A stretch of DNA of 42,954 bases. Source: an uncultured Oscillospiraceae bacterium (GTDB taxonomy: Bacteria > Bacillota > Clostridia > Oscillospirales > Oscillospiraceae). Below, one piece after another: positions 1-42,954 of the stretch. Under the pieces are notes generated by a model. That model ran no database searches. It saw nothing but the letters and a program-made list of their open reading frames with translations, and was not told where the DNA came from. Each line of letters begins with the position of its first letter. Position 1 is the first letter of the stretch. Location of the stretch: the NCBI GenBank assembly GCA_934565775.1, contig CAKTIN010000006.1, forward strand, positions 1-42,954, given 5' to 3'. The position numbers were made by a program, and so were the translations under genes.

Positions 1-146
1 ACTTTCCCCAGGGCCGGGTGACGGACCACCGGGTAGGGCTGACCCTTTATAAGATCGACGCCGTGATGGACGGCGATCTGGACGAGATCATTGACGCTCT
101 GGCCACTGCAGACCAGGCGGAAAAACTGAAAAATACCCAGAATTAA
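1..146 (+). CDS. prfA: Peptide chain release factor 1, C-terminal end (partial)
   Basis: Open from the left edge; the reading frame begins at base 3 and stops with TAA at 144-146. The 47 visible residues include [22 protein letters not shown] and DLDEIIDAL, which I recognise as the conserved tail of class I release factor RF1 (the GGQ-containing middle lies off the window). RF1 reads UAA/UAG and releases the finished peptide from the ribosome. The next gene starts 12 bases later with its Shine-Dalgarno site overlapping this stop region, so the two are probably co-transcribed. A prfA-Sua5 neighbourhood is common in Firmicutes. RF2 (prfB) shares much of this tail, but the spelling here fits RF1 better. 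Confidence 0.9.
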
Positions 147-158
147 GAAGGAATTACC

Positions 159-1193
159 ATGAAAACCCTTGTATTATCCGACAAGGACCCCAAAACGCCG
201 TATATCGCCGCGGAGATCATCTGCAGCGGTGGCCTGGTTGCGATCCCCACGGAGACGGTGTACGGCCTGGGGGCCAACGGCCTGGACCCGGAGGCGGTGG
301 CGAAGATCTTTCTCGCCAAGGGCCGCCCCGGGGACAACCCCCTGATCCTCCATGTGGCGGAGCCAAAGCAGATGGAGCGGTTCTGCCACGATATTCCCCA
401 GGCGGCCTATGACCTGGCGGACCGGTTCTGGCCGGGGCCGCTGACTATGGTCCTGCCTGCGAAGGACTGCGTGCCCAAGCGCACCACGGCGGGGCTGGAC
501 ACGGTGGCCATCCGCTGCCCGGCCAGCGCCGTGACCCGGGAGATCATTCGCCTGGCCGGGGTGCCCATTGCCGCGCCCTCGGCGAATCTCTCCGGCAAGC
601 CCTCTACCACCACCGCCCGGCACGTTCTCGATGACCATGACGGCAGGATCGAAGCCGTGGTGGACGGAGGCCCCTGCCGGGTGGGGGTGGAGAGCACCAT
701 TGTGGACCTGACGGAGGACCGCCCCCGGCTCCTGCGCCCCGGCGGGATCACGCCGGAGCAGCTCCTTGGGGTGCTGGGCGATTTGGTGATCGACCAGGCG
801 GTGACGGCTCAGCTGGATAAAAACGCCGTGGTGAAGGCGCCGGGGATGAAGTACCGCCATTACGCGCCCCAGGAGCCCGTGGTTATTGTGGCAGGGAGCC
901 GGGAGAAGGCCGCGCGGTATATCCGCGCCCATATGGGCCCCCATGACCGGGTTCTGTGCTTCCAGGAGGAGCTGCCCCTGTACGAGGGCTGCGCCCCGCT
1001 GGCCTACGGCCGGGAGGCGGAGCCGGAGACTCTGTCCGCCGGGCTGTTTTCCGCCCTGCGCATTCTGGACGATCCTCAGATCGGCCAGGTGTTTGCCCGC
1101 TGTCCCGAGGGCGGCGGCGTGGCCTACGCTGTGCAGAACCGGCTGAAGAAGGCCGCAGCCTTCCACATCATTGACGCGGAGGCGGAGGAATGA
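159..1193 (+). CDS. ywlC: L-threonylcarbamoyladenylate synthase, Sua5/YwlC type
   Basis: 344 residues. Makes threonylcarbamoyl-AMP from threonine, bicarbonate and ATP, the first step of the t6A modification at position 37 of ANN-decoding tRNAs; cytoplasmic. The YrdC fold covers roughly residues 12-200: the PTETVYGLG motif near residue 30, KGRPGDNPL near residue 55, SANLSGKPS, and the GVESTIVD segment. The remaining 140 or so residues are the extra C-terminal Sua5 domain, so this is the two-domain form (Sua5, 340-350 aa) rather than the short TsaC. The ATG at 159 follows an AAGAAGGA site at the correct spacing. The stop overlaps the start of coaE (ATGA), indicating translational coupling. The stretch PGMKYRHYAP is the usual linker between the two domains. 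Confidence 0.95.
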   Translation: MKTLVLSDKDPKTPYIAAEIICSGGLVAIPTETVYGLGANGLDPEAVAKIFLAKGRPGDNPLILHVAEPKQMERFCHDIPQAAYDLADRFWPGPLTMVLPAKDCVPKRTTAGLDTVAIRCPASAVTREIIRLAGVPIAAPSANLSGKPSTTTARHVLDDHDGRIEAVVDGGPCRVGVESTIVDLTEDRPRLLRPGGITPEQLLGVLGDLVIDQAVTAQLDKNAVVKAPGMKYRHYAPQEPVVIVAGSREKAARYIRAHMGPHDRVLCFQEELPLYEGCAPLAYGREAEPETLSAGLFSALRILDDPQIGQVFARCPEGGGVAYAVQNRLKKAAAFHIIDAEAEE

Positions 1194-1777
1194 TCCTGGG
1201 GATCACCGGAGGCACCGGCTGCGGCAAGACCATGCTGCTCCGGGCCGTGGCGGAACGGGGCGGCCTGGCCCTGGACTGTGACGCGATTTATCACCGCCTG
1301 CTTCAGACGGACCCGGCCCTTTTAAAGGCCATTGGGGCCCGCTTCCCCGGGACGGTGACCGGCGGCGCCCTGGACCGGAAGGCGCTGGGCACCCGGGTCT
1401 TTGCGGATCCCCAGGGGCTGCTGGACCTGAACGGCATTACCCACGGGGCGGTGAAGGCGGAGGTGCTGCGCCTCCTGACGCCCAGACCCGCCCTGGCCGC
1501 CATTGACGCCATCGCCCTGTTTGAGGGCGGGCTGGGAGAGCTGTGCGATGTGACCGTGGCGGTGTGCGCCCCGGAGAAGGTCCGCGCCACCCGGCTTATG
1601 GCCCGGGAGGGAATCTCTCGGGATTACGCCTTGGCCCGCATCCGGGCCCAGGCCCGGGACGCGCAGTTCGTGCAGCGGTGCGATTATTGCTTGGAAAACG
1701 ACGGCACTTTGGAGGATTTCCAAAAGAAGTGCCTGGCTTTTATTGATCATATTTTGAAAAAGGAGACAGTATCATGA
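1190..1777 (+). CDS. coaE: Dephospho-CoA kinase
   Basis: 195 residues, the normal CoaE length. Phosphorylates the 3'-hydroxyl of dephospho-CoA with ATP, the last step of CoA synthesis. The P-loop GITGGTGCGKT lies at residues 4-14, and ALDCDAIYHRLL near residue 30 is the usual substrate-side Asp segment. A later ATRLMAREGISRDYALARI segment matches the lid region with its conserved Arg residues. The Cys in the P-loop replaces the Ser or Ile more often seen there; this occurs in other clostridial CoaE proteins as far as I recall. ATGA overlaps tie it to both neighbours, so sua5-coaE-pepM18 read as one operon. Confidence 0.95.
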   Translation: MILGITGGTGCGKTMLLRAVAERGGLALDCDAIYHRLLQTDPALLKAIGARFPGTVTGGALDRKALGTRVFADPQGLLDLNGITHGAVKAEVLRLLTPRPALAAIDAIALFEGGLGELCDVTVAVCAPEKVRATRLMAREGISRDYALARIRAQARDAQFVQRCDYCLENDGTLEDFQKKCLAFIDHILKKETVS

Positions 1778-3165
1778 CCAACGAAGAACTGAAGCAGGCT
1801 CTGACCTACAGCCCGAAGCATGGCTATGCCAACCTGTCCGACGAGGACCGGGCGGAGATGGAGGATTATTGCAAGAGCTATATGCGCTTTATGGATGCGG
1901 CCAAGACCGAGCGGGAGGCTGTAAAATATACCATCGCTATGGCCGAGGCGGCAGGCTTCCGGGCTCTGGAGCCGGGGATGAAGCTGAAGGCCGGAGACCG
2001 GGTCTACCGGAATAACCGGGGCAAGAGCGTCCTGTTTGCCGTGATCGGTGAGAAGGACCTGAACCACGGGGCAAATATTGCCGCCTGCCACATTGATAAT
2101 CCCCGCCTGGACCTGAAGCCCAACCCCCTGTATGAGGATTCCGAGATTGCCTATCTCAAGACCCATTACTACGGCGGCATTAAGAAGTACCAGTGGCCCA
2201 CCATCCCCCTGGCGATCCACGGCGTGGTGTGCAAGAAGAACGGCGAGACCGTGGAGATTGTGGTTGGCGAGGAGGAGAGCGACCCTGTGTTCTGCATCTC
2301 CGACCTGCTGATCCACCTGTCCGCCGACCAGATGAAGAAGCCCCTGGCCGAGGGCATTGCCGGCGAGCAGCTGAATGTGATCGTGGGCTCCGTTCCCCTG
2401 GAGGGAGAGGGCAGCGACCTGGTAAAGCTGGCGGTTCTGAAGTTCCTCAATGAGAAGTACGGCATCGTAGAGGCGGACTTCCAGTCTGCGGAGCTGGTGG
2501 TGGTCCCCGCCGGGAAGTGCCGGGAGGTGGGCTTCGACCGGAGCCTGCTGGGTGCCTTCGGCCATGACGACCGGGTGTGCTCCTATGCCTGCTTCCTGCC
2601 CATGCTGAGCCTGGGCACCCCGGACCGCACGGCGGTGTGCGTCCTGGCGGATAAGGAGGAGATCGGCTCCGTGGGTGTGTCCGGCATGCAGAGCCGCTGC
2701 TTTGAGGCGTTCATGCAGGACCTGTGCGACAGCCAGGGGGCCAGCCTGGTGCGCTGCTTTGAGAAGTCCTTCTGCCTGTCCTCCGATGTGTCCAACGCCT
2801 TTGACCCCAACTTCCCCGAGACCTGCGAGCGCCGGAACACCTCCATGGTGAACTATGGCGTGGGCGTGTGCAAGTATACCGGCTCCCGGGGCAAGGGCGG
2901 CGCATCCGATGCCTCTGCCGAGGTCATGGCCTATGTGCGCCGGATCTTTGACGAGAACCGGGTGGTTTGGCAGATGGCGACCCTGGGTAAGATCGACCAG
3001 GGTGGCGGCGGCACCGTGGCGGCCTATATGGCCAACCGGAATATCGACACCGTGGACTGCGGCGTTCCCGTGCTGAGTATGCACGCTCCCTGGGAGCTGG
3101 TTGCGAAGCTGGACTGCTATATGAATATGCGGGCGGCCCGGGCGGTTTACAACGCAAAGGCCTAA
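1774..3165 (+). CDS. M18 family aminopeptidase
   Basis: 463 residues. M18 enzymes are cytosolic dodecameric di-zinc aminopeptidases that remove N-terminal residues, often acidic or hydrophobic, during peptide turnover. Visible metal-site signatures: CHIDNPRLDL with H106 and D108, the bridging acidic region AFGHDDR (H264, D265), DKEEIGSVG with the E295-E296 catalytic pair, SSDVSNAFDP, and a C-terminal SMHAPWEL that carries the last metal His. Length matches bacterial M18 (about 430-470). The start overlaps the coaE stop (ATGA) and has an AAAAAGGAGA ribosome site. Closed downstream by the bidirectional terminator at 3194-3231. Confidence 0.93.
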   Translation: MTNEELKQALTYSPKHGYANLSDEDRAEMEDYCKSYMRFMDAAKTEREAVKYTIAMAEAAGFRALEPGMKLKAGDRVYRNNRGKSVLFAVIGEKDLNHGANIAACHIDNPRLDLKPNPLYEDSEIAYLKTHYYGGIKKYQWPTIPLAIHGVVCKKNGETVEIVVGEEESDPVFCISDLLIHLSADQMKKPLAEGIAGEQLNVIVGSVPLEGEGSDLVKLAVLKFLNEKYGIVEADFQSAELVVVPAGKCREVGFDRSLLGAFGHDDRVCSYACFLPMLSLGTPDRTAVCVLADKEEIGSVGVSGMQSRCFEAFMQDLCDSQGASLVRCFEKSFCLSSDVSNAFDPNFPETCERRNTSMVNYGVGVCKYTGSRGKGGASDASAEVMAYVRRIFDENRVVWQMATLGKIDQGGGGTVAAYMANRNIDTVDCGVPVLSMHAPWELVAKLDCYMNMRAARAVYNAKA

Positions 3166-3185
3166 AAACCGCATGCTTCCTAAAT

Positions 3186-3231
3186 AAAAAGAGCCCTGGC
3201 GGAAGGCTATGCCTTCCGCCAGGGTGTTTTT
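3186..3231. terminator. Bidirectional intrinsic terminator between M18 gene and alaS
   Basis: A perfect 14-bp stem (3194-3207 with 3211-3224) closes a TAT loop. On the + strand it is followed by TGTTTTTA; on the - strand the five A residues at 3186-3190 become the T tract. It therefore serves the two convergent operons. Confidence 0.95.
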
Positions 3232-3244
3232 ATTCAGAGGGGGA

Positions 3245-5896
3245 TCAGAACTTGGAGGCGACGAAGGACTCGACTGCCGCCAGAGCCTCATCGGTTTTGG
3301 CGGTCTCCGCGCCGCCGCCCATGGCGCTGTCCGGCTTGCCGCCGCCCCGGCCGCCGCAGATGGGGGCGATGGCCTTGATGATCTCTCCGGCCTTGATCCC
3401 CTTGGCTACGGCGTCCTTGCCGCAGACTGCCTGGAAGGTGACCTTTTCACCCACCAGAGCCAGCACGGCCACTACGGCGGGGTCCTTATCCCGGAGCACA
3501 TCGCCCAGCTGGCGCAGGGTGTTGGCGTCGCCCTCGGTGAGCTTGCTCACGGCCACATGGACCGGGCCTACAGTCTTGGCATTCTTGAGGATGGCGTCCG
3601 CGCCGCCGGCGGATTCCTTGGCCTTATACTGCTCAATGGTCCGCTTGCTCTCCCGCAGCTCCTGCACAAGACCCTCTGCCTTGTGCACCAGCTCGGCGGG
3701 ATTGGCCTTCAGGGCCTCCGCCGTCCGGGCGATGGTCTCGTCGGCCTTGGCCAGGAGCTCCAGTACGCCGGGGCCGGTGACCGCCTCGATCCGGCGCACG
3801 CCGGAGGCCACGGAGGACTCGGAGACGATGTGGAACAGACCGGCCTTTGCGGTGTTATCCAGATGGGTGCCGCCGCAGAATTCCATGGAAATCTCACCCA
3901 TTTTCACGACCCGGACGGTTTCGCTGTACTTTTCACCGAACAGGGCGGTAGCACCCAGCTTCTTGGCCTCCTCAATGGGCAGGACTAGGGTCTCCACCGG
4001 GGTGCCGGAGAGGATGTAGGCTACCGTGGCCTCCTCAATGGCCTTCAGATCCTCCTTGGAAATGGCCTCGTAATGGGTGAAGTCGAAGCGCAGCCGGTCC
4101 GGCTCCACCAGGGAACCGGCCTGATGGCAGTGGTCCCCCAGGACCTTGGCCAGAGCGCTCTGGAGCAGATGGGTGCCGGTATGGGCTCGGCGAATGGCGG
4201 CCCGGCGGCCGGTGTCGATGGAGGCGACGGCCTCATCGTCCACCTTGATCTCCCCGGACAGAAGCTTGCCATGATGCAGGTATTTGCCGCCCTTGTCCTT
4301 GAGCACGTTGGTCACGGAGAAAACGGCGTCGCCTACGGTAATGGTTCCGTGATCGGCAACCTGACCGCCCATTTCCGCATAGAAGGGAGTCTTGTCCAGG
4401 ACCAGAATCCCGGACTCGCCCCCGGCGATCACGCCGGTGACCTCATCGCCCACGCACACGGCCAGGATCTTGCCCGTATCCGTGTCGCGGTCATAGCCGG
4501 TGAACTGGGTGGGGGTGTTGTCCAGACCCAGGTCGATCCCGGCCCAGGCCAGGTCGCCCAGGGCCTTCCGAGCCTCCCGGGCGCGGACCTTCTGCTCCTG
4601 CATGAGCGTGGAGAAGGCGTCCTGGTCCACGGTCATGCCCTCGTCGGCCACCATCTCGGCGGTGAGGTCGATGGGAAAGCCGTAGGTATCATACAGCTTG
4701 AAGGCGTCCGTCCCGGAGAATACGGTTTCGCCCTTGGCCTTGTGCCCGGCCAGCAGGTCTGCAAAGATCCGCATTCCGCCGTCAATGGTCCGGGCAAAAT
4801 TCTCCTCCTCGGTGCGCACCACCCGGACGATATAGTCCGCGCGCTCCCGCAGGTAGCAGTAGTGCCCCTCATTTTCGTGGATCACGGTTTCCACGACCTT
4901 GTACAGGAAGGGCTCGTTCACGCCCAGGAGCTTGCCGTGCCGGGCGGCCCGGCGGAGCAGGCGGCGCAGGACATAGCCCCGGCCCTCGTTGGAGGGCAGT
5001 ACGCCGTCGGCGATCATAAAGGTGGAGGCGCGGATGTGATCGGTGATGACCCGGAGGGAGACGTCGGTCTTGTGGCTCTGGCCATAGGACGCGCCGGTGA
5101 GCTCCGTCACCTTGTGGGTAATGTTCATGACGGTGTCCACGTCAAACAGGCTGTCCACATCCTGGCACACCACGGCCAGACGCTCCAGGCCCATGCCGGT
5201 GTCGATGTTCTTCTGCTTCAGCTCGGTGTAGTTGCCGTGGCCGTCGTTGTTGAACTGGGAGAACACCACGTTCCAGACTTCCATATACCGGTCGCAGTCG
5301 CAGCCCACGGTGCAACCGGGCTTGCCGCAGCCGTACTTCTCGCCCCGGTCATAGTAGATCTCCGTGCAGGGGCCGCAGGGACCGGAGCCGTGCTCCCAGA
5401 AGTTGTCCTCCTTGCCGAAGCGGAAGATCCGGTCGGCGGGGATGCCGATCTCCTCGTTCCAGATGCGGAAGGCCTCGTCGTCGGCGGGGGTGGTTTCATT
5501 CCCGGCGAATACGGAGGGGTACAGGCGGTTCTGATCCAGGCCCACAACCTCCGTCAGGAATTCCCAGGCCCAGTGAATGGCTTCGTTTTTGAAGTAGTCG
5601 CCAAAGGAGAAGTTGCCCAGCATTTCAAAGTAGGTGCCGTGCCGGGCGGTCTTGCCGATGTTCTCAATATCGCCGGTGCGGATGCACTTCTGGCAGGTGC
5701 ACACCCGGTGCCGGGGAGGCTCCACCTCGCCCTTAAAGTAGGGCTTCATGGGCGCCATGCCGGAGTTGATGAGCAGCAGGGACTGGTCGTTCTGGGGAAT
5801 CAGGGAGAAGCTGGGCAGGCGGAGATGGCCCTTGGTCTCAAAGAAGGACAGGAACATCTCCCGGAGCTCGTTGACTCCATAGGGTTTTTGGGACAT
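3245..5896 (-). CDS. alaS: Alanine-tRNA ligase
   Basis: 883 residues, normal for full-length bacterial AlaRS. Charges tRNA-Ala. The catalytic core is at the N-terminus (class II motifs; start MSQKPYGVNELREMF). The editing domain carries HTGTHLLQSAL and the CGGTHLDNT zinc motif, and the C-terminal C-Ala domain ends with the Gly-rich CGGRGGGKPD element. An ATG 75 bases upstream is in frame, but the chosen start at 5896 has a clear GGAGG site eight bases away and gives the family N-terminus. A cysteine/glycine-rich insert (YGCGKPGCTVGCDCDRY) sits in the core, a feature I recall from clostridial AlaRS. Probably read from the T-box promoter at 6714-6741 together with the NUDIX gene 106 bases upstream. 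Confidence 0.97.
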   Translation of the reverse strand: MSQKPYGVNELREMFLSFFETKGHLRLPSFSLIPQNDQSLLLINSGMAPMKPYFKGEVEPPRHRVCTCQKCIRTGDIENIGKTARHGTYFEMLGNFSFGDYFKNEAIHWAWEFLTEVVGLDQNRLYPSVFAGNETTPADDEAFRIWNEEIGIPADRIFRFGKEDNFWEHGSGPCGPCTEIYYDRGEKYGCGKPGCTVGCDCDRYMEVWNVVFSQFNNDGHGNYTELKQKNIDTGMGLERLAVVCQDVDSLFDVDTVMNITHKVTELTGASYGQSHKTDVSLRVITDHIRASTFMIADGVLPSNEGRGYVLRRLLRRAARHGKLLGVNEPFLYKVVETVIHENEGHYCYLRERADYIVRVVRTEEENFARTIDGGMRIFADLLAGHKAKGETVFSGTDAFKLYDTYGFPIDLTAEMVADEGMTVDQDAFSTLMQEQKVRAREARKALGDLAWAGIDLGLDNTPTQFTGYDRDTDTGKILAVCVGDEVTGVIAGGESGILVLDKTPFYAEMGGQVADHGTITVGDAVFSVTNVLKDKGGKYLHHGKLLSGEIKVDDEAVASIDTGRRAAIRRAHTGTHLLQSALAKVLGDHCHQAGSLVEPDRLRFDFTHYEAISKEDLKAIEEATVAYILSGTPVETLVLPIEEAKKLGATALFGEKYSETVRVVKMGEISMEFCGGTHLDNTAKAGLFHIVSESSVASGVRRIEAVTGPGVLELLAKADETIARTAEALKANPAELVHKAEGLVQELRESKRTIEQYKAKESAGGADAILKNAKTVGPVHVAVSKLTEGDANTLRQLGDVLRDKDPAVVAVLALVGEKVTFQAVCGKDAVAKGIKAGEIIKAIAPICGGRGGGKPDSAMGGGAETAKTDEALAAVESFVASKF

Positions 5897-6001
5897 TGTG
5901 ATAACCTCCATCATAAAGTGAAAGAATTTAACGGGATCGGGGGCGGACGGCATAAGGAAATCCGCCGACAAATTGCGACGCCAAGGGACAGGGCGGCGGG
6001 C

Positions 6002-6454
6002 TTATAATAGCTCCGGGACCCAGCCCTCCGGGGTGGGGAGATAGAGCATTTCGCTGAGCTCCGGGGACTGGCAAAGGGCGAGGACCTCCTTGAAGTGCGC
6101 GGTCAGCCGGTAGGCGTCCAGGTCCTCCGGGGCGCACCAGAATACGGGCCCCTCCTCCGAGGACCGCAGACTGCCGGAGAAGCAATCGGTCCGGAAAAAG
6201 ACGACCAGGTAGCGGCCGCGCTCCGTGGGAAACTGCTTCAGCCCGCAGAGCCTGGGGCTTTCAATGGTGAGCCCCGTCTCCTCCTGCACTTCCCGGATGG
6301 CGGCACGGACGAAGCTCTCTCCGGGCTCGACATGACCGCCGGGCAGGAACAGGCCGCCCCATTCGGGATCCAGCCGGTCCTCCACCAGAATGCGCCCCGC
6401 TTCGTCCGTCACCAGGACACAGCAGGTCAGCTCTACAGACTCGGTTCTGTGCAT
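6002..6454 (-). CDS. NUDIX hydrolase between T-box and alaS
   Basis: 150 residues. The NUDIX box is complete: G-x5-E-x7-REVQEETGL starting at GHVEPGES, so it should hydrolyse a nucleoside-diphosphate-linked substrate (MutT-like 8-oxo-dGTP, NDP-sugar or other; substrate unknown). The start at 6454 has an AAGGAGG site seven bases upstream. It lies directly downstream of the T-box terminator and upstream of alaS on the same strand, so the leader should control both genes. Nothing in the sequence ties it to alanine metabolism; it may simply have slipped into the transcription unit. Confidence 0.9.
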   Translation of the reverse strand: MHRTESVELTCCVLVTDEAGRILVEDRLDPEWGGLFLPGGHVEPGESFVRAAIREVQEETGLTIESPRLCGLKQFPTERGRYLVVFFRTDCFSGSLRSSEEGPVFWCAPEDLDAYRLTAHFKEVLALCQSPELSEMLYLPTPEGWVPELL

Positions 6455-6476
6455 GGGGGCCTCCTTTCAGGCTGAG

Positions 6477-6708
6477 AAAAAGATAAACCCCGCCCCTGTA
6501 CTTAGGGGCGAGGCGAAGCTCACGGTACCACCCTAATTATCCGGCAGACGCCGACGTCTTAGCTGCTCTGTAACGGGAGCGCCCGTCCCGGCTCTCCCGG
6601 GCGGCTCAGAAGCGGCTCACCGGAACCAGGCCCAGGGGCTTTCACCGTCTCCCCATTCGCTGCAAGGCATCTTTCCGGCTTTTCTTCCTCATTGCTTTTG
6701 CATGATCT
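6477..6708 (-). promoter_or_regulatory. T-box riboswitch leader, probably alanine-specific
   Basis: Read on the - strand, the leader contains the T-box core AGGGTGGTACCG (6523-6534), followed by a GC-rich hairpin (stem 6491-6497 / 6504-6510) and a T-rich run to 6477, the intrinsic terminator. The UGGU bulge would pair with a tRNA 3' end ACCA; tRNA-Ala has discriminator A, which agrees. Just before UCUGAGC lie two adjacent triplets GCC GCU (6611-6616), both Ala codons and the best specifier candidates. Uncharged tRNA should open the terminator and switch on the NUDIX gene and alaS. The specifier assignment is inference; the T-box itself is clear. Confidence 0.93.
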
Positions 6709-6713
6709 TAATT

Positions 6714-6741
6714 ATTGTACCAGATTTCTCCCGTTTGTCAA
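6714..6741 (-). promoter_or_regulatory. Sigma-A promoter of the T-box/NUDIX/alaS unit
   Basis: TTGACA (6736-6741) and TACAAT (6714-6719) with a 16-bp spacer. The TGA inside the -35 box is the stop codon of the csaB fusion gene (6738-6740), so the promoter begins exactly where the upstream gene ends. Confidence 0.9.
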
Positions 6742-8960
6742 CAGTTTTCCCCGTTATACAGCTCCCAGGCCAGCTCTCCGTTCCGGGCGGCCAGGTGGCG
6801 CAGACGGCCGACGATCTCTCCCTCCACCGGACGGCTGGAGGCCGCAGCGTCGATCAAGTCGCACAGCGCGCCTGTGGAGACCTCGCCGGCGGAGATATAA
6901 TTGGCCTGCTCCAGGTAATCCAAGAAGCTGCTGACCTTGGGGTCGTAGACAATGCCCGCTACGGGGACCCCCTGGCCGGAGGCGAAGATCAGAGCGTGGA
7001 GCCGCATGGAGACTACGATCTCCATTTTGGAGATCACGGCGCAGATGGTCGCGCCGTCCTGAATGACCGGCAGGGCGATCTTGGGGCAGCGGACCAGGTC
7101 CATGACCTGCTGGGTGATGGCCTGATCCTTGCCGGGCTCCAGCATAAAGAACACCGGGGTCATGCCATAGGTGCGGTAAGCGTATTCGGCGGCGGCGGCA
7201 AAGCAGGAAAGGCGCTGCCGGACGGTTTTCCACCGGCGCAGGACGAACATACAGTATTTTCCCTTGGGGTCCAGACCGGCCTGCTCCATGGCGGCGTCCT
7301 GCTCCGGCGCGGCGACGCCCTGAAGCAGGGTGGGGTCTGCCGTGATATACACCTTGGGGCGGGAGACATTCAGCGCCTCCAGAGTGTCCTGGGAATCCGG
7401 ATCCCGCAGGGTGATCACATCGGCGCACCGGTCGATGATGCGCCCGGCCAGGCGGCGGTTAAGCTTCCGGTTTACCGGGCCGATGCCGCAGCCGTAGAGC
7501 ATTACCCGGGCGCCGCAGCGATAGGCCGTGCGGATGGTCCAGAGATAATACAGAAGGGAGCGGGTGGAGGTCACATCCTGGATCAGGCTCCCGCCGCCGC
7601 TGATAAACAGCCGGGTCCGGCGGAGCTGGCGGCGAACCGCCCCCATGGAGAAGGTGTAGATGCTCTTGACGTTGTTGCGCAGGGCGGCGCCTACCGGGTC
7701 CTTGCTCAGCACGCAGATGGGCACATCCGGGTCCTGCTGGCGGAACTGCTGAATGATGGCAGCGAGAATGGTCTCGTCCCCGGCGTTGCCCCGGCCGTAG
7801 GCCCCGCAGATGGTGATCTCCCGCCTGTACCATTCCAGCGCCTTTTTCTGCCGGAGCAGGACGGAGCGGTAAATTTCCACCTGGGCCTGCACGGTGGCTT
7901 CAATGGAGAATTCCTCCCGGGTCAGGTCGTAGATGGCCTGCCCCAGCCGGGTCCGCAGCGCGGCGTCCCGGGCGAGAAGGAGCATATCCCGGGTCAGCGC
8001 GTCCGTATCCCCCGGGGCGAGGAGCAGACCGGTCTGCCGGTCCCGGACGACCTTGGCCACGCCGCCCACATCGGTGGCGATGGTGGCGCAGTGCAGCCGG
8101 GCGCCCTCGGTAACGGCGTAGGGGAAGGTCTCCGACAGGGAGGTCAGACAGTTGACATCAATGGCATTGTAAAAGCTGTTCATGTCCGTGACCCATCCGG
8201 CAAAGACCACGGTCCCCGGCGGGCAGAGCTTTTCGGCCAGAGCCTCCAGCTTGCCGCGGTCCTCGCCGTCTCCGGCGATCACCAGGCGGGCGGTGGGCTC
8301 CTGAGCTACGGTTTTGGCAAAGGCGTGCAGAAGGGTGGGAATATCCTTCACCGGGGAGATCCGGGCGGCAAGGCCGAAGACCACGCTGCCGGGCTCCCGC
8401 TGTAGGCCGATCCGGTCCAGAAAGGCCTCCCGGTCCATAGTGGGGGCCGTATGGGAGAAGTCCACGCCGTTGTAGATCGTGTAGATCCGCTGGGGGTCAT
8501 AGCCTCTGCGGATCAGAAGCTCCCGCATCCGGTCGGATACGGCCACCCAATAGTCAAACTGCTTCAGGGCCCGGCGGTTGGCCGCGCCGATGGTGAGGTT
8601 GCGCAGCGGGCGGCCCAGATAGTCCAGGCTGGGGTCCGAGTGGACCGTGGTGAGAAAGGGTTGGTAAAAAGAGCCGTGGATCAGCCGGGCCATAATGTTG
8701 GCCCGAGAGCCGTGGCAGTGGATCACGTCGAACTGCCTTTGGCGGATCAGCGTCTTCAGCTGCTTTGCCACCAGGTTGAGGTTGCGGGAGGGGTATACCA
8801 GGGTGGGAATGCCAAGAGCCCGGGCGTCCTGGGCAAATTCGCCCTCCAGGAAGCATACCAGCTGCACCTCATGTTCCTTTTTCAGGCCGGAGAGCAGGCT
8901 GAGCACATGGGTTTTCGCTCCGCCGACATCGCCGCCGGAGATCATATGGAGGATTTTCAT
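6738..8960 (-). CDS. csaB: GT4 glycosyltransferase fused to CsaB polysaccharide pyruvyl transferase
   Basis: 740 residues, about twice a stand-alone CsaB. Residues 1 to about 375 are a GT4-type glycosyltransferase: HMISGGDVGGAKTHV at the N-terminus, FDVIHCHGSRAN, GLAARISPVKD, and the E-x7-E region SETFPYAVTEGA. Residues from about 385 to the end are a polysaccharide pyruvyl transferase: ICGAYGRGNAGDETILAAI, ISGGGSLIQD, GCGIGPV and the SMRLHALIFA His motif. CsaB adds pyruvate ketals to the secondary wall polymer that SLH domains bind. Start at 8960 has an AGGAATCTCC site. It lies 28 bases downstream of the dprA-like gene and probably shares its promoter. An SLH protein in this window (14778-20834) is a plausible client. 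Confidence 0.92.
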   Translation of the reverse strand: MKILHMISGGDVGGAKTHVLSLLSGLKKEHEVQLVCFLEGEFAQDARALGIPTLVYPSRNLNLVAKQLKTLIRQRQFDVIHCHGSRANIMARLIHGSFYQPFLTTVHSDPSLDYLGRPLRNLTIGAANRRALKQFDYWVAVSDRMRELLIRRGYDPQRIYTIYNGVDFSHTAPTMDREAFLDRIGLQREPGSVVFGLAARISPVKDIPTLLHAFAKTVAQEPTARLVIAGDGEDRGKLEALAEKLCPPGTVVFAGWVTDMNSFYNAIDVNCLTSLSETFPYAVTEGARLHCATIATDVGGVAKVVRDRQTGLLLAPGDTDALTRDMLLLARDAALRTRLGQAIYDLTREEFSIEATVQAQVEIYRSVLLRQKKALEWYRREITICGAYGRGNAGDETILAAIIQQFRQQDPDVPICVLSKDPVGAALRNNVKSIYTFSMGAVRRQLRRTRLFISGGGSLIQDVTSTRSLLYYLWTIRTAYRCGARVMLYGCGIGPVNRKLNRRLAGRIIDRCADVITLRDPDSQDTLEALNVSRPKVYITADPTLLQGVAAPEQDAAMEQAGLDPKGKYCMFVLRRWKTVRQRLSCFAAAAEYAYRTYGMTPVFFMLEPGKDQAITQQVMDLVRCPKIALPVIQDGATICAVISKMEIVVSMRLHALIFASGQGVPVAGIVYDPKVSSFLDYLEQANYISAGEVSTGALCDLIDAAASSRPVEGEIVGRLRHLAARNGELAWELYNGENC

Positions 8961-8988
8961 GGAGATTCCTCGCTTTCGCGATCAAAGT

Positions 8989-9879
8989 CTAAAGGAAAGA
9001 GTGCTGGGCGGGAGCCAGGGCGCTCAGGTCGGACAGACTGTCCGCCGTCAGATACCCGGCGCCCAGGGCAGACAGCGCCTGTGCACCCGGGGAGCCGTCG
9101 TCCAGGACGAATACGGGGCTCCAGCCCCGGCGGAGATTTTCCGCTGTCCCGGCCCAGGTCCCCCCGGTTTCCGGGGTGCACTGGGCGACCAGAAGCCGGT
9201 CAGCCAGGGCGTGGATCAGCCGGTTCCGGCTCAGGGCCCGGGGAGCGGAGAAGGGCAGATCAAAGCCGACCTCGCTGCACAGCAGCAGACCGGGCTTGGG
9301 GACATGATCCAGCAGACGGTCACTGACGAAGGAGACGACCCGGCCGCCTGCGGCCAGACAGGCCTCCTGGGCGGCCAGATCGGCGCCCTTGGCACCACCG
9401 GAGACCAGAATGTAGCCCTGGGCAGCTGCCTGCCGCCCGGCTTCCTGGGCAAAGGCGCGGTTCTCCGGGTGAAGGGCCCGGCTCCCCACCAGCCCCAGCG
9501 TGGGCCCGCCGGACAGCAGCGCGGGGTCCCCCCGTAGACAGAGCACGGCGGGGCCGTCCGGCCGCAGCCGGGCTCTCAGCCGGGGGGGATAGCCCGGAGA
9601 GATCCGGGTGAGCAGGGTGATCCCGGCGGCCCGGGCCTGGCGCAGGTATTGCTCCAGCAGCCGGTCCTGGCTGAGCAGCGCGGCGATCCGCCGGGCCTCC
9701 TCCGGCCCGTATCCCAGGGCGGAGAGGGTCCGGGGCGTTACGTCCCCCGGGTCCCCGGCGCATCCGGCCTCGGCGACCCGGCGGCTGAGCACCCGAAGCT
9801 GGGGCAGTGTCAGGCATTTCCGCTCCGGGTCCCCCAGGGGGCTGGCCAGGAGGAGAAACCCCCGCTCCGGCCCGGTCAA
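8989..9879 (-). CDS. DprA/Smf-like DNA-processing protein, short form
   Basis: 296 residues with a TTG start at 9879 that overlaps the helicase stop (TTGA); the reading frame is open much further upstream but only inside the helicase gene. The Rossmann-like DprA core is recognisable: LVGSRALHPENRAFA, YILVSGGAKGADLAAQEA and SRNRLIHALAD, preceded by the usual YPPRLRA segment. DprA loads RecA on incoming single-stranded DNA in transformation. This copy is divergent: the classical SGxARGID is GGAKGAD, and no C-terminal winged-helix domain remains. It could have a role other than transformation. No clear Shine-Dalgarno site precedes TTG, consistent with coupling to the helicase gene. Confidence 0.8.
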   Translation of the reverse strand: MTGPERGFLLLASPLGDPERKCLTLPQLRVLSRRVAEAGCAGDPGDVTPRTLSALGYGPEEARRIAALLSQDRLLEQYLRQARAAGITLLTRISPGYPPRLRARLRPDGPAVLCLRGDPALLSGGPTLGLVGSRALHPENRAFAQEAGRQAAAQGYILVSGGAKGADLAAQEACLAAGGRVVSFVSDRLLDHVPKPGLLLCSEVGFDLPFSAPRALSRNRLIHALADRLLVAQCTPETGGTWAGTAENLRRGWSPVFVLDDGSPGAQALSALGAGYLTADSLSDLSALAPAQHSFL

Positions 9880-11060
9880 CGGAAGCGCTTGCGCACCACG
9901 GGAGGCTTCTCTTTGACCTCGGTCATGGTGCCGTCCTCGTTGAGGAGCATGGGGTGAATGACAAAATTGGAGAATTTTGCGATCTCGTCCAGCTTGGCCT
10001 TTTCGGGGAAATTGCTGACGATGGAGTAGGCCACGCCCTTGCGCATGGCCCGGCCGGTCCGGCCGATCCGGTGGATATAATACTCGTTTTCCTCGGGAAT
10101 GTCGTAATTGATGACGCAGTCCACGTCGTCCACATCGATGCCCCGGGAGGCCACATCCGTGGCGATGAGCACCTGGACCTTTCCCTCGCGGTACTGCTGC
10201 ATACTCTTCTCCCGGAGGCTCTGCTTGATGTCTCCGTGGATGCAGGCCACATTCAGCCCCGCCCGGAGAAAATCGTCGCACAGCCGCTGGCACATATGCT
10301 TGGTGTTGCAGAAGATCATCACCCGGTCAAAGCCCTGGGTGCGGATCAGCCGCAGGACGGACTCGGCCTTGGACAGAGGGGAGACGGTAATGGAGAACTG
10401 GTCGATGTCCGGCTTGTCCTCCAGCTTGGGCTCCACGGTGATCTCCACCTCGTCCCGCTGGTACAGCCAGGAGACGGTCATGACCTCCTGGGAGATGGTG
10501 GCGGAGAACAGGCCGGTATTGACCCGGTTGGTGAGCTTGTCCAGAATGTTGGTGACGTCCTTGTAAAAGCCCATATCCAGCATCCGGTCCGCCTCGTCCA
10601 GAATGACGGTCTTGACCTTGTTCAGCCGGAGGGTTTTGCGCTTGTAGTGGTCCATGAGCCGGCCGGGGGTGGCGACTACGATCTGCGGCTTTTTTTCCAG
10701 AGCCTTGATCTGGTTTCCGATGGGGGCGCCGCCGTAGACGACGGCCACCCGGATCCCGGTGTAGTAGGTCAGCAGGCTTTGCAGCTCCTCTTTGATCTGA
10801 ATGGCCAGCTCCCGGGTGGGGGCCAGGATGAGCCCCTGTAGCTCCTCGGAGTCCGGCTCGATGTGCTCAATCATGGGAATGCCGAAGGCGAAGGTCTTGC
10901 CCGTGCCCGTGGGCGCCTTGGCGATGACGTCTTTCCACTCCATCAGCGGGGGAATGGCCTCCTTCTGCACGGAGGTGGGGTATCCGTAGCCCTTCTCCTC
11001 CAGGGCCCGGAGCATGGGCTCCGAGAGCCCAAGGGACTGAAAAGTGATAGCGTCTGTCAT
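9876..11060 (-). CDS. DEAD-box ATP-dependent RNA helicase
   Basis: 394 residues, a minimal helicase core. ATP-dependent unwinding of RNA duplexes, typically in ribosome assembly or mRNA decay. Motifs in order: Q-motif region (FQSLGLSEPML), Walker A APTGTGKT at 49-56, PTRELA at 81, TPGRL at 131, DEAD at 155-158, SAT at 186-188, then the C-terminal RecA domain with ATDVASRGIDV and HRIGRTGR. Only a short basic tail (KPPVVRKRFR) follows, with no RNA-binding extension like that of DbpA or CshA. ATG at 11060 follows an AAAGGAAC site. First gene of a helicase-dprA-csaB operon read from the promoter at 11101-11129. Confidence 0.95.
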   Translation of the reverse strand: MTDAITFQSLGLSEPMLRALEEKGYGYPTSVQKEAIPPLMEWKDVIAKAPTGTGKTFAFGIPMIEHIEPDSEELQGLILAPTRELAIQIKEELQSLLTYYTGIRVAVVYGGAPIGNQIKALEKKPQIVVATPGRLMDHYKRKTLRLNKVKTVILDEADRMLDMGFYKDVTNILDKLTNRVNTGLFSATISQEVMTVSWLYQRDEVEITVEPKLEDKPDIDQFSITVSPLSKAESVLRLIRTQGFDRVMIFCNTKHMCQRLCDDFLRAGLNVACIHGDIKQSLREKSMQQYREGKVQVLIATDVASRGIDVDDVDCVINYDIPEENEYYIHRIGRTGRAMRKGVAYSIVSNFPEKAKLDEIAKFSNFVIHPMLLNEDGTMTEVKEKPPVVRKRFR

Positions 11061-11100
11061 AGCAACGTTCCTTTGCGTAAAAATGATAATAATTTAGATT

Positions 11101-11129
11101 ATTATACCAAAGGGACAAGGAAAATGCAA
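11101..11129 (-). promoter_or_regulatory. Sigma-A promoter for the helicase-dprA-csaB operon
   Basis: TTGCAT (11124-11129), 17-bp spacer and TATAAT (11101-11106) on the - strand, giving a leader of about 35 bases before the helicase ATG. Confidence 0.85.
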
Positions 11130-11296
11130 CACTCCCGGAAGGGGAATTGGGGAAGGAGGGGAAAGCCGCTCAGAAAAAACCAAAAGAAAACCAAAAAAAT
11201 GGAAGAAACTTTAAGGAAAGTCGGAATTCATAAACTTTACCGTACTTTTGGATAAGATTAGTCTGGCAGAATCAACAGAAATCCCGTTGGGACGAC

Positions 11297-11325
11297 TTGA
11301 AATTGTGGTTGCATTGCTGTATAAT
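11297..11325 (+). promoter_or_regulatory. Sigma-A promoter of the RiPP-like cluster
   Basis: TTGAAA (11297-11302), exact 17-bp spacer and TATAAT (11320-11325). Leader of about 50 bases to the pqqD-like gene. No later promoter of this quality was seen before the GH20 gene, so the cluster is likely one transcript. Confidence 0.88.
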
Positions 11326-11381
11326 ATTTTACACTGTTAAAAACAGGCGAATGCCGCAGCCTGTGCCGAGGAGGAAATGAT

Positions 11382-11648
11382 TTGAGGGCGAGACAAGACG
11401 TGATCCTGCGCCGGGTGGCGGGGGAGACTCTGCTGATCCCCACGGGGGAGGCCGCCATGCGGCTCAGCGGTATGGCCACGCTGAACGAGGCCGGGCAGAT
11501 CCTTTGGGATGCCCTGCAAAAGGACTGCACCATGGAGGACCTGGCGGACGCTCTGATGGGCGAATATGAGGTGGACCGGGCCACGGCTTTGGCCGACGCA
11601 GCGGAGTTTGCAGAAAAAATGGCCGAGGCGGGGCTGCTGGACCCGTAA
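11382..11648 (+). CDS. PqqD-family RiPP recognition element protein
   Basis: 88 residues. PqqD-type proteins are small winged-helix domains (RRE) that bind the leader of a ribosomal peptide and present it to a radical SAM maturase. The pattern fits: an N-terminal beta hairpin (VILRRVAGETLLIP), then LNEAGQILWDAL, then an acidic helix ending in the hydrophobic tail AEAGLLDP. The start is TTG: a GAGGAGG site (11369-11375) is correctly spaced for it, while the ATG at 11377 stops after one codon. It sits two genes ahead of the candidate peptide and four ahead of the radical SAM gene, which supports the assignment. Confidence 0.88.
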   Translation: MRARQDVILRRVAGETLLIPTGEAAMRLSGMATLNEAGQILWDALQKDCTMEDLADALMGEYEVDRATALADAAEFAEKMAEAGLLDP

Positions 11649-11661
11649 AAGAGGAATGTAC

Positions 11662-12402
11662 ATGAAAACGATGCGTTTGCGGGCAGGGGCGCTGGCGGCG
11701 ATGCTGTGCCTGGCGCTTCTGTGCGGCTGCAAGGGCGGAGGCGGAGCGCCGGAGTCCACGGAGCCCGGGCAGACCCTCCAGACCCAGGATACCCGGGAGG
11801 CTGGGACCGAAGGATCGACGGAGCCGGTCCAGACCCTGCCGCCCATGGAGTTTCCGGTGCGGCTGGAGGACGGCCGCCTGGAGGTGACGGGACTGTTCCT
11901 GTTTACCGGGATGAATCCGGACCGGGGCCGGGCCCCGGGAGAGAATATCCCGGTGCTGGTGGTCAAAAACTGTTCCGGGGAATACCTGACCCGGGGGGAG
12001 CTGACGCTGACCTCCGTGGAGGGTGAGACCTTCACCTTCCGTCTGGAGCAGGTGCCGGATGGGCAGACCGTCTGGGCCTTTGCTACGGACGGCGGGAGCC
12101 TGGACTCCGAGGGAGACGGCGCGGCGGTGACCGGGTCGGCCGACTTCGAGCCCCAGCCGGAGCTGCCGGAGGGGCTGGCGTGCAGCGGGGAGCGGACGAC
12201 GCTCACCCTGCAAAATCAGGGGGATTCGGTGCTAAAGGGCCTGCGGGTCTGGTGCCACTGCCTGGTGGAGGGCGCCTATTTTGGCGGCGCCGCCTATGTC
12301 TATCCCGTGGAGCAGATCGCCCCCGGGAGCTCCGTGACCGTGGAGGCTGCGGAGTGCTATTTGGGAGAAGCGTCGGTCGTCCGGGTAGCCGCGGACGGCT
12401 GA
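11662..12402 (+). CDS. Lipoprotein in RiPP-like cluster, function unknown
   Basis: 246 residues with a lipoprotein signal peptide: basic start, hydrophobic run, then lipobox ALLCGC with the lipid-bearing Cys at about residue 22. After it comes a low-complexity Gly/Thr/Glu linker, then two beta-rich stretches with an FxxxG-like immunoglobulin-style feel (VTGLFLFTG, IPVLVVKNCSGEYL, VLKGLRVWCHCLVEG). I do not recognise a family. The ATG at 11662 is chosen for the AGAGGAA site and the signal peptide; the frame is open about 100 bases further upstream inside pqqD. It begins 13 bases after the pqqD-like stop. It might be an immunity or export-linked surface factor, but that is inference only. Confidence 0.8.
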   Translation: MKTMRLRAGALAAMLCLALLCGCKGGGGAPESTEPGQTLQTQDTREAGTEGSTEPVQTLPPMEFPVRLEDGRLEVTGLFLFTGMNPDRGRAPGENIPVLVVKNCSGEYLTRGELTLTSVEGETFTFRLEQVPDGQTVWAFATDGGSLDSEGDGAAVTGSADFEPQPELPEGLACSGERTTLTLQNQGDSVLKGLRVWCHCLVEGAYFGGAAYVYPVEQIAPGSSVTVEAAECYLGEASVVRVAADG

Positions 12403-12411
12403 TACACAGAC

Positions 12412-12426
12412 CCCGGCTCTGCCGGG
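12412..12426 (+). other. Small hairpin ahead of the precursor peptide gene
   Basis: Perfect 6-bp GC stem (12412-12417 with 12421-12426) with a TCT loop, no T tract. Lies between the lipoprotein stop and the peptide ribosome site; it may stabilise or separate the peptide portion of the transcript. Confidence 0.5.
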
Positions 12427-12461
12427 AAAAGGAAAATCGGAAAATGGGAGGAAACAAGACG

Positions 12462-12710
12462 TTGAAACACTATGTAAAACCGGAATTATATGTGGAGCGC
12501 TTTGAACTGGCGCAGCACATTGCCGGATGCTATGTCCAGATGAATCTGACATCGGCAGCGACCTGCGAGGCAAAGGCAGGCTCCTTCGGCGGCAGCGATG
12601 TAACCGGCTGGTTTACCGATGCGGTGACCAATTGCTCATCCAAAATGCCGGGCTTTGAGGGCTACTGCTATACCAACTCCGTCAACGTGATGGGAATGTT
12701 CCAGTCCTAA
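12462..12710 (+). CDS. Candidate RiPP precursor peptide, four Cys, C-terminal Ser
   Basis: 82 residues from a TTG start that has a GGGAGGA site eight to nine bases upstream; an in-frame ATG at 12444 would place the start ahead of that site and looks less likely. The N-terminus MKHYVKPELYVERFELAQ then HIAGC resembles the leader of many uncharacterised small clostridial peptides (YxKPELxxExFxxxQxIAxC, from memory). The following 60 residues are Gly/Ser/Thr/Ala-rich with Cys at 23, 35, 58 and 69 and end in GMFQS. No signal peptide. Flanked by an RRE protein, a kinase-like ATPase and a radical SAM/SPASM enzyme, it is the obvious substrate candidate. The chemistry installed is unknown. Confidence 0.78.
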   Translation: MKHYVKPELYVERFELAQHIAGCYVQMNLTSAATCEAKAGSFGGSDVTGWFTDAVTNCSSKMPGFEGYCYTNSVNVMGMFQS

Positions 12711-12718
12711 GAAAGGTC

Positions 12719-13582
12719 TTGGGTACTTACGATTACCGCTTTTCCATCGCCGGGCGGGGGCTGGCGCTTTGCCTGCCCCGGGAGAGCCGGATTTCTGAGG
12801 ATTTCGCCCCGTTTCGCTGCGAAGGCCCGGCGGACCTGACCGTGGAATTCCGCCCGGCGGAGACGCTGCCGCCCCTGACCGGCGCGCCGGTGTTCCGGGG
12901 CGTGGGCTTTTCCGTATTTCGCCAGGGGGAGGCGTTCCTGCGCCGGTATTATGAGCCGGCCCGGGAGGACCGGCCCTATGCGGTGAGCGGACTGACCCCT
13001 GCCGGGGGGACGGTACGCTTCCTGCCGGAGGCGGAGCGGGTCTTTCGGGAGATGAACCGCTGCTTTCTGCATGTGGCGCTGGAGGAGCTCCTGCTTCGGT
13101 GGGACCGGCTGATTCTCCATGCCTCCTTTGTGGATTCGCCCTATGGCGGGCTCCTGTTTTCCGGGCCCTCGGGCATCGGGAAGTCAACCCAGGCGGCCCT
13201 GTGGCGGGACTGCCGGGGCAGCACGGTGATCAACGGGGACAAGCCCATCCTCGGCCGGGAGGCCGGGGTGTGGACGGCCTGGGGCTCGCCCTTTGCCGGG
13301 TCCTCCCGGTGCTATGTGCCCCGGCGGGAGCCCGTGGCGGCGATCTTCCTGCTGGAGCAGGGGCCGGATTGCCGGGTGGAGCGTCTGCTCCCAGGGGAGA
13401 GCTTCCGGGGGCTGTACGCCGGGACGGTGATCAACAGCTGGAACCGCGCCTATGTAAAGAAAGCCTGCGATCTGCTTCTGGACCTGGCCTGCCGGGTGCC
13501 GGTGTACCGCCTGCGCTGCACGCCGGATGCAGCGGCGGTGGAGGCGGTGGAGCGAACCCTTGCGAAAGGGGAGAAAGCCTGA
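12719..13582 (+). CDS. HPr kinase-like ATPase of RiPP-like cluster
   Basis: 287 residues. The C-terminal half is an HPr kinase/phosphorylase-type P-loop domain: RLILHASFV with H134, Walker A GPSGIGKST at 149-157, INGDKPIL with D174, and WGSPFAGSS near 190. The N-terminal 120 residues do not resemble the DRTGG domain of true HPr kinase, and no HPr-recognition features are obvious. Homologues of this kind occur in lasso-peptide clusters, where they phosphorylate a Ser of the precursor; that is the basis for suggesting it acts on the adjacent peptide. Starts with TTG at 12719, 8 bases after the peptide stop, with only a cramped GAAAGG site, so coupling is likely. Confidence 0.82.
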   Translation: MGTYDYRFSIAGRGLALCLPRESRISEDFAPFRCEGPADLTVEFRPAETLPPLTGAPVFRGVGFSVFRQGEAFLRRYYEPAREDRPYAVSGLTPAGGTVRFLPEAERVFREMNRCFLHVALEELLLRWDRLILHASFVDSPYGGLLFSGPSGIGKSTQAALWRDCRGSTVINGDKPILGREAGVWTAWGSPFAGSSRCYVPRREPVAAIFLLEQGPDCRVERLLPGESFRGLYAGTVINSWNRAYVKKACDLLLDLACRVPVYRLRCTPDAAAVEAVERTLAKGEKA

Positions 13583-14713
13583 TTGAGCGTAAAAGAACAA
13601 TTCATACAAGCGCCGCTGACCCGCTTCCTGCTGGAGAAGGCCAGCCGGGGCCGGATTCCCATCAACGGGACCTTTGAGCTCTCACCGGTGTGCAACTTCA
13701 ATTGCCGGATGTGCTACGTCCGCAAGACGGCGGAGCAGGTCCGGGCCAGCGAACGGCCGATCATGACCCTGGAGCGCTGGCTGGAGCTGGCCCGCCAGGC
13801 CCGGGAGGAGGGGCTGCTGTACCTGCTGCTGACCGGCGGGGAGCCGTTTCTGTGGCCGGATTTCTGGCCGCTGTATGAGCAGCTGGCCCAGATGGGCTTC
13901 ATCCTGTCGGTGAATACCAACGGTTCGCTGCTGGACGAGGCGGCGGTGGAGCGGCTGCGGCGCCGTCCGCCGGTGCGGCTGAATATCACCCTGTACGGCG
14001 CAAGCGACGATACCTATGAGGCCCTGTGCCGGACCCGGGGCGGCTATAGCCGGGTGGCCCGGAACATAGACCGGCTGCTGGCGGCAGGGATCCAGGTCAA
14101 GCTGAACTGCTCCCTGATCCCGGAGAACGCCGGGGATCTGGCGGCGATCCACGCCTTTGCGGCAGAGCGGAAGCTGATCCTGGAGACCAATACCTATATG
14201 TTCCCGCCGGTGCGGCGGGACCCTGCCTGTGTGGGGCGCAACGAGCGCTTCACCCCGGCCCAGGCGGCGCACTATAATCTGGAGCGCTACCGGCTGCTGT
14301 TTGGGCAGGAGGAATACGAAACCTATCTGCAAGGCATTCTGGCCGGACTGGCGCCGCCTCCGGGGCTGGAGGATTGCCCGGCGGACGGCCCGGAGGGCGG
14401 CATCCGCTGCCGGGCGGGGAATGCGGCGTTCTGGGTGACCTGGGACGGCTGGCTGACCCCCTGCGGGATGATGCCGGAGCCCCGGGTGGACCTGTCGGCG
14501 GGAGACTTTGCCCCGGCCTGGCGGGAGCTGACCCGGCTGAGCGACGAGGTGCGGGTGTCTGCGGTGTGCAGCGCCTGCCCGGATAAGGCGGCGTGTCACG
14601 CATGCGCGGCCATGGCCCTGGCGGAGACGGGCTCTGCCGCCGGTCTTCCTAAATACCTATGCGAAATGGTAGCGGCCATGCGCACAGAGGCGCGGGCGCT
14701 GCTGGAGAAATGA
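13583..14713 (+). CDS. Radical SAM/SPASM peptide maturase
   Basis: 376 residues. The radical SAM cluster motif is C37-NFN-C41-RM-C44, followed by TGGEP near 84-88. The C-terminal SPASM domain is nearly textbook: C276-x12-G289-x4-C294, then C329-x2-C332-x5-C338-x2-C341 (x3 is usual) and C360, binding auxiliary 4Fe-4S clusters. SPASM enzymes with a PqqD partner (PqqE and relatives) form C-C, thioether or similar links on ribosomal peptides. TTG start at 13583 follows the kinase TGA directly, with GGGGAG ten bases upstream. The substrate is presumably the 82-residue peptide two genes upstream; the product type cannot be read from the sequence. Confidence 0.92.
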   Translation: MSVKEQFIQAPLTRFLLEKASRGRIPINGTFELSPVCNFNCRMCYVRKTAEQVRASERPIMTLERWLELARQAREEGLLYLLLTGGEPFLWPDFWPLYEQLAQMGFILSVNTNGSLLDEAAVERLRRRPPVRLNITLYGASDDTYEALCRTRGGYSRVARNIDRLLAAGIQVKLNCSLIPENAGDLAAIHAFAAERKLILETNTYMFPPVRRDPACVGRNERFTPAQAAHYNLERYRLLFGQEEYETYLQGILAGLAPPPGLEDCPADGPEGGIRCRAGNAAFWVTWDGWLTPCGMMPEPRVDLSAGDFAPAWRELTRLSDEVRVSAVCSACPDKAACHACAAMALAETGSAAGLPKYLCEMVAAMRTEARALLEK

Positions 14714-14777
14714 TCTGTGAATAACGGCCCGCAGCCAGCGGGTGTTATGGATGAACAAAAATGGGGAGGAAAATAAG

Positions 14778-17700
14778 TTGAAACGGATGAAGAAAAGCTT
14801 ATCTTTGCTTCTGGTCCTGTGTATGCTGCTGAGTATGCTCCCGACGGGAGTCTGGGCGGCCCAGGGCACTGCGGCGGAGACAAATGCGGCTTCTGCGGAC
14901 TCTTCTTACCGGATCGTCCAGGTGGACGCCGGGCGGAAGTATTGGAGCGTAGAGGTCTTAAAGCAGCTGATCGATGAAATGGCGAAGAACCATTATAATC
15001 AGCTGGGCCTGTACTTCAGCGATAACCAGGGCTTCCGGTTTGCGCTGAATAACATGACCTTTACGGTGGACGGAAAGAATTACGACCTGAGCAAGGCCCT
15101 GGGGAACGGGATTATGCAGACCGGTGACAGGGCCCCGGTAAAGACGGAGGACCCCAACCAGGCCCATTTCCGTCCCAGCCATGAGGACAAGTGGCTTGAC
15201 GAGACGGAGATGAAGGAGATCATCTCCTATGCCCGGAAGAAGGGCATTGAGATCGTGCCCTCCTTCGATATGCCCGGGCATATGGGTGCGATTCTGAATG
15301 CTCCGGATTTTGAGGCGTTCAAATACGCGGGCTATGGAACAACTACGAATTCTTCCTTTGACGTGACCAACGCCACGGCCCAAAAGGTGATGCTGGCCAT
15401 TTTGGAGCGGTATGTGCAATTCTTTGCGGCCAACGGCTGCCGGTATTTCAATATCTGCTCGGATGAGTTCTGCTATGATATTGGACATTCGACTGCGGAT
15501 AGCATTTCGAATCCGACCCTGTGCCGGGCGATCGTCTCTTTTATGGACGAAGCGGCCAAGGTGATCGTGAAGGCGAAAATGACCCCGCGGGCGTTCAGCG
15601 ATTATCTGTATGCCGATTCCGGCTACAACTACTCTGAAGCCTATAAGAAGTATGAGATTCTGTTCTGGGACAAGTCTACGAACCTTGCGGAATGCCAGAG
15701 CAGAGGAAACAAGCTCATCAACGTGGACGAGAGCTGCTATTATGCGCTGAATACGGCGTATTATACTTCCCCGGACGTGAGCGTAAAATCCTTTAGACCG
15801 GATTACGTTGCCACAAAGGGAAGCGGCTTTGCCCTGCCGAATCCTGCCGGTGCGATGCTCTGCATCTGGTGCGACGGCGGTTATCTGGATTCCGAGCCTG
15901 CGGAGGGCGACGCCGGTGCGTCGGTGCTGAACCAGGTGATGAACTTCAAGTCCAATGGGCAGACGGCGGCTACGAACCTGCTGGCGGCCTTTGCGGAGAA
16001 GGTCAATGCTTATTATAATGTAGATACCAGCGCGGTCGTCTATGACCTCTATGTGGGCGATAGTGTGTCGCTTCATGTGACTGGTGACTTCTCCAACGCG
16101 GAAGGGGCTTTGGCGCTGCTTGCGGGTGTTGGGGATACCTCCGCTGTATCGGTCAAAGTGGAGAACTTCAAGGCTGGCGACCCCGGCGGAAAATTGACAC
16201 AGGTGGAGGCACCGACAGCTGGCAGTGAGGTCGTAGTTACAGACGGCACGAACTTCTTGGTCGTGAATGCGGATAGCAGTTTTGAAAACACGACGGATGC
16301 TTCGCTGGCCACGCGGTTTACCATTGAAAAGGAAGGTAATAATTTCTATTTGAAATACAATGGGAGCAAACTGACTGGCGGAGCGGAATGGAATGACGGA
16401 GATAAGTTCTTTAAATTAGCGCTGGGAGCTTCGTCAACGCCGTGGCTTTATAAGAATGGAACGCTGAAGGAAGCGTGGAACACCAACCGCTATATTACAT
16501 TTGATAATGAATGGAAGCTTTCTCTTAGTGCACCAACAACTCCTGTGGTAGTTAAGGCCTCTTCTGCGGCGGTTCCGGCGTCGGCAGATTTGGTGCTTAC
16601 CGGCGTTAAAGTTGGTACTGCGATCTATACTTTGGACGGCGTTACTTATACGATAAATGTAACCGAAAAGGGAACAGAGCCGCCTGTGACAGAGCCGACG
16701 GAAGCACCCACGGATCCCACGGAAAATCCGACGGATCCCACGGAAAATCCGACGGATCCCACGGAGAAGCCGACGGAGCCGCCTGTGACGGAGCCTTCCG
16801 AAACGGAACCCATGCCGACTTACCCGGAGGAAGATAACGGTATTGTATATGTCAATATTCCTGTAGGCGGCAGCCGTTCGTATGATCTGATCGGAAAAGA
16901 TTATACAAATGACTATGAGTCCACACTTGATACGACCAAGGCTGGTTTGGAGCTCAAGTACCATGACTATGTGGCGCCTGGTGCTCCGACTCTGCTGAAC
17001 GAATTGAGCGCGGGCCAGGGAATCATTATTGAGAGCAATGGATATTATCTGGTCCAGGACGGGGATACGTTTGGGGCAACCACGGATGTCACCAAGGCCA
17101 CGGTTTGGAAAGTGAAGGATAACCAGGGCTTTGAGATTTACACGGATGCGAACCATTTCCTGGATTTGGATTGGAATAATAGCTTGGTATACCGTAACGG
17201 AAATTACTCCGAGAAAAAATGGGTGTTTGATGAGGAAGGACTGCATATTCTTAAGAGGGCTTGGGAGACCAACAGCTATTACCTCACTTTTGCGGACGGC
17301 GCATGGTCGGTGACAAACACTAAGCCAAGCAGCCTGACTGCTATCTATGCAGAAGGCGATCCGGCAAAGCCTGCCGGAACGCTGGTTACCTTCAGCGGCG
17401 TATCTGTGGGATATGCTGGCGAGGTTAAGATTGGCGGAACGACCTATCATGTAACGGTCGTGCCCGAGTCTTTGAAGGATGCCCCTGCCCTGACGGCATA
17501 TTACTTCATTACGAACAACAAGGCCTACGGCGCAGTGAGCGGCGAGCATGTCATTCAGCTGGACGCAACCTCTGCCTATGGCGAGCAGGGTGTTCCCTTC
17601 AACCGCCTGGTGGAGAAGACTGCGGCTTGGGCGCTGTCCGAGAATCCTCTGGCCTTCTGGAAGGGCGTGTGCCTCCCCTATGGGAAATGGCAGACTGCAA

Positions 17701-20700
17701 TCAAGGAAGATGTCCCCGGAAAGGGCGACTCGATCGATAAGACCCTGGAGGGCAGCGGCTTTACCTACATCCGGTATTACAATGATATGTGGGCGTGGTC
17801 CAATACCCCGGAGAAGGCGGACAGCTGGACACAGATCAAGACTGACGCAGCATCCGAGGACCAGATCGTTGCTTACTATCTGCAGGTGACCCCCGTCACG
17901 AAGGAAATCACGACCCAGGTCGCCGACTGGGGCTATACCCAGGACGATGGGAACTTCAACGGAACGAACGATCTGACCGGCGGCTATGTGCTGCTGGACT
18001 ATGCGGTACGGTATCCCGATCTGCACCGCAACCCCAACAACTTTACCCGCGACCTGACGATCTCCTACCATACGCTGGTCAACGATGCCCAGGTGAAGGC
18101 GGACGGAAGCGAGGGTAACCTGAACCGTACGCGGCGTATCGGCGTTTCCCGCGCCGTGAACTCCTCGGAGTACGAGGTGTATCTGGTAACGGTGACGCCC
18201 AGCAATGACGATCCCAGCGTGAAGCTGACGGATGCGAACGGAACTGCTGCTGCGATGCCGAATGACGTAATGAAGAATTCCGACCAACTCTACAACGGGA
18301 CGGAATATGTCGCCTGGGCGCTGACGGAGCAGGATTACATAGACAGCGGCCTGCCGAAGGTAAAGGGAATCGGAAGCGCGAGCACAAAGGATAAGACCTA
18401 CGCGGAAACCCTGGGAATCGCGAATTACCATGTCGGCGGCGACTGTACGGTGGACGAGGTCTGGATCGTGCGGAACCAGGCTATGCGGATCACCTACTAC
18501 ATCCGCGATAAGCACGTGGAGGAAGCGCCCCTTCAGGTCTATTACTACGATATCACCGACGGCGCTGCGGATAAGCCCTTCTTTGAGTTCGGTATTTATA
18601 CCGCCGAGCCCGAGGAGTTTACCGGCCGCGTGGACGACGGTAAGGACCCCATTTTCCAGACGACTAACAAGTATGGTGTGCTGCAGGAGGTCCATAAGGA
18701 TCTGAGCAGGACCGGCTGCCCGCCCTATTACCGGACGGCCAACTATCAGTATGTAGAGTGCAAGATCTCCACCGACGGCAAGACCCTGGACCTCTTCTAT
18801 AGAAGACAGGCGGGCGAAGTGTATGTTGTGGACTTCGGCCTTCCGCTGGAGGTTACCATGAAGAAGATCCTGGAGGGTGCGCAGAGCCTCAGTACGATCG
18901 ATGGCATTGCGAGCATCCAGATCAACGGTGCGAACCTGAAATACGGCGTGCTGTCTACGGACTTTGCCCAGGCAAAGGAAGTCAAGCTGTCGGACGTGGT
19001 CTTTACCTATCGCCCCACCAAGGTCATGAGCGGCACCGAGACCATTGGCATCACGGTGAACTTCACGGAAGAAGGGGCGGATCCTCTGGTTTCCACCATT
19101 ACCCTTCTCCCCGCGACGACCGTGTACTATGAGCAGGGCTTTGCCTCCTATACGGGCAACTGGGACGACGGGAAGGCCTTCACGGGCGGCGAGAGCAAGC
19201 AGCAGGCGGCCCTGGCTGGCGACACCCAGAAGGCGGAGAATCCCGCCTGGAATTACGGCTACGATGGAGCGTATGAAGCCCAGCGGGATGCGCTGAATTC
19301 CTATGCCGGGACGAACACCATCGGTGCGGCTGCGACCTTTGCCTTTACCGGTACCGGCGTGGACATTTACGCCGATTGCACCAACAACAGCGGCAGCGTC
19401 ATGATGATGCTGACGAAGGACGGCAAGATGGAGCGCCTGATCATCGTCGATACCCGGAACAAGGGCGGCGAAACCGGCGCGACGGATTTTGAGACCGGCC
19501 TGACCGAGACCTATAACATCCCCATCATCAGCCTGCGGAACCTGGAGTACGGCACCCATGAGGTGAAGCTGATCCACTGCGAGAGCTTTGGCGAGGATTC
19601 CAAGGTCGAGACCCGGGCGGACGGCTTCCGCTTTGACGGCTTCCGGGTGTACAATCCCATGGGCAGCGATTCCTTCGCCCAGGCACAGTACGCCCTGGAT
19701 ATGGAGGCGAACCCCTCCTACACCGAGCTGCGGGACGCTGAAATTCTGGCGCTGAATCTGAGCAAGGACCTGCTGGACGGCAGCGACTATGCAGAGGACC
19801 TGGCGAAGGACATTATGTCTCAGGTCAACGCGAAGTACCCCGAGGGGATCAGCGTGAGCGCGGTTGTGACACGCCAGAATGATGGCAGCGACGTGATTTC
19901 GGCGGACCTCCTGGACAACGGCCCGAAGAACGAGATCTACCTGCGCCAGAATGAGAGCATTACCATTGTGGACCGGAACAAGAATAGCCGCGCCCAGCTG
20001 GGTATGAAGGCGCTGAGCGGCGCCGTAACTTATCAGATGAACGGCAGCGAGGCTAAGACCCTTGCGGCAAATGTGGATCTGTTCTACCCCATGACCTGGA
20101 CCCCGATCGACAGCGGCAGCACGGCTACCGTTGCAAACGCCGGGCAGGCCCCCATGGCGGTGACGATTCTGAAGCAGTTCAGCGCCGACGCCACGGCGAA
20201 GGTCACCGAGGAGCTGGTGGCGCAGCTGCTGATGCAGATGGGCGTTCCCTCCGCGCACGAGAGCGATGCCTGGGAGAATCCCTTCACCGACGTGCATGAA
20301 GGCGCTTGGTTCTACGGCGCCGTGAAGTATGTCTATGAAAACGGCCTGTTCAAGGGCACGACGCCTACGACCTTCGAGCCCGGCTCCAACATGACCCGGG
20401 GAATGCTGGCTGTGGTGCTGTACCGCCTGGCCGGTGAGCCGGAGACCGATGCGGCCAACCCCTTCACCGATGTGAAGGATGACGCCTACTTTGCCAAGGC
20501 TGTGGCCTGGGCGGCGGAGCAGGGGATTGTCCTGGGCCGCGGCGATGGAACCTTCGCCCCCGGTGAGGACGTCACGCGCCAGGATATGGTGGTGATGCTG
20601 TACCGGTACGCAGTCTCCGTGGACAAGACCGGCGCAGCCGGAGCGGAGACGCTGGACTTCACCGATGCGGACGAGGTGCTGGCCTATGCCAAGCAGGCAG

Positions 20701-20834
20701 TGGCCTGGGCCGTGGCCAACGGCATTCTCAAGGGCTATGACCTGGGCGGCGCATTTGCGCTGCTGCCCGGCAAGACCATTAACCGCGCGGAGGTTGCCGC
20801 GATCATGGAGCGCGTTGCGCCCATTCTGAAGTAA
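14778..20834 (+). CDS. Secreted, SLH-anchored GH20 beta-hexosaminidase-like protein
   Basis: 2018 residues from a TTG at 14778 that has a GGGGAGGA site; an ATG 36 bases upstream is in frame but lies before that site. Signal peptide (KRMKKSLSLLLVLCML to about VWA). GH20 domain residues about 35-415 with the catalytic Asp-Glu pair D229-E230 in NICSDEFCYD; GH20 enzymes cleave terminal GlcNAc/GalNAc or lacto-N-biose from glycans by substrate-assisted catalysis. Two similar beta-rich modules follow (about 421-632 and 689-901), split by a Pro/Thr/Glu linker (632-684) with 21-bp DNA repeats. A carbohydrate-binding-like module lies at about 1446-1628, and three SLH domains begin near 1833, 1892 and 1956. 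Likely a surface glycan (mucin-type) hydrolase; substrate is inference. Confidence 0.9.
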   Translation: MKRMKKSLSLLLVLCMLLSMLPTGVWAAQGTAAETNAASADSSYRIVQVDAGRKYWSVEVLKQLIDEMAKNHYNQLGLYFSDNQGFRFALNNMTFTVDGKNYDLSKALGNGIMQTGDRAPVKTEDPNQAHFRPSHEDKWLDETEMKEIISYARKKGIEIVPSFDMPGHMGAILNAPDFEAFKYAGYGTTTNSSFDVTNATAQKVMLAILERYVQFFAANGCRYFNICSDEFCYDIGHSTADSISNPTLCRAIVSFMDEAAKVIVKAKMTPRAFSDYLYADSGYNYSEAYKKYEILFWDKSTNLAECQSRGNKLINVDESCYYALNTAYYTSPDVSVKSFRPDYVATKGSGFALPNPAGAMLCIWCDGGYLDSEPAEGDAGASVLNQVMNFKSNGQTAATNLLAAFAEKVNAYYNVDTSAVVYDLYVGDSVSLHVTGDFSNAEGALALLAGVGDTSAVSVKVENFKAGDPGGKLTQVEAPTAGSEVVVTDGTNFLVVNADSSFENTTDASLATRFTIEKEGNNFYLKYNGSKLTGGAEWNDGDKFFKLALGASSTPWLYKNGTLKEAWNTNRYITFDNEWKLSLSAPTTPVVVKASSAAVPASADLVLTGVKVGTAIYTLDGVTYTINVTEKGTEPPVTEPTEAPTDPTENPTDPTENPTDPTEKPTEPPVTEPSETEPMPTYPEEDNGIVYVNIPVGGSRSYDLIGKDYTNDYESTLDTTKAGLELKYHDYVAPGAPTLLNELSAGQGIIIESNGYYLVQDGDTFGATTDVTKATVWKVKDNQGFEIYTDANHFLDLDWNNSLVYRNGNYSEKKWVFDEEGLHILKRAWETNSYYLTFADGAWSVTNTKPSSLTAIYAEGDPAKPAGTLVTFSGVSVGYAGEVKIGGTTYHVTVVPESLKDAPALTAYYFITNNKAYGAVSGEHVIQLDATSAYGEQGVPFNRLVEKTAAWALSENPLAFWKGVCLPYGKWQTAIKEDVPGKGDSIDKTLEGSGFTYIRYYNDMWAWSNTPEKADSWTQIKTDAASEDQIVAYYLQVTPVTKEITTQVADWGYTQDDGNFNGTNDLTGGYVLLDYAVRYPDLHRNPNNFTRDLTISYHTLVNDAQVKADGSEGNLNRTRRIGVSRAVNSSEYEVYLVTVTPSNDDPSVKLTDANGTAAAMPNDVMKNSDQLYNGTEYVAWALTEQDYIDSGLPKVKGIGSASTKDKTYAETLGIANYHVGGDCTVDEVWIVRNQAMRITYYIRDKHVEEAPLQVYYYDITDGAADKPFFEFGIYTAEPEEFTGRVDDGKDPIFQTTNKYGVLQEVHKDLSRTGCPPYYRTANYQYVECKISTDGKTLDLFYRRQAGEVYVVDFGLPLEVTMKKILEGAQSLSTIDGIASIQINGANLKYGVLSTDFAQAKEVKLSDVVFTYRPTKVMSGTETIGITVNFTEEGADPLVSTITLLPATTVYYEQGFASYTGNWDDGKAFTGGESKQQAALAGDTQKAENPAWNYGYDGAYEAQRDALNSYAGTNTIGAAATFAFTGTGVDIYADCTNNSGSVMMMLTKDGKMERLIIVDTRNKGGETGATDFETGLTETYNIPIISLRNLEYGTHEVKLIHCESFGEDSKVETRADGFRFDGFRVYNPMGSDSFAQAQYALDMEANPSYTELRDAEILALNLSKDLLDGSDYAEDLAKDIMSQVNAKYPEGISVSAVVTRQNDGSDVISADLLDNGPKNEIYLRQNESITIVDRNKNSRAQLGMKALSGAVTYQMNGSEAKTLAANVDLFYPMTWTPIDSGSTATVANAGQAPMAVTILKQFSADATAKVTEELVAQLLMQMGVPSAHESDAWENPFTDVHEGAWFYGAVKYVYENGLFKGTTPTTFEPGSNMTRGMLAVVLYRLAGEPETDAANPFTDVKDDAYFAKAVAWAAEQGIVLGRGDGTFAPGEDVTRQDMVVMLYRYAVSVDKTGAAGAETLDFTDADEVLAYAKQAVAWAVANGILKGYDLGGAFALLPGKTINRAEVAAIMERVAPILK
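16710..16772 (+). repeat. Three 21-bp tandem repeats in the Pro/Thr/Glu linker
   Basis: Units at 16710-16730, 16731-16751 and 16752-16772; the first two are identical and the third differs at two bases. Each encodes a seven-residue TDPTENP-type unit. Such linkers are flexible, extracellular and prone to length change between strains. Confidence 0.92.
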
Positions 20835-20849
20835 ATTCAATCCCATGGG

Positions 20850-20880
20850 GCCCGCACCGGCTTGCCGGTGCGGGCTCTGA
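20850..20880 (+). terminator. Terminator-like hairpin after the GH20 gene
   Basis: Perfect 12-bp GC-rich stem (20850-20861 with 20864-20875) closed by TT. The following TCTGAATTT is only weakly T-rich, so termination efficiency is uncertain. Confidence 0.65.
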
Positions 20881-20995
20881 ATTTCGGCGGTGTCAGCGCC
20901 GAATTTGGAGAAAAGCGAGTCTGCGGGCTGTAGAGAAGCCGGAATTCTTGCCGTTCGGCTGCTTGCCTGTTCCAATTATATTTCTAAAAAATTTC
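20881..20995. other. Start of the 657-base gap after the GH20 gene
   Basis: The gap 20835-21491 has no convincing protein gene. After the terminator-like stem there is another small inverted repeat (about 20884-20907). The rest of the gap carries the candidate small RNA (21031-21111), an unassigned stretch, and the arcC promoter. Confidence 0.5.
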
Positions 20996-21024
20996 TTGAC
21001 ATTTCTGCTTTTTGCGTATATACT
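20996..21024 (+). promoter_or_regulatory. Near-consensus sigma-A promoter of candidate small RNA
   Basis: TTGACA (20996-21001), exact 17-bp spacer and TATACT (21019-21024). The predicted first base is about 21031, directly before a long closing stem. Confidence 0.88.
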
Positions 21025-21030
21025 ATCAAT

Positions 21031-21111
21031 AGGTGCAGCGCTTGTGGCGTCGGCAAGAGAGCCGGAAACGGTCACTCCCCGGGGCAATTCTCGCGCTGCA
21101 CCGTCCTTTTT
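21031..21111 (+). ncRNA. Candidate small structured RNA
   Basis: Starting one base after the predicted transcription start, the 10-base arm at 21032-21041 pairs perfectly with 21093-21102, and GTCCTTTTT follows (21103-21111), so the transcript is closed by its own terminator stem at about 80 nt. Inside are two small GC hairpins (CGGC/GCCG and CCG-GAAA-CGG with a GNRA-type loop) and a CCCCGGGG run. I compared it from memory with 6S, SRP, tmRNA and common riboswitches and found no match. No ORF with a ribosome site lies inside. Confidence 0.6.
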
Positions 21112-21424
21112 CGCAAAAAAGCAAAATTCTGTGCCGGCCGAAAGCACAATTTGGCGCCATAGTCGTGGTGTTCCTTGCGGTTTGCGACTGCGCTCCGATT
21201 GGGACCCCATGTTCTCCCGTTTCCTTCTAGATTGCCCTATGCCTGTCCGCACCGCACCGGCGCTGCGGGCATTTTTATGCCCATTTTCGCCGGAACGCCT
21301 GCCTTTGTGCAATCCGTGCCGTTGAACTTTGCTTACAGGCGAGAGGGCGGCCGGAAAGCAGTGGGCGGACGCTGCTTTTCCTAAGGCGGCGAAGCCGCTC
21401 CGGGGGGCGAGGGGAAGATAGGAC
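21112..21424. other. Unassigned stretch between the candidate small RNA and the arcC promoter
   Basis: No supported gene. A GC stem near 21253-21267 is followed by GCATTTTTATGC and could be a second terminator, which would make a longer (about 250 nt) RNA possible. Nothing else clear was seen. Confidence 0.4.
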
Positions 21425-21452
21425 TTGCAATTATCTCAATTTTTGCTAAAAT
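21425..21452 (+). promoter_or_regulatory. Probable promoter of carbamate kinase gene
   Basis: TTGCAA (21425-21430), 16-bp spacer and TAAAAT (21447-21452), 39 bases before the arcC ATG. Confidence 0.7.
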
Positions 21453-21491
21453 GAGTACAGAACTTTTGCACGTGAGAAAGGATGAGGCGGC

Positions 21492-22427
21492 ATGGCGGAA
21501 CGAATCGTAGTGGCGCTGGGCGGGAACGCCTTGGGCAATACCCTTGCAGAGCAGCGCCTTGCAGTGGGGCATACGGCGGCGGTGCTGGCAGAGCTGGCCG
21601 GGGCAGGCTATGAGTTGGCCGTGGTCCATGGGAATGGCCCGCAGGTGGGGCTGATCCAGTCCGGGATGGAGGCGCTGGAGCGCTCCGGCGGGGCGGAGGC
21701 CTGCCCGCTGCACGTCTGTGTGGCTATGAGCCAGGGCTATATCGGCTTCGATCTGGAGCGCGCCCTGCGGGCGGCGCTGGGGGCAAGGGGATTGCCGGAC
21801 CGGGTGGCTACGGTGCTGACCCAGGTGGCGGTGGATCCTGCGGACCCGGCGTTTCAGACACCCTCGAAGCCCATCGGCTCGTTCATGACCCGGGAGGCGG
21901 CGGAAAAAGCCGCCCGGGAGCAGGGCTTTGCCGTCCGGGAGGATGCCGGGCGGGGCTGGCGGCGGGTGGTCGCTTCGCCCAGGCCCCAAAAGATCGTAGA
22001 ATTGGAGCAGATCGCCGGGCTTCTGACGTCCGGGACGATCCCCATTGCCTGCGGCGGCGGTGGAATCCCGGTAGCCGCAGACCCGGCGGGGGCCTGGCAG
22101 GGGGTGGACGCGGTAATCGATAAGGATTTGGCGGCGTCCCTCCTGGCCCGGGAGCTGGGGGCGAAGAAGCTGGTCATCCTCACTGCGGTGGAAAAGGTGG
22201 CCATCGGCTACCGGACCCCCGGGGAGACCTGGCTGGATACCATGACCGCCCGGGAGGCGGAGGCATATCTCCGGGCAGGGGAGTTTGCTCCGGGCTCCAT
22301 GGCCCCGAAGGTGGCTGCGGCGGTGGAGTTTGTGCGCTCCGGGCCGGGGCGGGAGGCGCTGATCACCCTGCTGGACCGGGCGGAGGAGGGCATTTCCGGC
22401 CGTACCGGTACACGAATTCTTCCCTGA
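21492..22427 (+). CDS. arcC: Carbamate kinase
   Basis: 311 residues, the usual length. Transfers phosphate between carbamoyl phosphate and ADP, yielding ATP in arginine/agmatine or purine-derived carbamoyl catabolism. Family signatures: VVALGGNALG at the N-terminus, VVHGNGPQVG near 45, the SKPIGSFM segment, and IACGGGGIPV, all of the amino-acid-kinase fold. ATG at 21492 has a GAAAGGATGAGG site. No arginine deiminase or ornithine carbamoyltransferase gene is nearby, so the source of carbamoyl phosphate is not shown by context. The next gene starts 11 bases after the stop and may be co-transcribed although it is functionally unrelated. Confidence 0.95.
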   Translation: MAERIVVALGGNALGNTLAEQRLAVGHTAAVLAELAGAGYELAVVHGNGPQVGLIQSGMEALERSGGAEACPLHVCVAMSQGYIGFDLERALRAALGARGLPDRVATVLTQVAVDPADPAFQTPSKPIGSFMTREAAEKAAREQGFAVREDAGRGWRRVVASPRPQKIVELEQIAGLLTSGTIPIACGGGGIPVAADPAGAWQGVDAVIDKDLAASLLARELGAKKLVILTAVEKVAIGYRTPGETWLDTMTAREAEAYLRAGEFAPGSMAPKVAAAVEFVRSGPGREALITLLDRAEEGISGRTGTRILP

Positions 22428-22438
22428 GGAGGCGCACC

Positions 22439-24163
22439 ATGAAAAACTCCGCAAAGCGGCAGCCCCGGGCGACGCCCTGGCAGCTGTTTGGTATGGCAGT
22501 GCAGAGCCTGGCCGCCGGGTGGCTGCTGGTGAATTTGCTGATGGGCGGACCCTGGCATTTGAAGGATGTGGGCTTCAGCGCTTCGGTCTCCCTTCTGGGG
22601 TATCTGGTGCTGCTTCTGGTGAGCGCGGCGCTGCTGTTTGCCCTGGGGCTGTCGCAGGGGCGCTATCTGCGCTGGGCCTTGGAGGGCCTCTGCTATCTCT
22701 CCGCCTGCGTTTGGGCGGGGGCTGGTGAGGATACCTGGTTGACTTTGGGGCTGGGGGGGCTGACCCTGGGCGGCTGCCTGCTTCTGCGGGACCGCATTCC
22801 GGCCTGGGAGCCGAAGAAAAATACGGTGAAGCTTCTCTACGGCCTTTGCGCCGTGGCTTTGTTCGGCTTTATCGCCACGGTTACGGTTTGCCGCTACCTG
22901 AGCTTCAGCGCACCGGGCTTTGATTTCGGCATTTTTACGCAGATGTTTGAGAGTATGCGCAAGCATGGGACCATGGTCACGACCTACGAGCGCAGCAAGC
23001 TCATGACCCATCTGCACGTCCATTTTTCCCCGGTGTATTATTTGATGCTGCCCCTGTACTGCCTGTTCCCCAGCCCGGTGACGCTCCAGGTGGAGCAGGC
23101 CCTGGTGGTGGCGCTGGCCCTCCTGCCTCTGTATGGCCTGTGCAAGGTCAAGGGCCTTTCCCGGGGTGCCAGCGTTTGCCTGGCTGCTGCATTTCTGCTG
23201 TTTCCGGCGCTGTCCGGCTCGACCTTTTACGACCTGCATGAGAACTGCTTCCTGGCTTTAGCCCTGCTGTTGACCGTATACGGTGCCGAGACCCAAAAGG
23301 AAGGATGGTTTTGGCTGGGAGCGGCGCTGACCCTGTGCATTAAGGAGGATGCGGGGATCTACCTGGCCTTTGTGGCTCTGTATTACCTCCTGTCCCGGCA
23401 GCGGGTGAAGCAGAGCGCGGCGCTGCTGGCGGCTGCGGTCGCGGTGTTTGCGCTGACGACGGGCTATGTGACCGCCCATGGGGACGGCGTGATCAGCTCC
23501 CGCTTTTCCAATCTGGTCCCCAACGCCCAGGACGGAATGCTGGCGGTGGTGCGCACGGCCATTACCCATCCCGGCTATCTGGTGGCCCAGTGCTTCACCG
23601 AGGCGAAGGTGCAGTATCTGCTCTTTATGCTCCTGCCTCTGGCGCCGGTGCTGGTCAACTGCAAGAATCCCGCGCGGTTCCTGCTTCTGGGGCCCATGCT
23701 CCTGTTGAACGTGCTGCCCAATTATCAATATCAGTACAACATCGGCTTTCAGTACCACTTCGGAAGCACGGCGCTGCTGTTCGTTTTTGCGATCTTGACC
23801 CTCAGCCAGATGGAGCTCCGGCGGCAGCGGGCCAGCGCCCTGGCGGCGGCAGCGGTCTGCGGCGTGCTGTTCTGCGGGGCCAATGTGCAGAAGCTGGGGT
23901 ATCTGGAGCGGTATCTCAGCAATCAGGAGACCTATACGCAAATGCAGGAGGCCCTGGACACCATTCCGGAGGAGGCTTCGGTCTCTGCGTCTTGGTCCCT
24001 GGTGGCCCACTTGAGCGGGCACGAGGAGCTGTATTCGGATCAGGGCGGCTTCCAGACGGACTACCTGGCTCTGGATAAACGGATGGAAAGCAAGCATTCC
24101 ACGGAGGGGTATACCCTGGTTTTGGAGACGGACCGGGTGCTGATCTATCAAAAGGAGAATTGA
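22439..24163 (+). CDS. DUF2079 polytopic membrane protein
   Basis: 574 residues with about ten or more hydrophobic segments. Conserved DUF2079 landmarks are present: PGFDFGIFTQMFES near 160, HLHVHFSPVYYLMLPLY, GSTFYDLHENCF and CIKEDAGIYLA. The loop acidic residues and membrane layout resemble GT-C glycosyltransferases, so transfer of a sugar from a lipid carrier to a surface polymer is plausible but unproven. The C-terminal 80 or so residues are soluble. ATG at 22439 follows TGAGGAGG, which overlaps the arcC stop. Only three bases separate it from the DUF4317 gene. Confidence 0.88.
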   Translation: MKNSAKRQPRATPWQLFGMAVQSLAAGWLLVNLLMGGPWHLKDVGFSASVSLLGYLVLLLVSAALLFALGLSQGRYLRWALEGLCYLSACVWAGAGEDTWLTLGLGGLTLGGCLLLRDRIPAWEPKKNTVKLLYGLCAVALFGFIATVTVCRYLSFSAPGFDFGIFTQMFESMRKHGTMVTTYERSKLMTHLHVHFSPVYYLMLPLYCLFPSPVTLQVEQALVVALALLPLYGLCKVKGLSRGASVCLAAAFLLFPALSGSTFYDLHENCFLALALLLTVYGAETQKEGWFWLGAALTLCIKEDAGIYLAFVALYYLLSRQRVKQSAALLAAAVAVFALTTGYVTAHGDGVISSRFSNLVPNAQDGMLAVVRTAITHPGYLVAQCFTEAKVQYLLFMLLPLAPVLVNCKNPARFLLLGPMLLLNVLPNYQYQYNIGFQYHFGSTALLFVFAILTLSQMELRRQRASALAAAAVCGVLFCGANVQKLGYLERYLSNQETYTQMQEALDTIPEEASVSASWSLVAHLSGHEELYSDQGGFQTDYLALDKRMESKHSTEGYTLVLETDRVLIYQKEN

Positions 24164-24166
24164 ACC

Positions 24167-25321
24167 ATGAACGACAAGGAATTTGCAGAGCTGCGCCGGC
24201 GCTTTAAGCCTGAAAAAAGCGCGATCACGGAGCTGTTCGGCTGTTATGTAAATGAAAAGGGAGAGATCCTCTCTCAGTTCCGCCAGGGCCTGGGAACCAT
24301 GCTGGAGGCGGACTGCCAAGCGCTGCTGACCCTTCTCAAGAAAACCCTCTCCGGCGGGGCGGGGAAGAATCTGGTGGATGTGCCCTTCTCCACCCGGCAG
24401 GTGATGGAGGGGGAGGAGCACAAGCTGCTGATGACCCTAAAGAACTCCGGCCTGAAGGATGAGGCGGCGGTTCGTGCCCTGTATGAGAAGATAGCCGGGG
24501 CGGTGCATATGGAGGGAAATTACATGATCCTTCTGGCGGCGGACCGCTATGACGTGCCCGCCTATGGCCGGGACGGCGCCCGGCAGGAGGATGGACAGGC
24601 GGTCTATTCCTATTTTCTGTGCAGTGTGTGCCCCATCAAACTGACGAAGCCCGCTCTGCGGTTCGACAGCCCCGAGGGACGGTTTTGCAGCACGTCGGCG
24701 GACCTGGTTGTGGGGGCGCCGGAGGTAGGCTTCCTGTTCCCCGCCTTTGACGGCCGGGGGACGAACCTGTATGCCGCCGAGCTGTACACCCGGAACGCGG
24801 CCAAGGACCAGGCGGAATTTGTGGAGGCTCTGTTCCGGACCGAGGCCCCCATGGCGGCGGAGACCCAGAAGGAGACCTTCCGCACGCTGCTGGGGGAGAC
24901 CGTGGGGGAGGATTGCAGCATTGAGGTGGTCAAGGGGGTCCATACCCAGCTGTGCTCCCTGATCGAGGAGCATAAGGCCAGCCGGGAGCCGGAAACCCTG
25001 ACGGTGAGCAAGGCCACGGTCCAGGGAATGCTGGCCACCTGCGGCGTGCCGGAGGCACGTATGGAGGCGTTTTCCGCAGAATTTGATAAGGAATTTGGGG
25101 AAAATGCCGAGGTCTGCCCGAAAAATCTGGTGGATCAGAAGAAATTCCACCTGGAGACCCCGGATGTATCCATTCAGGTCAGCCCGGAGCGCAGCGACCT
25201 GGTAGAGACGCGCATTCTCGGCGGCGTGAAGTACATTCTCATCCGGGCGGAGGAGGGTGTGAGCCTCAACGGGGTGAACATCGCCTTTGACGACGGAAAA
25301 CGCAACGGTCTGGCGAACTGA
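24167..25321 (+). CDS. DUF4317 family cytoplasmic protein
   Basis: 384 residues. I recognise it as DUF4317 by the N-terminus KEFAELRRRFKPEKSAIT followed by the FGCYVNEKGEILS segment and the later YFLCSVCPIKLTKPAL, a family widespread in Clostridia without a known function. No signal peptide or membrane segment. Soluble, acidic, mixed alpha/beta. ATG at 24167 follows AAAAGGAGAATTGAACC. Closed by a good terminator at 25329-25367. Confidence 0.88.
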   Translation: MNDKEFAELRRRFKPEKSAITELFGCYVNEKGEILSQFRQGLGTMLEADCQALLTLLKKTLSGGAGKNLVDVPFSTRQVMEGEEHKLLMTLKNSGLKDEAAVRALYEKIAGAVHMEGNYMILLAADRYDVPAYGRDGARQEDGQAVYSYFLCSVCPIKLTKPALRFDSPEGRFCSTSADLVVGAPEVGFLFPAFDGRGTNLYAAELYTRNAAKDQAEFVEALFRTEAPMAAETQKETFRTLLGETVGEDCSIEVVKGVHTQLCSLIEEHKASREPETLTVSKATVQGMLATCGVPEARMEAFSAEFDKEFGENAEVCPKNLVDQKKFHLETPDVSIQVSPERSDLVETRILGGVKYILIRAEEGVSLNGVNIAFDDGKRNGLAN

Positions 25322-25328
25322 ATTTTGT

Positions 25329-25367
25329 GCACCCGGTGTGGAGCGGATCCATGCCGGGTGCTTTTTT
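25329..25367 (+). terminator. Intrinsic terminator after DUF4317 gene
   Basis: 8-bp stem (25329-25336 with 25354-25361) with a 17-base loop that can itself form a short stem, followed by six T at 25362-25367. Confidence 0.88.
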
Positions 25368-25479
25368 GCAAAAAGGTGGACATGCAAGAAGAATATACGG
25401 TATATAAATTTCAAATATTCATGAAGAGCGGACAAGTTTTGAAATAAGGAAATAAGCGAAAAAGATAAAAAGAAGAATC

Positions 25480-25508
25480 TTGACATTACAGAATTGCCAT
25501 GGTATAAT
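25480..25508 (+). promoter_or_regulatory. Consensus sigma-A promoter for the small Cys-pair protein
   Basis: TTGACA (25480-25485), 17-bp spacer and TATAAT (25503-25508), both boxes perfect. Followed by a leader of about 105 bases. Confidence 0.92.
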
Positions 25509-25542
25509 AAATCCACATAAGAGGCGCGCAGAATCTTATGGG

Positions 25543-25568
25543 CCCCGGCGGGTGCGCACCCCTCGGGG
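25543..25568 (+). promoter_or_regulatory. GC-rich hairpin in the 5' leader
   Basis: Nested inverted repeat: outer CCCCG/CGGGG (25543-25547 with 25564-25568) and inner palindrome GGGTGCGCACCC (25550-25561). The inner arm shares the GGGTGCG motif with the hairpins ahead of both binding lipoproteins (26040, 27759). Not followed by a T tract. Confidence 0.55.
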
Positions 25569-25618
25569 CAAAGGAAGTGCAGGATTCCACAAACCGACTT
25601 TGAAAGGAGCACCAATTC

Positions 25619-25960
25619 ATGAAAAAGAGAAATCTGATTTCCGTGATCCTCGTCGTAGCCCTTTTGCTGTCCTGTTCCCTGTCCGTACTTGCCGCCGTCC
25701 CGCCCAAGGGAGAGACGGCCGAGCCGCAGTATGATGCTTTAACATGTGAACGATGCGGGGGAGTCGCTAGGGTTGTTCAGAAGTATGCGACGCAAATTGT
25801 TACGGTACAAGTATCTAGCGGTTCCTGTCCAATTGTATCAACAACGAGCCATAAGCATGAATTAAAATATGAGGGAACGATTGTAAACTGTGCAAATTGC
25901 GGGAAATACTTAATGAACGCAGTATACAAGGGATTTATTTGTAAGGCAGTTCAGCCATAA
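25619..25960 (+). CDS. Small secreted protein with Cys-pair (zinc-ribbon-like) motifs
   Basis: 113 residues. Clear signal peptide: MKKRN, a hydrophobic run, then SLSVLAA with a likely cleavage after ALA-type residues near 27. The mature part has CERCGG and CANCGK pairs plus two further Cys, a layout typical of a zinc ribbon or disulfide-stabilised surface protein. I do not recognise a family. ATG at 25619 has a GAAAGGAGC site. The coding sequence after the signal peptide is noticeably AT-richer than its neighbours, suggesting recent arrival. It has its own strong promoter and a structured leader and precedes the ABC importer, but no functional link is shown. Confidence 0.8.
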   Translation: MKKRNLISVILVVALLLSCSLSVLAAVPPKGETAEPQYDALTCERCGGVARVVQKYATQIVTVQVSSGSCPIVSTTSHKHELKYEGTIVNCANCGKYLMNAVYKGFICKAVQP

Positions 25961-25999
25961 TAGATATTCTAGGTAGCAAGGCCTTTTGACTTGGCTTTT

Positions 26000-26029
26000 T
26001 TGAGGTAATTCGGGTGAAATTGATATAGT
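26000..26029 (+). promoter_or_regulatory. Probable promoter of first binding-lipoprotein gene
   Basis: TTGAGG (26000-26005), 18-bp spacer and TATAGT (26024-26029). Transcription would begin close to the 26040-26075 hairpin, placing it at the 5' end of the message. Confidence 0.6.
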
Positions 26030-26039
26030 TTTTTAAGGG

Positions 26040-26075
26040 GGGTGCGTGCTCAACCTAGCAATTGGGCGCGCACCC
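26040..26075 (+). promoter_or_regulatory. Leader hairpin A ahead of binding-lipoprotein 1
   Basis: 10-bp stem: GGGTGCGTGC (26040-26049) with GCGCGCACCC (26066-26075), including one G-U pair. A near copy is at 27759-27794 ahead of the paralogous gene, with base changes that keep pairing. The ribosome site begins about 10 bases later. Function unknown. Confidence 0.65.
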
Positions 26076-26098
26076 ATTCTTTATATGGAGGGGAGCAA

Positions 26099-27583
26099 AT
26101 GGTACAGGTTCAACGTTTTTGGCGAGGACTTTTTCTTTTGACCCTGCTGGCGGTAGTGCTGCTTGCGGGGTGCGGGCAAGAGAAAGTGCCGACGGAGCTG
26201 CCTCCACAGGAGGAACGAATCCTGTGGATTCTGACAGAGCGAACCGCAAGCTGTGGCATGAATAGCCAGGCGGAAAGCGTTGCCCGGGCCTTTGAAGCGG
26301 ATCATCCCGGCGTGAGGGTCAACCTGGAGACGCTGCCCGAATCCGGACAGGAACGGGAGAACCGATTGGAACAGCTGCGGACCCAGGTTATGGCCGGGGA
26401 TGGCCCGGATGGGTATCTTTTGTCTGCCAATTTGAACTACGGGTCAGATTATGGCTTTCTAGTGCCGCAGCAAGGAATGCGGCAAGCCCTATTCCCGGAT
26501 GTGGAAATGGCTATGTATTCCGGTCTGTTTGCGGACCTGAGCCCCTATTACGATGCAGATACGGAGCTGCATACCGAGGCCCTCCAGCAGACAGTGATGG
26601 AGGCCGGGGTAGTGGACGGGGCCCGGTATGTGCTGCCCCTGCGGTATGAGATTCCGGTGGTTTATCTGGATGCGGAGCAGCTGGCTGCCTCTGGTCTGGA
26701 CCGGGAGAAAATGGCCTCCAGCCTGTACGGCTTTTGGAAGGAGGTGCTGGAGGAAGGGGGACCGCAATGGACCTCAGCGGCGCGGTATTATCGCGGAGCG
26801 CAGCATATGCAGTTTTTGCCGCCGCTGTTTGATTATGAGGCAGGGGAGGTGATTCTGCCGAGGGAGGCGCTCAGGACCTACTTGGAGGCGTATCAGTGGG
26901 CGTATGCAAAGGCCGGAGGGACGGCTGTTGTGGATGTTCTGAATCTTGATGACTATTGGTCCACAAAGAGCTTCCTCTCAGAGGAGCATCCTGCCGAGAT
27001 TGCAACTCTGGATATGGCTCTGACGACTGCCGCAATTGCAAAGAGTGAACAAAAGAAGATCGAAATGCTGCCGCTTTCCGGCGGAGAGGGGGAGTTGGTG
27101 GCACGGATTACTTATTACGCGGCGGCCGGCGCGGGAAGTGAGAAACCGGAACTGACCTATGCGTTTCTGCGGGAATTTCTTCGGGAGGAAAACCAATGGC
27201 AGGAAAAGCGCAAAATCTCCGGGGTGGTGAAGAATCAATTGCTCATAGAGTCCGGGTGGCCGGTAAGAAATGTGGGTTCTGCTGCTCCATTATGGAATTA
27301 TGTAAAAGAACTAAAGACGATGGACATAAGAAGTGAGCCAACGGAAAGACGGACGCATTGGAACAGGCTGATTCGGGTTGAACTGGAGGATGGGGATATA
27401 CCGGCCCTTTCTGTGCCGGTTCAACGGGCCTATTTTGAAAATGATGGACTCCAGGAGCGGCTGAGCGCTTACCTCCGGAAACTGAATCGCGGAGAGAACC
27501 GGGAGGCGCCCGCGGACGTGGACCTGGACCAGGTAGCGGAGGACATTCTGGCCGAGCTGGAGCAATATTTGGCGGAGGGATGA
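26099..27583 (+). CDS. ABC transporter substrate-binding lipoprotein 1
   Basis: 494 residues. Signal peptide with lipobox VLLAGC, lipid anchor Cys about residue 25. The body reads as a type-1 (sugar) extracellular binding protein: ILWILTER, VARAFEADHPGVRVNLETLP, MAGDGPDGYLL, LPLRYEIPVVYLDAEQL. A C-terminal acidic helix (DVDLDQVAEDILAELEQYL) is almost identical in the next gene. The true start is the ATG at 26099 with GGAGGGGAGC upstream; an in-frame GTG-type extension lies inside the leader hairpin. About 234 bases separate it from the paralogue 27818-29245. Ligand unknown; sugars or oligosaccharides are likely from the permease type. Confidence 0.88.
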   Translation: MVQVQRFWRGLFLLTLLAVVLLAGCGQEKVPTELPPQEERILWILTERTASCGMNSQAESVARAFEADHPGVRVNLETLPESGQERENRLEQLRTQVMAGDGPDGYLLSANLNYGSDYGFLVPQQGMRQALFPDVEMAMYSGLFADLSPYYDADTELHTEALQQTVMEAGVVDGARYVLPLRYEIPVVYLDAEQLAASGLDREKMASSLYGFWKEVLEEGGPQWTSAARYYRGAQHMQFLPPLFDYEAGEVILPREALRTYLEAYQWAYAKAGGTAVVDVLNLDDYWSTKSFLSEEHPAEIATLDMALTTAAIAKSEQKKIEMLPLSGGEGELVARITYYAAAGAGSEKPELTYAFLREFLREENQWQEKRKISGVVKNQLLIESGWPVRNVGSAAPLWNYVKELKTMDIRSEPTERRTHWNRLIRVELEDGDIPALSVPVQRAYFENDGLQERLSAYLRKLNRGENREAPADVDLDQVAEDILAELEQYLAEG

Positions 27584-27664
27584 GCCGCCCTCGGCGTTGC
27601 ACTTAAGAAAAGCGAAATAAAAGAAGAAAACAATAAGATAGAAGAAAGACGAAGGAGAAAAACA

Positions 27665-27693
27665 TTGACTTTGACTGGGTACTGTGTTATAGT
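27665..27693 (+). promoter_or_regulatory. Probable promoter of second binding-lipoprotein gene
   Basis: TTGACT (27665-27670), 17-bp spacer and TATAGT (27688-27693). The -10 box equals that of the first lipoprotein gene. Leader of about 115 bases includes hairpin B. Confidence 0.65.
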
Positions 27694-27758
27694 GTAAAAA
27701 AGCGAAACCGGGAAAACAGGAGCACCGTCAGGCCTCCGAGAGTCGGGGCTTGCAGGAT

Positions 27759-27794
27759 GGGTGCGTGTTCAAATTGCGGATTGGGCACGCGCCC
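27759..27794 (+). promoter_or_regulatory. Leader hairpin B ahead of binding-lipoprotein 2
   Basis: 10-bp stem: GGGTGCGTGT (27759-27768) with GCACGCGCCC (27785-27794). Relative to hairpin A, three pairs differ (U-A to U-G, U-G to U-A, C-G to U-G) and all remain paired; loop bases TCAA and ATTGG at its edges are shared. Confidence 0.65.
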
Positions 27795-27817
27795 GATCTT
27801 TATAAGGGGTGAAAATC

Positions 27818-29245
27818 ATGCAGACCAAACGGCGGCTTTTGAGATTTGGGGCGATGGCATTGCTTACGCTTCTTTTGCTGTCCGGCTGCGGTGGGAAGCA
27901 AGCCCCGGGAGGAGAGGAGACAACCCTTTGGATTCTGACTGAGCAGACCGACGCGACCGGCATGAACGGCCAGGCAGAAGCCGCAATCCAGGCCTTTGAG
28001 GCAGATCACCCCGGAGTGAAGGTCAATCTGGAAATCCTGGAGAGCGAGGAGCAGGCCCGGGCGGCGCACTTGGAGCAGCTGCGGACCCAGATCATGGCCG
28101 GGGGCGGTCCGGATGGATACCTCCTGCCTACCGGGACCTTACTGTGGCAGGATCCGGTGTTCCCGGATGTGGCGCAGGCAATGCACGCGGGCCTGTTTGC
28201 GGATTTGAGCGCCTATTATGATGCGGACACGGAGCTGCATACAGAAGCCCTCCAGCAGACGGTCATGGAGGCCGGGGTGGTGGACGGGGCCCGGTATGTG
28301 CTGCCCCTGCGGTATGAGGTTCCGGTGGTCTATCTGGATGCGGAGCAGCTGGCTGCCTCCGGTCTAGACCGGGAGAAAATGGCCTCCGGCCTGTACGGCT
28401 TCTGGGAGGAGGTGCTGGGCTCCGGCCAACCCTCCTGGGAGCGGACGGCCTATCTTGAGGGGGTGAGCTGGCAGCTTCTCCCGCCCATTTTTGATTATGA
28501 GCAGGAGACGGTCTGCCTATCCCGGCAGACCCTGCGCACATTTTTGGAGCGCAAGCAGCAGACGGCTGCCATTCTCGGACTGTCCGGCGCCGGGAGCGTG
28601 GGACTGGCCCAATACTGGGGTGGCGATATATTCTTCTCCGAGACCTTCCCGGGCAAGGTGGAGGACCTCAGCGTGGGCTTCTCCCTGGCGGCAATCGCGA
28701 AGAGCCGGCCCCAGCCCATTGAGATGTTCGCGCTGCCCGATGTTGAGGGAAAAGTAGCCGCGCGGATTACTTATTTTGCGGCAGCGGGTGCGGGGAGCCG
28801 GCATCTGGAGTTGGTCTATGAGTTCCTGCGCTCGTTTCTGACCGAGGAGGCGCAGTGGGAGCAAAACCAGCGCACAAGCGGCCTGGATTTCCCAACCATT
28901 CCGCATGAGGGCTGGCCGGTGCGGCACAGCGGCGCGGCCCGGGTGCTGTGGGAAAAATGCAGGGCGTTTTATGAGCCGGTGGAGCAGAGGAAGAGACTTA
29001 TGGGTCACAACAACACCAAGCACAAGCGGCTTCTGAAAGTGGAGCTGACCGATGCGGACATCCCCGTTTTGGCAGAGCCGATCGACCGGGTAATCTTTCC
29101 CAATGAGGAGTTGAACGGGATATTTTCGAACCACCTGGCGGAGCTCAATGATTGGGAGGCGGGTAACGCTGCGACAGACGTGGACCTAGACCAGGTAGCG
29201 GAGGACATTCTGGCCGAGCTGGAGCAATATTTAGCGGAGGGGTAA
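27818..29245 (+). CDS. ABC transporter substrate-binding lipoprotein 2
   Basis: 475 residues, paralogue of 26099-27583. Lipobox LLLSGC, then the same landmarks (LWILTEQT, IQAFEADHPGVKVNLEIL, MAGGGPDGYLLP). Around residues 130-195 it is nearly identical to paralogue 1 at the DNA level (28200-28405 versus 26530-26740), as is the last 70 bases, while the segments between are much more divergent. An in-frame GTG lies at 27809, but it overlaps the AAGGGG ribosome site, so ATG 27818 is preferred. It is followed without a gap by the permease genes, so this copy is the one physically coupled to the transporter. Confidence 0.88.
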   Translation: MQTKRRLLRFGAMALLTLLLLSGCGGKQAPGGEETTLWILTEQTDATGMNGQAEAAIQAFEADHPGVKVNLEILESEEQARAAHLEQLRTQIMAGGGPDGYLLPTGTLLWQDPVFPDVAQAMHAGLFADLSAYYDADTELHTEALQQTVMEAGVVDGARYVLPLRYEVPVVYLDAEQLAASGLDREKMASGLYGFWEEVLGSGQPSWERTAYLEGVSWQLLPPIFDYEQETVCLSRQTLRTFLERKQQTAAILGLSGAGSVGLAQYWGGDIFFSETFPGKVEDLSVGFSLAAIAKSRPQPIEMFALPDVEGKVAARITYFAAAGAGSRHLELVYEFLRSFLTEEAQWEQNQRTSGLDFPTIPHEGWPVRHSGAARVLWEKCRAFYEPVEQRKRLMGHNNTKHKRLLKVELTDADIPVLAEPIDRVIFPNEELNGIFSNHLAELNDWEAGNAATDVDLDQVAEDILAELEQYLAEG

Positions 29246-29246
29246 T

Positions 29247-30113
29247 GTGGGACTTAGGAGAAAAAGGGCCCTGCGGGGCTACCTGGCGATTTTGCCGCTG
29301 ATGGCCGGGTGCATTGTGTTTTATGCGGCGCCGTTCCTTCTGGTGCTGTGGAAATCCATGGCAAAGGGCGTCGGGCGGACGGAGCGGTTTGTGGGTCTGA
29401 GCAACTATCGGGCGGTGCTGAAAAGCGAGGTGTTCTCCCGGGCCTTTGGGAATACCATGCGCTTTTTGGCGGTGTGTCTGCCGCTGATTCTGGTGTTGTC
29501 GCTTTTGATCGCCCTGTTCCTCCGGGGGCAGGCGGCGAAGCACCAGCGCCTCAAGACGGTACTGCTGCTGCCGTACATGATGCCCGTAGCGGGGACGGTC
29601 ATGCTCCTGGAGCTGCTGTTTGCGGAGGCCGGGCTGGTGAATCTGGGGCTGTATACCCTGGGGCTGCCGGTGGAGGATTGGCTGCACTCCAACGCCGCAT
29701 TTTGGGTGACGGTGGGGCTGTACCTCTGGAAAAACACCGGCTACAGTGTGATCCTGCTTCTGTCCGGGCTGACGACAATCCCGGAGGAACTGGACGCTGC
29801 CGCCGCTCTGGATGGGGCGAACTGGTTCCAGCGGCTCTGGTCCATTACCCTGCCGCAGATGTGGTACAGCTTCTTTTTCGCAACGGTGTTCTCCCTTATC
29901 AATGCGTTTAAGTGTTTCCGGGAGATTTTTCTGGTGGGGGGCTCGAATCCCCATGAGAGCATTTATATGCTCCAGCACTTTATCAACAACGCCTTTGCAA
30001 AGATGAGCTACGCCAAGCTGGCAGTGGCGGCGGTGCTGCTGTTGGCGGTGCTGGTGGTATGCTTCGCGCTGGGCTATCGCCTGGTGCTGCGGAAGGAGGC
30101 GTATAGGGAATGA
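29247..30113 (+). CDS. Sugar-type ABC transporter permease (MalF-like)
   Basis: 288 residues, six predicted membrane segments, family MalF/UgpA. Forms one half of the membrane channel of a CUT1-type importer. The EAA loop is recognisable as EELDAAAALDGANWFQRLWSITLPQ, which docks onto the ATPase. Start is GTG at 29247, one base after the lipoprotein stop, with GGAGGGG upstream; the ATG at 29245 is in another frame. ATGA overlap with the next permease gene. No ATP-binding gene is encoded nearby, so a shared MsmX-type ATPase elsewhere would be required. Confidence 0.92.
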   Translation: MGLRRKRALRGYLAILPLMAGCIVFYAAPFLLVLWKSMAKGVGRTERFVGLSNYRAVLKSEVFSRAFGNTMRFLAVCLPLILVLSLLIALFLRGQAAKHQRLKTVLLLPYMMPVAGTVMLLELLFAEAGLVNLGLYTLGLPVEDWLHSNAAFWVTVGLYLWKNTGYSVILLLSGLTTIPEELDAAAALDGANWFQRLWSITLPQMWYSFFFATVFSLINAFKCFREIFLVGGSNPHESIYMLQHFINNAFAKMSYAKLAVAAVLLLAVLVVCFALGYRLVLRKEAYRE

Positions 30114-30886
30114 AGAAGCATCCTGTAGGCGCGGCCATTGTGGGGATCCTGTTGGGAGCCTTCTGCGTGCTGCCTTTTCTGTATGTGTTGGTGCGGAGCC
30201 TCTGGACGGCCAATGGATTTACGCTGGATTATTTTTACCAGGTATTTCTGCAACAATCTCAGTATTTAATGCGATTCTGGAAGAGCCTGGGCCTGAGCTT
30301 GACCATTGCCCTGGGGCAGACCCTGGTTGCCGTCCTGGCGGGGTACGGCTTTGCAAAGTGCCGCTTTCCAGGGCGGAATCAGATTTTCTTTCTGCTGATC
30401 GTCTGGATGGTGATTCCCATCCAGGTGACACTGGTGCCCAATTACTTCATTTTTGACAGGCTGGGGCTGCTGGGGACCTATGCGTCTCTGGCTCTGCCGG
30501 GCATTTTCCTGCCCCTGGGGACCTTTATCATGACCCAGAGCTTCCGGGCGGTGCCCAATGATATTCTGGAGGCGGCGCAGCTGGACGGCGCCCGGATCCC
30601 CACGGTCATTGTCCGGATCCTGACCCCCATGAGCAAGAGCGGCCTGGTGTGTACGCTGCTGCTGTCCTTTCTGGACGGCTGGAATATGGTGGAGCAGCCT
30701 ATCGCCTTTTTGCAGGAGGTCACGCAGTACCCGCTGTCCGTGGCGCTGGCCTCCGTGCCGCCCGGGGATCCCAATGTGCAGCTGGTCTGCTGCATGCTCA
30801 CGGCGCTGCCGCCGCTGGTGCTGTTTGCCCTGTTCCATCGGGAGATGGCGGAGGGCATCGAGTTAGGGGGGAATAAGACATCATGA
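30110..30886 (+). CDS. Sugar-type ABC transporter permease (MalG-like)
   Basis: 258 residues with six membrane segments, family MalG/UgpE. Second half of the channel. The EAA loop is PNDILEAAQLDGARIPTVIVRILTP with the conserved Gly. The N-terminus starts KKHPVGAAIVGILLG, a little shorter than many family members (about 270-280). ATGA overlaps both neighbours, so four genes from the second lipoprotein to the membrane protein 30883-31890 form one operon. The C-terminal tail is short and lacks the MalF-contacting extension of Escherichia MalG. Confidence 0.92.
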   Translation: MKKHPVGAAIVGILLGAFCVLPFLYVLVRSLWTANGFTLDYFYQVFLQQSQYLMRFWKSLGLSLTIALGQTLVAVLAGYGFAKCRFPGRNQIFFLLIVWMVIPIQVTLVPNYFIFDRLGLLGTYASLALPGIFLPLGTFIMTQSFRAVPNDILEAAQLDGARIPTVIVRILTPMSKSGLVCTLLLSFLDGWNMVEQPIAFLQEVTQYPLSVALASVPPGDPNVQLVCCMLTALPPLVLFALFHREMAEGIELGGNKTS

Positions 30887-31890
30887 AACGTAGAATTGTT
30901 GCGGTGATGCTGTTGCTTCTGTATGTCCTGGCCGCCTGCACCCTCCTGTCCCGGAAAATTGAGAAGGAGATGCTTTTGCAGGTGGAGATTCGCCCCCTGG
31001 GCTTTGAGGCCCTGCGGTTGGGCGGCGGTGCGGAGCTCCCGCCCAATTATCTGTTCTGGGATGAGACGGGACTGCATCTGTATGAGATCATCGAAGGAAC
31101 CGGATGGGAGAGCGGTCCCCGGGTGCGGGAGATCGGCTCGGAGTATTACCGGGGGCCGACTGCGGCGGGAACGGTGTTTTTGTCCGGGCTGGACCAGTGC
31201 AATGTCATTTCCCTTACCTCCCGGCAGCCCTCCCCCGGGGAGCTGGCGATCATTTTGGACCAGAGAGTGGAGCGGCCACGGGTAGAGGACCAGATTCTGG
31301 TGTACTATCCGAACGGGACCCCGGAGGGATGGAAGGAGGAGGGGACGATTCTGGCCCGGTCCGATACGGCGGTGCTGCTGGCGGATGAGCGGTCGGAGCC
31401 CTATTTTGAACGGGAAAAGGTGGGGGATTATGTGCTGCAAACCCAGACGGGTTGGCGGATCTTCAGCCTGGATACGGTGCGGCGCTTTTGGAGCCAGCTC
31501 CCTCTGGTGGCCCTTGTGGGGGTGCTGGCGATTTGCGGGGCCGTTATGTGGATCTTAGCGGTGTGCAGCGTCGGCCGGGCCCCGGGAGCGGGGCGAGGAC
31601 TGGGGCTGCCTCTGGCGGTGAGCGTGGTGAGCCTGGGTGCTATAGCCTTTCTCTTGAGCCGGATCAGCTTTCCCCCGTCCACTCTGCCGCCCAGCAATAT
31701 TCTGGACATGAATTATTACTGCACGCAGTGGCAGACGGTCCGGACTGCGCTGACAAGCCTGCCCGGCGGGCTGGAGCGGCTGCTGCCCCTGGTCCAGACC
31801 GTGCAAAGGAAGAGTGCCCTGATTGCCGGGGGCGGGGTCCTGAGCCTTGCGGTCCTCCTGGGAGCGCAGTGGCGGCTCTGTAGAAAATAA
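30883..31890 (+). CDS. Membrane protein in the ABC importer operon, function unknown
   Basis: 335 residues. One N-terminal membrane segment (residues about 3-22), an extracellular domain of roughly 180 residues, then three C-terminal segments (around LVALVGVLAICGAVMWIL, the SVVSLGAIAFLLS stretch, and ALIAGGGVLSLAVLLG). I do not recognise a family. The ATGA overlap with the MalG-like gene makes a role in the same transport or surface process likely. Possibly an accessory or sensor subunit. Closed by a strong terminator directly after the stop. Confidence 0.8.
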   Translation: MKRRIVAVMLLLLYVLAACTLLSRKIEKEMLLQVEIRPLGFEALRLGGGAELPPNYLFWDETGLHLYEIIEGTGWESGPRVREIGSEYYRGPTAAGTVFLSGLDQCNVISLTSRQPSPGELAIILDQRVERPRVEDQILVYYPNGTPEGWKEEGTILARSDTAVLLADERSEPYFEREKVGDYVLQTQTGWRIFSLDTVRRFWSQLPLVALVGVLAICGAVMWILAVCSVGRAPGAGRGLGLPLAVSVVSLGAIAFLLSRISFPPSTLPPSNILDMNYYCTQWQTVRTALTSLPGGLERLLPLVQTVQRKSALIAGGGVLSLAVLLGAQWRLCRK

Positions 31891-31893
31891 GCG

Positions 31894-31924
31894 AAGCCGC
31901 AGGGAATTTTCCCTGCGGCTTTTG
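31894..31924. terminator. Terminator between convergent genes
   Basis: Perfect 11-bp stem (31894-31904 with 31911-31921) with an AATTTT loop, followed by TTT on + and preceded by A residues usable on -. Lies between 30883-31890 (+) and 31934-32536 (-). Confidence 0.88.
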
Positions 31925-31933
31925 CGCCTGCAT

Positions 31934-32536
31934 TCAGCTGGAAGAGCCGGGTAAAGGCAACGCCTCAATCTCTTCCAGGAAGGACCGGACCTCCTCCCGG
32001 CAAAGGAGCCCCTCGTAGAGCTGCGCGGTCAGATACTCGATCCGCTTTTCTCCCGGGTGGATCCGGGCAATCTCCAGCCGGATCAGAACGCCGTCCCGGA
32101 CCTCCCCGTCCAGAAAGCCCCGGATGTCCTCCGGCGAGCCGGAGACCAAGTAGATCGTTTCATTTCCCGGGGAATAGACGGCTCCACCCAGGGCGGCAAT
32201 GCGCCGAAGCTCCCGGGAATAGGCCTCCTCCGCTTGAAAAGCGACGTCCAACTGAAAGGAGAAAACCGCATCGGAAAGAAGGGCACAGTCATAGGAATAA
32301 AGATAAGAGCGCACCTGCCCGCCCTCCGGGAGCTGCTCCGGCAGCAGCCCCTGAAAGGCCGTGCGCTGGGAGAGGGTCTGCGTCACATAGGCGTTGGCCC
32401 TGCGGTAGTCTGAGGAATCGGTTTTTGCGGTGTGCCCCATGGGGGGATCGCCGCGGAGCAGCAGGAACAGCAAAAGGGCAAGCCCGGCGGCGGGGATGAT
32501 CCAGAAGCATTTCCGGAGCCTTTTGGAACGGCTCAT
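31934..32536 (-). CDS. Membrane-anchored extracytoplasmic protein, function unknown
   Basis: 200 residues. A short basic N-terminus (MSRSKRLRK) leads into one membrane segment (about residues 11-27), then a soluble domain predicted to lie outside the cell, with no Cys-rich or catalytic pattern I recognise. ATG at 32536 is set by an AAGGAGG site; the frame is open 105 bases further but upstream of the promoter -10 box. It has its own strong promoter at 32574-32601. The C-terminal end GSSS is close to the shared terminator. Confidence 0.75.
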   Translation of the reverse strand: MSRSKRLRKCFWIIPAAGLALLLFLLLRGDPPMGHTAKTDSSDYRRANAYVTQTLSQRTAFQGLLPEQLPEGGQVRSYLYSYDCALLSDAVFSFQLDVAFQAEEAYSRELRRIAALGGAVYSPGNETIYLVSGSPEDIRGFLDGEVRDGVLIRLEIARIHPGEKRIEYLTAQLYEGLLCREEVRSFLEEIEALPLPGSSS

Positions 32537-32573
32537 AAGCGGACCTCCTTGAAAGAATGTAATTCCAATGAGA

Positions 32574-32601
32574 ATTATACACGTTTTTTTGCAATTGTCA
32601 A
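32574..32601 (-). promoter_or_regulatory. Sigma-A promoter overlapping the stop of the upstream gene
   Basis: TTGACA (32596-32601), 16-bp spacer, TATAAT (32574-32579). The TGA inside the -35 box (32598-32600) is the stop codon of the gene 32598-33005, the same arrangement as at 6736-6741. Confidence 0.9.
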
Positions 32602-33005
32602 TTACGGGGGCGATTCTCCCGGAGCACGCGGCAGACCTCAAATCGGATTCGGTATTGGCGGAGCCCGGTGCGATGCCGGAGCTGCACCTCCAGGCAGTAT
32701 TTTCCGCCGGCCTGGGTCAATCGATCGGACACCCACCAGCAGCCGTCCAGGGAAACCTCCGGGGTCAGCTCCTTGAAGTTGTAGAATTTCAGCGCAGTGA
32801 TCCTGCGGTCAAACATAGCCTGGGCGGCGTCCAATTGCAATTCCAGGCAGTTGTGCAGAAATTTGCAGCCCTCCGGCATGGGCTCTTCGGCAACGGGGCA
32901 GGGCTGCTTGCCCAGGAGCAGCGCGTCATGCAGGCCGCCGATCCAGTACCAGTCCGGCACGCAGGCGGGCGGCTCCGGCGGATTTTGGGAAATGAACTTG
33001 GGCAA
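32598..33005 (-). CDS. Small soluble protein, function unknown
   Basis: 135 residues from a TTG start at 33005 with a GGAGGAG site nine bases upstream. No signal peptide, membrane segment or recognised motif. Trp/Tyr-containing patches (PDWYWIGGLHDALLL, LDGCWWVSD) and a Glu/Leu-rich middle suggest a small beta-rich fold. Four Cys are scattered. Divergent from the DUF2087 gene across 33006-33205. Confidence 0.7.
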   Translation of the reverse strand: MPKFISQNPPEPPACVPDWYWIGGLHDALLLGKQPCPVAEEPMPEGCKFLHNCLELQLDAAQAMFDRRITALKFYNFKELTPEVSLDGCWWVSDRLTQAGGKYCLEVQLRHRTGLRQYRIRFEVCRVLRENRPRN

Positions 33006-33099
33006 CGCGGTCTCCTCCTTTCCGAGAATGCGCAGCTTTATACCTTACAGATAAAAATAGAATATCACAGTTTGCAAGCAAATGCAACCGGCCACGGAA

Positions 33100-33128
33100 T
33101 TGACAAACGGCCGGTATGCGGCTATAAT
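33100..33128 (+). promoter_or_regulatory. Consensus sigma-A promoter of DUF2087 gene
   Basis: TTGACA (33100-33105), 17-bp spacer and TATAAT (33123-33128). Leader of about 70 bases. Confidence 0.92.
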
Positions 33129-33205
33129 CAAAAAAATAGGAAGAGATACGGGTTCTGGGGCATTCGGCCTAAAAATGCTGTAAGAGAAGCGGGAGAGAAC
33201 TTGAA

Positions 33206-33514
33206 ATGGAACAAGAATTGAGGGAATTGGGCCCCTTTTTGGACCGGAGCGGGCGACTGACGGCGCTTCCGGCAAAGCACAAAAAGAAGCTGCTGGCGCT
33301 GTGGTACTTGGCATGGAAGCTGGACGCCGGGCGGCGGTATACGGAATCGGAGATCAACGATTTGCTGGACACATGGACGCTGTTTCACGATCCGGCGACC
33401 CTTCGGCGGGAGTTATACAATCAGCAGCTTCTGAACCGGGCGGTGGATGGCAGCGGCTACTGGCGGGCGGAGGAGATTCCGGCGCTGGAGGCATTTGTGG
33501 AGAGCCGCATCTGA
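33206..33514 (+). CDS. DUF2087 domain protein
   Basis: 102 residues. The DUF2087 pattern is clear: KHKKKLLALWYLAWKL, YTESEINDLLDTWTLFHDPATLRRELYNQQLLNR and the C-terminal GSGYWRA. In this family the segment looks like a winged helix and is often fused to HTH or acetyltransferase domains; here it stands alone. Role is probably regulatory but unproven. ATG at 33206 has a weak GGGAGA site 9 bases upstream. Precedes a membrane protein gene by about 50 bases and likely shares its transcript. Confidence 0.85.
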   Translation: MEQELRELGPFLDRSGRLTALPAKHKKKLLALWYLAWKLDAGRRYTESEINDLLDTWTLFHDPATLRRELYNQQLLNRAVDGSGYWRAEEIPALEAFVESRI

Positions 33515-33563
33515 GAGAAAAGCGAAAGCCGGGATGATGCAAAGGATCAGAAAGGAATGGCTT

Positions 33564-34238
33564 ATGGATTCGCAGCAGAAGAAGGACGCAGGGGCCTCCG
33601 GGCCGGAGGGCGTGCGCAGAAAAAAACGAAAACCGGCGTCAAGGACGCAGAGGCTTCTGGGGACGCTGGGAATTTTGATTTTGGGAATCGCTCTGGGGGC
33701 GTTTTCTAAGTTCTTGGATGAGACCGGCAGCAACCGGCTGTCGGTGCTTTTGCAGGTCCTGGACCTTGGCAACTTCTTGGGGCGCTTTGCGATCTGGATG
33801 CTGCTGGCGCTTTGCATTGCAGTTTTCAGTGACACCCCCGCCTGGGCGGCGGCCCGGGTATTTGTGTTTTTTGTGGGAATGGTGAGCAGCTATTACCTGT
33901 ATTCCTATTTCATCGCCGGATTTTTTCCGAAGCACTACGCTCTGATTTGGGTGGGATTTACGGCGGCTTCTCCCTTTCTGGCCGTGATCTGCTGGTATGC
34001 GGCGGGAGACGGAAAAATCGCCCTGGCCCTTTCCGCCTTGATCCTCGCCGTCTTGTTCAATGTGTCCTTTGTCTATGGATGGGGCTATTTTCAGATACTC
34101 TCTCCGCTGGAGCTGCTGACCTTCCTCTGCGGGGGGATCGTTTTAAGGCGGCGCGCCTGGAAGGATATGATCCTTATGCTTGCCCTGGGGCTGGGGGCCG
34201 CGCTGCTGCTTCATCTGCTGGTCCCATTCGTGGTCTGA
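33564..34238 (+). CDS. Polytopic membrane protein, possibly DUF6518-like
   Basis: 224 residues. A charged N-terminal 33 residues (DSQQKKDAGASGPEGVRRKKRKP region) precede about six or seven membrane segments, including TLGILILGIALGAFSKFLDE and a mid-protein FFVGMVSSYYLYSYFIAGFF. The pattern reminds me of DUF6518, but I am not sure. Start ATG 33564 is chosen for the AAAGGA site; in-frame ATGs at 33534 and 33537 lack one. No transport or enzymatic motif was seen. Confidence 0.7.
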   Translation: MDSQQKKDAGASGPEGVRRKKRKPASRTQRLLGTLGILILGIALGAFSKFLDETGSNRLSVLLQVLDLGNFLGRFAIWMLLALCIAVFSDTPAWAAARVFVFFVGMVSSYYLYSYFIAGFFPKHYALIWVGFTAASPFLAVICWYAAGDGKIALALSALILAVLFNVSFVYGWGYFQILSPLELLTFLCGGIVLRRRAWKDMILMLALGLGAALLLHLLVPFVV

Positions 34239-34268
34239 CCGCAGGGGCTTTGGACAAATAGGAGAAGG

Positions 34269-34306
34269 CTGCCGGGCGGACCCCGGCAGGCCGCAGGCCG
34301 TTTTTT
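34269..34306 (+). terminator. Intrinsic terminator after the membrane protein gene
   Basis: 8-bp stem CTGCCGGG/CCCGGCAG (34269-34276 with 34282-34289), a second short GGCC/GGCC stem, then six T at 34301-34306. Confidence 0.78.
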
Positions 34307-34330
34307 CCTGGCAGAGATCGGAAAACCCTA

Positions 34331-34359
34331 TTGAGTTTGCGCTGCGGCGATGGTACAAT
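34331..34359 (+). promoter_or_regulatory. Promoter of the ATC hydrolase operon
   Basis: TTGAGT (34331-34336), 17-bp spacer and TACAAT (34354-34359). The leader that follows has two small perfect hairpins: CCGCC/GGCGG near 34378-34390 and GGTTAG/CTAACC near 34408-34426. Confidence 0.8.
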
Positions 34360-34497
34360 AAAGAAAAAGGGGAAAGACCGCCAGTGGCGGCTTTTCAAAA
34401 TCTATCCGGTTAGCTGAGACTAACCAATGGGCCCTTCCGTGTCAGTCAAGAATGCGCCGGATTTCTTGAGATTCGGTGAGAAAGGGAGAAATGCAGC

Positions 34498-35142
34498 ATG
34501 AAGTATTGGGGAATGCCCATGGGAATGTGGGCGATGTTTGCCGGATCGTTCCGGAAGCAGCTGGCGGCGGTGTTTGGCTATGATGCGGTTACGGCAAGAG
34601 CAATCCTGAAAAAGGCGAAGCCGGAATACAAAAGGATCATTGCGGAGGTGCCGGAGTTTGAAAAGGCGGACCGCTTTCGGATGAATATCGTCAACTGCGC
34701 CCTGCTGGGGGCAGTGGTTCGCTCCATGCCGGAGCGCCCGGATGTGGAGCGGCTGACGGAATACTATGCCGATGCCATGATGACCAAGGCGATGCAATGG
34801 TTCTGCCGCAGGAGCGGAAAGAAGAAATTCACCGAGAAGGACCTGGCCGGTATGAGGGCGACTGCCGCGCTGCGGGCCGCTGACCGGAACCCCTATTCGT
34901 GGAATATGGAGTTTTACGAATACCCCGACGGCAGCGGATACGAAGGGCGCTTTACCAGGTGCGGCATCTGCGTGCTGATGCAAAAGCTGGGGCTGTATGA
35001 CCTTACCCCCGCTCTGTGCCATCTGGACTATACCATGAGCGAGGCGGGCGGCGCAGCAGATTTCGTCCGGACCTACACCCTCGCCTCCGGCGGGCCGTAC
35101 TGCGACTGCGGCTACAAGAAAAAAGCCATCCAAAAGACTTGA
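34498..35142 (+). CDS. L-2-amino-thiazoline-4-carboxylic acid hydrolase family protein
   Basis: 214 residues. Family PF14196-type: proteins named for the Pseudomonas enzyme that opens 2-amino-thiazoline-4-carboxylate toward cysteine; many clostridial members are unlikely to share that exact substrate. Landmarks: MNIVNCALLGAVVRSM, the FTRCGICVLMQKLGLYD segment with paired Cys, LCHLDYTM and the C-terminal GPYCDCGYK. No membrane segment. ATG at 34498 follows AAAGGGAGAAA. The next gene begins 17 bases later, probably co-transcribed. Confidence 0.82.
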   Translation: MKYWGMPMGMWAMFAGSFRKQLAAVFGYDAVTARAILKKAKPEYKRIIAEVPEFEKADRFRMNIVNCALLGAVVRSMPERPDVERLTEYYADAMMTKAMQWFCRRSGKKKFTEKDLAGMRATAALRAADRNPYSWNMEFYEYPDGSGYEGRFTRCGICVLMQKLGLYDLTPALCHLDYTMSEAGGAADFVRTYTLASGGPYCDCGYKKKAIQKT

Positions 35143-35159
35143 GAAAAGGTGGGAATCTT

Positions 35160-36014
35160 ATGCGATACTCAGAGAAATTGAAACAATTTGCAGCGGAACA
35201 TCCGTGCAAGGACCTGACCGTTGACGGGGCGCGGTTTCGCTATATCCTGAGCGGGAAGGAGGACGGCAGAACCCTTGTGTTTCTGAACGGCGGAATGAAC
35301 ACGCTGGAAATGTGGATGGACTATGTGGACGGCCTGTCCGGCGCGTACCGCGTGCTCCTGTTTGACTATCCCCAGGAGCTGCGGACCAACCAGACCCTTG
35401 TGGTGGGAATGCACGCTTTTTTTGAAGCCCTCGGCATTGAAGCTCCGATTTTCATCGGCGCCAGCGACGGCGGCATGGTGGCCCAGATCTATGTGCAGCG
35501 GTATTCCGGGGAGGCCGGCGGGCTGATCCTCATTTCTACCGGCGGCATGGACGAAGTGACGCTGAAAAGTCTGAAGAAGAAGTATTTTTTGGCGCCGCTG
35601 ATGCTGTGGTACATGAAGCGCTGCAACTATGAAAAGCTAAAGCCGAAGCTTATAAAAGCCAGTTTGAGCCATATCCGCAATGAAAGCGCAGAGGAAATTG
35701 CCTACACGCGGGATATGTTTGAGACGATCTTCCGGGATTACAAGCAGGAAAAGGATGTGCATATTTCCGGCCTGCTTGCCGACCTCATGAACCAGAAGCC
35801 GGTGACAGAGGCGGATTTTGCGGCGCTGGAGGGAAAAATCCTGCTCATCCTGCCGGACCAGGACTTTTTCTCGGGGAAGATGCAGGAGAATCTGATCCGG
35901 CTGATGCACGATCCGCAGATCGCCTATGTTTCGGGCGGGCATCTGTCAACAGTGCTGAAAACGGAGGATTATATCCGCACGATTCGCGGCTTCCTGCAAG
36001 GGGTGGGAATCTAG
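35160..36014 (+). CDS. Alpha/beta-fold hydrolase
   Basis: 284 residues. The nucleophile elbow is GASDGG with S102, the oxyanion-hole segment is FLNGGMN (about 42-48), and a C-terminal GGHLSTV carries the likely catalytic His; the acid is probably the Asp in LPDQDFF. No signal peptide, so cytoplasmic; substrate unknown. ATG at 35160 has AAAGGTGGG upstream; the frame extends 144 bases into the preceding gene but without a site. ATC hydrolase-like and alpha/beta hydrolase side by side suggests detoxification or an amide/ester pathway, by context only. Confidence 0.85.
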   Translation: MRYSEKLKQFAAEHPCKDLTVDGARFRYILSGKEDGRTLVFLNGGMNTLEMWMDYVDGLSGAYRVLLFDYPQELRTNQTLVVGMHAFFEALGIEAPIFIGASDGGMVAQIYVQRYSGEAGGLILISTGGMDEVTLKSLKKKYFLAPLMLWYMKRCNYEKLKPKLIKASLSHIRNESAEEIAYTRDMFETIFRDYKQEKDVHISGLLADLMNQKPVTEADFAALEGKILLILPDQDFFSGKMQENLIRLMHDPQIAYVSGGHLSTVLKTEDYIRTIRGFLQGVGI

Positions 36015-36024
36015 CCGAACGGAG

Positions 36025-36057
36025 CCGAAAAAGCCAGTAATTTCAACGCTTTTCGGC
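36025..36057 (+). terminator. Weak terminator-like hairpin after the hydrolase
   Basis: Imperfect stem CCGAAAAAGC (36025-36034) with GCTTTTCGG (36048-36056), one bulge. Not followed by a T tract; may act poorly or on the other strand. Confidence 0.35.
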
Positions 36058-36242
36058 CACTTATCCTCGAAAGCCCCTGGTAGCTAGGGGAAGGAGGCCG
36101 GATTTCTATCGCTTACCCGGAATTTCGGAGGGGCCCTCCGCCTAATCCACTGCGTGAATAGCACCATAATCCAAAGCTTTCATATTGCCCTGCATAGCCG
36201 TCTGCTTCGCCGCAGGCGGCTAATTTTTCGCAAAGAAGCCAC
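36058..36242. other. Gene-free stretch at the start of the accessory region
   Basis: No gene seen. It contains a small CCCCT/AGGGG hairpin near 36076-36092 and, at its end, a real terminator (36196-36228). The composition shifts here and continues into gene ruins, so this is probably the joining scar of an inserted or deleted segment. Confidence 0.5.
36196..36228 (+). terminator. Intrinsic terminator in the scar region
   Basis: 10-bp stem AGCCGTCTGC (36196-36205) with GCAGGCGGCT (36212-36221), one G-U, then AATTTTT (to 36228). It has no gene directly before it now, so it is likely left from a lost operon. Confidence 0.8.
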
Positions 36243-36494
36243 ATGACAAATTGCAAAGTGGCCGCGGCGATGAACCAAAAGGGCGGCGTGGGCAAAACCA
36301 CGACCACCGTCAACCTCGGCATCGGGCTTGCCCGGCAGAATGAAAGGAACTTGAACTGCTACGGCAGCGCTGTCCCGCAGGACGGACAGTCCAATCAGGC
36401 TGGTGTTGTGGAGAAATGCGAGAACGGCATTGCCCGCACGATTAAGGGCAATTCCGGCATATTAAAAGCAGCCGCTTTTGCGGCTGGCACATAG
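36243..36494 (+). pseudogene. ParA/Soj-type ATPase, N-terminal remnant
   Basis: The first 30 residues are a classic ParA deviant Walker A start, with [19 protein letters not shown]. After GLARQ the sequence abruptly leaves the family (the usual VLLIDADPQG is absent), although scrambled pieces such as a CCGCAGGAC string hint at frameshifts and deletions. The remaining frame ends at 36494 after 83 codons against about 260 for the family. ParA genes of this spelling are common on plasmids and integrative elements of Firmicutes, so this is a probable mobile-element relic. Confidence 0.8.
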
Positions 36495-36646
36495 ACGAAG
36501 ATTGGGTAAGACGGATCGGCGAGGATAAAACTGCTGCCGTCGAGTTATTGGCTATTTCGTCAATGTTGATCCGAACGATTGACAAAACTTGCTCTCTGAT
36601 ATATAATTCAAATTATAAATAACTCTGATTATATATAGGAGGCGCG
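36495..36646 (+). other. Gap with an intact promoter and operator-like repeat
   Basis: Between the ParA and TetR remnants. Its second half holds the 36579-36636 regulatory region. The first half encodes no recognisable product; a short frame around WVRRIGEDKTAAVELL may be the end of a lost gene, but this is weak. Confidence 0.4.
36579..36636 (+). promoter_or_regulatory. Sigma-A promoter with TetR-type inverted repeat
   Basis: TTGACA (36579-36584), 17-bp spacer, TATAAT (36602-36607). The -10 box lies inside ATATATAAT (36599-36607), which is mirrored by ATTATATAT (36628-36636), a 9-bp inverted repeat 20 bases apart. The CTCTGAT before each arm is also repeated in direct orientation. This fits an autoregulatory operator for the adjacent TetR gene. 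Confidence 0.78.
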
Positions 36647-36847
36647 GTGATACTTGCAAAAACCGCCGAAGAAAGGATTCTGGATGCGGCCTTTGCGGCT
36701 GCCTGTGAAGTTGGAGTGGGAAGCATCAATGCAAGGACCGTTTCGGAAAAGCCGCATTGCTCCACCCAGCCCGTCATGTATCACTTTGCGGCGATGGAAA
36801 ATGGTTTCGCATATCTCGCCGTTGGGAACCGGAATGCTATGCTATGA
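36647..36847 (+). pseudogene. TetR/AcrR regulator, truncated N-terminal fragment
   Basis: GTG start at 36647 after GGAGGCG. Residues 6-45 are a TetR DNA-binding helix-turn-helix (ERILDAAFAAACEVG, then CSTQPVMYHFAAMEN with the recognition helix). The frame leaves the family right after the helix-turn-helix and stops at 66 codons versus about 190, so the ligand and dimer domain is missing. Without dimerisation it is unlikely to bind the 36599-36636 operator, so the downstream genes may be constitutively expressed. Confidence 0.8.
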
Positions 36848-36879
36848 CATAGGATAATGAAAAATACGGAGGAATCAGA

Positions 36880-37374
36880 ATGAAAAATAGCGCACTGGTC
36901 GTAATCGACCTGCAAAACGACATCACGAAACATTACAGGGAAATCATTGAAAAAGTCAATGAGGCAATCGATTGGGCAGTTCAGAAGGGGATGTGGGTCA
37001 TTTATATTCAGCACAACAACCTGTCTGCGGGAACAAGAACCTTCAAGCCCGGCACGCATGGCGCAGAGCTTGTCCCCGAAATGAAGGTTGTATCCGAGTC
37101 TATCTTCACGAAGTCAAAAAGTAACGCGCTGACCAGCGAGGAGTTTGCGGCTTTCATCAAGGAAAACGGCATTGACACGTTTTATATAGCCGGTGCGGAC
37201 GCCGCGGCCTGTATCAAATCCACCTGCTATAACATGGCAAAAAGCGGCTATACCGTTCATGTGCTGTCGGACTGCATCACCAGCTATGATAAAAAGAAGC
37301 TGCCGGAGCTGCTCGCGTACTATGCAAGCAAGGGCTGCTTAGTTGCGACCCTTTCCCAGGTCACGGCGGTGTAA
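36880..37374 (+). CDS. Isochorismatase-like cysteine hydrolase
   Basis: 164 residues. The triad of the family is present: D10 in VVIDLQND, a Lys in FTKSKSNAL (K78 or K80) and the nucleophile C111 in GADAAACIKST. Such enzymes cleave amide or ester bonds (nicotinamide, N-carbamoyl compounds, isochorismate); the exact substrate is not evident. ATG at 36880 follows CGGAGGAATCAGA. Its codon composition is more AT-rich than the left half of the window. Sits behind the truncated TetR fragment and its promoter and runs into the CPBP gene with a 25-base gap. Confidence 0.88.
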   Translation: MKNSALVVIDLQNDITKHYREIIEKVNEAIDWAVQKGMWVIYIQHNNLSAGTRTFKPGTHGAELVPEMKVVSESIFTKSKSNALTSEEFAAFIKENGIDTFYIAGADAAACIKSTCYNMAKSGYTVHVLSDCITSYDKKKLPELLAYYASKGCLVATLSQVTAV

Positions 37375-37399
37375 TTGACGCAGCACAGGAGGAAATAAC

Positions 37400-38158
37400 A
37401 TGAAAAAGCGATATGAGAAAAACGAGCTGACCTTTGCGATTGTATGGATCGTGGTTTACTGCGTGCTGCAATCGCTGGCAAATCCCCTGAACAATGCCAT
37501 TGGGATCGCATACGCGGCAAGCGCTGCATTCTGCGTCTTGCAGACCATCGTTCTGTTTACTTTTATCCGGAAAAGCGGACTACAAAAACGGTATGGGCTT
37601 TGTAAATCGCCCGTTCCCGCATGGCGGTTTCTCTACTATGTGCCGCTTGTGATTCTGGCATCAGGCAACCTCTGGAACGGTGTTGCGCTCAATTACACGC
37701 CGGTGGAAACGGTCTGCGGGATCGTATGTATGCTCTGCGTCGGATTCTTGGAGGAAGTGATCTTCCGGGGGCTTCTGTTTCAGGCCATTGCAAAGGATAA
37801 TATCAAGTCTGCCGTCATCATTTCCAGCGTGACCTTTGGCATCGGACATATCATCAACCTGTTCAACGGCAGCGGCATGGATTTGGTGAGCAACCTGTGC
37901 CAGATTGTCTTTGCGGTTGCGGTCGGCTTCCTGCTGGTCACGATTTTTTATCGCGGCGGCAGCCTGCTTCCCTGCATCCTCGTCCATTCCGCCATCAACA
38001 CGCTCGGTACCTTTGCCAATGATGCCAGTCTTACCACGGAAACGCACCTGCTCCACCTCGCGGCTCTGATTGCCGTTACGGTGGGCTATACGCTGATCCT
38101 GACAAGAACGCTCCCGAAAAAGCAGCAGGCAGAGAGCAGCTTCTCTCTTTTAAAATAG
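37400..38158 (+). CDS. CPBP-family intramembrane metalloprotease
   Basis: 252 residues with about eight membrane segments. The Abi/CPBP (Rce1-like) motifs are in order: EEVIFRG with E118-E119 and R123, FGIGH with H150, and HSAINT with H196 and N200. These proteins cleave or chaperone prenyl- or peptide-type membrane substrates; in bacteria they are linked to bacteriocin self-immunity. No bacteriocin gene is adjacent here. ATG at 37400 has AGGAGGAAATAAC. Likely co-transcribed with the isochorismatase-like and cyclase genes. Confidence 0.9.
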   Translation: MKKRYEKNELTFAIVWIVVYCVLQSLANPLNNAIGIAYAASAAFCVLQTIVLFTFIRKSGLQKRYGLCKSPVPAWRFLYYVPLVILASGNLWNGVALNYTPVETVCGIVCMLCVGFLEEVIFRGLLFQAIAKDNIKSAVIISSVTFGIGHIINLFNGSGMDLVSNLCQIVFAVAVGFLLVTIFYRGGSLLPCILVHSAINTLGTFANDASLTTETHLLHLAALIAVTVGYTLILTRTLPKKQQAESSFSLLK

Positions 38159-38190
38159 GCGAATCGGAATTTGACGGGGGAGAATATGAA

Positions 38191-38790
38191 ATGAAAATCT
38201 ATGACATTTCCCAAGAGGTTTTTAGCGCTCAGGTATATACCGGCGATCCGGCGCCGGAAAAAAGGCTGCTTTGTTCAATGGAAAAAGGCAGTTTGTATAA
38301 CCTGACGGCTTTTAGCATGTGCGCGCACAACGGCACGCATATCGACGCGCCGTTTCACTTTATCAAAGACGGAAAAACCGTTGATTCCATAGGCTTAGAT
38401 ACATTCATAGGAATGGCTTATGTTGCAGAATATCACGGAATCCTCTCCGGCACCGCCGCAGCGGAAATACTTAAAAAAGCGAAAAAACAGAACCCGGAAG
38501 CGGCAAAGAGAATCCTAATTCAGGGAGACGCAGAGGTTTCTTCGGAAGCAGCGAAGGTATTTGCCAACTCAGAAATCTTACTGCTTGGCAACGAATCCCA
38601 GACTGTGGGACCGGAAGCTGCACCGATGGAGGTGCACCTCATCCTGCTGGGGGCCGGTATCGTGTTGCTTGAAGGAATTCGTTTGGCAGACGTTTCGGAA
38701 GGCATTTATTTCTTAAATGCAGCGCCGTTAAATCTATCCGGCGCAGATGGTTCGCCATGCAGAGCTGTACTAATCGCTGCCGAGGGATAA
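38191..38790 (+). CDS. Cyclase family metal-dependent hydrolase (KynB-like)
   Basis: 199 residues. The metal-binding signature HNGTHIDAPFHF is at residues 46-57 (H46, H50, D52, H56), typical of the cyclase/arylformamidase family, which opens or closes amides and lactones. KynB hydrolyses N-formylkynurenine, but the family is broad and no tryptophan-degradation genes are near. ATG at 38191 has GGGGGAGAATATGAA upstream. Followed 22 bases later by the DUF3795 gene. Confidence 0.88.
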   Translation: MKIYDISQEVFSAQVYTGDPAPEKRLLCSMEKGSLYNLTAFSMCAHNGTHIDAPFHFIKDGKTVDSIGLDTFIGMAYVAEYHGILSGTAAAEILKKAKKQNPEAAKRILIQGDAEVSSEAAKVFANSEILLLGNESQTVGPEAAPMEVHLILLGAGIVLLEGIRLADVSEGIYFLNAAPLNLSGADGSPCRAVLIAAEG

Positions 38791-38812
38791 ATTCTGATTT
38801 ATGGAGGCAACT

Positions 38813-39184
38813 ATGAAAAACACAAACCAACTGATCGGCTGCTGCGGGCTGGATTGCAAAACCTGCGACGCCAGAATCGCAACACTCACGAACGATAACG
38901 CCTTGCGCGAAAAAACCGCCGCCCTGTGGACAAAGCTCAACGGCGTGCCGATCACGCCGGAAATGATAAACTGCACTGGCTGCCGCATAGAGGGCGCAAA
39001 AACGCCCTTCTGCGACAAGCTCTGCCCCGTACATAACTGCGTCCGGGGAAAGGGACTGGACACCTGTGCTGATTGCGAGCAGATGGACGGATGCCCGACG
39101 CTGGGACGCATTTCCGTAAACAGCCCGTTCGTGATGGAAAACCTGAACCGGCTCCGTGAGGCGAAGCAGAACGAAACAAATTGA
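38813..39184 (+). CDS. DUF3795 Cys-rich protein
   Basis: 123 residues with 12 Cys, including CCGLDCKTCDARI at the N-terminus, CTGCRIEG, CPVHNCV and CADCEQMDGCP. This is the DUF3795 pattern (small Cys-rich proteins probably binding zinc or Fe-S). ATG 38813 is preferred over the in-frame ATG at 38801 because GGAGGCAACT directly precedes it. No enzymatic role is known to me. Confidence 0.88.
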   Translation: MKNTNQLIGCCGLDCKTCDARIATLTNDNALREKTAALWTKLNGVPITPEMINCTGCRIEGAKTPFCDKLCPVHNCVRGKGLDTCADCEQMDGCPTLGRISVNSPFVMENLNRLREAKQNETN

Positions 39185-39193
39185 GAGGCGGCC

Positions 39194-39292
39194 ATGATGG
39201 GTAAAATCGTCGTACTGCTGGATAACGCCACGGAGTCGCCAAAATTGAAGTGCAAGCAGGGGCTTTTTCTCTATACGGAAGCACATAAGTAG
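39194..39292 (+). pseudogene. N-terminal stub of an MBL-fold hydrolase
   Basis: 32 codons from ATG 39194 to TAG 39290-39292. The start MMGKIVVLLDNATESPKL and the KQGLFLYTE element match the opening of MBL-fold (RNAse Z/7,8-dihydropterin-synthase-like) metallo-hydrolases such as VLLDN...HGLSLYIE. The metal-binding HxHxDH part is absent, so it is a truncated relic. Lies 9 bases after the DUF3795 gene. Confidence 0.65.
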
Positions 39293-39426
39293 TTACTGCT
39301 TTATAAGATTCCGCGATATGGGACGGGTATCAACTGCCGGAGATGCTGAATAGAACAAAAAGGCAAGGAAAGTCGAGAGATAATTTTCCCGGCACGGTAT
39401 AATATTCCGGTAAGGAGTTGAGAAGG

Positions 39427-40311
39427 ATGACGGAACAGGTTTTGGCTGTCCAGCGGATGCAGGACTACATAGAGAAGAATAAAACAGAGGAAATCAGTTT
39501 GTCCGATCTTGCGCGGGCATCGCTGTTTTCCCCGTGGTATTCCTATCGCCTGTTCCGGGACTGCCTTGGTCTTACACCGACTGAGTATATCAGAAAATAC
39601 CGGCTGACAGAAGCGGCAAAACTGCTTCGCGGCGGAGATGTCAAGGTAATCGACGCGGCGATGGATGCCGGTTTTACCAATGTAGACACCTTCACGCGGG
39701 CATTTTACCGGGAGTTCGGTCTGAACCCCAGCGACTACATGAAAAATCCCGTTCCGATTACCTTCTTCATTCCTTACGGTGCAAAATATCGTGAACTGAG
39801 AAAGGAGAACATCGACTTGTCTAACATTCAACCGATTTTCATACAGGTCGTCCGTAAGCCGGAACGCCTGTGTATCATCAAACGCGGTCAGCACGCAGAG
39901 GACTATTTTCCCTACTGTGAGGAAGTCAGCTGTGATGTTTGGGGCATCCTCATGAGCATGAAGTCGCTCTGCGGCGAGCCTGTTTCCATGTGGCTGCCCG
40001 AAAAGTACAAAAAGCCGAACACCTCTACCTATGTGCAGGGCGTGGAGGTCGAAACCGATTATATGGGGATGATCCCGGAGGGCTTCGATACCATTCATCT
40101 GCCTGAGGCGGAATATCTGATGTTTCAGGGTCAGCCCTTTCGGGAGGAGGACTACTGCGAAGCCATCCGCACCGTGCAGACGGCCATGGACAGCTATGAC
40201 CCGTCCGTCATTGGCTACCGCTGGGACGACGAAAACCCGCGCATCCAGCTCGAACCCCGTGGCGGGCGCGGCTATATCGAGCTGCGGGCAGTCAGGAGGG
40301 TTCAGAAATGA
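39427..40311 (+). CDS. AraC-family regulator with GyrI-like effector domain
   Basis: 294 residues. N-terminal AraC double helix-turn-helix (residues about 5-105): ISLSDLARASLFSPWYSYRLFRD and the second helix YRLTEAAKLLRGG through GFTNVDTFTRAFYREFG. The C-terminal GyrI-like domain (about 125-294) has the QVVRKPERLCIIKRGQ start and a MIPEGFDTIHLPEAEYLMFQG segment, typical of small-molecule-binding transcription factors such as Rob/SoxS-type activators. ATG 39427 follows AAGGAG at 9 bases. A TATAAT is at about 39397-39402 with no good -35. The downstream ABC gene, its probable target, is truncated. Confidence 0.9.
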   Translation: MTEQVLAVQRMQDYIEKNKTEEISLSDLARASLFSPWYSYRLFRDCLGLTPTEYIRKYRLTEAAKLLRGGDVKVIDAAMDAGFTNVDTFTRAFYREFGLNPSDYMKNPVPITFFIPYGAKYRELRKENIDLSNIQPIFIQVVRKPERLCIIKRGQHAEDYFPYCEEVSCDVWGILMSMKSLCGEPVSMWLPEKYKKPNTSTYVQGVEVETDYMGMIPEGFDTIHLPEAEYLMFQGQPFREEDYCEAIRTVQTAMDSYDPSVIGYRWDDENPRIQLEPRGGRGYIELRAVRRVQK

Positions 40312-40583
40312 GCGAGGCAATTTTTGTTGAAGGACTGACGAAAACCTATGCCGGGAAAACCGTGGTCGATCATTTGGATCTTTCGGTAAAAAGCGGAACG
40401 GTATTCGGACTGCTCGGTGCCAACGGTGCCGGAAAAAGCACCACGATCGAATGTATGCTCGGTACAAAACAGGCAGATAGCGGAACCGTGCGTCTGCTTG
40501 GAAAAGACCCAAAGAAGAAACGCCGCACACTTTTTCAGCGCATCGGTGTGCAGTTCCAGGAGGGTGACTATCCGGCGCGGTGA
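40308..40583 (+). pseudogene. ABC transporter ATP-binding protein, N-terminal fragment
   Basis: 91 codons. The Walker A segment GLLGANGAGKSTTIECMLG and the Q-loop region QRIGVQFQEGDYP are intact, then the frame ends at 40583 after EGDYPAR. The signature LSGG, Walker B and switch His are missing (family length about 230-300). Overlaps the regulator stop by ATGA, showing it was an AraC-controlled operon. The break coincides with the 3' end of an oppositely oriented XRE fragment, so a deletion joined two loci. Confidence 0.85.
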
Positions 40584-40800
40584 ATGTGGCAGTGCCAAGG
40601 ACAAGGTAGTCGATGGATACACCAAACAGGTTTGAGAGCGCGATCAGCACATCGACCGAGCAGCCTCTTTTCCCGGACTCGATGAAGCTGATATAGCCGT
40701 GGGAAACATTCATATGTTCTGCCAGCTCATCCTGCGTAAGGTTCTTTGCGATGCGAAGCTCCCGAATCTGCGCTCCGCTGGCCTTTGTGTTCTAATACAT
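40580..40800 (-). pseudogene. XRE-family regulator with amber codon and truncated 3' end
   Basis: From the ATG at 40800 the frame reads M-Y-stop, then NTKASGAQIRELRIAKNLTQ and on through a complete helix-turn-helix (DELAEHMNVSHGYISFIESGKRG) and LSNLFGVSIDYLVLGTA. The TAG is one base from CAG (Gln), the residue I would expect there. An internal ATG at 40713 allows translation of only the second half of the domain. Just after GTAT the frame runs into the antisense of the ABC fragment, so the normal 3' end is gone. Confidence 0.75.
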
Positions 40801-40806
40801 AAAAAA

Positions 40807-40848
40807 CCTCCGTGAATTTGAAATGTGGAAATTTCAAATTTACGGAGG
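40807..40848 (-). repeat. 18-bp inverted repeat that buries the XRE ribosome site
   Basis: Arms 40807-40824 and 40831-40848 with a GTGGAA loop and a single mismatch (G-U capable). On the - strand the downstream arm ends in GGAGG, followed by six T and then ATG at 40800. It could be a palindromic operator, a translational mask for the ribosome site, or an attenuator with its own T tract. Confidence 0.8.
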
Positions 40849-41188
40849 TGGAGAACGGCAATGATGCCCCAAAGACGCAGAAAAGCCCGCAGCATGATTG
40901 CTGCGGGCAGAATGGGGCGATATGAAGTTGTGGTGGGGCGGCGCATCCGGAAGAGGCTGAAAAGATAGCGGGGCACAGAGAATGTATCCCAACAAGGTAC
41001 AGCTTTGTTCCCCAAATTTGAGGGATGATGCGCCGAAGCCGTACATTTTTCCCAAACGTAGCAAAAGCGCAACTCAAATCCCCCACATCTTGAATTTGCA
41101 AAGGATAAATTATTGCAATTTTGCTAGATTGCTACCAAACAGAATTTGTAAATGCAAGCCTCAACGCAGTTTGCTCCCTGCACGCCTT
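40849..41188. other. Gene-free region with terminator and possible long-range stem
   Basis: About 340 bases without a supported gene. It holds the terminator at 40881-40908 and an 8-base arm GGCGCATC (near 40942) that can pair with GATGCGCC (near 41026) across about 80 bases, with a GGGG/CCCC pair inside. No clear promoter was identified. Confidence 0.4.
40881..40908 (-). terminator. Terminator on the minus strand ahead of the XRE gene
   Basis: Perfect 10-bp stem (40885-40894 with 40899-40908), TGAT loop, followed on the - strand by TTTT (40884-40881). Likely ends transcription from the lipoprotein gene 41189-42433. Confidence 0.78.
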
Positions 41189-42433
41189 CTATCCTACGGC
41201 CTGTGTCAGCACACATGCCGTTGTGCTTTGCGACATGAACGGCAGGCAAATGCCGTTCTCACCCGCGCCGACCAGCAGCTCTGTGCCGCTCGGACTGATC
41301 AGAAGGGGGTACGTCTCACACAGATACATCGGGCCGTCCGTGACGCCGTAGTTTTTACCTCCAACACGCGACAAGCTGAGCGTCACATAACTAGGCCCAT
41401 CCGGAATAGTCCGAATCGTCCAGGAACCGCTCCACATCTCCTCAAAGTCCTCGCTGTCTTTGTATGCCCAATCCAGATCGACCGAGCCGCCCGTCTCATC
41501 CCCGGGATAAAAGCGCAGCGAGAAATAGGCATAGCGACTGGTTTCCCCTGCCATGGTTTCTGTGATCCAGCCCATGCCTGAACGCTCTGATCCGGCAAGA
41601 CCGAGCGCGGTCATGCCTGTCCAGCCATCAGAAAGCCAGTCGGCAAATTCGGGCGGGGCGGTATACCAGGCATATTCCGTAAAGTCAAACGAAAGATAGT
41701 CGCCAGCTTCCGATATACACGGCGCAAGATAACTCATCGCATCAAGTGAGGGATACCATTCGCAGGTGTTGCCGCTGCTGTCGGTGATGAAGACCTGGGT
41801 GTCGGCCTCATATGCAATGCCGTCAAGATTTGCAAAGAGCAGCACCGGTTCGCCGCTCTCTGACCGGTATAGCACCTCCGTGACCTCGTCAGTCTGTGTT
41901 TTTTCGTTCCACTGCACACGGTTAATCGCAACCGTTGCGTTCGCATCGACCGGCACAATGCAGTACAGATGCCCCGCACCGCCGATGATGTGCTCCGCAT
42001 CGATCTCCGCGATGAAGGGGTATTCAAGCAGCAGGGCCGCATTGGTTTCCCAAAGCCATGCGGGAAAACCTGCCTCAAATCCCTCCTCAAAAAGCCCGCC
42101 GACATAGCCGAGATATGCCATCCCGAACATCGTCTGCGAAAAATCAATCTTATCCCGTAGCCATAGCAGCGAGTTTTTGCCTTCCTCTGAGCCAACGTAC
42201 TGCGCCTGCTGCGGTTCTGTGGCCTCGCTATGCTGCGCCCGCTGTGATTCCGTAATCTCGCTGTGCTGCGTGGGATCCTCCGATTGCGTTTCCGAGGCTT
42301 GCCCGGCAAGCGTTTCAGGCAATGTGGCACCGTCGGTGCCCTTGAGCTGCTGAATTTGCGCGCAGGCACAAAGCAACGGCAGCAGAGCCACCGCCAGCAA
42401 CAGCGCAAGTACTTGCTTGTGTGTTGTTTTCAT
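41189..42433 (-). CDS. Lipoprotein, function unknown
   Basis: 414 residues. Signal peptide MKTTHKQVLALLLAVAL with lipobox LLCAC, lipid Cys near residue 23. Then about 60 residues of Glu/Gln/Ser repeats (SEITESQRAQ and SEATEPQQAQ form an imperfect 10-residue duplication), followed by a beta-rich domain with many Trp, Tyr and Gly residues. No family recognised. ATG 42433 follows AAAGGAGCGGCT; the longer frame to 42631 runs through the upstream gene. Lies 16 bases after the TPM-domain gene, so the two are probably one operon. Confidence 0.8.
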   Translation of the reverse strand: MKTTHKQVLALLLAVALLPLLCACAQIQQLKGTDGATLPETLAGQASETQSEDPTQHSEITESQRAQHSEATEPQQAQYVGSEEGKNSLLWLRDKIDFSQTMFGMAYLGYVGGLFEEGFEAGFPAWLWETNAALLLEYPFIAEIDAEHIIGGAGHLYCIVPVDANATVAINRVQWNEKTQTDEVTEVLYRSESGEPVLLFANLDGIAYEADTQVFITDSSGNTCEWYPSLDAMSYLAPCISEAGDYLSFDFTEYAWYTAPPEFADWLSDGWTGMTALGLAGSERSGMGWITETMAGETSRYAYFSLRFYPGDETGGSVDLDWAYKDSEDFEEMWSGSWTIRTIPDGPSYVTLSLSRVGGKNYGVTDGPMYLCETYPLLISPSGTELLVGAGENGICLPFMSQSTTACVLTQAVG

Positions 42434-42449
42434 AGCCGCTCCTTTCAGA

Positions 42450-42954
42450 TCAAAATTTTCCGCTTCGCCCGGAACCGCCGCCGCCGGATTCGCTGCGACT
42501 GCTTCCTCCGCTGGAGGAGCTGCGCTCGATCTTCCGGCTGGAGGTCGTCTTATGGGTAAAGCGATCTGTTTGCTCCGTAAGCCGGAGCCCCGCGGCGACG
42601 TAGGCGTTTGCGGTTGCTTTTTCTGATACATTGTCCATTTTCTGCCATATCACAGCAACGATCGCGATTGCCGCCAGCAGAGAAAGACCGATTACGACAA
42701 GCATCGGAAAAAACAAGCTCGCCCGGACGGGCTTCCCGTTTGCCGCCTTTTCCAGATAGACTCTGCATTCCTTAACGTAATCCACAAAGCCGCCGTACCA
42801 GTCGTCCTCGCCGAAATTGTCGAGGAAGACCTTTTCCAGCTTCTTTTGACCATAGCTGTTGAAGGCATATTCGCAGTGTGAACCGTAGCAGAACATTGCC
42901 CAGTCGCGGTCATCCATGCTGAGCAGGAGCATGATCCCATCGCGGTTCGGCCCT
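42450..42954 (-). CDS. TPM-domain membrane protein, C-terminal part (partial)
   Basis: Open at the right edge: the frame continues to the last base as GPNRDGIMLLLSMDDRDW, the core of TPM (TLP18.3/Psb32/MOLO-1) domains seen in YgcG-like proteins. After it comes YGGFVDYVKECRVYLEK, a membrane segment (ASLFFPMLVVIGLSLLAAIA region), and a Ser/Gly-rich tail ending GGGGSGRSGKF, which is typical of the family. Function is poorly known; links to membrane repair or cell-surface stress are reported for relatives. The N-terminal signal peptide would lie off the window. Confidence 0.85.
   Translation of the reverse strand, partial: GPNRDGIMLLLSMDDRDWAMFCYGSHCEYAFNSYGQKKLEKVFLDNFGEDDWYGGFVDYVKECRVYLEKAANGKPVRASLFFPMLVVIGLSLLAAIAIVAVIWQKMDNVSEKATANAYVAAGLRLTEQTDRFTHKTTSSRKIERSSSSGGSSRSESGGGGSGRSGKF

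Follow-up and report, generated by a model that had tools for sequence, protein, structure and literature searches.

Six genes in the window, the whole stretch of 42,954 nucleotides analysed here, represent a conserved gene set that combines a kinase with an HPrK-like core and a precursor peptide with a YxxP leader and a C-terminal Ser. Peptide genes of this set lie in the neighbourhood of genes for giant proteins that share a module. A RiPP-like cluster, in which a PqqD protein would present a single peptide to a radical SAM enzyme as well as to the HPrK-like kinase, is well supported from sequence. The product is probably a phosphorylated RiPP of the LPP and paeninodin kind with an added radical SAM step, and the peptide would work with the giant surface protein.

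Composition and conservation of the gene set

All six genes were confirmed on the forward strand, in the order and at the positions given by a first-pass annotation (Table 1). The strong promoter that it had placed before the PqqD gene was recovered as a promoter-like site, the scan returning 10 sites in the region where shuffles gave a mean of 4.2. A profile match upheld the PqqD identity of the first gene product, which lasso PqqD models also match at E about 1e-7, under their cut-offs. The N-terminus of the lipoprotein reads MKTMRLRAGALAAMLCLALLCGC, a lipobox; the protein matched no Pfam family at E values up to 1, and its predicted model (pLDDT 91) is almost entirely beta.

Table 1. Features of the cluster and the basis for each.
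Feature	Position	Strand	Basis
Sigma-70-type promoter-like site TTGAAA-17-TATAAT, before PqqD gene	11297..11325	+	11/12 matches
PqqD-type RRE protein, 88 aa, TTG start	11382..11648	+	PF05402, E 7.6e-15
Lipoprotein, two Ig-like beta sandwiches	11662..12402	+	Lipobox ALLCGC
Precursor peptide, 82 aa, leader KHYVKPELYVERFELAQHIAG, C-terminal FQS	12462..12710	+	Start, motif, alignment
C-terminal Ser codon, proposed phosphorylation site	12705..12707	+	Ser conservation
HPrK-like kinase, 287 aa, own N-terminal region	12719..13582	+	His134, Walker A 149-156 (Lys155), NGD 172-174
Radical SAM/SPASM enzyme, CNFNCRMC motif, Cys-rich tail	13583..14713	+	PF04055, E 4.8e-27
Giant secreted GH20 protein, C-terminal SLH repeats	14778..20834	+	PF00728, PF00395; start by eye
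Shared module, residues 1420-1812 of 2030-aa ORF, contains CBM-like jelly roll	18999..20177	+	Recurrence
SLH repeats, surface anchor, outer bounds by eye	20265..20831	+	PF00395, three stretches, best residues 1907-1949

Eighty related Bacillota loci were compared with the window, giving 81 sequences and 86 kinase genes in total, of which 44 are well-flanked, with 6 kb present on each side. According to record titles, many of the loci come from gut Bacillota. The co-occurrence in other genomes that the annotation had proposed as a check is indeed conserved: a radical SAM gene lies near 43 of the 44 well-flanked kinases, a PqqD gene within 6 kb of 37, the giant-protein module near 32 and the lipoprotein near 26, while all five components and a class I peptide are found together at 22. 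The genes stay grouped across several gene orders in many genomes, and this recurrence indicates that the cassette is more than a chance arrangement. Five class II sets, with the order pqqd-pep-rsam-kin, have neither the giant protein nor the lipoprotein, a point against the preferred explanation.

Kinase and radical SAM genes without an adjacent peptide had been named as the observation that would speak against joint modification. Across the 80 loci and the window, a peptide with the [YW]xxP leader motif lies within 3 kb of 75 of the 86 kinase genes. Among the remaining 11, three sit at contig ends (L044, L055, L060), one has a peptide that the leader motif overlooked (L053), one belongs to a genome whose peptides are located elsewhere, adjoining giant proteins (L043), and two have a peptide about 9 kb away (L033, L078). 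The last four are flanked kinases for which no peptide was found and no explanation is at hand (L049, L050, L064, L080), which counts against the preferred explanation.

The precursor peptide and its predicted modification

The precursor most likely starts at TTG 12462, preceded by GGGAGG, and has core Cys at positions 23, 35, 58 and 69. Its first description as a four-Cys peptide holds, and four Cys recur in 109 of 121 database relatives, but the strongest signature is the C-terminal Ser. The last residue is Ser in 86 of 88 distinct peptides selected solely by their leader motif, compared with 32 of 650 other genes, and in 117 of the 121 relatives, which came from a separate search; two of the four exceptions have a penultimate Ser, one ends in FAY and one is seemingly truncated. 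This Ser is common to three peptide classes with dissimilar cores, and in class I no Ser/Thr other than this one is invariant. No conserved early-core Ser was found in the peptide alignment, core Ser3 included. A leader-only profile found a Ser end at 8 of 12 places, and a kinase lies no more than about 2 kb from 7 of these 8; at the remaining four places, where the peptide ends in F or Y, no kinase is seen nearby. The leader consensus is MKKxYxKPxxxxExFxLSQxIAxC. YxxP is present in all 121 database peptides, and the 88 locus peptides, selected by a motif that itself includes [YW]xxP, have Y in 80 cases and W in 8.

Family matches of the kinase all fall below threshold (HprK_rel_B, E 0.0054; ScmC, E 0.0055; Hpr_kinase_C, E 0.22), and 816 relatives were found at E 0.001. 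A profile match to genuine HPrKs spans the His and Walker A elements with a probability of 90.5 and a P of 1.4e-6; the similarity starts only at residue 129, the N-terminal region being unrelated. Across 21 kinase sequences, His134, Lys155 of Walker A and Asp174 do not vary. The HPrK-type Asp-Asp pair is Gly-Asp in this family, with NGD in 83 of 86 members, which counts against the preferred explanation; the kinase may rely on a different base or be altered. A separate true HPrK is kept in all five genomes checked.

The cassette enzyme family carries the hallmarks of radical SAM RiPP maturases, CxxxCxxC and a C-terminal Cys cluster. Among family proteins from the loci and the window, the first motif is followed by Y, F, W, H or L in 75 of 76, and a tail CxxC with further Cys is present in all 76. 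The best NCBIfam relative of the enzyme is mycofact_rSAM (E 4e-21, far below cut-off), and no curated cut-off was reached among the matches listed.

From these features we infer a pathway of phosphorylation at a defined site, radical SAM modification, leader removal, export and binding. The PqqD-type RRE would bind the YxKP of the leader and hand the peptide to the two enzymes. Modification by both, as originally proposed, is well supported by conserved co-occurrence. In the predicted chemistry, the kinase would phosphorylate the near-invariant C-terminal Ser on its hydroxyl, and the Cys-containing core would be altered by the radical SAM/SPASM enzyme, probably through Cys-centred cross-links. 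Cleavage near the IA(x)C site would then remove the leader, and the peptide would be exported. As the annotation had remarked of a dedicated exporter and protease, neither a peptide exporter nor a leader peptidase was found among the window genes scanned, a point against the preferred explanation. At the surface, the peptide would work with the Ig-like lipoprotein anchored in the membrane and with a giant protein that is adhesive or acts on glycans; it would most likely do so by binding to the module common to the giant proteins.

The giant surface protein and its pairing with the peptide

The giant glycosidase gene was initially seen as the end of the cluster. It is present there, with GH20 (E 4.4e-25) and SLH (E 4.4e-30) matches and a likeliest start, judged by eye, at TTG 14778 after GGGGAGGA, as against a longest-ORF start at 14742; it looks, however, like a true partner and more than an end gene. 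A module of about 390 residues recurs in cassette-near giant proteins in 52 of the 81 sequences, and in several gene orders, while the remainder of these proteins is variable, so the giant GH20/SLH protein looks like a member of the system. The scan showed nothing terminator-like between the radical SAM gene and the giant gene, and the hairpin at 14721-14748 is ordinary for its composition (z -1.1). The domains of the giant proteins (GH20, sialidase-like repeats, VWA, CBM26) suggest that they act on glycans or in adhesion. The lipoprotein has relatives in 55 of the 81 sequences and is associated with the module: 24 of the 44 well-flanked kinases have both nearby, 2 the lipoprotein only, 8 the module only and 10 neither (Fisher p 0.001, ignoring kinship).

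Distances between peptide cores follow those between modules beyond what the kinase and radical SAM enzyme account for (partial r 0.34, 0 of 2000 permutations), a correlation between linked genes based on crude distances. One genome with a single kinase, G010, holds three peptide/giant-protein pairs apart from the enzymes; the peptide/giant stretch fetched from it has no lipoprotein, kinase or radical SAM gene, and one of its four module genes has no detectable peptide. Another genome, G161, has the module and no kinase match at E 1e-5. These two cases count against the preferred explanation. A bolder reading, which we offer tentatively, is that of a new RiPP class: every giant surface protein would come with a dedicated peptide, phosphorylated at its C-terminus and modified by the radical SAM enzyme, that serves the shared module as a structural or regulatory ligand. 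The RiPP would then be a working component of the cell surface of gut bacteria and not a secreted antibiotic. A single enzyme set may act in trans on several such pairs, an arrangement suggested by the layout of G010.

Alternative explanations and known systems

Bacteriocins typically have a conserved leader and a variable core, and immunity proteins can be lipoproteins. Both points favour a secreted antimicrobial RiPP, with the peptide as bacteriocin, the lipoprotein as immunity protein and the giant gene as a passenger neighbour, and the class II sets that have no giant protein are in line with it. A mere passenger is harder to reconcile with the co-occurrence of lipoprotein and module, kinship being ignored in that comparison, with a module found near the cassette in several gene orders, or with the G010 peptides, which adjoin giant proteins where the fetched stretch has no lipoprotein, kinase or radical SAM gene. 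A bacteriocin is thus considered unlikely.

Two further alternatives concern the kinase. It might polyphosphorylate early-core Ser like LppK, making the peptide a plain LPP member whose C-terminal Ser is kept for some other purpose, for example export or recognition by a peptidase. The leader type, discrete RRE and HPrK-like kinase are all as in LPP, and LPP-type genes lie near some cassettes (of 81 sequences, SpI-like peptidase in 10, NTP_transf_5 in 10, ABC exporter in 19 and capsule-type genes in 24). We nevertheless find this quite improbable, given that the invariant Ser of class I is terminal and early-core Ser is not conserved, that cassette leaders do not match the full LPP consensus YxxPxVLxHQxIxFETxxS (PMC13381572), and that radical SAM genes accompany nearly every well-flanked kinase while such terms are missing from the main text of that paper. 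Alternatively, having lost one catalytic Asp, the HPrK-like protein might serve as an ATP-dependent chaperone or adaptor, leaving the radical SAM enzyme as the sole modifier of the peptide. The NGD replacement and the confinement of HPrK similarity to the region from residue 129 point this way; the invariant His134, Lys155 and Asp174, and a near-invariant C-terminal Ser that is a known target of HPrK-like RiPP kinases, point to a kinase, and this alternative is the least probable of the three.

The preferred phosphorylated, radical SAM-modified RiPP is closest to the LPP, or 'linear polyphosphorylated peptide', family, described in 2026 with the lpp cluster of Paenibacillus alginolyticus (PMC13381572). 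The annotation knew of no described system with the full set, but LPP clusters have the same leader type, RRE and kinase, so the set is not wholly unprecedented. Both have a [Y/W]xxP leader, a discrete RRE, which in LPP was shown to bind the YxxP leader, an HPrK-like kinase and a Bacillota host. LPPs are, in contrast, predicted to be linear, with another leader consensus and a kinase that targets core Ser3, not a C-terminal Ser, which counts against the preferred explanation; the words radical SAM, rSAM, lipoprotein and surface are missing from the paper's main text. LPP clusters often lie in capsule loci with an SpI-like peptidase, an NTP transferase and an MsbA-like exporter (PMC13381572), none of which was found among the window proteins scanned.

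In paeninodin-type lasso peptides, modified by the kinases PadeK, ThcoK and SyanK, a C-terminal Ser conserved in otherwise unlike precursors is the phosphorylation site (PMC9266682, PMC8498205), and the cassette likewise pairs an HPrK-like kinase with a C-terminal Ser. Those systems use a lasso cyclase, a B2 protease and a WxxP leader, whereas the cassette has a radical SAM enzyme; no macrolactam synthetase or B2 protease was found in the six cluster genes or 16 other scanned window proteins. Lasso kinases reportedly require a His-Lys-Asp-Asp motif, a further point against the preferred explanation: the cassette kinases keep the His, the Lys and one Asp, and the pair reads Gly-Asp when aligned to HPrKs. 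According to the discussion of PMC13381572, what LPPs and paeninodins do biologically is unknown, and the conserved giant surface partner points to a concrete role that a phosphorylated RiPP related to them may have. The cassette would also bring a radical SAM step into an HPrK-kinase RiPP pathway, and it predicts a single phosphosite that one mutation can address.

A PqqD-type RRE with a SPASM-like enzyme is shared with other radical SAM/SPASM RiPPs (PQQ, mycofactocin, sactipeptides and the SynChlorMet cassette), and the weak ScmC match of the kinase is a likeness to the last of these. To our knowledge, these systems include neither a giant surface partner nor a fixed C-terminal Ser. Finally, the cassette kinase resembles HPr kinase/phosphorylase in its P-loop core, which retains the His, Walker A and one Asp, and differs from it in having Gly for the other Asp and another N-terminal region.

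A recurrent gene set in varying order

The gene set, the leader of its peptide, the serine that ends the peptide and a module of about 390 residues shared by the giant surface proteins near cassettes are firm features of this family. Searching genome contigs with a profile built from 21 kinases gave 497 relatives, of which the best 80 were fetched; record titles place them in Oscillospiraceae, Lachnospiraceae, Erysipelotrichaceae and other Bacillota, with gut samples as the source of many. Across these 80 loci and the window, iterated profiles, weak matches included, detected the PqqD protein in 61 of the 81 sequences, the lipoprotein in 55, the peptide in 68 and the radical SAM enzyme in 74. 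The same sequences carry 86 kinase genes, 44 of them well flanked, with 6 kb on either side. The radical SAM enzyme accompanies 43 of these 44 and PqqD 37, a class I peptide lies within 3 kb of 36, the giant module is found with 32 and the lipoprotein with 26, and all five occur together in 22.

The cassette and nearby features in the window
Feature	Position	Strand	Remarks
Glycosyltransferase, family 4, fused to polysaccharide pyruvyl transferase	6741-8960	-	near cassette
Promoter-like site	11297-11325		matches 11/12
PqqD gene	11382-11648	+	first of six consecutive cassette genes
Lipoprotein gene	11662-12402	+	second cassette gene
Peptide gene	12462-12710	+	82 residues
HPrK-like kinase gene	12719-13582	+	
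Radical SAM/SPASM-like enzyme gene	13583-14713	+	
Giant GH20/SLH protein gene	14778-20834	+	last of six
Second strong promoter-like site	20996-21024		TTGACA-17-TATACT, just 3' of giant gene

A peptide of any class lies within 3 kb of 75 of the 86 kinases. Among the 11 kinases without one, three lie where a contig stops (L044, L055, L060). The motif failed to pick up a peptide of 110 residues that is visible in L053 and ends LFNS, L043 has its peptides elsewhere in the genome, and in L033 and L078 the peptide is about 9 kb from the kinase. The lack of a peptide within 3 kb has no explanation in L049, L050, L064 and L080.

The order PqqD, lipoprotein, peptide, kinase, radical SAM, giant occurs in 15 cases, giant, peptide, kinase, radical SAM, lipoprotein, PqqD in 5 and a divergent arrangement in 3, and further orders exist. 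Because the set is kept in several orders, shared function is a likelier explanation than frozen order. The cassette is infrequent: when two orders were sampled, a leader-only profile matched 4 of 247 genomes in one and 6 of 294 in the other. One genome (G233; L180, L182-L186) shows an expansion, with the module matched six times and the kinase four times.

Peptide classes and the terminal serine

Class I peptides share the leader consensus MKKxYxKPxxxxExFxLSQxIAxC and a core that has four cysteines in most members and ends in FxS. Of those with the leader motif in the loci and the window, 65 of 66 end in serine, the sole exception ending FGSY (L037), and 59 have phenylalanine at −3; a final serine is also present in L045 and L069, two class I model matches that lack the motif. 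Class II ('NEYVAAC', 86-140 residues) and class III ('IADKC', 93-119 residues) keep the [YW]xxP leader, each with a core unlike those of the other classes. Class III members with the leader end [KN][IV]AD[KQ]C and a final serine are seen at L057:1168-1488, L135:1079-1360 and L210:757-1116.

Leader-only motifs, applied to the window and every fetched locus, picked out 88 distinct peptides, of which 86 end in serine (72/73, 11/12 and 3/3 by class), compared with 32 of 650 other called ORFs of at least 150 aa. In class II the peptide without a final serine, L074, is an ORF adjoining a different frame with the ending HPNRS. Searching a database with the class I profile gave 122 relatives, 120 of them listed, and together with an earlier search yielded 121 peptides. 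All of these contain YxxP, 109 have four cysteines and 117 end in serine, as do 115 of the 119 new relative to the loci. Serine is penultimate in P0154 and P0239, P0161 ends FAY, and P0231, also without a final serine, is apparently truncated.

The leader-only profile, of 24 positions, served as a control, matching 12 places in those 10 genomes (4 and 6), which include the two genomes on which the samples were centred. Eight of these peptides end in serine. For seven, a kinase gene lies no more than about 2 kb away; the remaining one, L105, sits at the edge of a contig, 10 kb of sequence there contains no kinase, and kinases are present elsewhere in its genome. L160, L161, L163 and L164 encode peptides of 44-45 residues with a leader of the same kind, ending in NF or NY (final residues Y, F, F and F). 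Neither kinase nor radical SAM enzyme occurs within the 1.8-3.0 kb fetched around them, and their genomes lack a kinase match at E 1e-30. Kinase and C-terminal serine go together, in a small sample of 12 places.

The kinase and its likely substrate

The window kinase falls below every curated family cut-off. A database search returned 816 relatives, and most of the 120 listed carry PF27840, a newer Pfam label not reported for the window kinase by the Pfam copy used. Against four genuine HPrKs of carrier genomes, the kinase profile aligned over residues 129-272 (probability 90.5, P 1.4e-6), a stretch covering His134 and the Walker A loop. Matches to PDB sequences were all weak, the best (E 0.058) being an unrelated protein; HPrK also appeared, at E 0.27 and covering residues 133-185. 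His134, Lys155 and Asp174 do not vary across 21 kinase sequences. The Asp-Asp pair of HPrK is Gly-Asp in the cassette kinases (NGD in 83 of 86; NDD, SND and CND once each), which argues against plain membership of the HPrKs or of the lasso-peptide kinases. A single genuine HPrK is kept in all five carrier genomes checked.

The lasso-peptide kinases PadeK, ThcoK and SyanK phosphorylate the C-terminal serine of their precursors, the rest of the precursor being of little importance, according to two reviews (PMC9266682, PMC8498205). The cassette kinase probably phosphorylates the last serine of its peptide, and the radical SAM enzyme may introduce a cross-link. More tentatively, at somewhat under even chances, the peptide could act as a partner of the giant protein.

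Comparison with linear polyphosphorylated peptides

Clusters of the linear polyphosphorylated peptide (LPP) family, as described in a 2026 paper, comprise an RRE, an HPrK-like kinase, an SpI peptidase, an NTP transferase and an MsbA-like exporter in capsule loci; their leaders contain YxxP, and Ser3 of the core is phosphorylated (PMC13381572). Near the cassettes, with each gene kind named from one member, Wzz/Wzc-like genes, of capsule chain-length or tyrosine-autokinase type, occur in 24 of 81 sequences (L068, L028, L056 and others), ABC exporters in 19, SpI-like and NTP_transf_5 genes in 10 each and CpsB/CapC in 9.

A branch of short HPrK-like kinases (about 240-250 aa; L136-L158, e.g. L138:791-2199), often with PqqD, is found in the order to which genome G002 (Anaeromassilibacillus) belongs, where 75 of 247 genomes have some kinase relative at E 1e-8. 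In the members looked at, a SipW-like peptidase stands beside the short kinase and no radical SAM enzyme was found; this branch looks like LPP proper. Among the matches listed in full-text searches of mostly open-access literature, no title or abstract describes a set of HPrK-like kinase, PqqD and radical SAM enzyme, which does not prove that none has been described. Compared with LPP clusters, the cassette has in addition a radical SAM enzyme, a cysteine-bearing core, a lipoprotein and a giant partner.
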